Shown: positions 1 to 39,850 of the stretch, in pieces
Layout of the letters: the number at the start of each line of letters is the position of its first letter
How positions within the stretch are numbered: the first letter of the stretch is position 1
Source of the DNA: a candidate division WS6 bacterium OLB21
GTDB lineage: Bacteria > Patescibacteriota > Dojkabacteria > B142 > OLB20
Length of the DNA stretch: 39,850 nt
Assembly: GCA_001567305.1 (NCBI GenBank)
Contig: JYPD01000026.1
Span: 1 to 39,850, forward strand
Direction: 5' to 3'
Position numbers and translations under genes: made by a program
Notes under the pieces: model-generated
What the model was told of the DNA's origin: nothing
Databases searched by the model: none
The model's input: the letters and a program-made list of their open reading frames with translations, nothing else

Positions 1-1021
1 CTTCGTATGTTGGAAGGCCTTCGCTGTTTAAGAAAACACGCGTATCAAGACCAAATTTCTCTCCTGCGAATACGATCGCACCTTGGCTTCGTTTAAGGAT
101 TCCTTCGTCGAGAGCTTTATCGATAAGCGTATCAATATATGGAAGGGTTTCTGATTCCATATATTGTCTCTCAAAAGTTGAATAAAGTCTTTCGTATATC
201 TCGGCAAACTTGTCGAGGCTCCATTTCTTTCCGGTTTCCCAAAGTTTGTTAATGGAAGGATCTTCTTTGCTATAGATCAGTTTGTTGATCTCTGTGATTT
301 CGGCTTTAGCCTGTTCACTTTCTGTAAATGCAGTTGCCCCCTCCACATAGGTTTTACCAAGCAATTTAACTCTTTCATCTGTGCCTTCAGGAAAATCCTT
401 TTCGTTTACTTTTCTTAGCGCCCAGAGATTTTTCGCAATGTGCATGCCTACATCACCCTGGTAGTTTACCCTTTTTACGGTTGCGCCCAAGTTCTCTAAA
501 AGTCTTATTAATGATTCGCCCAGAATGATGTTACGCAAGTGTCCAATGTGAAAAGCTTTAAAAGGATTTGGATGAGCATACTCAAACAAGATGCTTTTTC
601 CAGAGAAAAGGTCGTTTTCTGCAAAGTTTTGATCCCGAGATGCTTTAAGCACATATTTGCACAAAAAATCTTTTCTGAGGAAGATGTTCAAGAAGCCCGG
701 ACCTGCAACTTCTGTCTTTTCGATAATATTCTTAAGGCCTTCATCGTTTTCAATAACTTGGGCATACTTTAAAGCTAGTTCGCGTGGGTTTGTTTGCTCG
801 ACCTTTGCATTCGTAAGTGCGTTGGTTAGGGCAAAATCACCTCTGCTTAAATCTACGGGATGTTCCAGTTGGATAAGCTGTTCTTCAATATTCAAGGCTT
901 CTGCTAATAATCTTCTCAGGAGTGAATGAACTGATTTTGATGAATGTTTATCTACCCCTTCGAAAATAAGCAGGTCTGCGTCTTGGAAACTGTCGCCTTT
1001 CTTGTTTGGATTGTCTGCCAT
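1..1021 (-). CDS. argS: Arginyl-tRNA synthetase, partial (C-terminal part outside window)
   Basis: Class I aminoacyl-tRNA synthetase that charges tRNA-Arg in the cytoplasm. Translating the minus strand from ATG at 1021 gives about 340 residues with no stop before the window edge, so the anticodon-binding C-terminal half is missing here. The first ~115 residues look like the N-terminal ArgS additional domain (LTNALTNAKVE, then GPGFLNIFL). The catalytic core follows with EYAHPNPFKAFHIGHLRN; the HIGH signature is at residues 158-161. The gene diverges from dnaG across 94 bp. The ATG is chosen because a good promoter lies just upstream and the N-terminal domain starts there. The identification is secure. 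Confidence 0.96.
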   Translation of the reverse strand, partial: MADNPNKKGDSFQDADLLIFEGVDKHSSKSVHSLLRRLLAEALNIEEQLIQLEHPVDLSRGDFALTNALTNAKVEQTNPRELALKYAQVIENDEGLKNIIEKTEVAGPGFLNIFLRKDFLCKYVLKASRDQNFAENDLFSGKSILFEYAHPNPFKAFHIGHLRNIILGESLIRLLENLGATVKRVNYQGDVGMHIAKNLWALRKVNEKDFPEGTDERVKLLGKTYVEGATAFTESEQAKAEITEINKLIYSKEDPSINKLWETGKKWSLDKFAEIYERLYSTFERQYMESETLPYIDTLIDKALDEGILKRSQGAIVFAGEKFGLDTRVFLNSEGLPTYE

Positions 1022-1041
1022 TTGTTTTGAAAAATCGTCTA

Positions 1042-1070
1042 ATTATACCCTACAAAAGCATTTGTGTCAG
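1042..1070 (-). promoter_or_regulatory. Promoter of argS
   Basis: On the minus strand CTGACA (1065-1070) and a perfect TATAAT (1042-1047) are separated by 17 bp. The predicted start site lies about 14 bases before the argS ATG. No Shine-Dalgarno sequence is visible in that short leader. Confidence 0.6.
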
Positions 1071-1087
1071 CGTGGTTTCGCCTTGTA

Positions 1088-1096
1088 TGGTAGAAT
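1088..1096 (+). promoter_or_regulatory. Extended -10 promoter of dnaG
   Basis: TGG followed by TAGAAT (1091-1096) matches an extended -10 element. It predicts a start near 1103 and a leader of about 13 bases without a Shine-Dalgarno sequence. It lies back to back with the argS promoter. Confidence 0.45.
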
Positions 1097-1115
1097 AACT
1101 TAGATTTAACCCCAT

Positions 1116-2849
1116 ATGAGTAAGGATCAGATAGAAGAGATAAAGAGCAAACTAGATATTGTATCCGTAGTGAGGGAATATGTGCCCTCGTTAAAGAAGA
1201 ACGGCCGCAATCATTTTGGTTTATGCCCATTCCACAACGAACGAACCCCATCGTTCTCTGTTAATGAAGAATTAGGAATCTTTAAATGTTTCGGCTGTGG
1301 AGAAGGAGGAGATGTAATCTCGTTTATCGAAAAAGTTGAGGGCTTAGATTTTATTAAGGCTCTTGAAATTGCAGCAAAAAAGGCAGGTGTTGAACTTAGA
1401 ATCGAACGAAGCGGTTTCTCTGAAAAGAGAAATAAAGAGCGCGAAAGACTAATAGAGGCAAATCACCTAGCTGCAGAATATTATCACTATCTACTTGGTA
1501 AGCATGAATATGGCAAAGAAGCAAGGAAATATGCAAAAAGTAGAGGTTTAAGGGTAAAAGAACTGAAACAGTTTATGATTGGTTTTGCTCCTTCAGGTTA
1601 TGAGAACCTCAAGAATTTTCTTAAAAAGAAGGGTTACACAGAAGCAGAATTACTTAGCTGGGGTTTGCTTGCAGAAAAATCTGGGCACACCTACGATAAA
1701 TTCAGAAACAGGCTGATGTTTCCGATTACAAATCATATTGGTGAATTTGTCGGCTTCTCTGGCAGGATACTTGATAAGAATTCAAAAGCACCAAAATACC
1801 TAAACTCTCCGGAAACCTTGGTTTACAAGAAGAGTCAAATAGTCTTTGGACTATATCAGGCAAAAGAAGCTATCCGTAAACAAAACGCAGCAATTTTGGT
1901 TGAAGGAAACATTGATATTCTCTCTTCACACATGGTTGATGTTCAAAACATTGTTGCTCCACTTGGAACGGCTCTTACCCAGGAACAATTGAAATTGATC
2001 AAAAGATATTCTGACAACATCATCTTTGCCTTTGATACAGACAGCGCCGGAGAGAAAGCACTTCTCAGGAGTCATGAACTGGCAGAAAGCCTCGAGATGC
2101 ATGCTAAGGTTGTTGACCTCAATGGTTATCAAGATGTCGACGAGTTGATTCAAAAAGGAGGAGATTGGAAGAAAATTCTTAGCAAAGCAGAACCTGTTGT
2201 CGACCATATGATGAATAGACTCAAACGCAGAATCGATATGACTTCAGCCGAAGGAAAAGATGAATATGTTGACTCGATAATTGCACTAATTGCAACAACA
2301 GAAAGCTCTGTCAGGCAAGCGCATTATCTAGAAAGGCTATCGGTCGCCGTTGGTGTTGATGTGTCAGAATTAAAAACGATTTTGAATAAATATATTCAGA
2401 AATCGAAAAAGGTAGATATTAATGAAACTTCAATCGTTGAAACCAAAGAAAAGGTGATTAAAAGATCAAACTCAAGGGCAGATCTGCTTGTTGCAGCACT
2501 TCTCTCTCACAGGGAAAGAATTAGACTTTTCGATTTGAGTCTTTGGAGTGAAATATTATCCGAAGAACAAACAAAAATTCTTGAAATGGCAAGAGAAAAA
2601 ACGGTCAAGGAACTTTTTGTTGATTTAAATCAAGCAGAACAGGAAAGACTAAAAGATATAATGCTTCTGCCTGTTGATGTAATTGAAGACGAAGGTCTCT
2701 TTATGCAGTCCATTAAACTCATTGCAGACTCTGTGTTTAAAGATTTTTTGAGAGCTGAGATCCGAAGAATAAAATTTGCAAACCTTAACGAGCAAGAAAA
2801 AGGCGAAATATTAAACAAGTTAGTTATCCGACTTCAATCCCTTCAGTAA
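1116..2849 (+). CDS. dnaG: DNA primase DnaG
   Basis: Makes the RNA primers for DNA replication. The N-terminal CHC2 zinc finger is intact: C37, H40, C58 and C61 in CPFHNERTPSF ... CFGCGEGGDVISF. The primase core follows, then a Toprim domain with EGNID (residues 263-267; the family usually has EGYMD) and FDTDSAGEKA. At 577 residues it is near the usual bacterial length, and the C-terminal helical part is poorly conserved, as is normal for the helicase-binding region. ATG at 1116 puts the zinc finger at its usual distance from the N-terminus. ftsK follows 83 bp downstream on the same strand but has its own -10 box. Confidence 0.97.
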   Translation: MSKDQIEEIKSKLDIVSVVREYVPSLKKNGRNHFGLCPFHNERTPSFSVNEELGIFKCFGCGEGGDVISFIEKVEGLDFIKALEIAAKKAGVELRIERSGFSEKRNKERERLIEANHLAAEYYHYLLGKHEYGKEARKYAKSRGLRVKELKQFMIGFAPSGYENLKNFLKKKGYTEAELLSWGLLAEKSGHTYDKFRNRLMFPITNHIGEFVGFSGRILDKNSKAPKYLNSPETLVYKKSQIVFGLYQAKEAIRKQNAAILVEGNIDILSSHMVDVQNIVAPLGTALTQEQLKLIKRYSDNIIFAFDTDSAGEKALLRSHELAESLEMHAKVVDLNGYQDVDELIQKGGDWKKILSKAEPVVDHMMNRLKRRIDMTSAEGKDEYVDSIIALIATTESSVRQAHYLERLSVAVGVDVSELKTILNKYIQKSKKVDINETSIVETKEKVIKRSNSRADLLVAALLSHRERIRLFDLSLWSEILSEEQTKILEMAREKTVKELFVDLNQAEQERLKDIMLLPVDVIEDEGLFMQSIKLIADSVFKDFLRAEIRRIKFANLNEQEKGEILNKLVIRLQSLQ

Positions 2850-2880
2850 AGTTTCTTTTGATGCAACAGTTCAGTATGTA

Positions 2881-2886
2881 TATAAT
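2881..2886 (+). promoter_or_regulatory. Candidate -10 box for ftsK
   Basis: A perfect TATAAT lies between dnaG and ftsK, about 46 bases before the ftsK start. No convincing -35 was found. The implied leader of ~40 bases has no Shine-Dalgarno sequence. Confidence 0.35.
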
Positions 2887-2932
2887 GATCTTTAGAGGCA
2901 TCAGCCTTAGTTCTTAATTTTAAAAAAAGTCT

Positions 2933-5140
2933 TTGGCCAGAAGGGGCAGAAAAAGAAAAGGAATCACTTACGATAGCCAAGAAACCAAGGCCTTGATAGG
3001 GCTTTTATTCTTATTCGCAGGAGTGTTAGCGATTCTGAGCTACTTCATGGACGGAGGTATTTTTACAGTTGTTCGCAGTATCAGCGGTGATGCTACCTTC
3101 TTCCTTGCAATTTTTTGCTTTAACTTGTCGTTGGCAATGTTTAAAAGCAAGTTACCCTTTGCTACTCGTAGAAGTTTGTTCGGACAGGCTCTGTTTGTAG
3201 TTTCTTTGTCGGCCTTTTTCCAATCAATTTTTGGTGGTGCCGATCCGGTAAGCAGAGTTGAAACAACAAGATACGGCGGAATAGTCGGTTCAACGGTATA
3301 CTCATTTCTGTTAGAGAATGTTTTCTTAAATTTCACGCCAATAATAATTATTACTGGGTTGGTATTCTCCATCCCGCTAGCTTTTTCAATAACAATCTTA
3401 GAGTTCCTTGACCGTGTGGGCAGAGGAATCGAAATTCTATGGGATAAGATTGCTAATCGACAATCCAGAGGTGCAACCGAGGCCGATGATTCGGAAAATA
3501 TGCAAGATGTACCGATTCTTTCACCTTCAACTTTCGGAGATTTTCGAAAAATCGAGAACAAACAAGAAAACGAAGACGATACAGTAGAAGAAGATGTTGA
3601 ACAAGATGATCACAAAGAAGATAAGCCAGATGTAAAAGTTGAAATAAAAGAAGAGTCGAAAGAAGGCGCCTACATTAACGAAGAGTTGAACTATCCTGAC
3701 TGGAAACTTCCTCCGCTTACGCTACTAAATAGTTTCAGTAAAAGAAAGCCTCCACAAGAAGATATTAGGAAGAATGCCGATATTATTGAGCAAACGCTTA
3801 ACAGTTTTGGCGTTAAAGCAAAAGTCGTAGATGTTCTAGTCGGTCCGACTGTTACACAATACGCTCTTGATATCGCACTTGGAACAAAGGTCTCAAAGAT
3901 AGCAAATCTGGCAAATGACTTGGCGCTTGCTTTGGCTACATCTTCTAACGCAGTGCGTATTGAAGCCCCAATTCCCGGTACTTCTTATGTCGGCATAGAA
4001 GTTCCAAACACAGAAAGAGAATCTGTTTTTATTAAAGAAATCTTATCTGACAGCAGAATGAAAGATGGCGGGCTACACCTTCCATTAGCCCTTGGAAAGG
4101 ATATCGCCGGCGAGCATATGCTTTTTGATCTACAAAAAATGCCGCATCTACTGATTGCAGGAGCAACGGGTTCAGGAAAATCCATTCTTACAAACGGATT
4201 CATTGTTAGCTTGCTTATGACAAAAACTCCAGACGAGGTTAAGTTTATAATGGTAGACCCGAAACAGGTCGAACTAAGTGACTACAACGGAATCCCCCAC
4301 CTGCTAACACCGGTGATTACAGAAATGGAAAAGGTTTTGAATGCACTTAAGTGGGCAATCGCAGAAATGGAACGACGCTACACGATTTTTAGAGAAACAA
4401 AAGTCAGAAACATCGAAGGTTACAACCAAATGATGGGGTTTGCAGCCTTCCCCTACATTGTCATTGTTATAGACGAGATGGCAGACATGATGATGTCAAC
4501 TAATAAAGTCGAAACAGAAGGTGCGATTGTTCGCTTGGCTCAAAAGGCTCGTGCAACCGGAATTCACCTTGTCTTAGCAACACAAAGACCTTCGGTCGAT
4601 GTCATAACGGGACTTATTAAGGCAAATATTCCCGGAAGAGTTGGTATGAGTGTTACTACACAAATTGACTCACGAGTCATATTAGATCACATAGGAGCCG
4701 AATCTTTGTTAGGCAGAGGAGACATGCTCTTTAAAGACCCATCGCACTCAAAAGCAAAAAGAATTCAAGGAATGTGGGTTGCCCCAGACGAAATCCAAAG
4801 GGTAGTTGCTTACATAAAAGACCAGGTTCCCGAAGTTAGATACACCAGAGAGGTTATTGAAAAACAGGGAGATCCAAACGCTCCAGAGGGAGCAGACTTA
4901 AACCTATCAGATGACAACCAATTTGCAAATGCAGTAAGAGTTATTGTTAATGCTCAAAAAGGGTCTGCTTCACTCCTTCAGCGCAAGTTAAGTGTCGGCT
5001 ACAACAGAGCTGCCAGACTCCTTGATGAACTTGAAGAGCACGGGGTTGTAGGGCCTCCAAACGGATCAAAACCCAGAGATGTGTTGATTAGCGATGCCGA
5101 AGCTTTCTTGGCAAATGCTTCTAAGAAAACAGAAGCTTAG
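2933..5140 (+). CDS. ftsK: DNA translocase FtsK/SpoIIIE
   Basis: Septal DNA pump that clears chromosome ends during division. The first ~170 residues hold about four hydrophobic segments (for example around 20-40, 50-70, 85-100 and 130-160), followed by an acidic, low-complexity linker (~185-250). The motor domain carries Walker A GATGSGKS at residues 410-417 and the acidic Walker B-like stretch IVIVIDEMADMMM. The C-terminal gamma winged helix is present (KGSASLLQRKLSVGYNRAAR). At 735 residues it is a compact but complete family member. The start is TTG, chosen because it begins a typical basic N-terminus (MARRGRKRKG) and no nearby ATG fits. Its stop overlaps by 3 bases the stop of the convergent gene. 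Confidence 0.96.
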   Translation: MARRGRKRKGITYDSQETKALIGLLFLFAGVLAILSYFMDGGIFTVVRSISGDATFFLAIFCFNLSLAMFKSKLPFATRRSLFGQALFVVSLSAFFQSIFGGADPVSRVETTRYGGIVGSTVYSFLLENVFLNFTPIIIITGLVFSIPLAFSITILEFLDRVGRGIEILWDKIANRQSRGATEADDSENMQDVPILSPSTFGDFRKIENKQENEDDTVEEDVEQDDHKEDKPDVKVEIKEESKEGAYINEELNYPDWKLPPLTLLNSFSKRKPPQEDIRKNADIIEQTLNSFGVKAKVVDVLVGPTVTQYALDIALGTKVSKIANLANDLALALATSSNAVRIEAPIPGTSYVGIEVPNTERESVFIKEILSDSRMKDGGLHLPLALGKDIAGEHMLFDLQKMPHLLIAGATGSGKSILTNGFIVSLLMTKTPDEVKFIMVDPKQVELSDYNGIPHLLTPVITEMEKVLNALKWAIAEMERRYTIFRETKVRNIEGYNQMMGFAAFPYIVIVIDEMADMMMSTNKVETEGAIVRLAQKARATGIHLVLATQRPSVDVITGLIKANIPGRVGMSVTTQIDSRVILDHIGAESLLGRGDMLFKDPSHSKAKRIQGMWVAPDEIQRVVAYIKDQVPEVRYTREVIEKQGDPNAPEGADLNLSDDNQFANAVRVIVNAQKGSASLLQRKLSVGYNRAARLLDELEEHGVVGPPNGSKPRDVLISDAEAFLANASKKTEA

Positions 5141-6328
5141 TAATTATCTTTCAAAGGCTCAGTAGAACTTAGTTTTTCCAGATCTAAAGGTTCTGGAATG
5201 TCTGTTGCGGCAGCAAGTGGGTCAATCTCTTTAGGAGTAATCTCCTGTTTGGGCACCTTGGGAATTTCTGGTTTGGGGTTCAGTACATCGAGAATAGTTG
5301 TCATGGCGACCTGAGGCTCGGATTTTATCATGATAACCAGACCTTCGGGAATGCTTCTGCTTTCAAATTTTTGTTCAATAATCCTACGAACACTTTTTTT
5401 CTATGGGTTTGACCAAGACCAACGATTCTTTAGTGTTCTTACTTCCAAACACAGCAATTATTGCTCTCCCCTTTTTCATCGGCAACGATGCAAAAAATCT
5501 GTTAAATAATCTTGGGCTTGGCATGAGAGATAACTCATCAACAAAACAAGTAAATACTCCGTCTCCTCTATCTTGCATCTCGCTGTTTAGCTTTTGAAGA
5601 ATCTTAATCTCGGACTGCTCAAGTTTGATATTGGCGATATTTATTGCCTCGCTTATATCGTTTGTTTTCTTGGCTAAGTTGCCTGCTGTAATTAATATTG
5701 AAGAATTAGCATTGTTAGTGAGGTTCAAAGTCTTCCAGTATATTCCCCCCAACAGATATGTCGCAGCCTGCTGAGAAAGCTCAATTTCTAACCCCTGAAT
5801 TAAGGTTAAAGCTTTCTGAGAAATAATTGGTAAAATTTCACCTTCATATACCAAAGAAACAACTCTATCATCAGAAAGTGAGTCTTTGTTTAACTCGTAA
5901 TAGTTGCCAAGCTTCTTTGGGTCTATTAGGTCGATAAGAATAGTAATATCTGCAGATGATCCTGTGCGCTTAATAATCAAATCTTTTTCGTTTAGGTTAC
6001 TATTTTCTGCAGTAATATAAATATTTAGCTTACTGTTCTCTTCTTTCCAGCGAATCTCTTTTATAGATGAATTGATCCTTTCGATTGTCAACACAAGGCT
6101 TCCCGGTTCATTTTCCTGAATAAACTTGTTGCTTCCCGGAGGGAAAAGTGCCTTCAATTTTTCATCATAGTGTTTTTTATCAAGAAGGATGCTAGGTTTT
6201 TTTCCTACCGATCTAAAAAGTTCACTAAGAGCAAAAGCTGCAGCTAAAGCGTCAAGATCGGCTTCTTCGGATAATGCAAGTAATACTGTGTTGGCTGTTT
6301 TGATTTTCTCTAGGCTATTTGCGCTCAT
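5137..6328 (-). CDS. DHH-like protein, copy 2 (frame broken near its C-terminus)
   Basis: A protein of about 396 residues once one extra base is allowed for. ATG at 6328 is preferred over an upstream ATG at 6361 because it gives a 14-base overlap with the preceding gene. The fold is suggestive of the DHH/NrnA phosphoesterase family (LALSEEADLDALAAAFALSE near the N-terminus, then DITILIDLIDPKKLGNYYEL), but the metal-binding DxD and DHH motifs are not recognisable. It is clearly a paralogue of the gene just upstream. The frame stops at 5384 after a run of seven A (5394-5400 on the plus strand); removing one A joins it to an open frame ending at 5137 with a Pro/Glu/Lys-rich tail. Whether it is an enzyme or a degenerate binding protein is unknown. 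Confidence 0.6.
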
Positions 6329-7139
6329 TTGCTGTTTGCTTTGGAATAGAGACGAACGCATCTTCCCCCTTTTTTTCTATAGTTGGAACTTGTTGAGTTG
6401 TTGCAGAATTGGCACCCTCAAGTTGTTCCATTAGTTTTGTAGCAAGATCGTTTTTGGCGCCGTATTTTGTTAACCTTGCAGCAAGTTCATAGGTTAATGC
6501 CGATGATAGGTTGTGCTTAAATCGACCTGTTGCTGAAAAAATCCCAGAGAGTAGTCTAGTAGCTCTTACTTCATTTATCCGCACACCTTGGTTTTCGAGA
6601 TAAATCAGGACTTGTTCCGAAACTGAACTGGTGCTGCCTGGCTGATATGTTTTGGCTCTTGAAAATTTACAATCAGGGTTTGTTGAGAAGACAACAATTT
6701 CTGCCTCAGAAAAAAGTTGTTCTGCTTGAGCGTAGAACTCTCCCAGTTCTTCTGGTCTACTTGCCCCAACGACAAGGACAAGATCATGGTTTGCTCCATG
6801 GATTTTTAGGTTAAAGTTTGCAGGATTCATATCCCCTGCCTGCATTGTCAAAAACAGGGTAAGCTTGTCTTCTTCTTGGCTCCATTGAACATTCTCTACC
6901 TTGTTTTTTTGGTTTTTGAATTCAAGGACAAAACTTTTGGGAGGGATGCTACTTAGATAGTTGATCTCGGGCATTGGAAGCACCTCTTTATATGTTTCGG
7001 AAACATTTCTTGCTCCTGCATATTCGATATCCTTTCCGAAAATTGATTTGCCAGCATCGGCGAGCAAATGTAAACTTAGATATATGTCTGGATTTATTTG
7101 ATTCCCTATCAGAATAAGAATCTTTTTAGCGTTTTTCAA
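6315..7139 (-). CDS. DHH-like protein, copy 1
   Basis: A 274-residue protein starting with TTG (MKNAKKILILIGNQINPD). It aligns by eye with the next gene: SFVLEF...VQWSQEEDKLTLFL and DLVLVVGASRPEELGEFY here correspond to SLVLTI...IRWKEENSKLNIYI and DITILIDLIDPKKLGNYY there. The general layout resembles the N-terminal Rossmann part of DHH phosphoesterases, but no catalytic Asp/His cluster is visible. A short C-terminal tail is rich in Gln, Thr and Lys. It is the first gene of a two-gene minus-strand unit and diverges from the gene at 7202. Function unknown; the family assignment is a structural guess. Confidence 0.55.
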   Translation of the reverse strand: MKNAKKILILIGNQINPDIYLSLHLLADAGKSIFGKDIEYAGARNVSETYKEVLPMPEINYLSSIPPKSFVLEFKNQKNKVENVQWSQEEDKLTLFLTMQAGDMNPANFNLKIHGANHDLVLVVGASRPEELGEFYAQAEQLFSEAEIVVFSTNPDCKFSRAKTYQPGSTSSVSEQVLIYLENQGVRINEVRATRLLSGIFSATGRFKHNLSSALTYELAARLTKYGAKNDLATKLMEQLEGANSATTQQVPTIEKKGEDAFVSIPKQTANERK

Positions 7140-7150
7140 TTCGGCTGGCT

Positions 7151-7178
7151 AAAAAATAAAAATGCCCAACTAGGGGCA
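7151..7178 (-). terminator. Terminator-like hairpin in the leader of the DHH-like operon
   Basis: Read on the minus strand, TGCCC (7174-7178) and GGGCA (7163-7167) can pair around a six-base loop, followed at once by a T-rich tract TTTTTATTTTTT (7151-7162). This is the form of a weak intrinsic terminator. It lies between the likely promoter (7188-7196) and the TTG start of the gene ending its upstream side at 7139, so it would act as an attenuator or as a brake on antisense transcription. The stem is only 5 bp. Confidence 0.4.
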
Positions 7179-7187
7179 CCTATAGTA

Positions 7188-7196
7188 ATTGTAACA
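7188..7196 (-). promoter_or_regulatory. Extended -10 promoter of the DHH-like operon
   Basis: On the minus strand TGT precedes TACAAT (plus-strand 7188-7193, with the TG at 7195-7196). The same TGTTACAAT string occurs upstream of the peptidase gene at 14158. The predicted start is about 7180, just before the hairpin. Confidence 0.4.
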
Positions 7197-7201
7197 GATC
7201 A

Positions 7202-8917
7202 ATGACTAATTGTAACTATGGCTACATTGCTAAATCTTATAAAAAAGGTCTTTTAAATAATAAAAAGCTGATAGTAATTTTACCTGTAGCAGTCATACTG
7301 TTTGTGCTCTTCCCGATTGTCTTTATTGTGCTTGGTTTTGACAGAGGTATAGTTCCTGTATATATAGAAGGTCGGGTTCTTGATAGTTCCGATAATCCAA
7401 TTCAAGCAGCGACTGTTAAACTTCAGGGTAAGTCGACAAGCACAGATTCAGAAGGAAAATTCTTTATTGATGGTTTAGTGTATGGATTATACGAGATTGA
7501 TATCTCAGCAAACGGTTTTGCCGGAATAAAAGAAGAGATTCGCTTACAAAGATTCGCAAACAGATTTGATGTTATTCTCAATAGACAAGAGTTCGGAGAG
7601 TTGGCAATAAAGCTAAGTCCTCCAGCTGATCAGCCTTTTTATTCTTCCGAGTTTAGTTTCAAGCTAAATGATGTCGATTTTTCTTATAACAGTGATTTTG
7701 TGATCGAAACAGGTCGCTTACTTACTGGTAAATATAAACTGGTAATGACCTCGCCGTATTATAAAAACGAAACGCGAGAAATTGATGTTGTTCCAGGTAG
7801 ATTCGAGCTTGATCTAGTGTTGGCTCCCACAGCAGATGTTATTGGAGAAATCACTAACTGGTTAACCGGAGAGTCGATTGTTCCTAAAGTAGTTGAAATC
7901 AACAACAATGGAGTATTTGAAGCTATAGATTCAAAACTGTTTGAGCAGGGACAGCTCAAGTTGGTTGACTTAGACATTGGTGAAGGATTTAAGATCAAGA
8001 TCAGGAAAGATGGATTTGAAGAGTTCACCAAAGAAATTACACTTGTCCAAGGCCAAAATTCCTTAGGTGAAATCTCTCTTGTAGAAACAGGCAAAATTGT
8101 TACTCTAAAAGACGACGGCATAAGTAGAAACATTATTATTTCTAACCTTGATGGAAAAAGAGCTGTTAATTTAGCAGAGTCCTTCTTAGACTGCAATATC
8201 CAAAGTCAAAGTAAAGCTAGAGCTGTGGTTCTTTGCGGATCTTCTACGATAAGTCTTGTTAATCTATCCGATGCTACCATACAGACAATAAGACCTGTCT
8301 CTCTAGATGGTGTTAGCTACGACTTAAACAGTTCTGGCGTTTTGTTTATTGATAACTCTCAAACAGATAAACTGCACTATTTTTCAAGAGACAAGGAGCC
8401 AAAGCTCGAAGATTCCACCGTCCTCTACTCCGGAGACTCGCCAGTCCTATCTGCCATATTAAGAAGCGATATTGTTGTGTTTTCAACTTCCGACGGTGTC
8501 TACAAGGTTGCAACAGATGGTTCCGATGCAGTCAAGATAAGTGAGGGCGCCTTTAGGATTACAGATATATCCCCGGGATCGAATCTTGCCTTGATGTTAA
8601 ATGATGCCGGATCAGGTACGAATATTTGGTTAATTGACTTGGAGACGAAAATAAAAACGAAGATGACCTTTTTGCCCTCTGTTCATGGCAGTTTGCAGTT
8701 CCTAAATGACAACGAAATCCTTTACACATCAAATAAAACGGCAGGAATAGCGAGCCTGTTTATTCAAAGTGTCAGTAGTAACCTGCCGAGGCTGGTGCGC
8801 GAAAATGTTGATGAAGCTCTTGTTATTAAGGGAACAAGAGTTGTTCAGTTAAAGCAGGGTGACAAGTATTTTCTTCTGCATATAGATTTTAACAAGTTGG
8901 CACAGATTGGCGGCTAG
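7202..8917 (+). CDS. Membrane-anchored protein with carboxypeptidase-regulatory-like and beta-propeller-like regions
   Basis: A 571-residue protein, probably anchored in the membrane with most of the chain outside. Residues ~1-22 are basic and cytoplasmic; ~23-46 form one transmembrane helix (LIVILPVAVILFVLF). Residues ~55-125 look like a carboxypeptidase regulatory-like (CarboxypepD_reg) beta sandwich: GRVLDSSDNPIQAATVKLQG, then DSEGKFFIDGL and YEIDISANGF. A second similar unit may lie around 210-300 (VIGEITNWLTGESIVPK). The last ~260 residues have repeated short strands (GDSPVLSAILRSDIVVFS, GSNLALMLNDAGSGTNIWLI) like a TolB/WD40-type propeller. The C-terminus has no LPxTG-like sorting signal. 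A sortase gene follows 51 bp downstream. Exact role unknown; perhaps a surface or envelope protein. Confidence 0.75.
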   Translation: MTNCNYGYIAKSYKKGLLNNKKLIVILPVAVILFVLFPIVFIVLGFDRGIVPVYIEGRVLDSSDNPIQAATVKLQGKSTSTDSEGKFFIDGLVYGLYEIDISANGFAGIKEEIRLQRFANRFDVILNRQEFGELAIKLSPPADQPFYSSEFSFKLNDVDFSYNSDFVIETGRLLTGKYKLVMTSPYYKNETREIDVVPGRFELDLVLAPTADVIGEITNWLTGESIVPKVVEINNNGVFEAIDSKLFEQGQLKLVDLDIGEGFKIKIRKDGFEEFTKEITLVQGQNSLGEISLVETGKIVTLKDDGISRNIIISNLDGKRAVNLAESFLDCNIQSQSKARAVVLCGSSTISLVNLSDATIQTIRPVSLDGVSYDLNSSGVLFIDNSQTDKLHYFSRDKEPKLEDSTVLYSGDSPVLSAILRSDIVVFSTSDGVYKVATDGSDAVKISEGAFRITDISPGSNLALMLNDAGSGTNIWLIDLETKIKTKMTFLPSVHGSLQFLNDNEILYTSNKTAGIASLFIQSVSSNLPRLVRENVDEALVIKGTRVVQLKQGDKYFLLHIDFNKLAQIGG

Positions 8918-8937
8918 TAGGTGCAAAAGCAATGTTT

Positions 8938-8946
8938 TGATATAAT
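8938..8946 (+). promoter_or_regulatory. Extended -10 promoter of the sortase gene
   Basis: TGA directly precedes a perfect TATAAT (8941-8946). The predicted start is about 8953, 16 bases before the ATG at 8969. Because this box lies downstream of the GTG at 8921, it argues that the longer frame from 8921 is not used. Confidence 0.6.
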
Positions 8947-8968
8947 ATATGTATATAAACATTGCCTA

Positions 8969-9580
8969 ATGAAAGTATTAACAATTGCCTCGTTAATTTC
9001 GTTCTTCACTATTGGGTTAAGCATATCGCTTATAGCACTCTTCTCGCCTGTAAATAATATTGTTGTAGGTGCAAACACAATCTTTGATCCTATTGAAAGA
9101 CCTGATTCCGGTAATGTCGAAGCAATAACTGTGGCACCGATTATCCGAAGTGAGGTTGTTATTGAAGATTTTTCTATCCAAATACCAAAGATATCGCTCA
9201 ACAAGCGGATTGTCGCCAATGTTGATCCAATTAATACTGCAGAATACCTTGCGGTGATTGAAAAAGACATTGCTCATGGTAAGTACACACTGCTTCCCTT
9301 TCAAGCGAAAAACGACGGGAATGTTTACCTATTTGCCCATCGCGAAGGCAGCAGCGGATTCTTTAATAGACTTGGAGAACTGCAAAAAGGAGATGAGATA
9401 CTAATTACCTTTAACAACGAGCTCTATGTTTATAGTGTCGAAAAGTTGTTTGTAGTTAACCCTGAAGATACTTTTGTATACACAGCAGATTCGGCCTACC
9501 CTGCCTTGACTCTTCAGACTTGCGAAAACGGGAATACACAAAGGTTGATCATTAAGTCAAAATTAATTAGTGTTATTTAG
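8969..9580 (+). CDS. Sortase family transpeptidase
   Basis: Membrane-bound cysteine transpeptidase that attaches proteins to the cell surface or builds pilus-like polymers. The 203-residue product has an N-terminal membrane segment (~5-30) and then the sortase barrel. All three catalytic residues are visible: H124 in LFAHREGSSGFF, C185 in LTLQTCENGNTQ and R192 in QRLIIKSKL. ATG at 8969 is chosen because the -10 box lies at 8941-8946. The TLQTC signature fits sortases broadly of class D/E/F type; the class cannot be fixed by eye. The upstream surface-type protein may be functionally linked, but no sorting signal was seen on it. Confidence 0.9.
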   Translation: MKVLTIASLISFFTIGLSISLIALFSPVNNIVVGANTIFDPIERPDSGNVEAITVAPIIRSEVVIEDFSIQIPKISLNKRIVANVDPINTAEYLAVIEKDIAHGKYTLLPFQAKNDGNVYLFAHREGSSGFFNRLGELQKGDEILITFNNELYVYSVEKLFVVNPEDTFVYTADSAYPALTLQTCENGNTQRLIIKSKLISVI

Positions 9581-9582
9581 TT

Positions 9583-10350
9583 TCAGGCGGTTCTGGAATC
9601 CGTTGATGTGGGCTTTCTTTCAAACCATCTTCCTTCTCTAAGTTCGAATAGGTTATAGAATGTTTTTCCTGAGAAGTGATTTGTATGTCTGGTTAGAATG
9701 TTTCCTCCTTCTTCAAAGTTTGCCGAAGGAGCAATTGCTAGATTCACATTCTCGTCTAGATCAAACCTAGATAGGTTTAATTGTTTCAGCATATCTGCAA
9801 TCTGTGAAGGATGAAATAGTTGTTCTTGGTCAGTGATTTGAAAACCGGCTAGAATATTTCCTCCGTAAGGAATTATTGTCAGTTCGTAACCATCGCGCAT
9901 CATACCTATTCTGTAATTAATTCTAAAAGGACTAGGTTCTTCAACTATTGATGCAGGTATAGGCTCTCCCAGTTGGCAATAGCTGATACCATTGTCGTTG
10001 GGAATTCTCCCAATTCGAATAGCTTGGTTTCCTCTGCTGGTTTGCCATTCGCTTGAGAATATCCCTGCAAGAATAGTGTTTGTAAAAGCCTGAGAACCTA
10101 ATGTGGCATATGTATGAACAATTACTCTGGGATTTATACTGTGTCTACTTGTTGAAATTTCTATTCGCTTTTTGTGAACATAGCCTTGTAGAAAAGGGTT
10201 ATTTAGGCCTACACTACAACCAAAACCGTGAACAATTATTTCTGAACCAGGGGCAATGTCCTTTTGCATCTCAAAGATTACCCGACGAGGGTCGATATCT
10301 TCTGCGTTGGCAAGCGTTAATATTTTTGGTGATTGAAATTCTGGACCCAT
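9583..10350 (-). CDS. Hypothetical protein, no recognised family
   Basis: A 255-residue soluble-looking protein with no transmembrane segment or signal peptide. Short glycine-rich phrases recur: YGGNILAGFQI around residue 160 and EEGGNILTRHTNH around 220, with a related TNTILAGIFSSEW near 90. Possible metal ligands (HGFGCSVGLN, RHTNHFSG) are scattered. The frame is well supported: it fills the gap between two genes, its stop lies 2 bases from the sortase stop, and a perfect TATAAT ends 5 bases before its ATG. Function unknown. Confidence 0.7.
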   Translation of the reverse strand: MGPEFQSPKILTLANAEDIDPRRVIFEMQKDIAPGSEIIVHGFGCSVGLNNPFLQGYVHKKRIEISTSRHSINPRVIVHTYATLGSQAFTNTILAGIFSSEWQTSRGNQAIRIGRIPNDNGISYCQLGEPIPASIVEEPSPFRINYRIGMMRDGYELTIIPYGGNILAGFQITDQEQLFHPSQIADMLKQLNLSRFDLDENVNLAIAPSANFEEGGNILTRHTNHFSGKTFYNLFELREGRWFERKPTSTDSRTA

Positions 10351-10355
10351 GGCGA

Positions 10356-10361
10356 ATTATA
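10356..10361 (-). promoter_or_regulatory. -10 box for a leaderless hypothetical gene
   Basis: On the minus strand a perfect TATAAT is followed by only five bases (TCGCC) and then the ATG at 10350. The expected transcription start coincides with the start codon, so the message is probably leaderless. Confidence 0.55.
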
Positions 10362-10385
10362 CAGAATAACTTTCATTATTCGTAA

Positions 10386-10952
10386 TCAATCGAAGATTTC
10401 TGCCTCGATGGTCTTGATTGCGGAAATTATATTTGCGATATGCTCTTTAAGTTCGATCCCAATTTCTTCCGCTCCTTGATATATATCTTCTCTGCTGACT
10501 TGGGCTGCAAACGATTTATCTTTAAGCTTCTTTATGACTGATTTTGGATTTAAGTCGGTTAGCCTGCCTGGGCGTACTAGTGCTACTGCAACTATGAATC
10601 CCGACAATTCATCGCAAGCAAAAAGGGTTTTATCTAGCAAGGTCTTTCTTTCTCGAAATCTGTTGCCGTACTTCTCTGAATTGTTACCATGAGAGGCAAT
10701 TGCCTGTATTATGTCTTCTTCGGCGTTCATCGAAATTAAGATTTCAACAATCTTTGCGGGATGCTCGTCTGGATAAGCTTCCCAATCTGCATCGTGAAGA
10801 AGTCCTGCAATCGCCCATTTTTCTTCGTCTGTATTAAAGAGTTTTGCGTAAAAGCGCATAGTAGCCTCGACGCAATACATGTGTTTAGTAAGGTTTCTAT
10901 TCTTTACCAGGTCGTCTAGGATTTTAATTGCTTCGCTGCGAGATATTTCCAT
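10386..10952 (-). CDS. HD-domain metal-dependent phosphohydrolase
   Basis: A 188-residue soluble protein of the HD superfamily, whose members hydrolyse phosphoesters of nucleotides and related compounds. The ligands are all visible: H24 (LTKHMYCVEA), H53-D54 (IAGLLHDADWEAYP), H64 (PDEHPAKI), H88 (IASHGNN) and D114 (FACDELSGF). This is the layout of the small HDIG-type hydrolases common in bacteria. The substrate cannot be told from sequence. It ends with UGA, which supports the standard code here. A TGTTATATT extended -10 lies 9 bases before the ATG, so any leader is at most a few bases. Confidence 0.88.
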   Translation of the reverse strand: MEISRSEAIKILDDLVKNRNLTKHMYCVEATMRFYAKLFNTDEEKWAIAGLLHDADWEAYPDEHPAKIVEILISMNAEEDIIQAIASHGNNSEKYGNRFRERKTLLDKTLFACDELSGFIVAVALVRPGRLTDLNPKSVIKKLKDKSFAAQVSREDIYQGAEEIGIELKEHIANIISAIKTIEAEIFD

Positions 10953-10961
10953 TATGTAACC

Positions 10962-10970
10962 AATATAACA
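10962..10970 (-). promoter_or_regulatory. Extended -10 promoter of the HD-domain gene
   Basis: On the minus strand TGT precedes TATATT (plus-strand 10962-10967). The last base of the box is 9 bases from the ATG, giving a leader of about 2-3 bases. Confidence 0.45.
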
Positions 10971-11018
10971 AAACTGCGTATAAAGACAATATATTGTTAT
11001 GAAATTAATATATAACTG

Positions 11019-11027
11019 TGATATAAT
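11019..11027 (+). promoter_or_regulatory. Extended -10 promoter, leaderless gene
   Basis: TGA precedes a perfect TATAAT (11022-11027), followed by six bases and the ATG at 11034. The predicted transcription start falls on the start codon. Confidence 0.6.
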
Positions 11028-11033
11028 AGGAAA

Positions 11034-12197
11034 ATGGAAAGAGAATTAGGTCGAGATAACAATTCTATACCCTTTGTAAAAGAAACGAAGTCTTTACATA
11101 CAGTTTCCTTTCTTAATCAAAACGATAGAAGAGAATTCGAGCAAAGATTAAAAGATTTTCAAACACATTACATACCATATCCAGAAGGTATCTTTGTACC
11201 AACAGGTATTAATCCTGAACTGACAAGAGATCTGGAAACCAGCATTAATCCTCATCCGTCATATCATTTCCAACTTCAACCGTCTTCAGATTCTAAGGAC
11301 AGACTTTATGAGTCGAATGTTCTTACCAACACTCTCGATAGCGTTGAAAGAGAACTCGGTATTGAAGAGTCCGTTGATACCTTACTATCTGCTGATATTG
11401 TAGTTAAGGCTTCTGAAGCTATTATTGATACATTTGCAAATCAAATTCGGAATAAAAATCTTCAGCCAATCTATTCTGAAAGAGGCCTAACGCAAAATTT
11501 ATTGGGACTGTTTGAGCAAATAAGAGGGTCTATTCCTGAAGAGATAGTTATTCGTACTATGGAGGAGATTGAAGGTTTGTTAGCTCCGGCCAGAGGTTTG
11601 AGAAGTACCCTGTTATCGCTGGTAAGTAGAATTAGTGGACATAAACAAGATGCTCCTTCTTTGGTTACAAGGTTGCGTAACAGATCAGATGATGTGCACC
11701 ATGAAATTAGAAGCATGATAAAAGCCTGCATAGCGGAAGGAGTAAGGCACTCAGCACTAAAAAAGCATCCACTTGAAACGATGCACCTACTAGGAACAAT
11801 GTTATCCTACGCTCAGGATACTGCGACATTTCAAGAAGATAGATTAAAGGATGTATTTTCGGTCAAGAGAGTATCTCAAACAATATCTGGGTATTCTCCA
11901 GAAGGAGTCTTTGTTAGATTAACATACTCTAAATCGGGCTCGCTATATGCCAACGATTTAATGATGAAAAGATACGATGTAGATTATGATTCCAATCTGT
12001 ATTCACCTGTATATTGGCTAACAAACGAATATGGTTTAATAGGTAGAGAGCTGGGCGAACAGATGGATGAAATGCTTCCCCGTATACAGATTACTATTGG
12101 TGGGAATAGTTTCCATGACGATCGCACTATTAAGAGAGTTAGAAGCCGGATATTAGACGATATTTATAACCTTGAAAACCGCTTCAGCTGGAACTAA
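11034..12197 (+). CDS. Hypothetical protein, no recognised family
   Basis: A 387-residue soluble protein without membrane segments. The N-terminal ~90 residues are polar and rich in Asn, Pro and Ser. A long helical middle (~95-280) carries many charged residues (VIRTMEEIEGLLAPARGLRS; RLRNRSDDVHHEIRSMIKAC). The last ~100 residues look like a mixed alpha/beta module (GYSPEGVFVRLTYSKSGSLY; ITIGGNSFHDDRTIKRVRSR). The phrase ELG recurs (RELG, VERELGIEE, GRELGEQM). The strong promoter and continuous frame make it a real gene. No function can be proposed. Confidence 0.7.
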   Translation: MERELGRDNNSIPFVKETKSLHTVSFLNQNDRREFEQRLKDFQTHYIPYPEGIFVPTGINPELTRDLETSINPHPSYHFQLQPSSDSKDRLYESNVLTNTLDSVERELGIEESVDTLLSADIVVKASEAIIDTFANQIRNKNLQPIYSERGLTQNLLGLFEQIRGSIPEEIVIRTMEEIEGLLAPARGLRSTLLSLVSRISGHKQDAPSLVTRLRNRSDDVHHEIRSMIKACIAEGVRHSALKKHPLETMHLLGTMLSYAQDTATFQEDRLKDVFSVKRVSQTISGYSPEGVFVRLTYSKSGSLYANDLMMKRYDVDYDSNLYSPVYWLTNEYGLIGRELGEQMDEMLPRIQITIGGNSFHDDRTIKRVRSRILDDIYNLENRFSWN

Positions 12198-12285
12198 CTC
12201 GCCTGTCTTCAACCAATAAACACATCTCCTGCTCTATCACATAGCTTCAAGTTTCTATTTTCTCTAGATTTATAAGGTATTTTTG

Positions 12286-12311
12286 CAAAAAGTCATTGTC
12301 GGGGCTTTTTA
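12286..12311 (+). terminator. Possible weak terminator hairpin
   Basis: An A/T-rich inverted repeat (AAAAAGTC with GGCTTTTT, one wobble pair) lies between the hypothetical gene and the TrmB-like gene and ends in a T run. It overlaps the -35 box of the next promoter, so it may be coincidence. Apart from this and the promoter, the 148-base gap shows nothing else. Confidence 0.25.
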
Positions 12312-12324
12312 TTGTGTATACAAT
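12296..12324 (+). promoter_or_regulatory. Promoter of the TrmB-like regulator
   Basis: TTGTCG (12296-12301) and TACAAT (12319-12324) are 17 bp apart. The predicted start near 12331 gives a 16-base leader before ATG 12347. The TTG at 12296 that opens the longest frame is therefore better read as the -35 hexamer than as a start codon. Confidence 0.5.
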
Positions 12325-12346
12325 TACTATAAACACTAATCATAAG

Positions 12347-13056
12347 ATGTTTATTAAGGAGCTGGTTGATCTCGGTTTAAATAAGGGCGAGGCCGAAGTC
12401 TATTCTTCGTTGTTACAATTCGGAGAAGCCTCAGCAAGCGAGATAGCTAAAAGAACAAATATTGGTCGCACAAATGTTTATGAATATGCAAATAGTCTAA
12501 TTAAACGCGGCCTGATTTCTCAGTTTGAGCAAAAAACAGAATATTCTTTCGTGCAGATGATCCTCGTTTACTTAAGGATCTGCTAGACCAGCGCAGACGA
12601 GAACTTCGAGAGCTTGAAACCGTGCTCACAGAGGCGATGCCTCGCATGGAAACAATGTTCAATCGTAATGCCAACAAGCCTCAAACAATGTTTTATCATG
12701 GAGAAACAGGCTACAAAGAGATTATGAACTATATCTTTTTTGATTCTCCTGCAAGCGAAGTTTATATTCTTGTTCCTGATCTTGACGACTTCGAGGCTCC
12801 TGAGCCAAAACTGCGAAATGCCTTATTGAGAAGGCAGGTTAAAACCATCTTGGTTGCCAACAAAGGTGAATCAATACTAGAATTTAACAAAAGAGATGAA
12901 CGAGAGCTTAGAAAGACAAGCATAGTCAACAAATCTAAACTTGCAATAAAAACCGATACAATCGTTTATGAAGATAATCTTCTCTTCGGAACAATATCGA
13001 AGAGTAATTTTGCGGTTAATGTAATTAAAAGCGCAGAACTTGCAAGGCTATTTTAA
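12347..13056 (+). CDS. TrmB-family transcriptional regulator (frame broken once)
   Basis: About 236 residues when one missing base near 12547-12550 is restored. The N-terminal winged helix-turn-helix is typical of TrmB: LVDLGLNKGEAEVYSSLLQF, then ASASEIAKRTNIGRTNVYEY. A short coiled coil follows across the break (LLDQRRRELRELETVLTEAM, visible only in the second frame), and then a C-terminal phospholipase-D-like effector fold (TMFYHGETGYKEIMNYIF, SEVYILVPDLDDF). The upstream frame stops at 12586 after an out-of-frame tail (VQMILVYLRIC), and the downstream frame resumes seamlessly, so the intact protein is most likely real. TrmB proteins regulate sugar or other metabolic genes; the target here is unknown. 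Confidence 0.8.
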
Positions 13057-13072
13057 AACCGCTGTTTCCTCG

Positions 13073-13101
13073 TTGACTGTGTAACCATCTCGATCTAATA
13101 A
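13073..13101 (+). promoter_or_regulatory. Promoter of the ECF sigma gene
   Basis: TTGACT (13073-13078), 17 bp spacer, TAATAA (13096-13101). The predicted start is within about 3 bases of ATG 13111, so the message is leaderless or nearly so. Confidence 0.45.
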
Positions 13102-13110
13102 TAAGTAGAC

Positions 13111-13635
13111 ATGATCGATCTTATCTCCTCTGCAAAATCAGGCGACAAGCAAGCGCTAGCCGAGCTTTATCGTGCCAACATTGTGTGGTTATATTCCTAT
13201 ATTAGGTTTCGGGTTGACAGTAATAGCGCTGCCGAAGATATTTGTTCAGAGGTTTTTGTTAAAGCCTTCACGAATATAGCAAAATTTAGGGCTGAGAGTT
13301 CCTTTAAAACATGGTTGTTTGCAATAACGCGTAATGAGTTAGCAAAGTATTATAAAAACGAATCCAGATATGTGCACTTGCCTGAGGGACATGAGGATTA
13401 TCGTGTAGAGGAATCAGGAACCATTAAATCTGACTATAGATTACAAAGCATTATGACCAAACTCAATAATCGCTATAGAACAATTTTAGAACTAATTTAT
13501 TTATCTCGGTTCTCTCTACAGGAAGCGGCCGAAAGCATGGGAATAAAAACAAATACCGCAAAGGTACTTCATCATCGTGCTTTAAAGAGTGCTCAGAAAA
13601 TTGCTTTAGAATATCGAAATGATAATGAAAATTGA
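13111..13635 (+). CDS. RNA polymerase sigma factor, ECF (sigma-70) family
   Basis: A 174-residue alternative sigma factor with only regions 2 and 4. Region 2 contains LAELYRANIVWLYSYIRFRV ... AEDICSEVFVKAF ... FKTWLFAITRNELAKYYK. Region 4 contains LNNRYRTILELIYLSRFSLQEAAESMGI followed by the recognition helix NTAKVLHHRALKSAQ. It overlaps by 17 bases the next gene, a small two-helix membrane protein that would be its anti-sigma factor. The signal sensed is unknown. Confidence 0.93.
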   Translation: MIDLISSAKSGDKQALAELYRANIVWLYSYIRFRVDSNSAAEDICSEVFVKAFTNIAKFRAESSFKTWLFAITRNELAKYYKNESRYVHLPEGHEDYRVEESGTIKSDYRLQSIMTKLNNRYRTILELIYLSRFSLQEAAESMGIKTNTAKVLHHRALKSAQKIALEYRNDNEN

Positions 13636-14113
13636 AGAAGAATTAAAAAATTGGTCCAAGAACAATTCTCTCTCGAAGAGAAACGAGGATAGATTGCTGG
13701 AGAGGATTTTGACTAAAGCAGAAATCAACACGCTATCGCTGAATAAAAAGGGACCTTCATGGGTGGTCTTAATAAAACTATTTTTATATCGTCCCCTACT
13801 TGCTTCAGTTTTTTCGGCTATCTTATTTGTTGCTATGATTCTATTTTCAGCACAAATTATTAATGAATTTGACTCTGCTCAACAGAACTCAATCGCGAGT
13901 TCTAACGAAATTGGTCTACTTCAAGAGTCTGATAGCGCAACATACTTTGATGCCGCCAGGTCAGCAGTTGATACAGTCGATTCGGCTGATGCTCAAAGTA
14001 TAGGAATAACTATCTGGATAGACACGCTTGAATTAGTCCAGATACCGTTATTGATTCTGATTGTCATTGCTCTGCCCCTTATAGTCTTTGTTGTAAAGAA
14101 GCTATCTAAGTAG
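13619..14113 (+). CDS. Probable anti-sigma factor, membrane protein
   Basis: A 164-residue protein with a cytoplasmic N-terminal ~50 residues (MKIEEELKNWSKNNSLSKRN from the second possible ATG at 13625), one transmembrane helix at ~60-83 (LLASVFSAILFVAMILFSAQ), an outside loop rich in Ser, Asp and Ala, and a second helix at ~137-158 (LVQIPLLILIVIALPLIVFV). No zinc-binding ZAS motif (HxxxCxxC) is seen. The assignment rests on overlap with the ECF sigma gene and on topology, not on sequence similarity. Confidence 0.6.
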   Translation: MIMKIEEELKNWSKNNSLSKRNEDRLLERILTKAEINTLSLNKKGPSWVVLIKLFLYRPLLASVFSAILFVAMILFSAQIINEFDSAQQNSIASSNEIGLLQESDSATYFDAARSAVDTVDSADAQSIGITIWIDTLELVQIPLLILIVIALPLIVFVVKKLSK

Positions 14114-14121
14114 AAATATTT

Positions 14122-14130
14122 TGTTACAAT
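14122..14130 (+). promoter_or_regulatory. Extended -10 promoter of the M3 peptidase gene
   Basis: TGT precedes TACAAT (14125-14130), identical to the element at 7188-7196 on the other strand. The predicted leader is about 21 bases without a Shine-Dalgarno sequence. Confidence 0.45.
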
Positions 14131-14157
14131 CGAGACTATTACTTAGTTTTTTCCAAT

Positions 14158-15954
14158 ATGAAAGATAGTCTATTATGGGATTTAAGCGACATTGCTACTA
14201 ATGAAACCTTTCCTCAATTAATTGCGGATACAAAGAAGAGAATAGATAAGATCGTCACCTGGCGAAAGCATCTTTCTCCACAAATGGAGAAGAAGCAGTT
14301 TGTAAAAATGTTAAATGAAATTGAGTATCTTAAATCCGTAATTGCTTGCATATATGATTACCCTGCTCTTAAAGAACTTACTGACAGAACAGATATCAAA
14401 GCTAGGGAAATGAAAGCAACGGCATTAGATATTGTTATTGCAGCAGAAGAGTCTGTTCGTTTTATTGATCACTGGCTTCAGGGTAAAGATGTGGTTGGTC
14501 CTGAGAAATTAAACGATGAACAAGCGGAGGTCCTCTTCTCTATCGTTCCAGAACATAAGCATTTACTTTGGCGATCTAGGGAACTTGCTTTGCATACGCT
14601 TTCGGATGTTGAGGAAAGGATAATTCTTCAAAAGGATCTGCAACTATCTGAGCCACTGCTTGATCTAAGAAGGATTATTGAATCTGAGCAACAATACAAG
14701 ATAAAATTAGATGGGGAAAAGAAAACAAAAGTCATTCGAACTCAGGCGGAGCTTAGCAAGTTAACAACCGATGCCAACCCAAAGAATCGAGAGAGTGCCT
14801 ATCGAGTTTTGTTTAAGGAATACGAGAAAAATTTAGATAAGTATTTTATTATCTACCAGGCGATTGCAAAAGACTGGTCTTCTGTGGCGAACTTGCGTGG
14901 ATATAACGAACCGATCTCAATGCGCAACCGGGCAAATGATCTCCCTGACGAGCTAATCGACCTACTCTACTCTGTTTGTTCAGAAAATCTGGGCATTTTT
15001 CACAATTTCTTTGAATTAAAAGCAAATCTACTTAAAATACCTAAGCTACGAAGATTTGATCTATACGCACCTCTAAAGGATTCCGATAAAACTAAGTATT
15101 CATTTGCCGAGGCTTTAGATCTAGTTATTGATACATTCGAAGGATTTGACAAAGATTTTGCGGATAAAGCAAAAAGAGTTGTTGCAGAAGGTCATATCGA
15201 TTCACATCCGAGCCCGAAAAAAGCACCGGGAGCATTCTGTGCAACAATTCACCCCAAGATTACACCCTATGTGTTTCTTAACTTTACGGGTAAAACGAGA
15301 GATGTGTTTACTCTTGCCCACGAACTTGGTCATGCAGTCCATTCTCTCTACTCTTCTGTAAACCCCTACTCTGGACAGAATCCTACATTACCCTTGGCAG
15401 AAACGGCTTCGACTTTTGCCGAACTGCTATTGTTTGACAGAATGATGCAACTCGTGGATACAGAAACACAGCAGAAACTGCTTATGGAAAGGCTTGCTGA
15501 TTCGTACGCAACAATTATGCGTCAGATAAATTTCTCGATGTTCGAAAAGGAGGCATTTGCATTGTTTGCCAAGGGAACTAACCCAGAGGATGTGTCAAGT
15601 CGGTACTATCAGAATCTGTTAGCTCATTTTGGAGATTCGGTCGATGTTGATCAAATTTTTTCTTACGAATGGGCCTATATTCCACATTTCGTAAATTCTC
15701 CATTTTATGTATATGCCTATGCATTTGGTGAACTATTAGCCTTATCCTTATTCGCGATGTATAAAGATTCTGGAGAGGTTGCAGTAAACAAGTTAAAAAA
15801 GATACTCACTTTTGGACGAACCGCATATCCAATAGAAATGCTTCAAGAGCTTGATATCTCGTTGCAGGATAGGGATTTTTGGATGCATGGCTTCTCTGTG
15901 ATAAACAACTGGCAAAAAAATGTACAAAATATTTTTTCACATGAAAGAATATAA
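14158..15954 (+). CDS. pepF: Oligoendopeptidase F-like M3 metallopeptidase
   Basis: A 598-residue cytoplasmic zinc peptidase that degrades short peptides. The catalytic site is complete: H388, E389 and H392 in LAHELGHAVHSLYS, with the downstream glutamate in PLAETASTFAE. The N-terminal ~200 residues form the helical oligopeptidase F region (LWDLSDIATNETFPQ start). The length matches the family. It stands alone with its own promoter; ComM follows 46 bp downstream. The exact subfamily (PepF rather than another M3B member) is likely but not certain. Confidence 0.93.
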   Translation: MKDSLLWDLSDIATNETFPQLIADTKKRIDKIVTWRKHLSPQMEKKQFVKMLNEIEYLKSVIACIYDYPALKELTDRTDIKAREMKATALDIVIAAEESVRFIDHWLQGKDVVGPEKLNDEQAEVLFSIVPEHKHLLWRSRELALHTLSDVEERIILQKDLQLSEPLLDLRRIIESEQQYKIKLDGEKKTKVIRTQAELSKLTTDANPKNRESAYRVLFKEYEKNLDKYFIIYQAIAKDWSSVANLRGYNEPISMRNRANDLPDELIDLLYSVCSENLGIFHNFFELKANLLKIPKLRRFDLYAPLKDSDKTKYSFAEALDLVIDTFEGFDKDFADKAKRVVAEGHIDSHPSPKKAPGAFCATIHPKITPYVFLNFTGKTRDVFTLAHELGHAVHSLYSSVNPYSGQNPTLPLAETASTFAELLLFDRMMQLVDTETQQKLLMERLADSYATIMRQINFSMFEKEAFALFAKGTNPEDVSSRYYQNLLAHFGDSVDVDQIFSYEWAYIPHFVNSPFYVYAYAFGELLALSLFAMYKDSGEVAVNKLKKILTFGRTAYPIEMLQELDISLQDRDFWMHGFSVINNWQKNVQNIFSHERI

Positions 15955-16000
15955 TTAGTTAAGAAACCTGTGATACGCTTGTTGTATAGATCTTTACGAG

Positions 16001-17448
16001 ATGTATGCACAAGTAAAAACAGCAGCAATTTTTGGGCTAAATGCAGATATTATTGATGTAGAAGCTAGCATAGATCCCGGCCTGCCTAGGTTTGATATTG
16101 TCGGACTCCCGGGTAGGGCAGTGCTCGAAGCTAGAGAAAGGGTTCGTGTAGCTATTAAGTCTTCGGGTTATTCTTTCCCTTTAAGTAGAATTACTATTAA
16201 TCTTGCTCCTGCAGAGCTTGTTAAAAGTGGCGCTGGTTTTGATTTGCCAATTGCTGTTGCAGTTTTAGTTGCTTCAGGTCAGCTAAAACAGAAATCAAAT
16301 GCAATCTACTGGGGAGAATTGTCATTGTATGGAACACTTAAAAGACTACCCGGAGTTCTTGTGGTGGCAGATTCAATTAAGAAAAAGGGTTATTCTAAGC
16401 TAATTACCTCAACAATTAACGCAAAAGAATCGGGTATTATTGCGGGAATTAATGCCTATGGAATCAAAAACCTTTCGGAATGCAGTAATCCAAGGCGAAT
16501 GAGTGTTTCGACGGCAGATTTTCAATCTGCGGAAATATGCGAGAATAATTACGATTTTTCAGAAATTATCGGTCAAGATCAAGCAAAGAGGGCACTGCAA
16601 ATTGCTGCCACAGGCAGACATCACATTCTGTTGTCTGGTTCGCCTGGATCCGGAAAAAGTATGCTTGCAAGGTCTTTATCGTCAATTTTGCCGCCAATGA
16701 CGCTCGATCAAAAACTAGAGACAACAAAAATACACAGTGTTGCGGGTATTGTGTCCAAGCAAGAGTTGCTTATTATAAACAGGCCATTTCGTTCCCCACA
16801 TCACACAATTACTCGAACCTCGCTGTGTGGTGGTGGTTCGACTCTTAAGCCCGGAGAGATTACATTAGCCCACAACGGAATACTGTTTCTCGATGAATTC
16901 AACGAGTTTTCAACTCAAGCAATAGAATCCCTCAGGCAACCTCTTCAAGAAAAATGCGTTACCATTAATAGATCTCTGCACTCTGTGGTTTTTCCGGCAG
17001 ATTTTCAACTTTTGGCAGCAATGAATCCATGTAAATGTGGATATTTAGGAGATCCAAACAACGAATGCATTTGTTCTCCTGCAGGAGTATTGCGTTTATA
17101 ATAAAAATCAGCGGACCAATCATTGATAGAATCGACATGAACTTTGTTGTAAATAGGGTCAATCTATCAAAGGCAAGTAATTCCAATAAAATAGAAAAGT
17201 CAGAGAATATTAGGTATAAAGTTCAACAAGCGGTTGAATTTGCAAGGCAACGAAAGTCTAGTCCAATAACAAATAAGGCCAACACAAGAATCATCTATCT
17301 AGCAGATGGTCTTAACATGTCTGTTCGTTCCTACCACAAAGTGTTGTCTGTAGCGCGTTCTATTGCTGATCTTGAATTATGCGAAGCCGTTAAAACAGAG
17401 CATATCGATGAAGCTTTTTTATACAGGGTAGGGGATAAGGCTACTTAA
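16001..17448 (+). CDS. comM: ComM-like Mg-chelatase-family AAA+ ATPase (frame broken once)
   Basis: About 482 residues after restoring one base near 17091-17100. The N-terminal ChlI-type domain (VEASIDPGLPRFDIVGLPGR) is followed by the AAA+ core with Walker A SGSPGSGKSMLARS and Walker B ILFLDEFNEF. A cysteine cluster (NPCKCGYLGD ... CICSP) precedes the break. The second frame resumes exactly where the family expects, with KISGPIIDRIDM and the C-terminal Mg_chelatase_C domain (TNKANTRIIYLADGLNMSVR). In proteobacteria ComM is a helicase for branch migration during natural transformation; the role in other groups is less clear. The first frame stops at 17101 and the second covers up to 17448. 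The downstream gene converges and overlaps by 8 bases. Confidence 0.9.
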
Positions 17449-18014
17449 TTATGGGGTATTGATCGTTTTCTGCAAGATAGTTGTCTAGATCGGCAGACCT
17501 CCAGAGGTTAGAGGGGTTGCTGATATACGAAATAAACAGCTTTCCATTTAAATGATCAATCTCATGTTGTAGAAGGTGAGAAAAGAATCCTTCACCGGCG
17601 ATTGTTCTCCTATTACCCTGTTCATCGGCAAAACTGATTTCTACTTCGGCTGGTCTGGATACAGGACCGTATAGTCTATCTCTTCCTGTTCCAATGCTAA
17701 GACAGGCTTCCCAGATTTCACTAAATGAATCGCTTTGTCCTGAAATGGTCGGGTTAATTAGTACTTTCCAAAGCTGATCGTCTGCAATCTTTTTTTGAGC
17801 GACTATCTTCTAGATCTGTTCTCCTGACAACGCAGATGCTTAGATCTGAGCCAATTTGCGGAGCAGCCAGTCCAGCTGAAATCGACTTGTTGGCAATACA
17901 GGTGTCTAAAAGGTTAACGATTGTCTCGCGAACTACAGAGTCTTCAAAATCCGTGACAGTACGGGTCTTTTGAGTTAAAATCGGATGACCAATTTGTAGG
18001 ATATCTTTTACCAT
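17441..18014 (-). CDS. def: Peptide deformylase (frame broken once)
   Basis: Removes the formyl group from new N-terminal methionines. About 190 residues if one extra base near 17798-17812 is removed. Motif 1 (SAGLAAPQIG) lies in the first frame. Motif 2 (WEACLSIG; the family usually has EGCLS) and the metal-binding motif 3 (QHEIDHLNGKLF) lie in the second. The first frame ends out of phase at 17754, and the second (KKIADDQLWKVLINPTI) continues the family pattern. ATG at 18014 (MVKDILQIGHPIL) is preferred over longer starts: it puts the domain at its normal N-terminus and follows a -10 box by 5 bases. Confidence 0.9.
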
Positions 18015-18019
18015 AAGGT

Positions 18020-18028
18020 ATTTTAACA
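18020..18028 (-). promoter_or_regulatory. Extended -10 promoter of def, leaderless
   Basis: On the minus strand TGT precedes TAAAAT (plus-strand 18020-18025), followed by five bases and ATG 18014. The expected transcript starts at or within a base of the start codon. Confidence 0.5.
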
Positions 18029-18052
18029 TATCTAACTTTAGCTTGAATTGAA

Positions 18053-18853
18053 ATGAAGATAATGTGCATAGGGGATATTTCTGGAAGACCAGGAAGAGAA
18101 ACAGTAGCAAAATTATTACCACAAATTAAGGCCAACGAGGGAATAGATTTCGTGATTGCCAACTGTGAAAACGCAGCCGGCGGATACGGAATAACAAGAC
18201 AGATTTTAGACGAGCTATCTGGTTATGGAATTGATTTTTTCACCAGCGGTGATCATGTTTGGAAGATTTCAGATTTTCTTAATGATCTGCAGGATCTAAG
18301 GCTGCCTCTTGTGCGGCCTTACAATTATGAACAAGAAGAGCAGATTCCAGGAAAGGGTTACGAGGTAATAGATATGGGTTCGGAAAAGCTAGTAATTATT
18401 AATATGTTGGGACAAGTGTTTATGCATGAATTTGTCAGGAATCCCTTCTGGTCGATTGATAGTTTACTAGAGAAGCTTAAGGAAGACGGAGTAAAAGAAA
18501 CCGATGCTATTATCATTGATTTCCATGCAGAGGCAACTGCCGAGAAGATTTCTTTTGCCTATTACCTTGCCGAGCGGGTAAGTGCAGTCGTAGGGACTCA
18601 CACTCATGTTCCAACTGCAGATGCAAGAATTATCGGTAGGGCAGCATTTGTGAGCGACCTGGGAATGGTTGGACCGCTTGATGCATCGTTATGGGCCGGA
18701 TTTGATGAAGTAATTCATAATTTTAAGTATCCGTTTAAAAAAGCGAAACAAATGCAAACACAAGGTAGAAGGGTATTTAATTCTGTTGTAATTGAAATAA
18801 TAAAGGGTAAGGCAGTTTCAATTAATAGGCTCGATCGCACGATATCGGCATAA
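18053..18853 (+). CDS. ymdB: YmdB-family metallophosphoesterase (cyclic nucleotide phosphodiesterase type)
   Basis: A 266-residue calcineurin-like phosphoesterase of the TIGR00282/YmdB family. In Bacillus YmdB hydrolyses 2',3'-cyclic nucleotides and affects biofilm and RNA metabolism. Metal ligands are visible in MCIGDISGRPGR (D8), ANCENAAGGYG (N40-E41 region), FTSGDHVW, DFHAEATAEK and GTHTHVPTADARI. The length equals the family norm and the frame is intact. It diverges from def across 38 bp. The biological substrate in this organism is unknown. Confidence 0.92.
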   Translation: MKIMCIGDISGRPGRETVAKLLPQIKANEGIDFVIANCENAAGGYGITRQILDELSGYGIDFFTSGDHVWKISDFLNDLQDLRLPLVRPYNYEQEEQIPGKGYEVIDMGSEKLVIINMLGQVFMHEFVRNPFWSIDSLLEKLKEDGVKETDAIIIDFHAEATAEKISFAYYLAERVSAVVGTHTHVPTADARIIGRAAFVSDLGMVGPLDASLWAGFDEVIHNFKYPFKKAKQMQTQGRRVFNSVVIEIIKGKAVSINRLDRTISA

Positions 18854-19175
18854 TTTTTCACGAAAAAAAAATCGTATACAATTCTCCTTTAAGTGAAATC
18901 TGGTTCTTTGGCTTGATGCCCAGTTGCAGGTTGTTAAAAGGTTAGGTTTTTGGAAACTCAACTCGTGCAATGCTTCTTGGCTGGCAATGTTATTATTCCT
19001 ACTACCTCGGGGCGTTTTTAAAATATTGTTACGCTCTACTTTGGGTAGAGTAGTGGGAATCCCTATATAACAAGCGAATACTTGACATTCCTTGTCACGA
19101 TAGTACATACTGTGCCCATATTCTCTTATCTTTTCAAAACAACTTACATGAAAAGAAATCCAATCACGAAAGGGG
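18854..19175 (+). other. Unassigned 322-base intergenic region; possible structured RNA and HU leader
   Basis: No protein frame is supported. A TATACAAT box at 18875-18882 could start a transcript. Downstream, nested pairings (TTGCA with TGCAA, GTTG with CAAC, GGTTT with AAACT, flanked by CCAG and CTGG) suggest a long hairpin between about 18917 and 18990, ending near CGGGGCGTTTTT at ~19010. A 6-bp hairpin CTCTAC/GTAGAG lies at 19034-19050. The last ~90 bases contain the HU promoter. It does not match SRP, 6S, tmRNA or RNase P RNA by eye. Confidence 0.3.
19082..19087 (+). promoter_or_regulatory. -35 box of the HU gene
   Basis: A perfect TTGACA. The best -10 (CATACT, 18 bp further on) is only 4/6. 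The resulting leader of about 70 bases is long for this window. It contains a 14-codon open frame from 19148 whose stop overlaps the HU start. Confidence 0.4.
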
Positions 19176-19187
19176 GTGCCCACAATG
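19172..19187 (+). promoter_or_regulatory. Strong Shine-Dalgarno sequence fixing the HU start
   Basis: A purine run AAAGGGGGTG ends about 7 bases before ATG 19185. It is the only strong Shine-Dalgarno element noticed in the window. It selects ATG 19185 over the in-frame GTG at 19176, which lies inside the run. Confidence 0.65.
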
Positions 19188-19457
19188 AATAAAAGCACAT
19201 TGGTAGATTTTATCGCCGGTAAAACAGGCCTTACAAAAAAGGCTGCTGCAGATGCTCTAGAAGCATTCATGTCAGCAGTTATGAGTAATGTTGCCAAAGG
19301 CGACTCAGTCACATTGACAGGTTTCGGTACATTCCGTGCATCAAAAAGAGCAGCACGCACAGGCCGAAATCCTCAATCTGGTGAGACCATCAAGATTCCT
19401 GCAAGAACAGTTCCTGTTTTCAGACCAGGTAAGGAATTTAAAGATATGGTTAAATAA
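19185..19457 (+). CDS. hup: HU-family DNA-binding protein
   Basis: A 90-residue histone-like protein that bends and compacts DNA as a dimer. MNKSTLVDFIAGKTGLTKKA forms the helical dimer base. The beta arm carries the signature GFGTFRASKRAARTGRNPQ with the proline at the arm tip (RNPQSGE), ending FRPGKEFKDMVK. It is full length and compositionally normal. It has a Shine-Dalgarno sequence and an intrinsic terminator, unlike its neighbours, which fits high expression. Confidence 0.97.
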   Translation: MNKSTLVDFIAGKTGLTKKAAADALEAFMSAVMSNVAKGDSVTLTGFGTFRASKRAARTGRNPQSGETIKIPARTVPVFRPGKEFKDMVK

Positions 19458-19481
19458 CCATCATTAACTGAAATTATGGAG

Positions 19482-19513
19482 CCCTGTACTTCTGGTACAG
19501 GGTTTTCATTTTT
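19482..19513 (+). terminator. Intrinsic terminator of the HU gene
   Basis: A perfect 8-bp stem (CCCTGTAC 19482-19489 with GTACAGGG 19495-19502), 5-base loop, followed by TTTTCATTTTT. This is the clearest Rho-independent terminator in the window apart from the T-box one. Confidence 0.9.
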
Positions 19514-19521
19514 GTCATAAT
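19513..19521 (+). promoter_or_regulatory. Extended -10 promoter of the MFS gene, leaderless
   Basis: TGT precedes CATAAT (19516-19521); six bases then separate it from ATG 19528. It begins inside the T tract of the HU terminator. Confidence 0.5.
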
Positions 19522-19527
19522 TGCTAC

Positions 19528-20763
19528 ATGTACAGAAAATTTTTTGCACAAAATTCTGCCCGTAAGATTCCTTTTTTCCTTACCTTATTCTTCTTCTGGT
19601 CATCAGCCGATATCGTACTAACTTATCTTCTGCCTGTGCTTATCGAAGATACAGTAAGTAATCTGTTGCTTCTTGGAATCATAGTTAGTGCAGGCTCTTT
19701 CATGGCTGTTATCTTTAATATGATCACCAGTTGGAGATTTGCGGGTAGACATTACAGATTCTTTTATTTAGCAGGATTTATGATAGCTTTGCTTGTCCCC
19801 ATATTTTTATTTATCCCCGGCGTCTGGCCTCTTTTAGTTCTGACAATCCTGGCTGGCTTGTACTACGAAATGTTTAGCTTTGGACATGAAGAGTTTCTTG
19901 GCAACCACGTTCCACATCGAGAACATGTAAAGACTAGTGGGATGATCATGTTAGTAGTTACGATCTCTTCAATCTTGCTTCCCATGATAATAGCTCCAAG
20001 TCTTGAGCAGAGAAGTTTTGATCTATCGTTCTTTCTGTATATTTCCTTTGCTGTAATTGGTCTGCTTTTCTTTATTCTGTTTGCTCCGCAAAGAAGCAAA
20101 GATGTACAGCATGCTCCAAGTAAAATGCTTTCTTTTGTCAACGAGTTAAAGATTTGGAAATTGTTGTCTAGAAATACATATCCAGTCTTACTGGTTATGG
20201 TGATTCTTATGATTTTGGATGCAATTTATTGGACTTTGGGACCGCTTTTAACAGTATATTATGCTAAGCAATCTCCCGAACTGGCGGCACTATTTGTTCC
20301 TGTATATATCATCCCGGGATTAGCAGTCACTTATTATGCTCCAAAATGGGCAGATAAATTCGGAGAAGTTAAGGCTATGCTTTTCTCTTTGGGTTTATCC
20401 GGAATCTTTTTAATCCTATTTCTTTTAAGCGAGGATTTGCACATCTTGCTTGCCCTAGGATTTATTAGTGGATTCTTCAGCTCGCTTTCGTACACCCTTA
20501 CTGAAGGGCTGTTTGCCCACTTAATTGATAGATTAAACGAACAGGGAACTCATCTAATCGGGCTAAGAGGTGTAGCAATTGATCTCGGCTATATAATCGG
20601 TCCTTTTCTCGGAGGATTGATGGCTGAATATTTTAGTATTAAAGATGGATTTGCATACACTGGAATAATTATGGTGATAGCAGCCTTATACTTATTCTTC
20701 AAGTACGGAAGGACAATTAGGCTTCAGCAGATCGAACTAAAGAAAATCATTGAAGAAGACTGA
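19528..20763 (+). CDS. Major facilitator superfamily transporter
   Basis: A 411-residue integral membrane protein with about twelve hydrophobic segments in two sets of six, separated by a cytoplasmic stretch around residues 190-215 (FAPQRSKDVQHAPSKM). Typical MFS features include a charged loop after TM2 (TSWRFAGRHYRF) and, in the second half, YAPKWADKFGEVKAML. It ends with UGA. No substrate can be inferred. Neighbours are HU and the tRNA-modification genes, which give no hint. Identification as MFS is from topology and loop motifs. Confidence 0.8.
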   Translation: MYRKFFAQNSARKIPFFLTLFFFWSSADIVLTYLLPVLIEDTVSNLLLLGIIVSAGSFMAVIFNMITSWRFAGRHYRFFYLAGFMIALLVPIFLFIPGVWPLLVLTILAGLYYEMFSFGHEEFLGNHVPHREHVKTSGMIMLVVTISSILLPMIIAPSLEQRSFDLSFFLYISFAVIGLLFFILFAPQRSKDVQHAPSKMLSFVNELKIWKLLSRNTYPVLLVMVILMILDAIYWTLGPLLTVYYAKQSPELAALFVPVYIIPGLAVTYYAPKWADKFGEVKAMLFSLGLSGIFLILFLLSEDLHILLALGFISGFFSSLSYTLTEGLFAHLIDRLNEQGTHLIGLRGVAIDLGYIIGPFLGGLMAEYFSIKDGFAYTGIIMVIAALYLFFKYGRTIRLQQIELKKIIEED

Positions 20764-20787
20764 TTTCTGAAAAATTCAAGTTTGACT

Positions 20788-20793
20788 TATAAT
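20788..20793 (+). promoter_or_regulatory. -10 box of the tsaC-tsaE gene, leaderless
   Basis: A perfect TATAAT followed by six bases (CACCTC) and ATG 20800. The box lies downstream of the TTG at 20782, so the longer frame from 20782 is not expected to be translated. Confidence 0.6.
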
Positions 20794-20799
20794 CACCTC

Positions 20800-21897
20800 A
20801 TGAAAAGATTACTCATTGATGAACAAAACAAAACGCAGGCAATTACAGAGGCCGTAAAGGTTCTAAGAAATGGTGGCTTGATAGTTTTTCCTACAGAAAC
20901 AGCTTATGGAGTTGGCGCTCTCGCAACAAATTCCGAGGCTGTAACAAAGCTTTTGCAATACAAGGAAAGGCCTGTTGGAAAAGCGATTTCGGTTGCAGTA
21001 GCAGACCGAGAAACAGCAGAAAGATATGTAGAGATAAACAATGAAGCAGATCAACTTTTTAAGCAATTTCTTCCAGGCCCCTTAACAGTTGTATGTAATA
21101 GTAAACATTATGCCGATACAAGGCTGGAATCCGAAAAGGCTACTCTTGGAATAAGAATTCCGGATTTCGATTTTACTCTTAAACTACTTAAAGAGCTTAA
21201 AGAGGGGATAAGTGCTACTTCTGCCAATAGGGCTGGAAAGAAAACACCCTACAGTATCGAGGATATTCTAGCGAATAACCCTGCCCGAAAAACAGAAATG
21301 CTGGATCTGATATTAGATTATGGTGAACTTCCAAAAAGGCCAACTTCAACAGTAATTGATACAACTACACTAGATATGCAAGTTATTCGAAGCGGCGCAA
21401 TCTCTTTCGATACTCCAATCATCGAGAAAGAAATCACAAGTTATGAAGAAATGATCGATTTAGGAACATCTTTTACAAAGGAAAACATTAAAGGGAAAGC
21501 AGAATCCTTAATTATAATCTCGTTCAACGCAGAACTCGGGGCAGGGAAGACGCAGTTTATGAAAGGAGTGGCTTTGGCCCTTGGAATTAACGAAACCATA
21601 AAATCTCCAACATACTCATTACTTAATGAATACGATACGCATGATGGCCTAAAACTAATCCATATTGATACCTGGAGGATGGCATCGGTCGCAGAGCTAG
21701 AAGAAGTCCTTCAAGAAAGCTACTTTGCGCACAGAAACATTATCGCCATAGAATGGGCAGGAGCAGCTGAAGAAATGATTAGAGAAAAAACACAACAGGC
21801 AATTAAGAATGGGGTAAAGGTTATTCGCTTCAATGTAGAGATTCTTTACACAAACAAAGACACTAGAAGAATTAAGATTGTGAAATCGCATGAATAA
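20800..21897 (+). CDS. TsaC-TsaE fusion, tRNA t6A37 biosynthesis
   Basis: A 365-residue fusion of two t6A enzymes. Residues ~10-200 are a YrdC/Sua5 domain, which makes threonylcarbamoyl-AMP: GGLIVFPTETAYGVGALATN, then KERPVGKAISV and GISATSANRAGKKTP. Residues ~215-355 are TsaE, the ATPase that supports TsaD: P-loop ELGAGKTQF (GAGKT at 247-251), SPTYSLLNEY and LIHIDTWRM. The gene overlaps tsaD by 8 bases, so the steps from Thr-carbamoyl-AMP to t6A are encoded together; TsaB was not seen. A short linker (~200-215) joins the halves without a frame break. Confidence 0.93.
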   Translation: MKRLLIDEQNKTQAITEAVKVLRNGGLIVFPTETAYGVGALATNSEAVTKLLQYKERPVGKAISVAVADRETAERYVEINNEADQLFKQFLPGPLTVVCNSKHYADTRLESEKATLGIRIPDFDFTLKLLKELKEGISATSANRAGKKTPYSIEDILANNPARKTEMLDLILDYGELPKRPTSTVIDTTTLDMQVIRSGAISFDTPIIEKEITSYEEMIDLGTSFTKENIKGKAESLIIISFNAELGAGKTQFMKGVALALGINETIKSPTYSLLNEYDTHDGLKLIHIDTWRMASVAELEEVLQESYFAHRNIIAIEWAGAAEEMIREKTQQAIKNGVKVIRFNVEILYTNKDTRRIKIVKSHE

Positions 21898-22999
21898 GAA
21901 TAACGCCGATAAGAGACGAAATAAAACCGAAAACTGTTATATCCTAGGGATAGATACAAGTTGTGATGACACCTCTGTTGCAATAACTCGCAATAATCAA
22001 GTTCTTGCCAATGTTGTAAGTTCACAAGATGATCTTCATATGTCTTTTGGTGGGGTCGTGCCAGACATTGCCAGAAATGCACATCGCGAAAGGCTGCCAA
22101 AGGTAATAGAAGAGGCTTTTTCCAGGGCAGCAAAAATTGATAAAAGTGTTAAACCAGAAGCTATTAATGCTGTTGCAGTTACTGTTGGTCCGGGTTTGGC
22201 TATCGCTCTGGGTGTCGGCATTGAAGGAGCAATTAACTTCGCTGATAAGTATTCTATTCCACTAATCAGTGTTAATCACATGGAGGGGCATTTGTTATCA
22301 GCACTGGCTGCAAACAATAAGGGTGCAAAAGGAATGGATTATCGAAATCTGAAGTATCCTGCTTTGGGCGTTTTGATTTCTGGAGGACACACAGAACTTG
22401 TTCTAATTAATAACTGGAGAAACTATCAGATCGTAGCCGAAACTATGGATGATGCAATGGGCGAGGCCTACGACAAAGTTGCGCGAATGTTGGGACTTGG
22501 TTTTCCTGGAGCCAAGGCATTAACCGAAATGGCAAAACAGGGTGATCCTACAAAATTCAGCATTCCCGTTCCACTTAAAGGGGATAAGAGAGAAGCCTTT
22601 AGTTACTCAGGACTAAAGACAGCCCTCTATTATTTAGTAAAAAAGATGAAAGAAGCAAAGCCTCTTACTCGGCAACAAATTGCAGATATTGCCGCCGGAT
22701 TTCAAGTTTCTGCTGTAACACACTTGCTTGATAGAATAACTATGCTAACCGCCAAATATAAACCTAATACAATACTTCTTGGTGGTGGGGTAGTCTCAAA
22801 TGCTTATGTCCGAAAAAGAGTCCGCGATTTCTGCAAACAAAAAAAGCTCGAACTTAAGTATGCTTATACTAAGAAAATGTTTGTTGATAACGCTGCTATG
22901 ATAGCACTTGTAGGGTATTATAAATATCTCGAAGCAGATTTTACAGAAACCGATAAAATCGATCGTTCTCCTAGGCTTACGCTTACTCAGTTCATCTAA
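21890..22999 (+). CDS. tsaD: tRNA N6-adenosine threonylcarbamoyltransferase TsaD
   Basis: A 369-residue ASKHA-fold enzyme that transfers the threonylcarbamoyl group to A37 of ANN-decoding tRNAs. Signatures include ILGIDTSCDDTSVAI, the metal-binding NHMEGHLLSAL (HxxxH), LISGGHTELVLI, DDAMGEAYDKVARMLGL, LLGGGVVSNAYVRKRV and FVDNAAMIALVG. It is slightly longer than average because of an insertion around residues 140-150. It starts within the end of the tsaC-tsaE gene, suggesting coupled translation, and ends by overlapping the convergent fpg stop by 4 bases. Confidence 0.97.
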   Translation: MNKNNADKRRNKTENCYILGIDTSCDDTSVAITRNNQVLANVVSSQDDLHMSFGGVVPDIARNAHRERLPKVIEEAFSRAAKIDKSVKPEAINAVAVTVGPGLAIALGVGIEGAINFADKYSIPLISVNHMEGHLLSALAANNKGAKGMDYRNLKYPALGVLISGGHTELVLINNWRNYQIVAETMDDAMGEAYDKVARMLGLGFPGAKALTEMAKQGDPTKFSIPVPLKGDKREAFSYSGLKTALYYLVKKMKEAKPLTRQQIADIAAGFQVSAVTHLLDRITMLTAKYKPNTILLGGGVVSNAYVRKRVRDFCKQKKLELKYAYTKKMFVDNAAMIALVGYYKYLEADFTETDKIDRSPRLTLTQFI

Positions 23000-23823
23000 T
23001 CTCCAAGCATCTGCTTCTTGGGTGAAAAATATACTGTCCTGCCACCGATTTTAGTTTTCTCGACAGGGTTGTTTCCGTCTAGTGTTTTGCTTTTTCCGTA
23101 AACATTTAGTCTGTTAAAGTAATTTCCACCTTCTCCTTCTGCATCCAGATATGTTCTATCAATAAGGGTTGTGCCTCTAAATTCAAGTGCTTCATTAAGA
23201 ATCCTCTTTGCGTGCGAGACTATTTTTTTCGCCTTTGTCTCATCGATTCCCCGAGATGGTTGTAATGGATGAATTCTAGCGGCATAGAGCGTCTCGTTTG
23301 CATATATATTGCCAAGTCCAGCGACTATCGATTGATCCATTAAACTGGCATAAATGGACTTGGTTCTATTTGCCAATGCTTTTACTAGATAATCGGAATT
23401 GAATTCGTCACTTAGTGCATCGGGTCCGAGATTTAATAGTCCTTTGTACAGCGATTTAGAAGGCAGGTAGTGAAAGGTAGCAAATCTTCTGGTGTCCAGA
23501 AAGTTGAGAACCGCATCTTCAAGAAATAAACCCAAGCGATTGTGCTTGTGATCGTCAATTCTTTCGGCTAAATACAGCCGCCCTGTCATCCTTAGGTGCG
23601 AGATGATGGCTGAATTGTCGCTCAACTGAAAGCGAATAAATTTACCTATTCTGCTTAGACTGATTATTGTTTTATCGAACAATAATCTTTTCAAGTCTTC
23701 TTCTGAGTAAGGCTTTACCAAGCTTTCGCCTCCCGCTCTTAGAGAGAATCCAACAATTCTCTGACCCAAGACACCGGGCCTAATTTGGCGGACTATTGTT
23801 TCGACTTCTGGTAACTCGGGCAT
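22996..23823 (-). CDS. mutM: Formamidopyrimidine-DNA glycosylase, zincless form
   Basis: A 275-residue base-excision repair enzyme that removes oxidised purines and cuts the abasic site. The catalytic N-terminus MPELPEVETIVRQIRPG (Pro2 nucleophile, Glu3) is intact. So are the lysine of the beta-hairpin (GKFIRFQLSD), SHLRMTGRLYL and the helix-two-turn-helix region (QSIVAGLGNIYANETL). The C-terminal zinc finger has lost all cysteines: the usual PCxxCG ... CPxCQ appears as KTLDGNNPVE ... GGRTVYFSPKKQ, and the whole protein contains no cysteine. The Arg of GGRT is kept. It starts one base overlapped with the serS stop and is probably cotranscribed with it. Confidence 0.94.
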   Translation of the reverse strand: MPELPEVETIVRQIRPGVLGQRIVGFSLRAGGESLVKPYSEEDLKRLLFDKTIISLSRIGKFIRFQLSDNSAIISHLRMTGRLYLAERIDDHKHNRLGLFLEDAVLNFLDTRRFATFHYLPSKSLYKGLLNLGPDALSDEFNSDYLVKALANRTKSIYASLMDQSIVAGLGNIYANETLYAARIHPLQPSRGIDETKAKKIVSHAKRILNEALEFRGTTLIDRTYLDAEGEGGNYFNRLNVYGKSKTLDGNNPVEKTKIGGRTVYFSPKKQMLGD

Positions 23824-25187
23824 TACTTTCCGATATAGTCTTTGCCCATAAACTTCCTTAGTGCTTCTGGGACCTTGATCGTTCCATCAGCTTGCTGATA
23901 ATTGTCGATGATTGCAATTAACATTCTTCCCATGGCAACTCCAGTATCGTTAACTGTGTGCACATATTTTTTTGCTCCAGTTTCATCCTTGAATTTAATG
24001 TTTAGTCTCCTTGCCTGGTAATCGGTTGTATTGGTGTCTGTCATTACCTCCATAAACTCCTTTTGACCAGGAAGCCAGACTTCTGGATCAATTTGCTTAG
24101 AACTGGCCATGTAACCTGCGTCTCCTGTGCATTTAAGAACCAGATGATAAGGGAGTCGAAGCTCTTGTAGCAACCATTCATTAACTGACAGAAGTTCGTC
24201 AAATATTTTGTCTGATTCTTCGGGGTTACAGACAACATTCATTTCAATTTTATCGAACTGATGAAGCCTTTTTATGCCTTTGGTATCTCGTCCCCACGAT
24301 CCCGCCTCTGACCTAAAACAAGAAGTGTAAGCGAAAAGCTTTATAGGAAGGGTTTCTGCGCTTAGAGTTTTATCAATGAAGTACGAGAAGTTAGATGGCT
24401 CTGAAGAGCCAACAAGGTAGAGAGGCTTGCTGCTGTCTTCAAGATAGGTGTTGTCAATTTTATAGACCTGATCCACCTGTTCGGGAAAATGACTTGTTCC
24501 AAATAATGCAACTTCTCTAACCAGCAGGGGAGGGATTATTTGCTTAAATCCCATAGACAGTAATTTCGAAAAGAGTAATTGTTGGATTGCATACTGCATT
24601 AAAGCTAGGTCTCCAACGATGTATGTAAATCTTGATCCGGATACTTTTGCTCCCTGATTGTTATCTATAAGCTCAAGTGCTTCTCCAATCTCCAGATGAT
24701 GTTTAGCTTTAAGGTCTTCTTTGTCCCAATGCATTGATCTTGCAGGAAAAGGATTAACTGAATCTTTTACACGCACTTCGTTGAAGTTCTCTACATAACC
24801 ATTTGCAGGATCCCAAGCTCTGATTATTAGGTTGTCATCTTCTCCTTTGCCTTCGGGCATATCTTGATGCGGAATATTTGGCATCCACGCAAGTATCTCT
24901 TGCCATTCTTTCTCGATCCTGGTTAGGCTTTCTTCGATTTTTTGAGACTCTTGTTTGAGCTCTTGTCCTTTTTTTCTGATATCATCGCTTGTTGCTCCAG
25001 ATTTGCCTAAATTTGCTAGCTCATTCTTTTTGGTATTTAAAGCATCTCGTTGTTGAACTAGTAGCGTTCTCTCTTTATCTAGCTTAAGCCAAAGATCGAT
25101 ATTTGCCTTTTCGGGGTTGCCTCTTCCGCTATTGATGATAGACCGCATTCGCTCTGGGTTTTCTCTTATGAACTGTACATCAACCAT
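23823..25187 (-). CDS. serS: Seryl-tRNA synthetase
   Basis: A 454-residue class II synthetase that charges tRNA-Ser. The N-terminal ~110 residues form the long coiled-coil arm that contacts the tRNA-Ser variable arm (LDKERTLLVQQRDALNTKKN ... IRKKGQELKQESQKIEE). Motif 2 is FRSEAGSWGRDTKGIKRLHQ, with HQF following; motif 3 is AMGRMLIAIIDN (the family usually has GRTLVALLEN). ATG 23-30 bases after the terminator tract fits the leader. Expression is predicted to be controlled by an upstream T-box. fpg follows in the same transcript. Confidence 0.97.
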   Translation of the reverse strand: MVDVQFIRENPERMRSIINSGRGNPEKANIDLWLKLDKERTLLVQQRDALNTKKNELANLGKSGATSDDIRKKGQELKQESQKIEESLTRIEKEWQEILAWMPNIPHQDMPEGKGEDDNLIIRAWDPANGYVENFNEVRVKDSVNPFPARSMHWDKEDLKAKHHLEIGEALELIDNNQGAKVSGSRFTYIVGDLALMQYAIQQLLFSKLLSMGFKQIIPPLLVREVALFGTSHFPEQVDQVYKIDNTYLEDSSKPLYLVGSSEPSNFSYFIDKTLSAETLPIKLFAYTSCFRSEAGSWGRDTKGIKRLHQFDKIEMNVVCNPEESDKIFDELLSVNEWLLQELRLPYHLVLKCTGDAGYMASSKQIDPEVWLPGQKEFMEVMTDTNTTDYQARRLNIKFKDETGAKKYVHTVNDTGVAMGRMLIAIIDNYQQADGTIKVPEALRKFMGKDYIGK

Positions 25188-25194
25188 ATTTTTG

Positions 25195-25420
25195 ATATAA
25201 AAAAATAAAAATCCTTATGCCTGACTACGCTAATAGCCAAACATAAGGACTCCAAAAACGAGGAGTGGTGCCACCTCTTATATTATACTTTATTGACTAT
25301 TTAATTGTTGGAACTACTCGAAGCTAGCTTCGACAAATGCTCTTCACAGGCTTTCTCATCAAAATGGTTCGCGTACATTTTTCTGGGACTTACTTAAGCC
25401 TTTTCTGTCGAGAAGAACTT
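25195..25420 (-). promoter_or_regulatory. T-box riboswitch leader of serS
   Basis: Read on the minus strand. The T-box bulge TGGCACC (25267-25273) is flanked by an antiterminator stem ACTCC/GGAGT (25262-25266 with 25249-25253). Its TGGC can pair with the GCCA end of tRNA-Ser (discriminator G73). Next comes a competing terminator (25212-25249) and a T-rich tract. A candidate Stem I starts near 25411: TCGACA (25406-25411) pairs with TGTCGA (25330-25335), above which AGGCTT (25396-25401) pairs with AAGCCT (25348-25353). The internal loop holds AGC followed by A; AGC (25339-25341) is a serine codon. Uncharged tRNA-Ser would stabilise the antiterminator and switch serS on. The 3' half is convincing; the Stem I details are inference. 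Confidence 0.82.
25201..25249 (-). terminator. T-box intrinsic terminator before serS
   Basis: TCCTTATG (plus 25242-25249) pairs perfectly with CATAAGGA (plus 25212-25219), with an inner 5-bp stem GGCTA/TAGTC. A T-rich tract follows. The 5' arm overlaps the antiterminator (TCC is shared), as required for a switch. Confidence 0.88.
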
Positions 25421-25426
25421 ATGCGA

Positions 25427-25456
25427 ATGATAACAAGACTAAAGCTGTTTAGTCAA
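25427..25456 (-). promoter_or_regulatory. Promoter of the serS T-box transcript
   Basis: TTGACT (25451-25456), 18 bp, then TGT-TATCAT extended -10 (TATCAT at 25427-25432). The start would be about 25420, giving a leader of ~230 bases, normal for T-box genes. The -35 abuts the stop of the upstream cupin gene. Confidence 0.6.
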
Positions 25457-26239
25457 TTATTGCATATCTATATATGTGCCTCGATAATGATTTCGGCGAA
25501 TCTTCCAATGTCTTCTCTGAGTTGCGTATAGAGCGATCTTGTTGAGTCGATAGAGAAAGGGGGTCAGTGTGTTTTCTGGTTTAATTTTTTTTATTTTTGG
25601 AATGCCTCTGTAAACTGGGTTAAGAACAACCTCGAGTCGGGCGTTCTTTCTGATCGCGTAATAAGCAAGACCTCTTTCTTTTTGAATTAGCGAATAATCA
25701 ATAATATCATGACCCCTATGCATTCTTACAAATACAGCCGGGGATTCTTCTGTGTTAATAAATGTGTAAAAGTAACCTTGAGGTATTGCAAGTTTTTCGC
25801 CTCTTCTTAATGTGACAAGTAATCCTTCGTCTACCTCGGTGTGAAAATCATACTCACCTCTAGGTTTGTTTTTTTGCATGATTACAGTTAAGGTACCAAG
25901 GTGAACTTCGACCAATGTACTAATTCTATCGTCGGATAAGGGCGAATAGTAAACATGCGATTTTATGAACTCTACTCCCAGCAAACCCGAAGGAAGGCAG
26001 ATTAAATCGTAATAGAAGCCTTTCTGCATTATTTCGACATCTTCGATATGTGATACCTGTATATACTCCTCGTACACTTGTCTTGGGTAGGTAAGGTTTT
26101 TGTTTAATAGTGCCGGAGTAAGATTTTTAAGCATTATTTTTCTTGACTCGGTTGGGGTTACTTGGTCGTTAAAAAGGAGGGAATTGCTGTCGGGATCGAA
26201 GGATATGTCTAGACAGCATGTATCTTGCAAATTGACCAT
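25457..26239 (-). CDS. Cupin-fold protein, possibly glucose-6-phosphate isomerase-like
   Basis: A 260-residue protein with a cupin-like beta barrel around residues 80-180: YYDLICLPSGLLGVEFIKSH, VEVHLGTLTVIM, YDFHTEVDEGLLVTLRRGEK and LAIPQGYFYTFINTEE. The pattern of a polar barrel edge followed by a GEKLAIPQGYFYTFINT turn resembles archaeal-type phosphoglucose isomerases and sugar-epimerase cupins, but the metal-binding histidines are not all clear. The C-terminal ~70 residues are basic. It is preceded by a good promoter overlapped by an inverted repeat. The function is a guess; the fold is moderately supported. Confidence 0.55.
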   Translation of the reverse strand: MVNLQDTCCLDISFDPDSNSLLFNDQVTPTESRKIMLKNLTPALLNKNLTYPRQVYEEYIQVSHIEDVEIMQKGFYYDLICLPSGLLGVEFIKSHVYYSPLSDDRISTLVEVHLGTLTVIMQKNKPRGEYDFHTEVDEGLLVTLRRGEKLAIPQGYFYTFINTEESPAVFVRMHRGHDIIDYSLIQKERGLAYYAIRKNARLEVVLNPVYRGIPKIKKIKPENTLTPFLYRLNKIALYATQRRHWKIRRNHYRGTYIDMQ

Positions 26240-26266
26240 ATGTATTAAGGTACAAATTAATTCTCG

Positions 26267-26291
26267 ATGCGTATGACATCAGTATACGCAT
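26267..26291. repeat. 8-bp inverted repeat overlapping the cupin gene promoter
   Basis: ATGCGTAT (26267-26274) and ATACGCAT (26284-26291) are perfect inverted copies with a 9-base spacer, about 17 bp centre to centre. The right arm overlaps the -10 box on the minus strand. This is the arrangement of a repressor operator for a dimeric regulator. Confidence 0.6.
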
Positions 26292-26310
26292 TAAAAATTT
26301 ATTTTGTCAA
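26281..26310 (-). promoter_or_regulatory. Promoter of the cupin gene
   Basis: A perfect TTGACA (plus 26305-26310), 18-bp spacer and TATACT (plus 26281-26286), inside the inverted repeat. The predicted leader is about 35 bases. Confidence 0.65.
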
Positions 26311-26378
26311 ATTCAAATATACACTTCAAATGAAATGTGTTGTGGAGGTTGTGGTTAGAACGGAAAAATTTTATTTAT

Positions 26379-26397
26379 CCACAATTTTTACTTGTGG
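26379..26397 (-). terminator. Possible terminator of dnaJ
   Basis: A 6-bp inverted repeat CCACAA/TTGTGG with a 7-base loop lies immediately after the dnaJ stop, followed on the minus strand by an A/T-rich tract ending in TTTTT. The tract is not purely T, so function is uncertain. Confidence 0.35.
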
Positions 26398-26398
26398 T

Positions 26399-27331
26399 TT
26401 ACTTTCCAAAAATTCGATCAACAAATCCGGGCTTTGATTCTTTTGTTGAAAGTTCCTCCCAGAGCTTTTTTTGCTCGGTTGAAAGTTTTTTCGGTATCTT
26501 AATCATAACGCGAGTATACTGGTCGCCTGTACCATTGCCTCTAAGTTTTGGTCCGCCTTTTCCTGACAGACGAAGCACGGTTTCTGGCTGTATGCCGGCA
26601 GGGATTTTTAGTTTTGTCTTTCCGTGAACTGTGTCGATGTCAACTTCTGCTCCAAGAACTGCCTTGAACACATCGATCTCTATGTTTGTATAGATGTCAG
26701 AGCCTCTTCTTTCAAAGGTGTCGTCAATTTCAACCTCGATATTTACAAGCAAGTCACCAGAAGGGCCGCCGTTGATTCCTGCATGTCCTTTGTTTTGAAA
26801 ACGAAGAACTGCATTATCCGGAATTCCTGCCGGAATCTTAATTTTCATGGTTTCGATTTTATCGGATCCAGATGCCTCTCGAACTCTGTAGTTAATTTCT
26901 TTTTCTACTCCAAACACTGCCTCTTTAAACTTTATTGTTAAGCGAACACCTATATCTTGGCCTCGTCTTGGTCTGTTTCTCATGCCACCCATGCCGCCGC
27001 CAAAAAATTGTTCGAAAATATCTTCAATGGATCCGAAGTCACCAAAGTCAAAGTTTATCCCGCCCATGCCGCCGCTAAAGTCAAAACCCGCACCGGCTCC
27101 GCCAAAACCTTGTGTTCCTGCATGTCCGTACTGGTCATAGGCTTTCCTTTTTTGATCGTCTGAAAGGATTTCGTAGGCTTCTTGAACTTCTTTGAACTTT
27201 TCTTCAGCGTCTGCGCTCTTGTTTCGATCGGGATGGTATTCCTTGGCAAGCTTACGATATGCGGATTTAATCTGCTTTGTTGTTGCAGACTTTTCTATCC
27301 CTAAAATGTCGTAATAATCTCTTTTGGCCAT
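26399..27331 (-). CDS. DnaJ-type co-chaperone without zinc finger (CbpA-like)
   Basis: A 310-residue Hsp40 that stimulates DnaK. The J domain is complete (AKRDYYDILGIEKSATTKQI ... YHPDRNKSADAEEKF, with the essential HPD). A Gly/Phe-rich linker follows (GFGGAGAGFDFSGGMGG ... FFGGGMGGM), then two C-terminal substrate-binding beta domains (IPAGIPDNAVLRFQNKGHAG; IPAGIQPETVLRLSGKG). None of the CxxCxGxG zinc repeats of class A DnaJ is present, so it is the class B (CbpA/DjlA-like) type. ATG at 27331 (MAKRDYY) is chosen over the GTG two codons upstream. grpE and dnaK are not in this window. Confidence 0.93.
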   Translation of the reverse strand: MAKRDYYDILGIEKSATTKQIKSAYRKLAKEYHPDRNKSADAEEKFKEVQEAYEILSDDQKRKAYDQYGHAGTQGFGGAGAGFDFSGGMGGINFDFGDFGSIEDIFEQFFGGGMGGMRNRPRRGQDIGVRLTIKFKEAVFGVEKEINYRVREASGSDKIETMKIKIPAGIPDNAVLRFQNKGHAGINGGPSGDLLVNIEVEIDDTFERRGSDIYTNIEIDVFKAVLGAEVDIDTVHGKTKLKIPAGIQPETVLRLSGKGGPKLRGNGTGDQYTRVMIKIPKKLSTEQKKLWEELSTKESKPGFVDRIFGK

Positions 27332-27362
27332 TGGCACTCGAACTAATTAATTGCTAGTCGTT

Positions 27363-27371
27363 ATTATAGCA
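27363..27371 (-). promoter_or_regulatory. Extended -10 promoter of dnaJ
   Basis: On the minus strand TGC precedes a perfect TATAAT (plus 27363-27368). The predicted leader is about 25 bases. No CIRCE or other heat-shock inverted repeat was seen. Confidence 0.5.
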
Positions 27372-27412
27372 GATCAATTATCGAAATTTAACTTAATTAT
27401 AAGTGCCCAATG

Positions 27413-27421
27413 TGTTAGAAT
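27413..27421 (+). promoter_or_regulatory. Extended -10 promoter of infB
   Basis: TGT precedes TAGAAT (27416-27421). The start would be near 27428, 16 bases before the GTG start codon of infB. Confidence 0.45.
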
Positions 27422-27443
27422 CCCTTAGTAATTAAAACAAACT

Positions 27444-29018
27444 GTGGCTGATAAAAAGAAGAAACAAAATAAATACGATATTAAAAGAACTCCTATCGTT
27501 GCTGTTATGGGGCATGTAGACCACGGTAAGACATCGTTACTAGATGCAATCCGCGGAACTGATGTCACTTCAGGAGAAATTGGCGGAATTACACAAAATA
27601 CCAGAGCTCATCAAATTGATTATCAGGGGCAAAAAATATCATTTATCGACACACCTGGACACGAAGCATTTAGCTCTATGAGATCAAGAGGTGCAAAAGT
27701 GACAGATATTGTATTGCTTGTTGTTGCAGCAGACGACGGAGTGCAACCACAAACCAAAGAGTCAATAGCATTCGCCAAAGAAAGCAATGTTCCAATTATA
27801 GTAGCAATTAATAAAATCGATATTCCCGGAAAAAATCTGAATAAGCTCAAGCAAGAGCTATCATCTGCTGGACTAGAAATTGAAGAATACGGAGGAAGTG
27901 TCATTGTTAACGAGGTATCAGCGATAAAGAAAGCAGGTATTAACGAGCTACTTGAATCAATTCTTGCTACTGCAGAACTTCAAGAAATCCAAAAGGTTGA
28001 TGCTCCGCAGGGTATGCAGGGGACAGCGTTTATACTTGAGTCAGTTCTCGATAAAGCTCTTGGTCCCGTTTCCTTGGTACTTGTAAAGTCCGGCGAAATT
28101 AAACAGGGGAGTTATGTTATTCATGAACAGGGATATTCAAAAATTCGCACCCTAATGAATGAAAACGGCGAACAATTAGCGACTGCAGAACAGGGTGACC
28201 CGATAAATATTATTGGCATTGATAATGTTTTGCCAACCGGATCGTATATAAATATTGTTGCCGACGAAAAAACTGCAAAACAGCTAAGTAAAGAAATTCA
28301 ACTTGGTGAAAGAGATTTACTTGAAGCAGAAAAAGAAAGTGAAGAACCAGTAGAAGAGAACGATCTTGCTTTTCTTGCCGATCTACTTGCCGATGCTAAA
28401 ACCGAAGACGAAATAAAGTTTCTTAATGTTGTGCTTAAAACTGACTCTCAGGGTACTCTCGAAGCGGCAACCCATGAACTAGTAAACCTTAACGACGAAG
28501 AAGTTCAGATCAAAGTCATTGATTCAGGTGTAGGTCCAATTACAGAAAGAGATGTTCAAACAGCCAAGGCTGCAAGAGCTGTTGTGCTTGGATTTCAGGT
28601 CGATGTTCCCAAAAAAGTATCTGATCTTGCTCAAAAAGATAGAGTCTTAGTTAGGTCGTACGATATTATTTACGAGATGGTCGACGAGATCGCCGATGCT
28701 ATGAACAGCATGGCAGATCCGATCCTCGAAAAGGTTGAGGTTGCTAGAGCAAGAGTTAAGCAAGTATTTGTGTTGTCAAACAAATCTATCGTTGCAGGTT
28801 GCGAAGTTGTTAAGGGTACGGTTGTCAAAGGTTACAGAATATTCATAGACAGAGAAGGTACCGAGATGGCAGATGCGAAAATTACTCAGCTAAGACAGAA
28901 TAAAAACGAAGTGAAAGAAGTTAAAAAGGGACAGGATTGCGGAATACTGTTTGAGCCTTCATATGCCGACCTTGCTGCCGGCGACGAGATTGTATGCTAC
29001 AAGATAGAAAAGATTTAG
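27444..29018 (+). CDS. infB: Translation initiation factor IF-2, short form
   Basis: A GTPase that places initiator tRNA on the ribosome. The 524-residue product starts almost directly with the G domain: GHVDHGKTSLLDAIR (from residue 23), DTPGHEAFSSMRSRGAK, then NKIDIPGKN. It continues with the domain II barrel, the domain III linker (KTDSQGTLEAATHELVNL) and the C-terminal domain IV that binds fMet-tRNA (ARVKQVFVLSNKSIVAGCEV). The long N-terminal extension of E. coli IF-2 is absent, as in several small-genome bacteria. The start is GTG. It is followed by a convergent redoxin gene. Confidence 0.97.
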   Translation: MADKKKKQNKYDIKRTPIVAVMGHVDHGKTSLLDAIRGTDVTSGEIGGITQNTRAHQIDYQGQKISFIDTPGHEAFSSMRSRGAKVTDIVLLVVAADDGVQPQTKESIAFAKESNVPIIVAINKIDIPGKNLNKLKQELSSAGLEIEEYGGSVIVNEVSAIKKAGINELLESILATAELQEIQKVDAPQGMQGTAFILESVLDKALGPVSLVLVKSGEIKQGSYVIHEQGYSKIRTLMNENGEQLATAEQGDPINIIGIDNVLPTGSYINIVADEKTAKQLSKEIQLGERDLLEAEKESEEPVEENDLAFLADLLADAKTEDEIKFLNVVLKTDSQGTLEAATHELVNLNDEEVQIKVIDSGVGPITERDVQTAKAARAVVLGFQVDVPKKVSDLAQKDRVLVRSYDIIYEMVDEIADAMNSMADPILEKVEVARARVKQVFVLSNKSIVAGCEVVKGTVVKGYRIFIDREGTEMADAKITQLRQNKNEVKEVKKGQDCGILFEPSYADLAAGDEIVCYKIEKI

Positions 29019-29040
29019 TTATAGCTTTCTTTATAAGACT

Positions 29041-29312
29041 CTATTTAAGAAATGTTTCTTCAAGTCTTCTTCGATCAGGTTCGACAAGAATCAGATCTTC
29101 TTTGCCTTCTTGGCTAATAATGATTGTCGGCACAGACCTTAAACCCTTATTAAGTTTAAGAACTTTAGCTTCTGCGTCGCTGTCATAATCTATGTCGATT
29201 TCGGTATAATCTATTTTATGCTCATCAAAAAAACATTTTTTGCTCTAATGCAATCTGAGCACCATGAGGTAGAATACATTAATATTGATTTCTTTGTGCT
29301 GTCTGTTGTCAT
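29041..29312 (-). CDS. Glutaredoxin/NrdH-like redoxin (frame broken once)
   Basis: A 90-residue thiol redoxin visible only when the frame is followed through a run of six T (29236-29241 on the plus strand). The first part reads MTTDSTKKSILMYSTSWCSD plus CIRA, with the redox motif WCSDC. After restoring one A (minus strand) it continues CFFDEHKIDYTEIDIDYD, then LRSVPTIII with the cis-proline (VPT) and ends RRRLEETFLK. Glutaredoxins and mycoredoxins of this size act in disulfide or ribonucleotide reductase reduction. Its partner is unknown. Each half alone is below 70 codons, which is why it is easily missed. Confidence 0.85.
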
Positions 29313-29342
29313 CTGCTAATCCTTAATAATTCTGATTCTAAC

Positions 29343-30101
29343 ATGTCGAGTTTCGTTTCAAATATTAAAATTACGCATGTTCTTGTCGCAATTAATATTA
29401 TTGTCTATATCTTAACTGTAGCCTTCAGTTTTTTTTCTGGGGAAATACCAATGTGTTTTCCAGCGATACCCGCACCCTTTATATATTTGGAGCTGAACAT
29501 CTACCCAGCATTCTTTCGGGGCAAGTTTGGAGACTCGTGCTTCCCGCATTTCTGCATGGCAGTTTAATACATTTAGCACTAAATATGTATGTGCTGTTCG
29601 GACTCGGAGAGGCTATCGAAATTTTTTACGGTCGCCGAAAACTTTTGGCAGTTTATGTATTGTCTGCCTTCTTTGGATCTATTGCCAGCGTTGTTGTTTC
29701 TTTGGTAGGTGCATTTTCTGCAGGCGGAGCCACTACAGTTTACCCAATATCGGTTGGTGCATCGGGTGCTGTTTTTGGATTAATTGGACTATTACTCGGC
29801 AACAGCTATAAAAAACGACGACTATAATCCTAGAATACCTGTCAATGTTAGTGGCTTATGGTTTTTTGTAATTATTAACTTAATGTTCGGATTCGGGTTC
29901 AATGTTGTCGGGTCAGATTTTTCAATAAACAATGCAGCACATATTGGCGGATTATTATCTGGAATCGTGCTTGGGCTGCTGTTCTCAACGAAAAATAATT
30001 TCTATCAGGGTAAAATTAGTAAAATTATCGAGTCTTTTCTTGTTGCTTTCAGTGTTGTGCTTGTGATATTTAGTATTGTTCTACATATTTTTTTTCTTTA
30101 A
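29343..30101 (+). CDS. Rhomboid family intramembrane serine protease (frame broken twice)
   Basis: About 252 residues when two indels are corrected: one missing T in the T8 run at 29429-29436, and one extra A in the A6 run at 29810-29815. The three parts fit end to end. An N-terminal helix (THVLVAINIIVYILTVAFSF) is followed by the L1 loop (SGQVWRLVLPAFLHGSLIHL) and LNMYVLFGLGEAIE. The catalytic serine lies in VGASGAVFGLIG and the catalytic histidine in NNAAHIGGLLSGI. About six membrane helices are present. Substrates are unknown. It is followed by adk after 13 bases. Confidence 0.92.
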
Positions 30102-30114
30102 TTGAATTTTTCTA

Positions 30115-30768
30115 ATGATACTTCTATTTGTAGGTCCTAAAGGCAGCGGAAAAGATACTCAGACTCAACTATTAGAAAGTTCAGGTTTTGCAAACATTTC
30201 TACCGGCTCTTTGTTTCGACAAGAAATGCAAGACAATACAGAGCTTGGAATGAAATCAAAGCAATATTACGATGCGGGTAAACTTGTACCAGACGAGCTT
30301 GTATTAGAGATCTTAAAAAAACACATATCCAAGGCAGAGGCCGACGATATTGTCTTAAATGGTGTGGTTCGCACTTTAGAGCAAATTAAACCTACAGAAG
30401 AAATGCTGGCCTCTATCGAAAAGAAGATCGACAAAGTAATCTACTTTAACTTAAGCGACGAAGAAGCAGTTAAAAGGCTTGCCAACAGATGGACTTGCCC
30501 AGTTTGCAATACTGTTTACCACACTCTTTTCGACCCACCTAAGGTCGCAGGTGTTTGCGACAAAGATGGTGCGGCATTGCTTCAAAGAGCCGACGATAAA
30601 CCCGATGCCGTTAAGATGAGGTTGTCAGAAGATCGAACCAAAACCGGTCCTGTTGTCGATCACTACCGAGAAATCGGCATACTTCACGAAATTGATGGAT
30701 CAAAAAGCATCGAAGAAGTTGCTTCAGAACTTCACGAATTAATCAAAGTTTTTAAAGAACAGCAATAA
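30115..30768 (+). CDS. adk: Adenylate kinase
   Basis: Converts ATP and AMP to two ADP. The 217-residue product has the P-loop GPKGSGKDTQ (residues 7-16), ISTGSLFRQEM for AMP binding, and a Cys3-Asp zinc LID (CPVCNTVYH ... CDKDG), as in Bacillus adk. Near the usual DGFPRT the sequence reads NGVVRTLEQ, so the Gly-Phe-Pro is changed but the Arg is kept. RLSEDRTKTGPVVDHYRE matches the C-terminal part. Full length. Its 3' end overlaps the convergent PAP2-like gene by about 17 bases. Confidence 0.95.
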   Translation: MILLFVGPKGSGKDTQTQLLESSGFANISTGSLFRQEMQDNTELGMKSKQYYDAGKLVPDELVLEILKKHISKAEADDIVLNGVVRTLEQIKPTEEMLASIEKKIDKVIYFNLSDEEAVKRLANRWTCPVCNTVYHTLFDPPKVAGVCDKDGAALLQRADDKPDAVKMRLSEDRTKTGPVVDHYREIGILHEIDGSKSIEEVASELHELIKVFKEQQ

Positions 30769-31308
30769 GCGGAATTAAGCTTCCGATAATTAGTTGGAGC
30801 TGCGTATGCTTCTTTAGTTCCATTCTGGCCCAGAACAATAAAGGTAGCAATATATAGAGTAGAAGCAAAAACGCTTGATACAAGGCTTGCAAAAGTACAA
30901 AACTGTTAACCCAAAAAAGGTTGCATGAAAACTAACCTTCCAGTAGTAGGTCAAAATCGAAAGGATTAACATAATCACCAGAAACTTAAGCAAATATTCT
31001 GTTAAAACGGAATTAATTTGAAGAGATATCGCAATTGAAATTATTAAGCCAAGCAACGCAATAACAAGCACCGGAAAACGACTCTCCTTGTTTGTAAACT
31101 CGTAATCCGCTCTCTTGGTTATAACAACAGCAAATAGTATATAACCGATCACAGGGACGATGAATGCAGATGTAGTAAGGAAGATCGACTCTAGAGAAAT
31201 ATTATAAACTCTATGTATAAGCAATATTTGTAAGAATACCATTATCAAAGGATTCAGGAGAAAAGAAACAATAACTGCAGTTTTATTTATCCTTGATTTT
31301 TTCGCCAT
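30752..31308 (-). CDS. PAP2-like membrane phosphatase or lipid-phosphatase-related protein (frame broken once)
   Basis: About 185 residues with five to six membrane helices when one base is restored in the A6 run at 30913-30918. The first frame carries NKESRFPVLVIALLG and YYWKVSFHAT, which resemble the K...RxP and KxSxH motifs of a PAP2 subgroup. The second frame carries FWARMELKKHTQLQLIIG, matching the R...H third motif. Classic PSGH and SR...HxxxD sequences are modified. Substrate unknown; a lipid pyrophosphate is possible. It overlaps the trmD stop by 22 bases and is probably cotranscribed with it. Confidence 0.65.
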
Positions 31309-31946
31309 TCGTCGATTGCTTGATGATTTCCGCTTAACAGGATTTCAGGTACAGTCCAAATCTGACCATCTGCTGTGGTGAACTCTGCAGGTCTAGTATA
31401 CTGTGGTGCTTCAAGAACGCCCTCTGCTGAATGGGATTCGTAATCAAGAGATTCGCTGTTTCCTAAAACATCAGGTAAGAGTCTACTTATTGAATCTGTC
31501 ATTACCATTGCAGGAAGTTCACCTCCGGTGAGTACATATGGACCTATCGAGTATTCTGTATCGGCTATATGGTCTACAACTCTTTGATCTATACCTTCAT
31601 ACCTGCCACATATAATTATGATTGAGGATTTCTTACTGAGCTCTTCGGCTGCCTGTTGATTGAACTGTTTACCCTTTGCACCTGTAACGATAATGAAAGG
31701 ATCCTCATTCAATTGTGCTTTTATCTCTTCTATTGCTAGGTAGATCGGCTCTACCATCATGACCATGCCCGGTCCTCCTCCGAAAGGCTTGTCGTCAACG
31801 CTTCGATGCTTGTCTTTAGTCCATTTTCTTAAATCATGTATACTAATTGAAAGAGTCCCCTTATCTATTGCCCGTCTAATTATACTTTCGGCAAAGGGCG
31901 AAGCGAACATTTCGGGAAAGATTGTGAGGATGTGAACTTGTAACAT
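31287..31946 (-). CDS. trmD: tRNA (guanine-37-N1)-methyltransferase TrmD
   Basis: A 219-residue SPOUT-class knotted methyltransferase that makes m1G37. Signatures include HILTIFPEMFASPFAES, the flexible loop KPFGGGPGMVMMVEP, ICGRYEGIDQRV and the knot core EYSIGPYVLTGGELPAMVMT. It ends QAIDEWRKNQG, as most TrmD proteins do. Full length. Ribosomal-protein neighbours common in other bacteria (rpsP, rplS) are not adjacent here. The downstream PAP2-like gene overlaps it. Confidence 0.97.
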   Translation of the reverse strand: MLQVHILTIFPEMFASPFAESIIRRAIDKGTLSISIHDLRKWTKDKHRSVDDKPFGGGPGMVMMVEPIYLAIEEIKAQLNEDPFIIVTGAKGKQFNQQAAEELSKKSSIIIICGRYEGIDQRVVDHIADTEYSIGPYVLTGGELPAMVMTDSISRLLPDVLGNSESLDYESHSAEGVLEAPQYTRPAEFTTADGQIWTVPEILLSGNHQAIDEWRKNQG

Positions 31947-32033
31947 GCGCTGACTTATTTTCGATATTGTACATGAATTGTAAGCATTAGCTTCAATTCA
32001 AGCAAATCTAATTTATTTTTTATATCCCAGCAT

Positions 32034-33323
32034 ATGTCATTAAAGATTCCAGGTAAACTCACTGGATATATTCTGCTCGGCATAGTTTTTACGATGCTGA
32101 TTGCGCTCTTTAGCGTTGTCATGTCAACTGTTTCGTCTTATCGAAGTGGTGTATTTTATGACAATTACATGAACATCGGTGAGGTATATAATGGCCCGTT
32201 GACTCAGCAGGCTCCTGCGCTAGAAAAAACATATTTAATAACACAGGGTGAAGAAAGAAAACTCAGTACAGATAATGTAGTGAGGATTGTTTCCACCGAT
32301 GCTGAGGTTAAAATTGTCGCGGATTTTGTAAAAGTTGGATTGAGTTATCAGCCAACCTATAAAACAACTTTCCTTGCAGACTATGTGGTTATGAATACCT
32401 CTGATCGTAAGGTCGAAACGACATTTAGTTTTCCTTTGCCAGTTAACCCTTCTGCAGACGAAGTATCTAATGTTATTCTGCTTGTAGATGGAGTCGATTA
32501 TCCAATCAAGAAATCTGAAACCATTGATGCTTATTATGGCTATGTTAATAATAAAATCGAATGGAAAGGAGAAATGGATGCTGGTACAGAAAGAGAGATT
32601 CGCATAAGCTATAACACGGTTGGATTGTCAATGTTTGAGTATAGTGGATGGATGGACTCAGTTGATGCACAAGATTTTGCGCTCGAGGTAACAATAGAAG
32701 GCACTAGGTCTTACAATGTAAATTATGGGTTAAGTGTTGATGAAAGAGAGTTTTCAGACAACGGAGTAAAACTTACATGGGATAAAGAAAAGCTGTTCTC
32801 GGCGCCTGTTGTGTCTGTCAATGTCGGTGGAAAGATGGATCCTGCAGCTCAAGTTTCGAGGGTTTATCTGACTATGACTCCAATCTATGTAGTTTTCATT
32901 GCGGCTCTTTTATTCCTGGCAAACAAGGCCAAGAAGGCGATGAGCTATGTTGATATGAGTATCTATACAGTTTTGTTTGTCGTGTTTTTTCCGCTCATCC
33001 ATTACTTATCCAGTTTTACTTTAGATCCGACAATTGATTTCTTTGTTCCGTTGTCTTCGGGTGTAGAGTTTTCAATGCCTCTATACGGAGCTTTTCTTAT
33101 TGCTCTGCTTCTAATAGGTGGCATGATGATGTATTTAAGTGCAAGAACAATGGGAGCAAAATATTCTCTGCGATCTTTATTACCTTTGATTTTGCTCTTC
33201 TTGGGGTTCTTTCCGGTAGCTGTAACTGTTCCAGAATACTCGATGCTGATGGTTCTTTTCGGTGTTGTTGCGTTTCTGGCAATAGTAGTGCAGATGCGTG
33301 TTAAAGGCGAAGTAAAGGCCTAA
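32034..33323 (+). CDS. Hypothetical multi-pass membrane protein with large outside domain
   Basis: A 429-residue protein. One transmembrane helix at ~10-31 (GYILLGIVFTMLIALFSVVM) is followed by a long beta-rich region of ~240 residues likely outside the cell (LADYVVMNTSDRKVETTFSF, EWKGEMDAGTEREIRISYN). Five to six helices follow from ~285 to 423. The arrangement recalls CreD-type inner-membrane proteins, but sequence support is weak. It diverges from trmD across 87 bases. Its stop overlaps the convergent carotenoid operon by 3-4 bases and is followed by a strong hairpin. Confidence 0.65.
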   Translation: MSLKIPGKLTGYILLGIVFTMLIALFSVVMSTVSSYRSGVFYDNYMNIGEVYNGPLTQQAPALEKTYLITQGEERKLSTDNVVRIVSTDAEVKIVADFVKVGLSYQPTYKTTFLADYVVMNTSDRKVETTFSFPLPVNPSADEVSNVILLVDGVDYPIKKSETIDAYYGYVNNKIEWKGEMDAGTEREIRISYNTVGLSMFEYSGWMDSVDAQDFALEVTIEGTRSYNVNYGLSVDEREFSDNGVKLTWDKEKLFSAPVVSVNVGGKMDPAAQVSRVYLTMTPIYVVFIAALLFLANKAKKAMSYVDMSIYTVLFVVFFPLIHYLSSFTLDPTIDFFVPLSSGVEFSMPLYGAFLIALLLIGGMMMYLSARTMGAKYSLRSLLPLILLFLGFFPVAVTVPEYSMLMVLFGVVAFLAIVVQMRVKGEVKA

Positions 33324-34072
33324 GACAGGTGTGCGGGCGGTTTTTCATGACCTTCAAAACCGCCCGCACGACTTATTAAAATCATCAGACTGATCCCTAC
33401 GATAAAAGGAACAATCATCCCCAGCATAATGCTTGTAAAGGTCCAATAACTGACTATTAAGAAAAGTGACTTAAAAGCCGAAGCTTTAAATTCAGTTGTG
33501 GAGTTCTCCGTTAGTTTAAATATTCCTGAAGTCAGCAATAAACCTGCCAAGAACCAGCCAAAAAAATTTGATATCGGGATGTTATAGTAGGGTCCTGTTT
33601 CTACCCAGGTCCAATAGCCAAGCTGAACTGCTGGTGGATCAATCACTAAATCGACTGCAACTGCGAGAAAAGCAGAGACTAACAAAGTTACAATAAGACC
33701 AAGTTTCTTTGGAACTAAAAAGCGAACCCCCATAATTATTACCATCCAAGCTATACCAATTACTATCGGGGTCCCTGCTAGATTGAGAAGGAATTCATTA
33801 GCATAACTAAACTTTCCGTAAGGAAATCCGTAAAGTGAACTTAAATGTTCAAGTAAGAACCCGGCAACAAACAAGAAAGTAGCAGCCAAGATGTGGGAAA
33901 TATTTCGTTCCTTAATTAGCAAATAAATTAGCGGAGAAGCAAACAGCAACAATGTTAAATCCGGAACGAAAGAAAAAAAATCAGGCAATTGAACAAAGAT
34001 GCTGCCAAAAGCTAATGTCAGAGCAATTATCGCTAACAGTATCAATCTTTTTTGAAAAACATTTTTGACCAA
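33320..34072 (-). CDS. CruF/DUF422-type carotenoid biosynthesis membrane protein
   Basis: A 250-residue protein with about seven membrane helices. The family core is clear: FPYGKFSYANEF, then VDLVIDPPAVQLGYWTWVET and YYNIPISNFFGWFLAG (the DPxA...GxWxW...YYxIPxxNFxGW pattern). Characterised members hydrate the C1' end groups of acyclic carotenoids (for example bisanhydrobacterioruberin) or 1'-hydroxylate gamma-carotene-type ends. It is the last gene of the six-gene operon and overlaps the cyclase gene by 31 bases. Its final codons are built from a 14-bp inverted repeat. The exact substrate cannot be told. Confidence 0.85.
   Translation of the reverse strand: MVKNVFQKRLILLAIIALTLAFGSIFVQLPDFFSFVPDLTLLLFASPLIYLLIKERNISHILAATFLFVAGFLLEHLSSLYGFPYGKFSYANEFLLNLAGTPIVIGIAWMVIIMGVRFLVPKKLGLIVTLLVSAFLAVAVDLVIDPPAVQLGYWTWVETGPYYNIPISNFFGWFLAGLLLTSGIFKLTENSTTEFKASAFKSLFLIVSYWTFTSIMLGMIVPFIVGISLMILISRAGGFEGHEKPPAHLS
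33331..33369. repeat. 14-bp perfect inverted repeat at convergent gene ends
   Basis: Positions 33331-33344 (GTGCGGGCGGTTTT) and 33356-33369 are exact inverted copies with an 11-base loop. The hairpin is much more GC-rich than its surroundings, lies in the last codons of the CruF-like gene and 8 bases after the stop of the convergent gene. It has no T tract after the stem, so it is not a classic terminator, but it could block or stabilise both transcripts. Confidence 0.75.
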
Positions 34073-34722
34073 TTGTAAACCAGCAGATATAAAGTCAGCA
34101 TAACTGAATTATATACAAAATCCTCAATGGGAATTGTTCCAATTCGTATTCCAAGGATTTCATCGGCTCCATAGCTGACTATGGGAATCCCTGTTAGGAT
34201 TGAATTGAAAACCAGAAATAGAACAAGTGTCACTGCCAGAAATATTAGATAGTTTCTTTTCATAACCAAAACGGGCCTAATAAATGCCAAGGCAAAGAAC
34301 AAAGACGAACCAAGTGTGCTTACTATTAATGTATAACCCTTATCCGGATTAGTAAATGCAATTAGGCTTAGTAAGGCCCCTACAAAAGCAAATACATATG
34401 CGGACACCTTTGTTTTTTTGTCTTTAAAGAAATAATTAATTACCTCGTAGACGAAAAGGCAGCTAAATGGCACAGTCAAGAAAAACATGACTTCTTCGAT
34501 AGGAAGCATGCCAATATTGATTCCTGTAGTATGTTCTTTGCTGAAGCTCCAATGTCCGTTTAGGGTAGCGTATTGATCCCACAGAATGAAAGGAATACTG
34601 ACTAGAAAAATTGAAATCAAAACATGCTTTATTTTCGATATGTATCTAACGCGCTTCTCAAAAGATAAAAGCAGAGGTCCAATTAGAATGATTAGGTTTA
34701 AGAGAAGATAAGAGTAGTTCAT
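34042..34722 (-). CDS. Lycopene cyclase, fused CrtYc-CrtYd (archaeal/actinobacterial type)
   Basis: A 226-residue membrane enzyme made of two repeats of the heterodimeric cyclase family. The first repeat carries GINIGMLPIEEVMFFLTVPF, the second LGIRIGTIPIEDFVYNSVML. PIEE and PIED are the conserved acidic motifs. Six to seven membrane helices are expected. These cyclases close the ends of lycopene to beta (or epsilon) rings. The start overlaps the crtB stop (ATGA) and the end overlaps the CruF-like gene. Fused forms occur in archaea, fungi and some bacteria. Confidence 0.92.
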   Translation of the reverse strand: MNYSYLLLNLIILIGPLLLSFEKRVRYISKIKHVLISIFLVSIPFILWDQYATLNGHWSFSKEHTTGINIGMLPIEEVMFFLTVPFSCLFVYEVINYFFKDKKTKVSAYVFAFVGALLSLIAFTNPDKGYTLIVSTLGSSLFFALAFIRPVLVMKRNYLIFLAVTLVLFLVFNSILTGIPIVSYGADEILGIRIGTIPIEDFVYNSVMLTLYLLVYNWSKMFFKKD

Positions 34723-35538
34723 AGGCCAATAATTTTTTTTAAACCTGTAAGTATGATTCGAATTTTTGTTGGCTTCACCTTGCGTTCATAGATAACCATT
34801 GGATTTTTTCTGATTGTTCTTCCTGTCCAGGCATACATTTCTACCGCTGTCTGCAAAGGAATTTTGTACCTTCTTGGAATGTACTTAAAGGCTGCTATTG
34901 CCTGATTCTGCCAAGAAAAATATCTATCGAGCTGTTCGTTTATAAAGCTCACAAACCCATCTTTGTTGTTACCGATAGTATCAAATGTAAGATCTTTTAA
35001 ACCATGTTTTTTAAGTTCATCTTGAGGGAAGTAATTTCTGTTTCGTTTGTTGTCTTCGTCTATGTCGCGAATGAAGTTTATATACTGAAACGCTTCTGCT
35101 AAAAAGGCTGCCTGTGGTTGATGTCTGTCGTCAATTTCTAATATCCTCGACATCATATAGCCCACAACAACCGCTGATCCGAAGATATATTTTTTTGTTT
35201 CTTCAAGATTTTTACAACGAACGGTTTTCAGGTCGGCGGCCATTGATTCAAAATAGCTCTCTGTCCAACTTTCTTCAAAATTATACTTGTTCGCCAATTG
35301 AATGAAATCAGCAATAATTGGGTTATTGGCCTTTTTTTTTAGAAGCTATCGCAGACCTATATTCTTGGTAGAATTTATTGAATTCATCGATTTGTTGTGG
35401 AAAGCTATCTACAAAATCGTCAGCTACCCTAACAAAAGCATAGAGTTTTGTTACATCTTCTAATTTGTCGGCAGGAAAGAACTTGCTACTATAGTAGAAA
35501 GTCCTGCTTCCTTGTTTAAAGATTTCTTGTGAGCCCAT
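34719..35538 (-). CDS. crtB: Phytoene synthase (frame broken once)
   Basis: Joins two geranylgeranyl diphosphates into phytoene. About 272 residues if one A is removed from the run of nine (35332-35340, T on the plus strand). The first frame has the first metal motif [15 protein letters not shown]; the second has the other, [20 protein letters not shown], plus the usual FPQDEL. The first frame ends [10 protein letters not shown], and reading one base differently gives [20 protein letters not shown], which flows straight into the second. crtI ends 30 bases upstream and the cyclase overlaps its stop. Confidence 0.93.
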
Positions 35539-35568
35539 GAATAAATCAGTTGATAGTGGTGTACACTT

Positions 35569-37050
35569 TTACGAAATATTTTTACTTAATTCTTTAACAG
35601 CTACTTCTGCAGATACAATAGAAAGCGGTGTACCGATTCCCGGTTGTGTCATGCAACCTGTATAAAAAAAAGTTTTTTACCTTTTTACTGCGAATATCTG
35701 GTCTAAAGTTAGCGGTTTGGAACAATGTATGTGCCATACCAAAAGAGTTGCCCTTAAAAGCTCCATAGTCTCGAACGAAGTCGTTAATGGCGTAGCTGTG
35801 TTTAACTACGATGTGGTCGCGAATACTCTCTCCATTAATTTTTTCAAAACGATCAATCAGGTTGTTGAAATAGTGCTCGCGAACCTCTGGAGTATCTTCG
35901 ATTCCTGGTGCAATGGGGATTAGAAATACAAGGTTCTCGTTCTCTTTTGGCGCAACGGTTTTATCGCTATAAGATGTGACACTTAGATAGAACATGGGGT
36001 TCTCTGGCCAGCGTTTGTTTTTATAAAGCGAGTCAAAATGTCCTTCCCAGTCTGATTCTTCGTCTAGATATAAATTGTGATGAATCACTGTTTTTAGTTT
36101 TTTATTTAGACCAACATAAAAGAGAAGGGAAGACGGCGAGTAAGTCTTCTTTTCCCAGTAATTTTTGTCGTATGTTCGGTGTTGTTCATCGAGAAGGTTC
36201 ATTTCTGTAAAGGAGTATTCTGAGTTGGCAATTATTGCATCGGCAGGAATTATTTCTTTATTTGTAGTAACCGAAACAGCTTTGCTATCTTTGCAGTTAA
36301 TTTTGAGTACTTCTGAGTTGAGTTTAATTACAGCTCCACAGTCTTCTGCCAGTTTGGCAAGTCCATTAGAAACGCTAATTAAACCTCCTTCTGGGTACCA
36401 AATTCCTAGATTAAATTCGGCGTGTGCTATGAGCGAATAGATCGCGGGTGCATTATATGGAGAGCTTCCAAGAAAGGTAATCATCCACTCCATAATTTTA
36501 ATAATTCGATCGTTTTTGAAGTATTTTTTGTATGTTTGTGAAAATTCTTAAGAATATCGTAGCCGGCCGGATCCAGAACCAGATTTCTATCTAACAACGA
36601 GAAAATCGAGGAGAATCTTTTGTAAAGAAATTCTTTTGTTGCCATGTCGTATTTGTACTTAGCATCGGCCAGATATCTTTCTAATTGTTGTTTCGAACCC
36701 TTTTCTAGGGTTTCAAACAAATCTCCCACTTGATCTGCATTGCTGGGAATATCTATAGAGTCGTTCTGGTTAAAGAAAATACGATACGACGGATCTAACC
36801 TTTTAATCTTGTAGTAGTCTTCTCTGTTTTTGTTGGTTAGGCTAAATAGCCGATCAAACATTTCTGGCATCATATACCAGGAGGGGCCGATATCAAATTT
36901 GAAACCCTTATCTTCTAGGAGTCTGGCCCTGCCACCCGGTTGATTGTGCTTTTCGAGAACAGTGACCTTGTAGCCTTTGTGTGCCAATAAAGCAGCGGCA
37001 GAAAGACCACCATAACCCGCACCAATTACTACTATATGTTTAGTTTTCAT
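35569..37050 (-). CDS. crtI: Phytoene desaturase CrtI-type (frame broken twice)
   Basis: A 493-residue flavoenzyme that introduces the conjugated double bonds of lycopene or related products. The FAD-binding start is VVIGAGYGGLSAAALLAHKG (GAGYGG at 10-15), followed by LEKHNQPGGRARLLEDKGFK. The middle frame continues with FLGSSPYNAPAIYSL and YPEGGLISVSNGLAKLAEDC. The C-terminal signature GCMTQPGIGTPLSIVSAEVA is only visible after removing one base from the A8 run at 35664-35671. The first break is near 36500-36530 (one base missing). The two indels cancel, so the total length is exactly in frame. It overlaps the preceding fusion gene by 11 bases. Whether it makes lycopene or another level of desaturation cannot be told. 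Confidence 0.93.
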
Positions 37051-38788
37051 TCTCTAGTTTTTCGCTTAACAATTTATTGAATTCGTCGCTTTTCTCTACC
37101 ATCGGTAAATGACCGGCATCAGGAATAACTGAATATGTTGAATTTGGTATACGCTCGTTAAGTGATTCCCCTGAACTTGGGGGTACCCACGAATCTTTTT
37201 CTCCCCAGATAATGCCTGTGTCGATTGTAATTGTGTCCAAACCTTTTGGCAAGGCATTGTTGCCTGAGTCGCGAATAATTCCTATTAGAGCAAGTTCCCA
37301 ATTTGCCGTTCTAAGCATTTGTGTATGTAGGTTCAAATCCGCCTTTTCTATAGCTGTGTCAATATACAACGCATCTTCAAGTAGATTGGAAGCCGTATCT
37401 TCATTTACGAATGTTCGTAGAAGTATTCTGCCCCAGCGAACAAAGGGTTCATTCTGAAGTAGAGAATTAATTCCAATTGGGAAAGAGTTTTCAACCACTG
37501 CCGCACTTACAAGTATGAGTTTGTTGAAGCGCTCCGGATACCTCTGTACAGCATGTGCAGAAACATTGCCACCCATGCTATGTCCAACTATAGAAGCTTT
37601 CTCAATTCCTAGCTTGTCCATAAAGGCAACAACGAAAGATGCTTGTGCAGAATGTGAGTAGTTCTCCTCCAGTTTTTTGTCTGCTAATCCAAAACCTTTT
37701 AAATCAAGTGCATAAACTCTGTAGCCAAGATCGGCAAGATAAGGGATTGTTTTGCGCCAGTCATACGCGTTCCCTCCAAATCCATGAATTAGTATAACCG
37801 TCTCTCCGTCAACGGGACCAGCTGTCAGGTATAGAGTTTTAATTCCTTCGATTTGAATAAAGGTGGCACCTGGAGTATCAAGTTCGTCGTTACTTAGAGT
37901 GTTTATGTATGGGAGTGGAGTAAGGAACGGAACAATGCAAAACATAACTGCGAAAACAATTGAAAGTGGAAGAACTATATCCGTGTAGCGGTTGTCAGCT
38001 GTTTTTGGTGGAAGCGGAAGAAAGGCAGAGGTTTCGTTGATGTATTCCTGATAACCTTTCCTTTTCGATAAGCTCTTTTCTAGAAGGGTTACCCCGGAAA
38101 CCTTAAGCAAAAGATAAGTGATTAGAACCGGGCTGATTAAAGCAATCCACCATATCGGAGAGCCAATCGTGATAAGAAAAATCCCCCACCATGCCACAGT
38201 TTCTCCAAAATAGTTTGGATGTCTGCTGTATCTCCATAGGCCGGTTTTGAGGATCTTCCCCTTATTGGCTTTGTTACTTTTAAAGTTTAACATCTGCATA
38301 TCTGCGATAGTTTCGAATATGAATCCGAATTCCCAGACGAGAATACCAATGATGTTGATAAGGAATAGCTGGGGCGAGCCCAGTGTGTTAACGATGATTA
38401 TCGGTAAGGATATTAAGAGCATAAGCAACCCTTGTAGCATGTAAATCTTAAGGTAGCTTTGAAGTGGCCAGTATTTCTTCCATCTTTTGCGAAAATCTGC
38501 ATAGCGTTTGTCTTCGCCTTTGTTCTTGTTGCGAAGCGCAATATACAGAGCGAGCCTGCTACCCCAGATAAGTACTAGTAAGGTTATTAAGAGTTGCTTA
38601 GAGGCACTTCCTGCAAAATTTAGATATGTGTAAACAGCAATGAGAGAGAATCCTATTCCCCAAGCAATATCAACTATTCCGTTATCTTTTTTGATTAGTC
38701 CGATTAGATAAACAAAGGTCATAAACAAGCAGACAATGACAGCAGATGAAAATAGTCCCTGTCCAAGAAGAATTAATTCGCTGTTCAT
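37040..38788 (-). CDS. DUF1295 (steroid-5-alpha-reductase-like) membrane protein fused to an alpha/beta hydrolase
   Basis: A 582-residue two-part protein in one unbroken frame. Residues ~1-265 form a multi-helix DUF1295 module with the signature TGLWRYSRHPNYFGETVAWW, found in NADPH-dependent sterol or lipid reductase-like and isoprenylcysteine-methyltransferase-like folds. A transmembrane helix at ~272-295 follows. Residues ~310-580 are an alpha/beta hydrolase: ILIHGFGGNAYDW (oxyanion region), GHSMGGN with Ser404, Asp532 in WGEKDSWVPP and His560 in DAGHLPM. The hydrolase should lie outside or at the membrane face. Its start overlaps the tspO-like stop (ATGA) and its end overlaps crtI, so it belongs to the carotenoid operon. 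Neither activity is known; roles in carotenoid or lipid modification or ester cleavage are possible. Confidence 0.85.
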   Translation of the reverse strand: MNSELILLGQGLFSSAVIVCLFMTFVYLIGLIKKDNGIVDIAWGIGFSLIAVYTYLNFAGSASKQLLITLLVLIWGSRLALYIALRNKNKGEDKRYADFRKRWKKYWPLQSYLKIYMLQGLLMLLISLPIIIVNTLGSPQLFLINIIGILVWEFGFIFETIADMQMLNFKSNKANKGKILKTGLWRYSRHPNYFGETVAWWGIFLITIGSPIWWIALISPVLITYLLLKVSGVTLLEKSLSKRKGYQEYINETSAFLPLPPKTADNRYTDIVLPLSIVFAVMFCIVPFLTPLPYINTLSNDELDTPGATFIQIEGIKTLYLTAGPVDGETVILIHGFGGNAYDWRKTIPYLADLGYRVYALDLKGFGLADKKLEENYSHSAQASFVVAFMDKLGIEKASIVGHSMGGNVSAHAVQRYPERFNKLILVSAAVVENSFPIGINSLLQNEPFVRWGRILLRTFVNEDTASNLLEDALYIDTAIEKADLNLHTQMLRTANWELALIGIIRDSGNNALPKGLDTITIDTGIIWGEKDSWVPPSSGESLNERIPNSTYSVIPDAGHLPMVEKSDEFNKLLSEKLENEN

Positions 38789-39600
38789 TTAGTTTTCTTT
38801 AATAAAGCTTTTCTTGGTAGAAGAATTGCCAGCAACATGATAATAAACGCCAGCACGACAGAAAATGCTATCTGATTTGTTTCTTGAAACTTCATGTAGA
38901 TACCGAATAAAGCCCAAGTGATAACTGAAGCAAAAACATAATCTTTATGCCTTAAGATAAATAAGCTTGCCAGTAGTCCAGCGATAACAATCATAATAGC
39001 TGCCCATAATTCATTAGCTAACCCAAATAACAACCTTTCTGAGCTTAGCGATGGAATAATTTCGGCCATCGTACCCGGCAACATATAAAGCTGAAGGAAT
39101 AAAATATTGGTCACATTAGCAATGGTCGCGACACTGATCCATCCTAAGTAAAGAGAAAAAGTACCTTTTACAAATAGGTTGAATGCGAGACTATTATCTT
39201 TCTTTGAGTGTTTATCAATTAACAAGTAAATAGCAACCAGACTCATTAGTAGGGTAAGCATTGCAATCAGCGTTAGTTCGATCTGAAGGTTGTGCCAAAG
39301 TACTACCCATATAGCATTGGCAATAGATCCTACGATTACAAAAGGAGCTATCTTGTTATAAAGCTCGTTTTTATATGTGGATTTTCTCAGTTGAAAGATT
39401 GAATAGGAGATCAATGCCAGGTAAATTAGTCCCCAGATTGCAAATACATATCCTGCTGGGACAAAAAATACCCGAAAATAATCGGAAACTTCTGCTGTCG
39501 TTCTACCTGCTATAGGCAAGGCGTTTGCCAGAACATTTACAGTTATGGTTCCGATCACAGACAGAAAAACAAACAATCTAAGGAGAAGGGGCTTTTTCAT
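38785..39600 (-). CDS. TspO/MBR-like tryptophan-rich membrane protein
   Basis: A 271-residue protein with eight or so helices. The N-terminal part contains VFFVPAGYVFAIWGLIYLAL, a signature of the larger TspO/MBR-related family. Other TspO-like Trp positions are present (NAIWVVLWHNL, LYLGWISVATIAN, ELWAAIMIV). Small TspO proteins bind tetrapyrroles and in some phototrophs regulate carotenoid gene expression; this is the longer, less studied type. First gene of the carotenoid operon, with a promoter 22 bases upstream. The exact function is unknown. Confidence 0.7.
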   Translation of the reverse strand: MKKPLLLRLFVFLSVIGTITVNVLANALPIAGRTTAEVSDYFRVFFVPAGYVFAIWGLIYLALISYSIFQLRKSTYKNELYNKIAPFVIVGSIANAIWVVLWHNLQIELTLIAMLTLLMSLVAIYLLIDKHSKKDNSLAFNLFVKGTFSLYLGWISVATIANVTNILFLQLYMLPGTMAEIIPSLSSERLLFGLANELWAAIMIVIAGLLASLFILRHKDYVFASVITWALFGIYMKFQETNQIAFSVVLAFIIMLLAILLPRKALLKKTK

Positions 39601-39621
39601 TTACGAATACTAATATTCTTC

Positions 39622-39650
39622 ATTCTAAACCTAGAGAAGAATTTACTCAA
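39622..39650 (-). promoter_or_regulatory. Promoter of the carotenoid operon
   Basis: On the minus strand TTGAGT (plus 39645-39650), 17 bp, TAGAAT (plus 39622-39627). It predicts a leader of about 15 bases before ATG 39600. It is the only clear promoter found upstream of the six overlapping genes. Confidence 0.55.
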
Positions 39651-39673
39651 TGGTTTATTATCTGGGCGGATAC

Positions 39674-39682
39674 TGTTATAAT
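39674..39682 (+). promoter_or_regulatory. Extended -10 promoter of tRNA-Ser
   Basis: TGT precedes a perfect TATAAT (39677-39682), about 38 bases before the tRNA 5' end. It diverges from the carotenoid operon promoter. Confidence 0.55.
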
Positions 39683-39720
39683 TGCCATGCCAAAACGTCG
39701 TGTAAAAAGGCCGTAATAGT

Positions 39721-39812
<92 letters not shown>

Positions 39813-39850
39813 GTTAACTGCAGAATCTCGCACCTAGTTTTCTTTACTAA

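Follow-up and report, generated by a model that had tools for sequence, protein, structure and literature searches.

What is encoded in the gene-free DNA between a YmdB-like gene and the HU gene of a Dojkabacteria (WS6) bacterium? The window analyzed here is the whole stretch of 39,850 nucleotides, which is contig C26 of the 1.05-Mb genome G000. A sequence-only reading of it had proposed a small RNA of about 130 bases at about 18885-19020. Gene control in the candidate phyla radiation is poorly understood. We find that the interval is the control region of HU, comprising its promoter and 5' untranslated region (UTR), and that its strongest structure is a hairpin at 19129-19156, absent from the earlier reading, which most likely serves the HU mRNA as a control hairpin acting in cis. 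The features of the locus are as follows.

18053-18853, plus strand: YmdB-like phosphoesterase gene, the upstream neighbor (Pfam PF13277, 264.9 bits)
18854-19057, plus strand: spacer, including the proposed RNA of about 130 bases; no supported RNA of its own
19058-19067, plus strand: AATCCCTATA, conserved DNA element about 25 bp 5' of the -35 box, within a 32-bp block (19058-19089)
19082-19087 and 19106-19111, plus strand: HU promoter, -35 TTGACA and -10 CATACT with an 18-bp spacer (10/12 in a consensus scan)
19129-19136, plus strand: 5' arm of the leader hairpin, TCTTTTCA (fold z -3.59)
19149-19156, plus strand: 3' arm of the leader hairpin, TGAAAAGA, which pairs with TCTTTTCA (anchored-arm test)
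19156-19161, plus strand: AAATCC, single-stranded motif 3' of the stem (AAATCYN{3,9}GAAAGGRGG occurs once in G000)
19168-19176, plus strand: strong Shine-Dalgarno sequence of HU, GAAAGGGGG, ahead of ATG 19185
19185-19457, plus strand: HU gene, 90 aa (Pfam PF00216, 115.3 bits)

Gene content of the interval

The interval is gene-free over 18854-19184. It reaches 19184 because HU starts at ATG 19185, a start that agrees with GAAAGGGGG and with relatives, as GTG 19176 does not. The earlier description of a stretch lacking a recognizable gene was borne out, in that the YmdB-like ORF stops at 18853, HU comes next, and neither of the two ORFs tested in the interval (18818-19360, minus strand; 18924-19070, plus strand) matches a Pfam family at E 0.1; a hidden protein was rejected on the basis of these two ORFs. 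The minus-strand ORF is an open frame of 180 aa, antisense to HU and its promoter, and is probably a product of chance. A strong intrinsic terminator of 13 pairs lies directly 3' of HU (19478-19506), which suggests a single-gene HU transcript. Rfam release 15, applied to the whole window at gathering scores, returned tRNA only and no family for the HU leader; a T-box, which the earlier reading had mentioned, is absent at the curated cut-offs, the whole-window listing consisting of a tRNA-Ser at 39721.

Structure of the HU leader

Against shuffled sequences, the leader gave a fold z of -3.59 for 19118-19167 and -3.4 for a 55-nt segment. The stem does not qualify as an intrinsic terminator or attenuator: it is followed by AAATCCAATCAC with no T run, and the terminator scan did not list it.

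HU upstream regions of the class were compared using 70 regions fetched from 81 HU places, with nine genomes and two second copies omitted. Leader segments had a mean z of -1.98 against dinucleotide shuffles over 47 genera of the class, with 24 of the 47 below -2, whereas segments just upstream of the -35 box averaged -0.34 over 40 genera (7/40 below -2); within the order, the corresponding means were -2.17 and -0.79. Leaders of HU genes from outside Dojkabacteria, whose starts were chosen automatically (n = 38; mostly Bdellovibrionales and other bacteria, with a few Gracilibacteria, SR1 and Paceibacterota), had a mean z of -0.30, and two were below -2. Some leaders within the class fold weakly, including two in the order (G006, -0.24; G002, -0.36), G015 (-0.59), two of family f13 (+1.78 and +0.91) and one of f15 (-0.08), and those of f12 are mixed (+0.59 to -3.99).

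Two families have peculiarities of their own. Nine f12 HU leaders lack a Shine-Dalgarno sequence (L060, L062, L063, L065, L067-L069, L072, L079), and their relatives have a strong one. The leaders of f8 (L071, L074, L077, L081, L082, L092) carry a conserved GTCGAC palindrome in the hairpin loop, which could let two leaders kiss.

The position of the hairpin was measured in 13 leaders in which the 3' motif served as an anchor. The Shine-Dalgarno sequence lies outside the stem in 13/13, and the stem stops 27-28 nt short of ATG in every one; in these same leaders, the distance from the -35 box to ATG ranges from 79 to 147 bp. From these comparisons, many Dojkabacteria HU mRNAs appear to start with a hairpin whose letters drift and whose pairing is kept. 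In the order and the nearest families, the arrangement is a hairpin, then an AAAUC(C/U)-type motif, then a strong Shine-Dalgarno sequence, and the end of the stem lies 27-28 nt before AUG.

Conservation of pairing

Retention of pairing was assessed with an anchored-arm test, in which the AAATCY-type motif served as anchor in 13 of 14 leaders of families f1-f4, f6 and f10; the leader of G004 has no anchor and was omitted. In 8 of the 13 leaders, the 6 nt before the anchor were fully complementary to part of the 34 nt that precede them, compared with a permuted mean of 2.5 and maximum of 7, so that none of 2000 permutations reached the observed count. With 7 nt, the count was 4/13 (permuted mean 0.72; reached in 5/2000).

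Family f9 provided a second case. A common 12-pair stem with a bulge on the 3' side was found in 15 leaders (alignment A1), which were chosen by eye as one form from the 26 leaders of the family. Six of the 12 pairs change on both sides, as many as in none of 500 shuffles, and the signal was lost when the partner was slid. Together, these sequence comparisons point to a conserved structure in the 5' UTR of HU, of the kind found in autogenous leaders, though RNAalifold failed to recover the stem from MAFFT alignments (five pairs and -0.14 kcal/mol for f9; no pairs for the order set). RNAalifold sees almost nothing because the variable stems and loops fail to align by letters. A covariance-model alignment of 46 leaders (A4) gave 88 covarying cells versus 29.4 expected from shuffles (0/500 as many); this was given no weight because the alignment was fitted to the structure and its order rows are visibly misaligned. 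We regard the leader hairpin as very probably real and under selection.

Occurrence at HU and elsewhere

The pattern AAATCYN{3,9}GAAAGGRGG, which was composed after viewing these leaders, occurs once each in six of the ten genomes of the order, always at HU and nowhere else. In f9, the family covariance model R1 matches 27 of 31 genomes, picking out the HU leader in all 27, and the four misses are the four genomes without an HU hit. Among 12 HU-bearing f9 genomes outside the model, one of which (G063) is close to a member, the best match was the HU leader in 12/12; R1 also found three weak further places in the family that are not HU (E 0.0025-0.0067). The window's own leader goes unrecognized by R1, and the case for homology across families is therefore built on where the hairpin lies, its spacing and the AUC-type motif. 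The f9 leader as a general motif of Dojkabacteria or of the candidate phyla radiation was rejected: R1 matched 22 of 239 genomes of the phylum, 13 of them at HU in the class, with a non-HU match in G007 and matches in eight genomes beyond the class (E 6e-5 to 9e-3). Among 14 non-HU places inspected by eye, none opens an HU gene, and most have just a Shine-Dalgarno context in common.

Other translation starts served as a control. Among Shine-Dalgarno-led starts outside upstream frames, taken from 400 kb each of G001 and G029, HU had the lowest leader z and was the sole start below -2 (1/13 and 1/21, respectively); with starts in upstream frames included, 6/58 and 3/60 were below -2. The other starts in the window (n = 37, most of which lack a Shine-Dalgarno sequence or lie inside other genes, and one of whose segments contains the terminator after HU) had a mean z of -0.73, with five below -2. 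Within the stretches and patterns searched, the leader element therefore appears to be restricted to HU.

These data bear on whether the hairpin senses anything at all. Hairpins at the 5' end stabilize a number of bacterial mRNAs, and HU is usually abundant. The hairpin may be a constitutive feature of such an abundant message, protecting its 5' end from decay or holding its Shine-Dalgarno sequence open. The HU leader resembles the stabilizing hairpins in being a sequence-free 5' UTR stem at a constant distance from AUG, with the Shine-Dalgarno sequence open and outside the stem in all 13 anchored leaders. It differs from them in being absent from the other sampled genes and in having a conserved single-stranded motif. 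A stabilizer would be expected on other genes, yet the 12 and 20 other free starts in the two 400-kb stretches, a small sample, showed no folding excess, and the AAATCY pattern is limited to HU. A plain stabilizing hairpin is nearly as likely as a ligand-bound control hairpin, and we consider it possible while stopping short of calling it probable.

Promoter and upstream DNA element

HU would be transcribed from the promoter at 19082-19111, with a start near 19118. The conserved sequence ahead of it begins at 19058 because the block containing the upstream DNA element lies there. The 32-bp block includes AATCCCTATA and reaches the HU -35 box, which falls inside it, and is 88% identical in the nearest genome compared, G001, whose HU is 92% identical. 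A motif of the (A/G)AA-CC or (A/G)AAA-type CC form is present 25-28 bp ahead of the -35 box in six of the ten order genomes. AATCCCTATA also resembles a CCYATAR element ahead of HU promoters in f9, where CCYATARN{10,13}TTGACN{17,19}TAWWWT matched 25 times across 22 of 31 genomes, with HU accounting for 23 of the matches, versus three for the reversed control. Thirteen of 45 genera have the 7-mer CCTATAA, compared with at most 10 in shuffles; 6-mers of the element do not exceed their own shuffles. Within the window, the element has one exact copy, at HU. Separately, GTAGAGTAGTG-like letters are seen in the spacers before f12 HU promoters (L065, L068, L062) and at 19044-19053 of the window (GTAGAGTAGT).

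Since AAATCC-like letters flank the promoter in this way, the hairpin itself could be an inverted repeat in DNA that a transcription factor or HU recognizes. Comparison of the two strands did not distinguish these cases: G:U numbered 7 and A:C 6, and the plus strand folded better in 29 genera and the minus strand in 18 (Wilcoxon p 0.116), so that neither test was significant and RNA and DNA are not separated by them. The stem letters vary among genera and the pairing is kept, which is the reverse of what a sequence-read operator would show, and the hairpin holds its position relative to AUG across 13 leaders in which the distance to the -35 box is variable. A DNA site is accordingly an unlikely reading, and we think it rather likely that the hairpin is a cis RNA element.

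The spacer upstream of the promoter

The sequence-only reading was correct that the interval holds a structured RNA outside Rfam and mistaken as to where, the hairpin lying at 19129-19156 and not at about 18885-19020. The letters on which it had relied do exist: a -10-like box, TACAAT, ends at 18882, and the nested segments TGCCCAG..CTGGCA, TTGCA..TGCAA and GTTG..CAAC can be read in the sequence. They are weak evidence because the nested set recurs in shuffles (31 of 1000 dinucleotide shuffles with one bulge allowed), the folding is ordinary, and a terminator is absent. The box near 18875 has a weak -35 and a consensus score of 9/12, and the promoter scan found seven sites compared with 5.2 in shuffles (sd 2.1). 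Fold z was +0.98 for 18885-19025, +0.14 for the core at 18916-18988 and -0.17 for 18885-19080. No intrinsic terminator that could end such an RNA was among the terminator-like sites at 18885-19080; CGGGGCGTTTTT has no stem ahead of it and is absent from the sites of the scan. An Rfam scan of 18800-19220 at E 10 produced just two eukaryotic chance matches far below cut-off.

Conservation pointed the same way. Only 19058-19089 of the region aligns with G001, blastn of the spacer adding just a chance-level 19-mer (E 0.087), and the RNA of about 130 bases is not conserved in this close relative, an outcome that the earlier reading had itself named as counting against it. By comparison, blastn finds an alignment for the RNase P RNA of G000 in at least seven of nine relatives, a lenient control given that this RNA is longer and changes more slowly. 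When 55-nt segments were slid across the spacers of the ten order genomes at seven offsets, mean z was -0.64, -0.42, -0.24, -0.43, -0.36, +0.05 and -0.23, and 5 of 70 segments were below -2.

Two better-folding parts of the spacer remain in favor of a stand-alone transcript starting near 18875. A hairpin at 18985-19072 has a z of -2.25 (4 of 200 shuffles equally good), and blastn found no counterpart in G001 beyond the promoter block. The segment just 5' of the -35 box gave -2.08 in G000, -2.6 in G001 and -3.02 in G006 in one test, and -1.41, -2.78 and -2.5, respectively, when shifted by one base with new shuffles. No common structure was found behind these segments and the hairpin at 18985-19072. 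Other shared structures were sought and rejected: a duplex search of 30 upstream regions for a closing helix joining the spacer ends scored 27, of which two had z below -2 (L007, -2.01; L064, -4.05), and found no shared helix, and pairwise alignments with RNAalifold revealed none in the pairs tried. A separate small RNA in this stretch is not supported, and we consider one very improbable.

That the spacer conceals 6S, SRP or another housekeeping RNA in divergent form deserves next to no credence: SRP RNA models match nothing in the order and 6S few members, which implies that something goes undetected somewhere, but the region has no Rfam match to such an RNA at E 10, no SRP domain IV motif was seen in the spacer by eye, the RNase P RNA of G000 is located on C23, and G006, with the same kind of HU promoter spacer, has its 6S-like match on C10 and its HU on C9. 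The searches used 6S, both SRP models and RNase P A; apart from RNase P, all were absent from G000. The 6S model (RF00013) gave no covariance match in G000; at E 10 it matched three of the 85 genomes of the class, one over the cut-off. The recognizable members are G024 (53 bits, over the cut-off), G006 (40 bits) and, weakly, G043. For SRP RNA (RF00169, RF01854), none of the ten order genomes, G000 included, was matched by either model. SRP RNA is nearly undetectable in Dojkabacteria: at E 1, just one of 85 genomes had an RF00169 match, and it fell short of the cut-off; as a control, this model matched 12 or 13 of 14 known genomes.

Discussion

We propose that the HU leader hairpin acts in cis. 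It would be included in the HU mRNA transcribed from 19082-19111 and would act on HU synthesis post-transcriptionally. At 27-28 nt before AUG, it may sit at the upstream edge of the initiating 30S subunit, where an agent that binds or melts it can alter ribosome access or mRNA decay; a ligand or an RNase would act there. As the pairing is kept despite changes of letters, the leader may regulate the amount of HU. A cis-acting leader with HU as its likeliest ligand is quite possible as an overall explanation, if somewhat short of an even chance.

HU is proposed as ligand because the E. coli protein binds RNA as well as nucleic acids that are kinked or bulged, and exerts control over rpoS translation. 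PMC6907758 describes a preference of HU for distorted DNA (cruciform, bulged) and binding to RNA, and PMC2634741 describes promotion of RpoS translation by E. coli HU with direct HU-RNA contact. HU in excess could bind this leader and slow its own translation. This identity of the ligand is tentative. In a more specific version, HU would bind the hairpin shape together with the AAAUCY flank and block the ribosome, and a conserved AATCCYTATA-type DNA site ahead of the promoter, to which HU or a partner of it may bind, would set transcription; we hold this combination to be doubtful.

Autogenous leaders are known for nucleic-acid-binding proteins, such as ribosomal proteins. As in those leaders, the HU element is a 5' UTR hairpin near the Shine-Dalgarno sequence, is restricted to one gene, and precedes the coding sequence of a protein that binds structured nucleic acid; it differs in that the gene is HU, no rRNA mimicry was seen, there is no Rfam family, and HU is a putative ligand. 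The E. coli HU-rpoS system is similar to the proposal in that HU acts on an mRNA and contacts RNA directly, according to PMC2634741. There, HU raises the translation of another gene, whereas the action proposed here is on its own mRNA and could be of either sign. No HU leader RNA was described in Rfam, and neither an HU leader RNA nor a Dojkabacteria leader RNA in the literature searched, which left out most subscription journals.

If the HU-specific leader is true, it would represent a previously undescribed family of cis RNAs with HU as ligand, whose shape is kept and whose letters drift. Purified HU and synthetic RNA would suffice for testing the proposed feedback, so that the organism need not be cultured. 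Should HU indeed read its own leader, the main protein that packs DNA in these near-minimal genomes would be under a simple feedback control.

Follow-up and report, generated by a model that had tools for sequence, protein, structure and literature searches.

Identification of the serS gene and its leader

The window analysed here, a stretch of 39,850 nucleotides from the candidate division WS6 bacterium OLB21 (contig JYPD01000026.1), encodes on its minus strand a seryl-tRNA synthetase of 454 amino acids (serS, 23823–25187), which was assigned by its family profile with a TIGR00414 match of 372.8 bits against a cut-off of 301.65 (NCBIfam). The nearest relatives of this SerS are found in Dojkabacteria/WS6, namely in OLB20 (G001) and PAT1 (G030). 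The ATG at 25187 is preceded by a leader at 25420–25188 of the minus strand and by a sigma-70-like promoter (25456–25427) with the -35 element TTGACT (25451–25456), a spacer of 18 nt and the -10 element TATCAT (25427–25432), from which transcription would start near 25420, about 233 nt before the start codon. As the upstream gene on the same strand, matching PF06560 (glucose-6-phosphate isomerase family), ends at 25457, the serS promoter sits in a short gap.

For comparison we compiled eight serS leaders, that of the window (G000) and those of G001, G002, G003, G004, G005, G006 and G015, representing all six genomes of the family of the window, two of which share a genus, and two other families of the class. 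The OLB20 leader is nearly identical to that of the window across the 5' half, and a -35 element of the form TTGACY is present in 7/8 leaders. Searching 86 genomes of the class with the pattern ACAGAAA, 14–44 bases, TACGCGAA returned these eight leaders, and thereby all six genomes of the family, together with four further matches that look like chance. Since MAFFT misaligned one of the helices (P2, see below), helix pairs were counted by hand on a manual alignment.

A T-box expression platform upstream of serS

The 3' half of the leader can adopt the canonical antiterminator form of T-boxes, GAGG-[UGGCACC]-ACUCC...GGAGU-CCUU, with the 5' strand of helix A1 (GAGG) at 25274–25277, the T-box bulge UGGCACC at 25267–25273 and helix A2 (ACUCC/GGAGU) followed by the 3' strand of A1 (CCUU) at 25245–25266. 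This 3' strand is overlapped by an intrinsic terminator (25199–25249, -27.8 kcal/mol) composed of a 17-bp hairpin (5' arm 25249–25233, 3' arm 25228–25212) and a T tract (25211–25199), and as CCUU is used by both structures the two folds are mutually exclusive. The pair recurs in the window leader and all seven homologues, and the bulge, which is also placed by the RF00230 alignment, is identical in all eight. Its UGGC is complementary to the GCCA end of tRNA-Ser, serine tRNAs having G73. With a z of -2.99, the fold of the full-length leader exceeds chance. A match to RF01479 (rli48) of 23.5 bits against a cut-off of 100 was discarded, as it covers the antiterminator/terminator part only.

A reading of this DNA made from its letters without database searches (the sequence-only reading) had proposed that serS is under T-box control, naming the TGGCACC bulge in an antiterminator stem, a mutually exclusive terminator with T tract and a promoter about 230 bases before the start codon, and all of these elements are borne out by the present analysis. 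A predicted transcription-attenuating T-box upstream of serS is therefore well supported.

A 5' stem-loop with a putative tRNA-elbow-binding module

The 5' half of the leader forms a stem-loop in the order P1, ACAGAAA, P2, an insertion, UGARA and the 3' strand of P2. In the window P1 is formed by GUUCUUC (25412–25418) and GAAGAGC (25339–25345), the latter including the AGC of the sequence-only reading, and P2 by GGCUU (25396–25400) and AAGCC (25349–25353). Both helices are kept through sequence changes in all eight leaders of the manual alignment: P1 occurs as GUUCUUC/GAAGAGC, GCUCUUC/GAAGAGC, ACUUCC/GGAAGU and UUUUCUCUU/AAGAGAAAA, among others, and P2 as GGCUU/AAGCC, GGUUU/AAACC, GGCUC/GAGCC, AAGCUA/UAGCUU and AGACUC/GAGUCU. 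Shuffles of single sequences were not decisive for P1 in individual leaders, and thus the support for this helix lies in its joint conservation over the leaders.

Between the helices lies AGAAA (25402–25406) as part of the invariant ACAGAAA, and UGAGA (25354–25358), which is UGARA in 8/8 leaders, precedes the 3' strand of P2. The double T-loop that binds the tRNA elbow in T-boxes has the consensus AGAGA and UGxRA (PMC7583486), and AGAAA and UGARA would fit its two T-loops. The same T-loop pair is seen in ordinary T-boxes of the class, for example upstream of proS in G003 (ACAGAAAGCUAAUAUUUUGAUGAGAGUUAGC). At the tip of the stem-loop all eight leaders carry the invariant 12-nt insertion UGUACGCGAACC (25366–25377), and among the 86 genomes of the class ACAGAAA and UGUACGCGAACC occur together in serS leaders only, the four chance-like pattern matches aside. 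UCN codons within this apical insertion were considered as specifier and rejected, as they are not aligned and lie inside a small hairpin in G001. Pairing of CGAACC in the leader with GGUUCG of the tRNA is possible, but GGUUCG is nearly universal in tRNAs.

A conserved and probably structured sequence without a match in Rfam was also noticed near radA in the genomes of the window (L338, ~690–860) and of OLB20 (L339, ~700–870). It contains TATGTACGCGAACCAGACCC and has 13 bases in common with the serS insertion.

A conserved serine codon beside a small hairpin

Downstream of the 5' stem-loop follows hairpin P3 (UCGAAGCUAGCUUCGA, 25318–25333), a perfect palindrome, and a hairpin of differing sequence is found at this place in G001, G002, G003, G005 and G015 as well. 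Just 3' of it lies the proposed specifier UCC (25310–25312) within UUCCA (25313–25309); a serine codon occupies this conserved position in every leader, UCC in seven and UCU in G004, although it must be added that this specifier was picked after inspection of the alignment. In most leaders P3 is followed by UUCC and then by a purine. The unpaired probability of UCC in the window leader is 0.75–0.93, while the predicted folds of G002 and G005 pair UUCC with GGAA near P1 and UUCC is partly paired in G015.

In OLB20 the glyS T-box reads GUU-GGC-AUACAA and the serS leader GUU-UCC-AUACAA, an identity of the flanks that was reached by 1 of 20,000 mononucleotide shuffles. A likeness is also seen in the window genome between GGUGAC-AUAAUUAAAUAUC of an aspS T-box and GUUCC-AACAAUUAAAUAGUC of serS, which is suggestive, although the sequence is AU-rich. 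Moreover, UCC is used by serS T-boxes of the phylum that have an ordinary or an ultrashort Stem I (G011, G018, G024, G043 and L078), and it accounts for 65% of the serine specifiers in TBDB, with AGC at 9% (PMC7778990). A short stem enclosing P3 and the codon (AUUU/AAAU, or AUUC/GAAU in G001) gave the impression of compensatory change in two sequences but was dropped, as the others have no such stem. Each of the P3 hairpins in the window (25318–25333), L340 and L379 is a perfect palindrome, and their sequences differ (TCGAAGCTAGCTTCGA, CAGTCGATCGACTG and AGGTGAGCTCACCT).

Comparison with known T-box classes

The promoters in 7/8 leaders place the start site close to P1, about 4–6 nt before it in most of them, and no basal helix that would join the 5' end to the segment after the codon was better than shuffles in the serS leaders. 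Therefore the basal Stem I helix and the K-turn appear to be absent, as does the opposite strand of the specifier loop. In the window leader we detected neither a basal Stem I helix nor a K-turn nor Stem II, and only a linker stands in place of Stem II and III; by eye, G006 has apparently kept Stem II, IIA/B and Stem III, and G002, G005 and G015 show a Stem III hairpin. The RF00230 search of the leader (321 bases) gave 15.1 bits with an E-value of 0.28, far below the cut-off of 93, so that this check did not recover the T-box, and the earlier suggestion of a divergent or minimal class, made as the Stem I was small and its AGUA and distal loop features were not clearly canonical, holds.

The leader has the UGGN bulge, the mutually exclusive terminator, the cognate gene serS, a serine codon and, by sequence, the double T-loop, while no specifier inside Stem I, no basal helix with K-turn and no gathering-level RF00230 score were found. 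We class the leader as a T-box on account of its expression platform, its gene and its codon, and its recognition half as a new variant. In the published classes I–IV the specifier is always inside Stem I (PMC10482949), and no precedent for a specifier outside Stem I was found in the T-box literature examined. With class I (B. subtilis tyrS type) the serS leader shares transcription attenuation, the UGGN bulge, the double T-loops and a codon followed by a purine (PMC10482949), but its specifier is outside a Stem I internal loop, its tip carries the 12-nt insertion, and neither basal helix, K-turn, AGUA strand nor Stem II was detected. With class II (B. subtilis glyQS) it has the elbow-binding module and, in the window leader, the lack of Stem II in common, and it differs in its serine specificity, its specifier outside the elbow-binding stem and its additional P3 hairpin. 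A small specifier-bearing element is also known from other T-boxes, but these have no elbow-binding module, need Stem II and are mostly translational. Finally, the ordinary serS T-boxes of the class (G011, G018 and G024) share the gene, the UCC specifier and the terminator, whereas their Stem I is long and contains GAA-UCC-A, and UGUACGCGAACC is absent from them.

Proposed mechanism and alternative readings

We consider it probable that the leader is a transcription-attenuating T-box which increases serS expression as uncharged tRNA-Ser(GGA) accumulates. The 5' stem-loop would stack on the tRNA elbow, UCC would pair with the anticodon GGA, and UGGC would pair with GCCA at the free end of the tRNA, so that the antiterminator is held and the polymerase passes; a charged tRNA would be unable to pair and to hold the antiterminator, and the terminator would form. 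In this model, unlike in the described T-boxes, a short 5' stem-loop of its own carries the elbow-binding module, and the specifier lies outside of it. More tentatively, and with slightly less than even confidence, we propose a new architectural T-box class with a free-standing elbow-binding 5' stem-loop, an invariant serine-specific insertion that may contact tRNA-Ser (perhaps at its long variable arm or T-arm) and a single-stranded specifier beside a separate hairpin, lacking the basal Stem I helix, K-turn and Stem II. Such a variant parts the elbow contact from the codon contact and would test the need for one rigid ruler, and UGUACGCGAACC offers a defined target for studies on the recognition by RNA of tRNAs whose variable arm is long.

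The choice of the tRNA differs from that of the sequence-only reading, in which AGC in a Stem I internal loop was the specifier and the tRNA-Ser(GCU) encoded in the window the ligand. This tRNA gene is indeed present (39721–39812) and ends in GCCA, GAAG-AGC-A resembles the usual context GAA-N-NNN-A, and AGC is found in the window and G001 and AGU in G015. However, no serine codon is present there in G002, G003, G004, G005 and G006, and the triplet (25341–25339) is located inside the covarying helix P1, paired with the 5' end of the leader, with an unpaired probability of at most 0.01 in the window. The supporting basal stem (25406–25411/25330–25335, UCGACA/UGUCGA) is broken by two A–C mismatches in G001 (UCAACA/CGUCGA) and has no counterpart in the other leaders. 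As AGC is helical and not conserved and UCY is kept in 8/8 leaders, the ligand is likely to be tRNA-Ser(GGA), which is encoded on another contig of the window genome (L275), and a T-box read by tRNA-Ser(GCU) appears unlikely.

Recognition of tRNA-Ser might also be independent of the codon: the leader would then read the elbow, the GCCA end and the long variable arm of the tRNA, UGUACGCGAACC would provide the contact specific to serine, and UCC would be incidental. The long variable arm is common to serine tRNAs, UGUACGCGAACC is the most conserved part of the leaders and found with ACAGAAA only upstream of serS, and an ordinary specifier loop is absent; yet the UCY codon is kept throughout and stands in a glyS-like context in G001, and the specifier is needed in the T-boxes whose structure is known (PMC10482949), which makes this reading improbable as well. 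The poor Rfam score and the several missing domains could finally point to a plain attenuator or a decayed T-box that has lost its response to tRNA or responds to a different ligand, for instance SerRS. Against this, P1 and P2, the 12-nt core, the codon, the UGGCACC bulge and the two competing folds have been retained in all eight leaders and the promoter in seven, so that we regard this reading as very improbable and prefer the T-box responding to tRNA-Ser(GGA).

T-boxes in Patescibacteria

The sequence-only reading had expected a T-box to be unusual in Patescibacteria. This agrees with the literature, as T-boxes were confined to Firmicutes, Actinobacteria, Chloroflexi, Deinococcus-Thermus and two Proteobacteria in an earlier survey that covered 242 genomes (PMC2494555), and our literature search, with most subscription papers outside its reach, revealed no paper joining T-boxes with Patescibacteria. 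It does not agree with the genomes: RF00230 matches with E up to 1 were obtained in 64 of the 86 genomes of the class (three over the cut-off) and matches with E up to 1e-5 in 117 of 380 sampled genomes of the phylum (13 over the cut-off). As a control, the search also finds matches in Bacillus, Lactococcus, Corynebacterium, Thermus and Deinobacterium. The genes downstream of the matches include proS, glyS, ileS, tyrS, trpS and aspS. Judged from these matches, T-boxes are common and widespread in Patescibacteria, with most of them being hidden by the standard Rfam cut-offs, which suggests a possible route for sensing amino-acid shortage in very small host-dependent bacteria.

The aspS T-box of the window genome (G000:C22:18013-18166, L163:4014-4167) scores 40.6 bits, below the Rfam cut-off, has GAC in its specifier region and precedes a nondiscriminating aspS (L163:4177-5994), whose product carries a C-terminal YbaK/tRNA_edit fusion (Pfam PF04073, residues 479–599). 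In many T-boxes of the class (L191, L200, L205, L206, L208, L220, L223 and L224) Stem I is ultrashort and the specifier lies in a hairpin loop, for example AUC for ileS, GAC for aspS and UGG for trpS. Several of them possess intrinsic terminators, whereas the class III T-boxes of Actinobacteria act mostly on translation. The T-box matches L231 (G030:C11:47605-47792), L213 and L234 adjoin serS on the opposite strand, the gene downstream of L231 being a class II tRNA synthetase that resembles glyS. In OLB20 a T-box with GUC in a hairpin loop (L167, G001:C3:530409-530575) is followed by a gene resembling that for shikimate dehydrogenase, a possible NUDIX gene and a gene that resembles valS, which suggests an operon under the control of valine.
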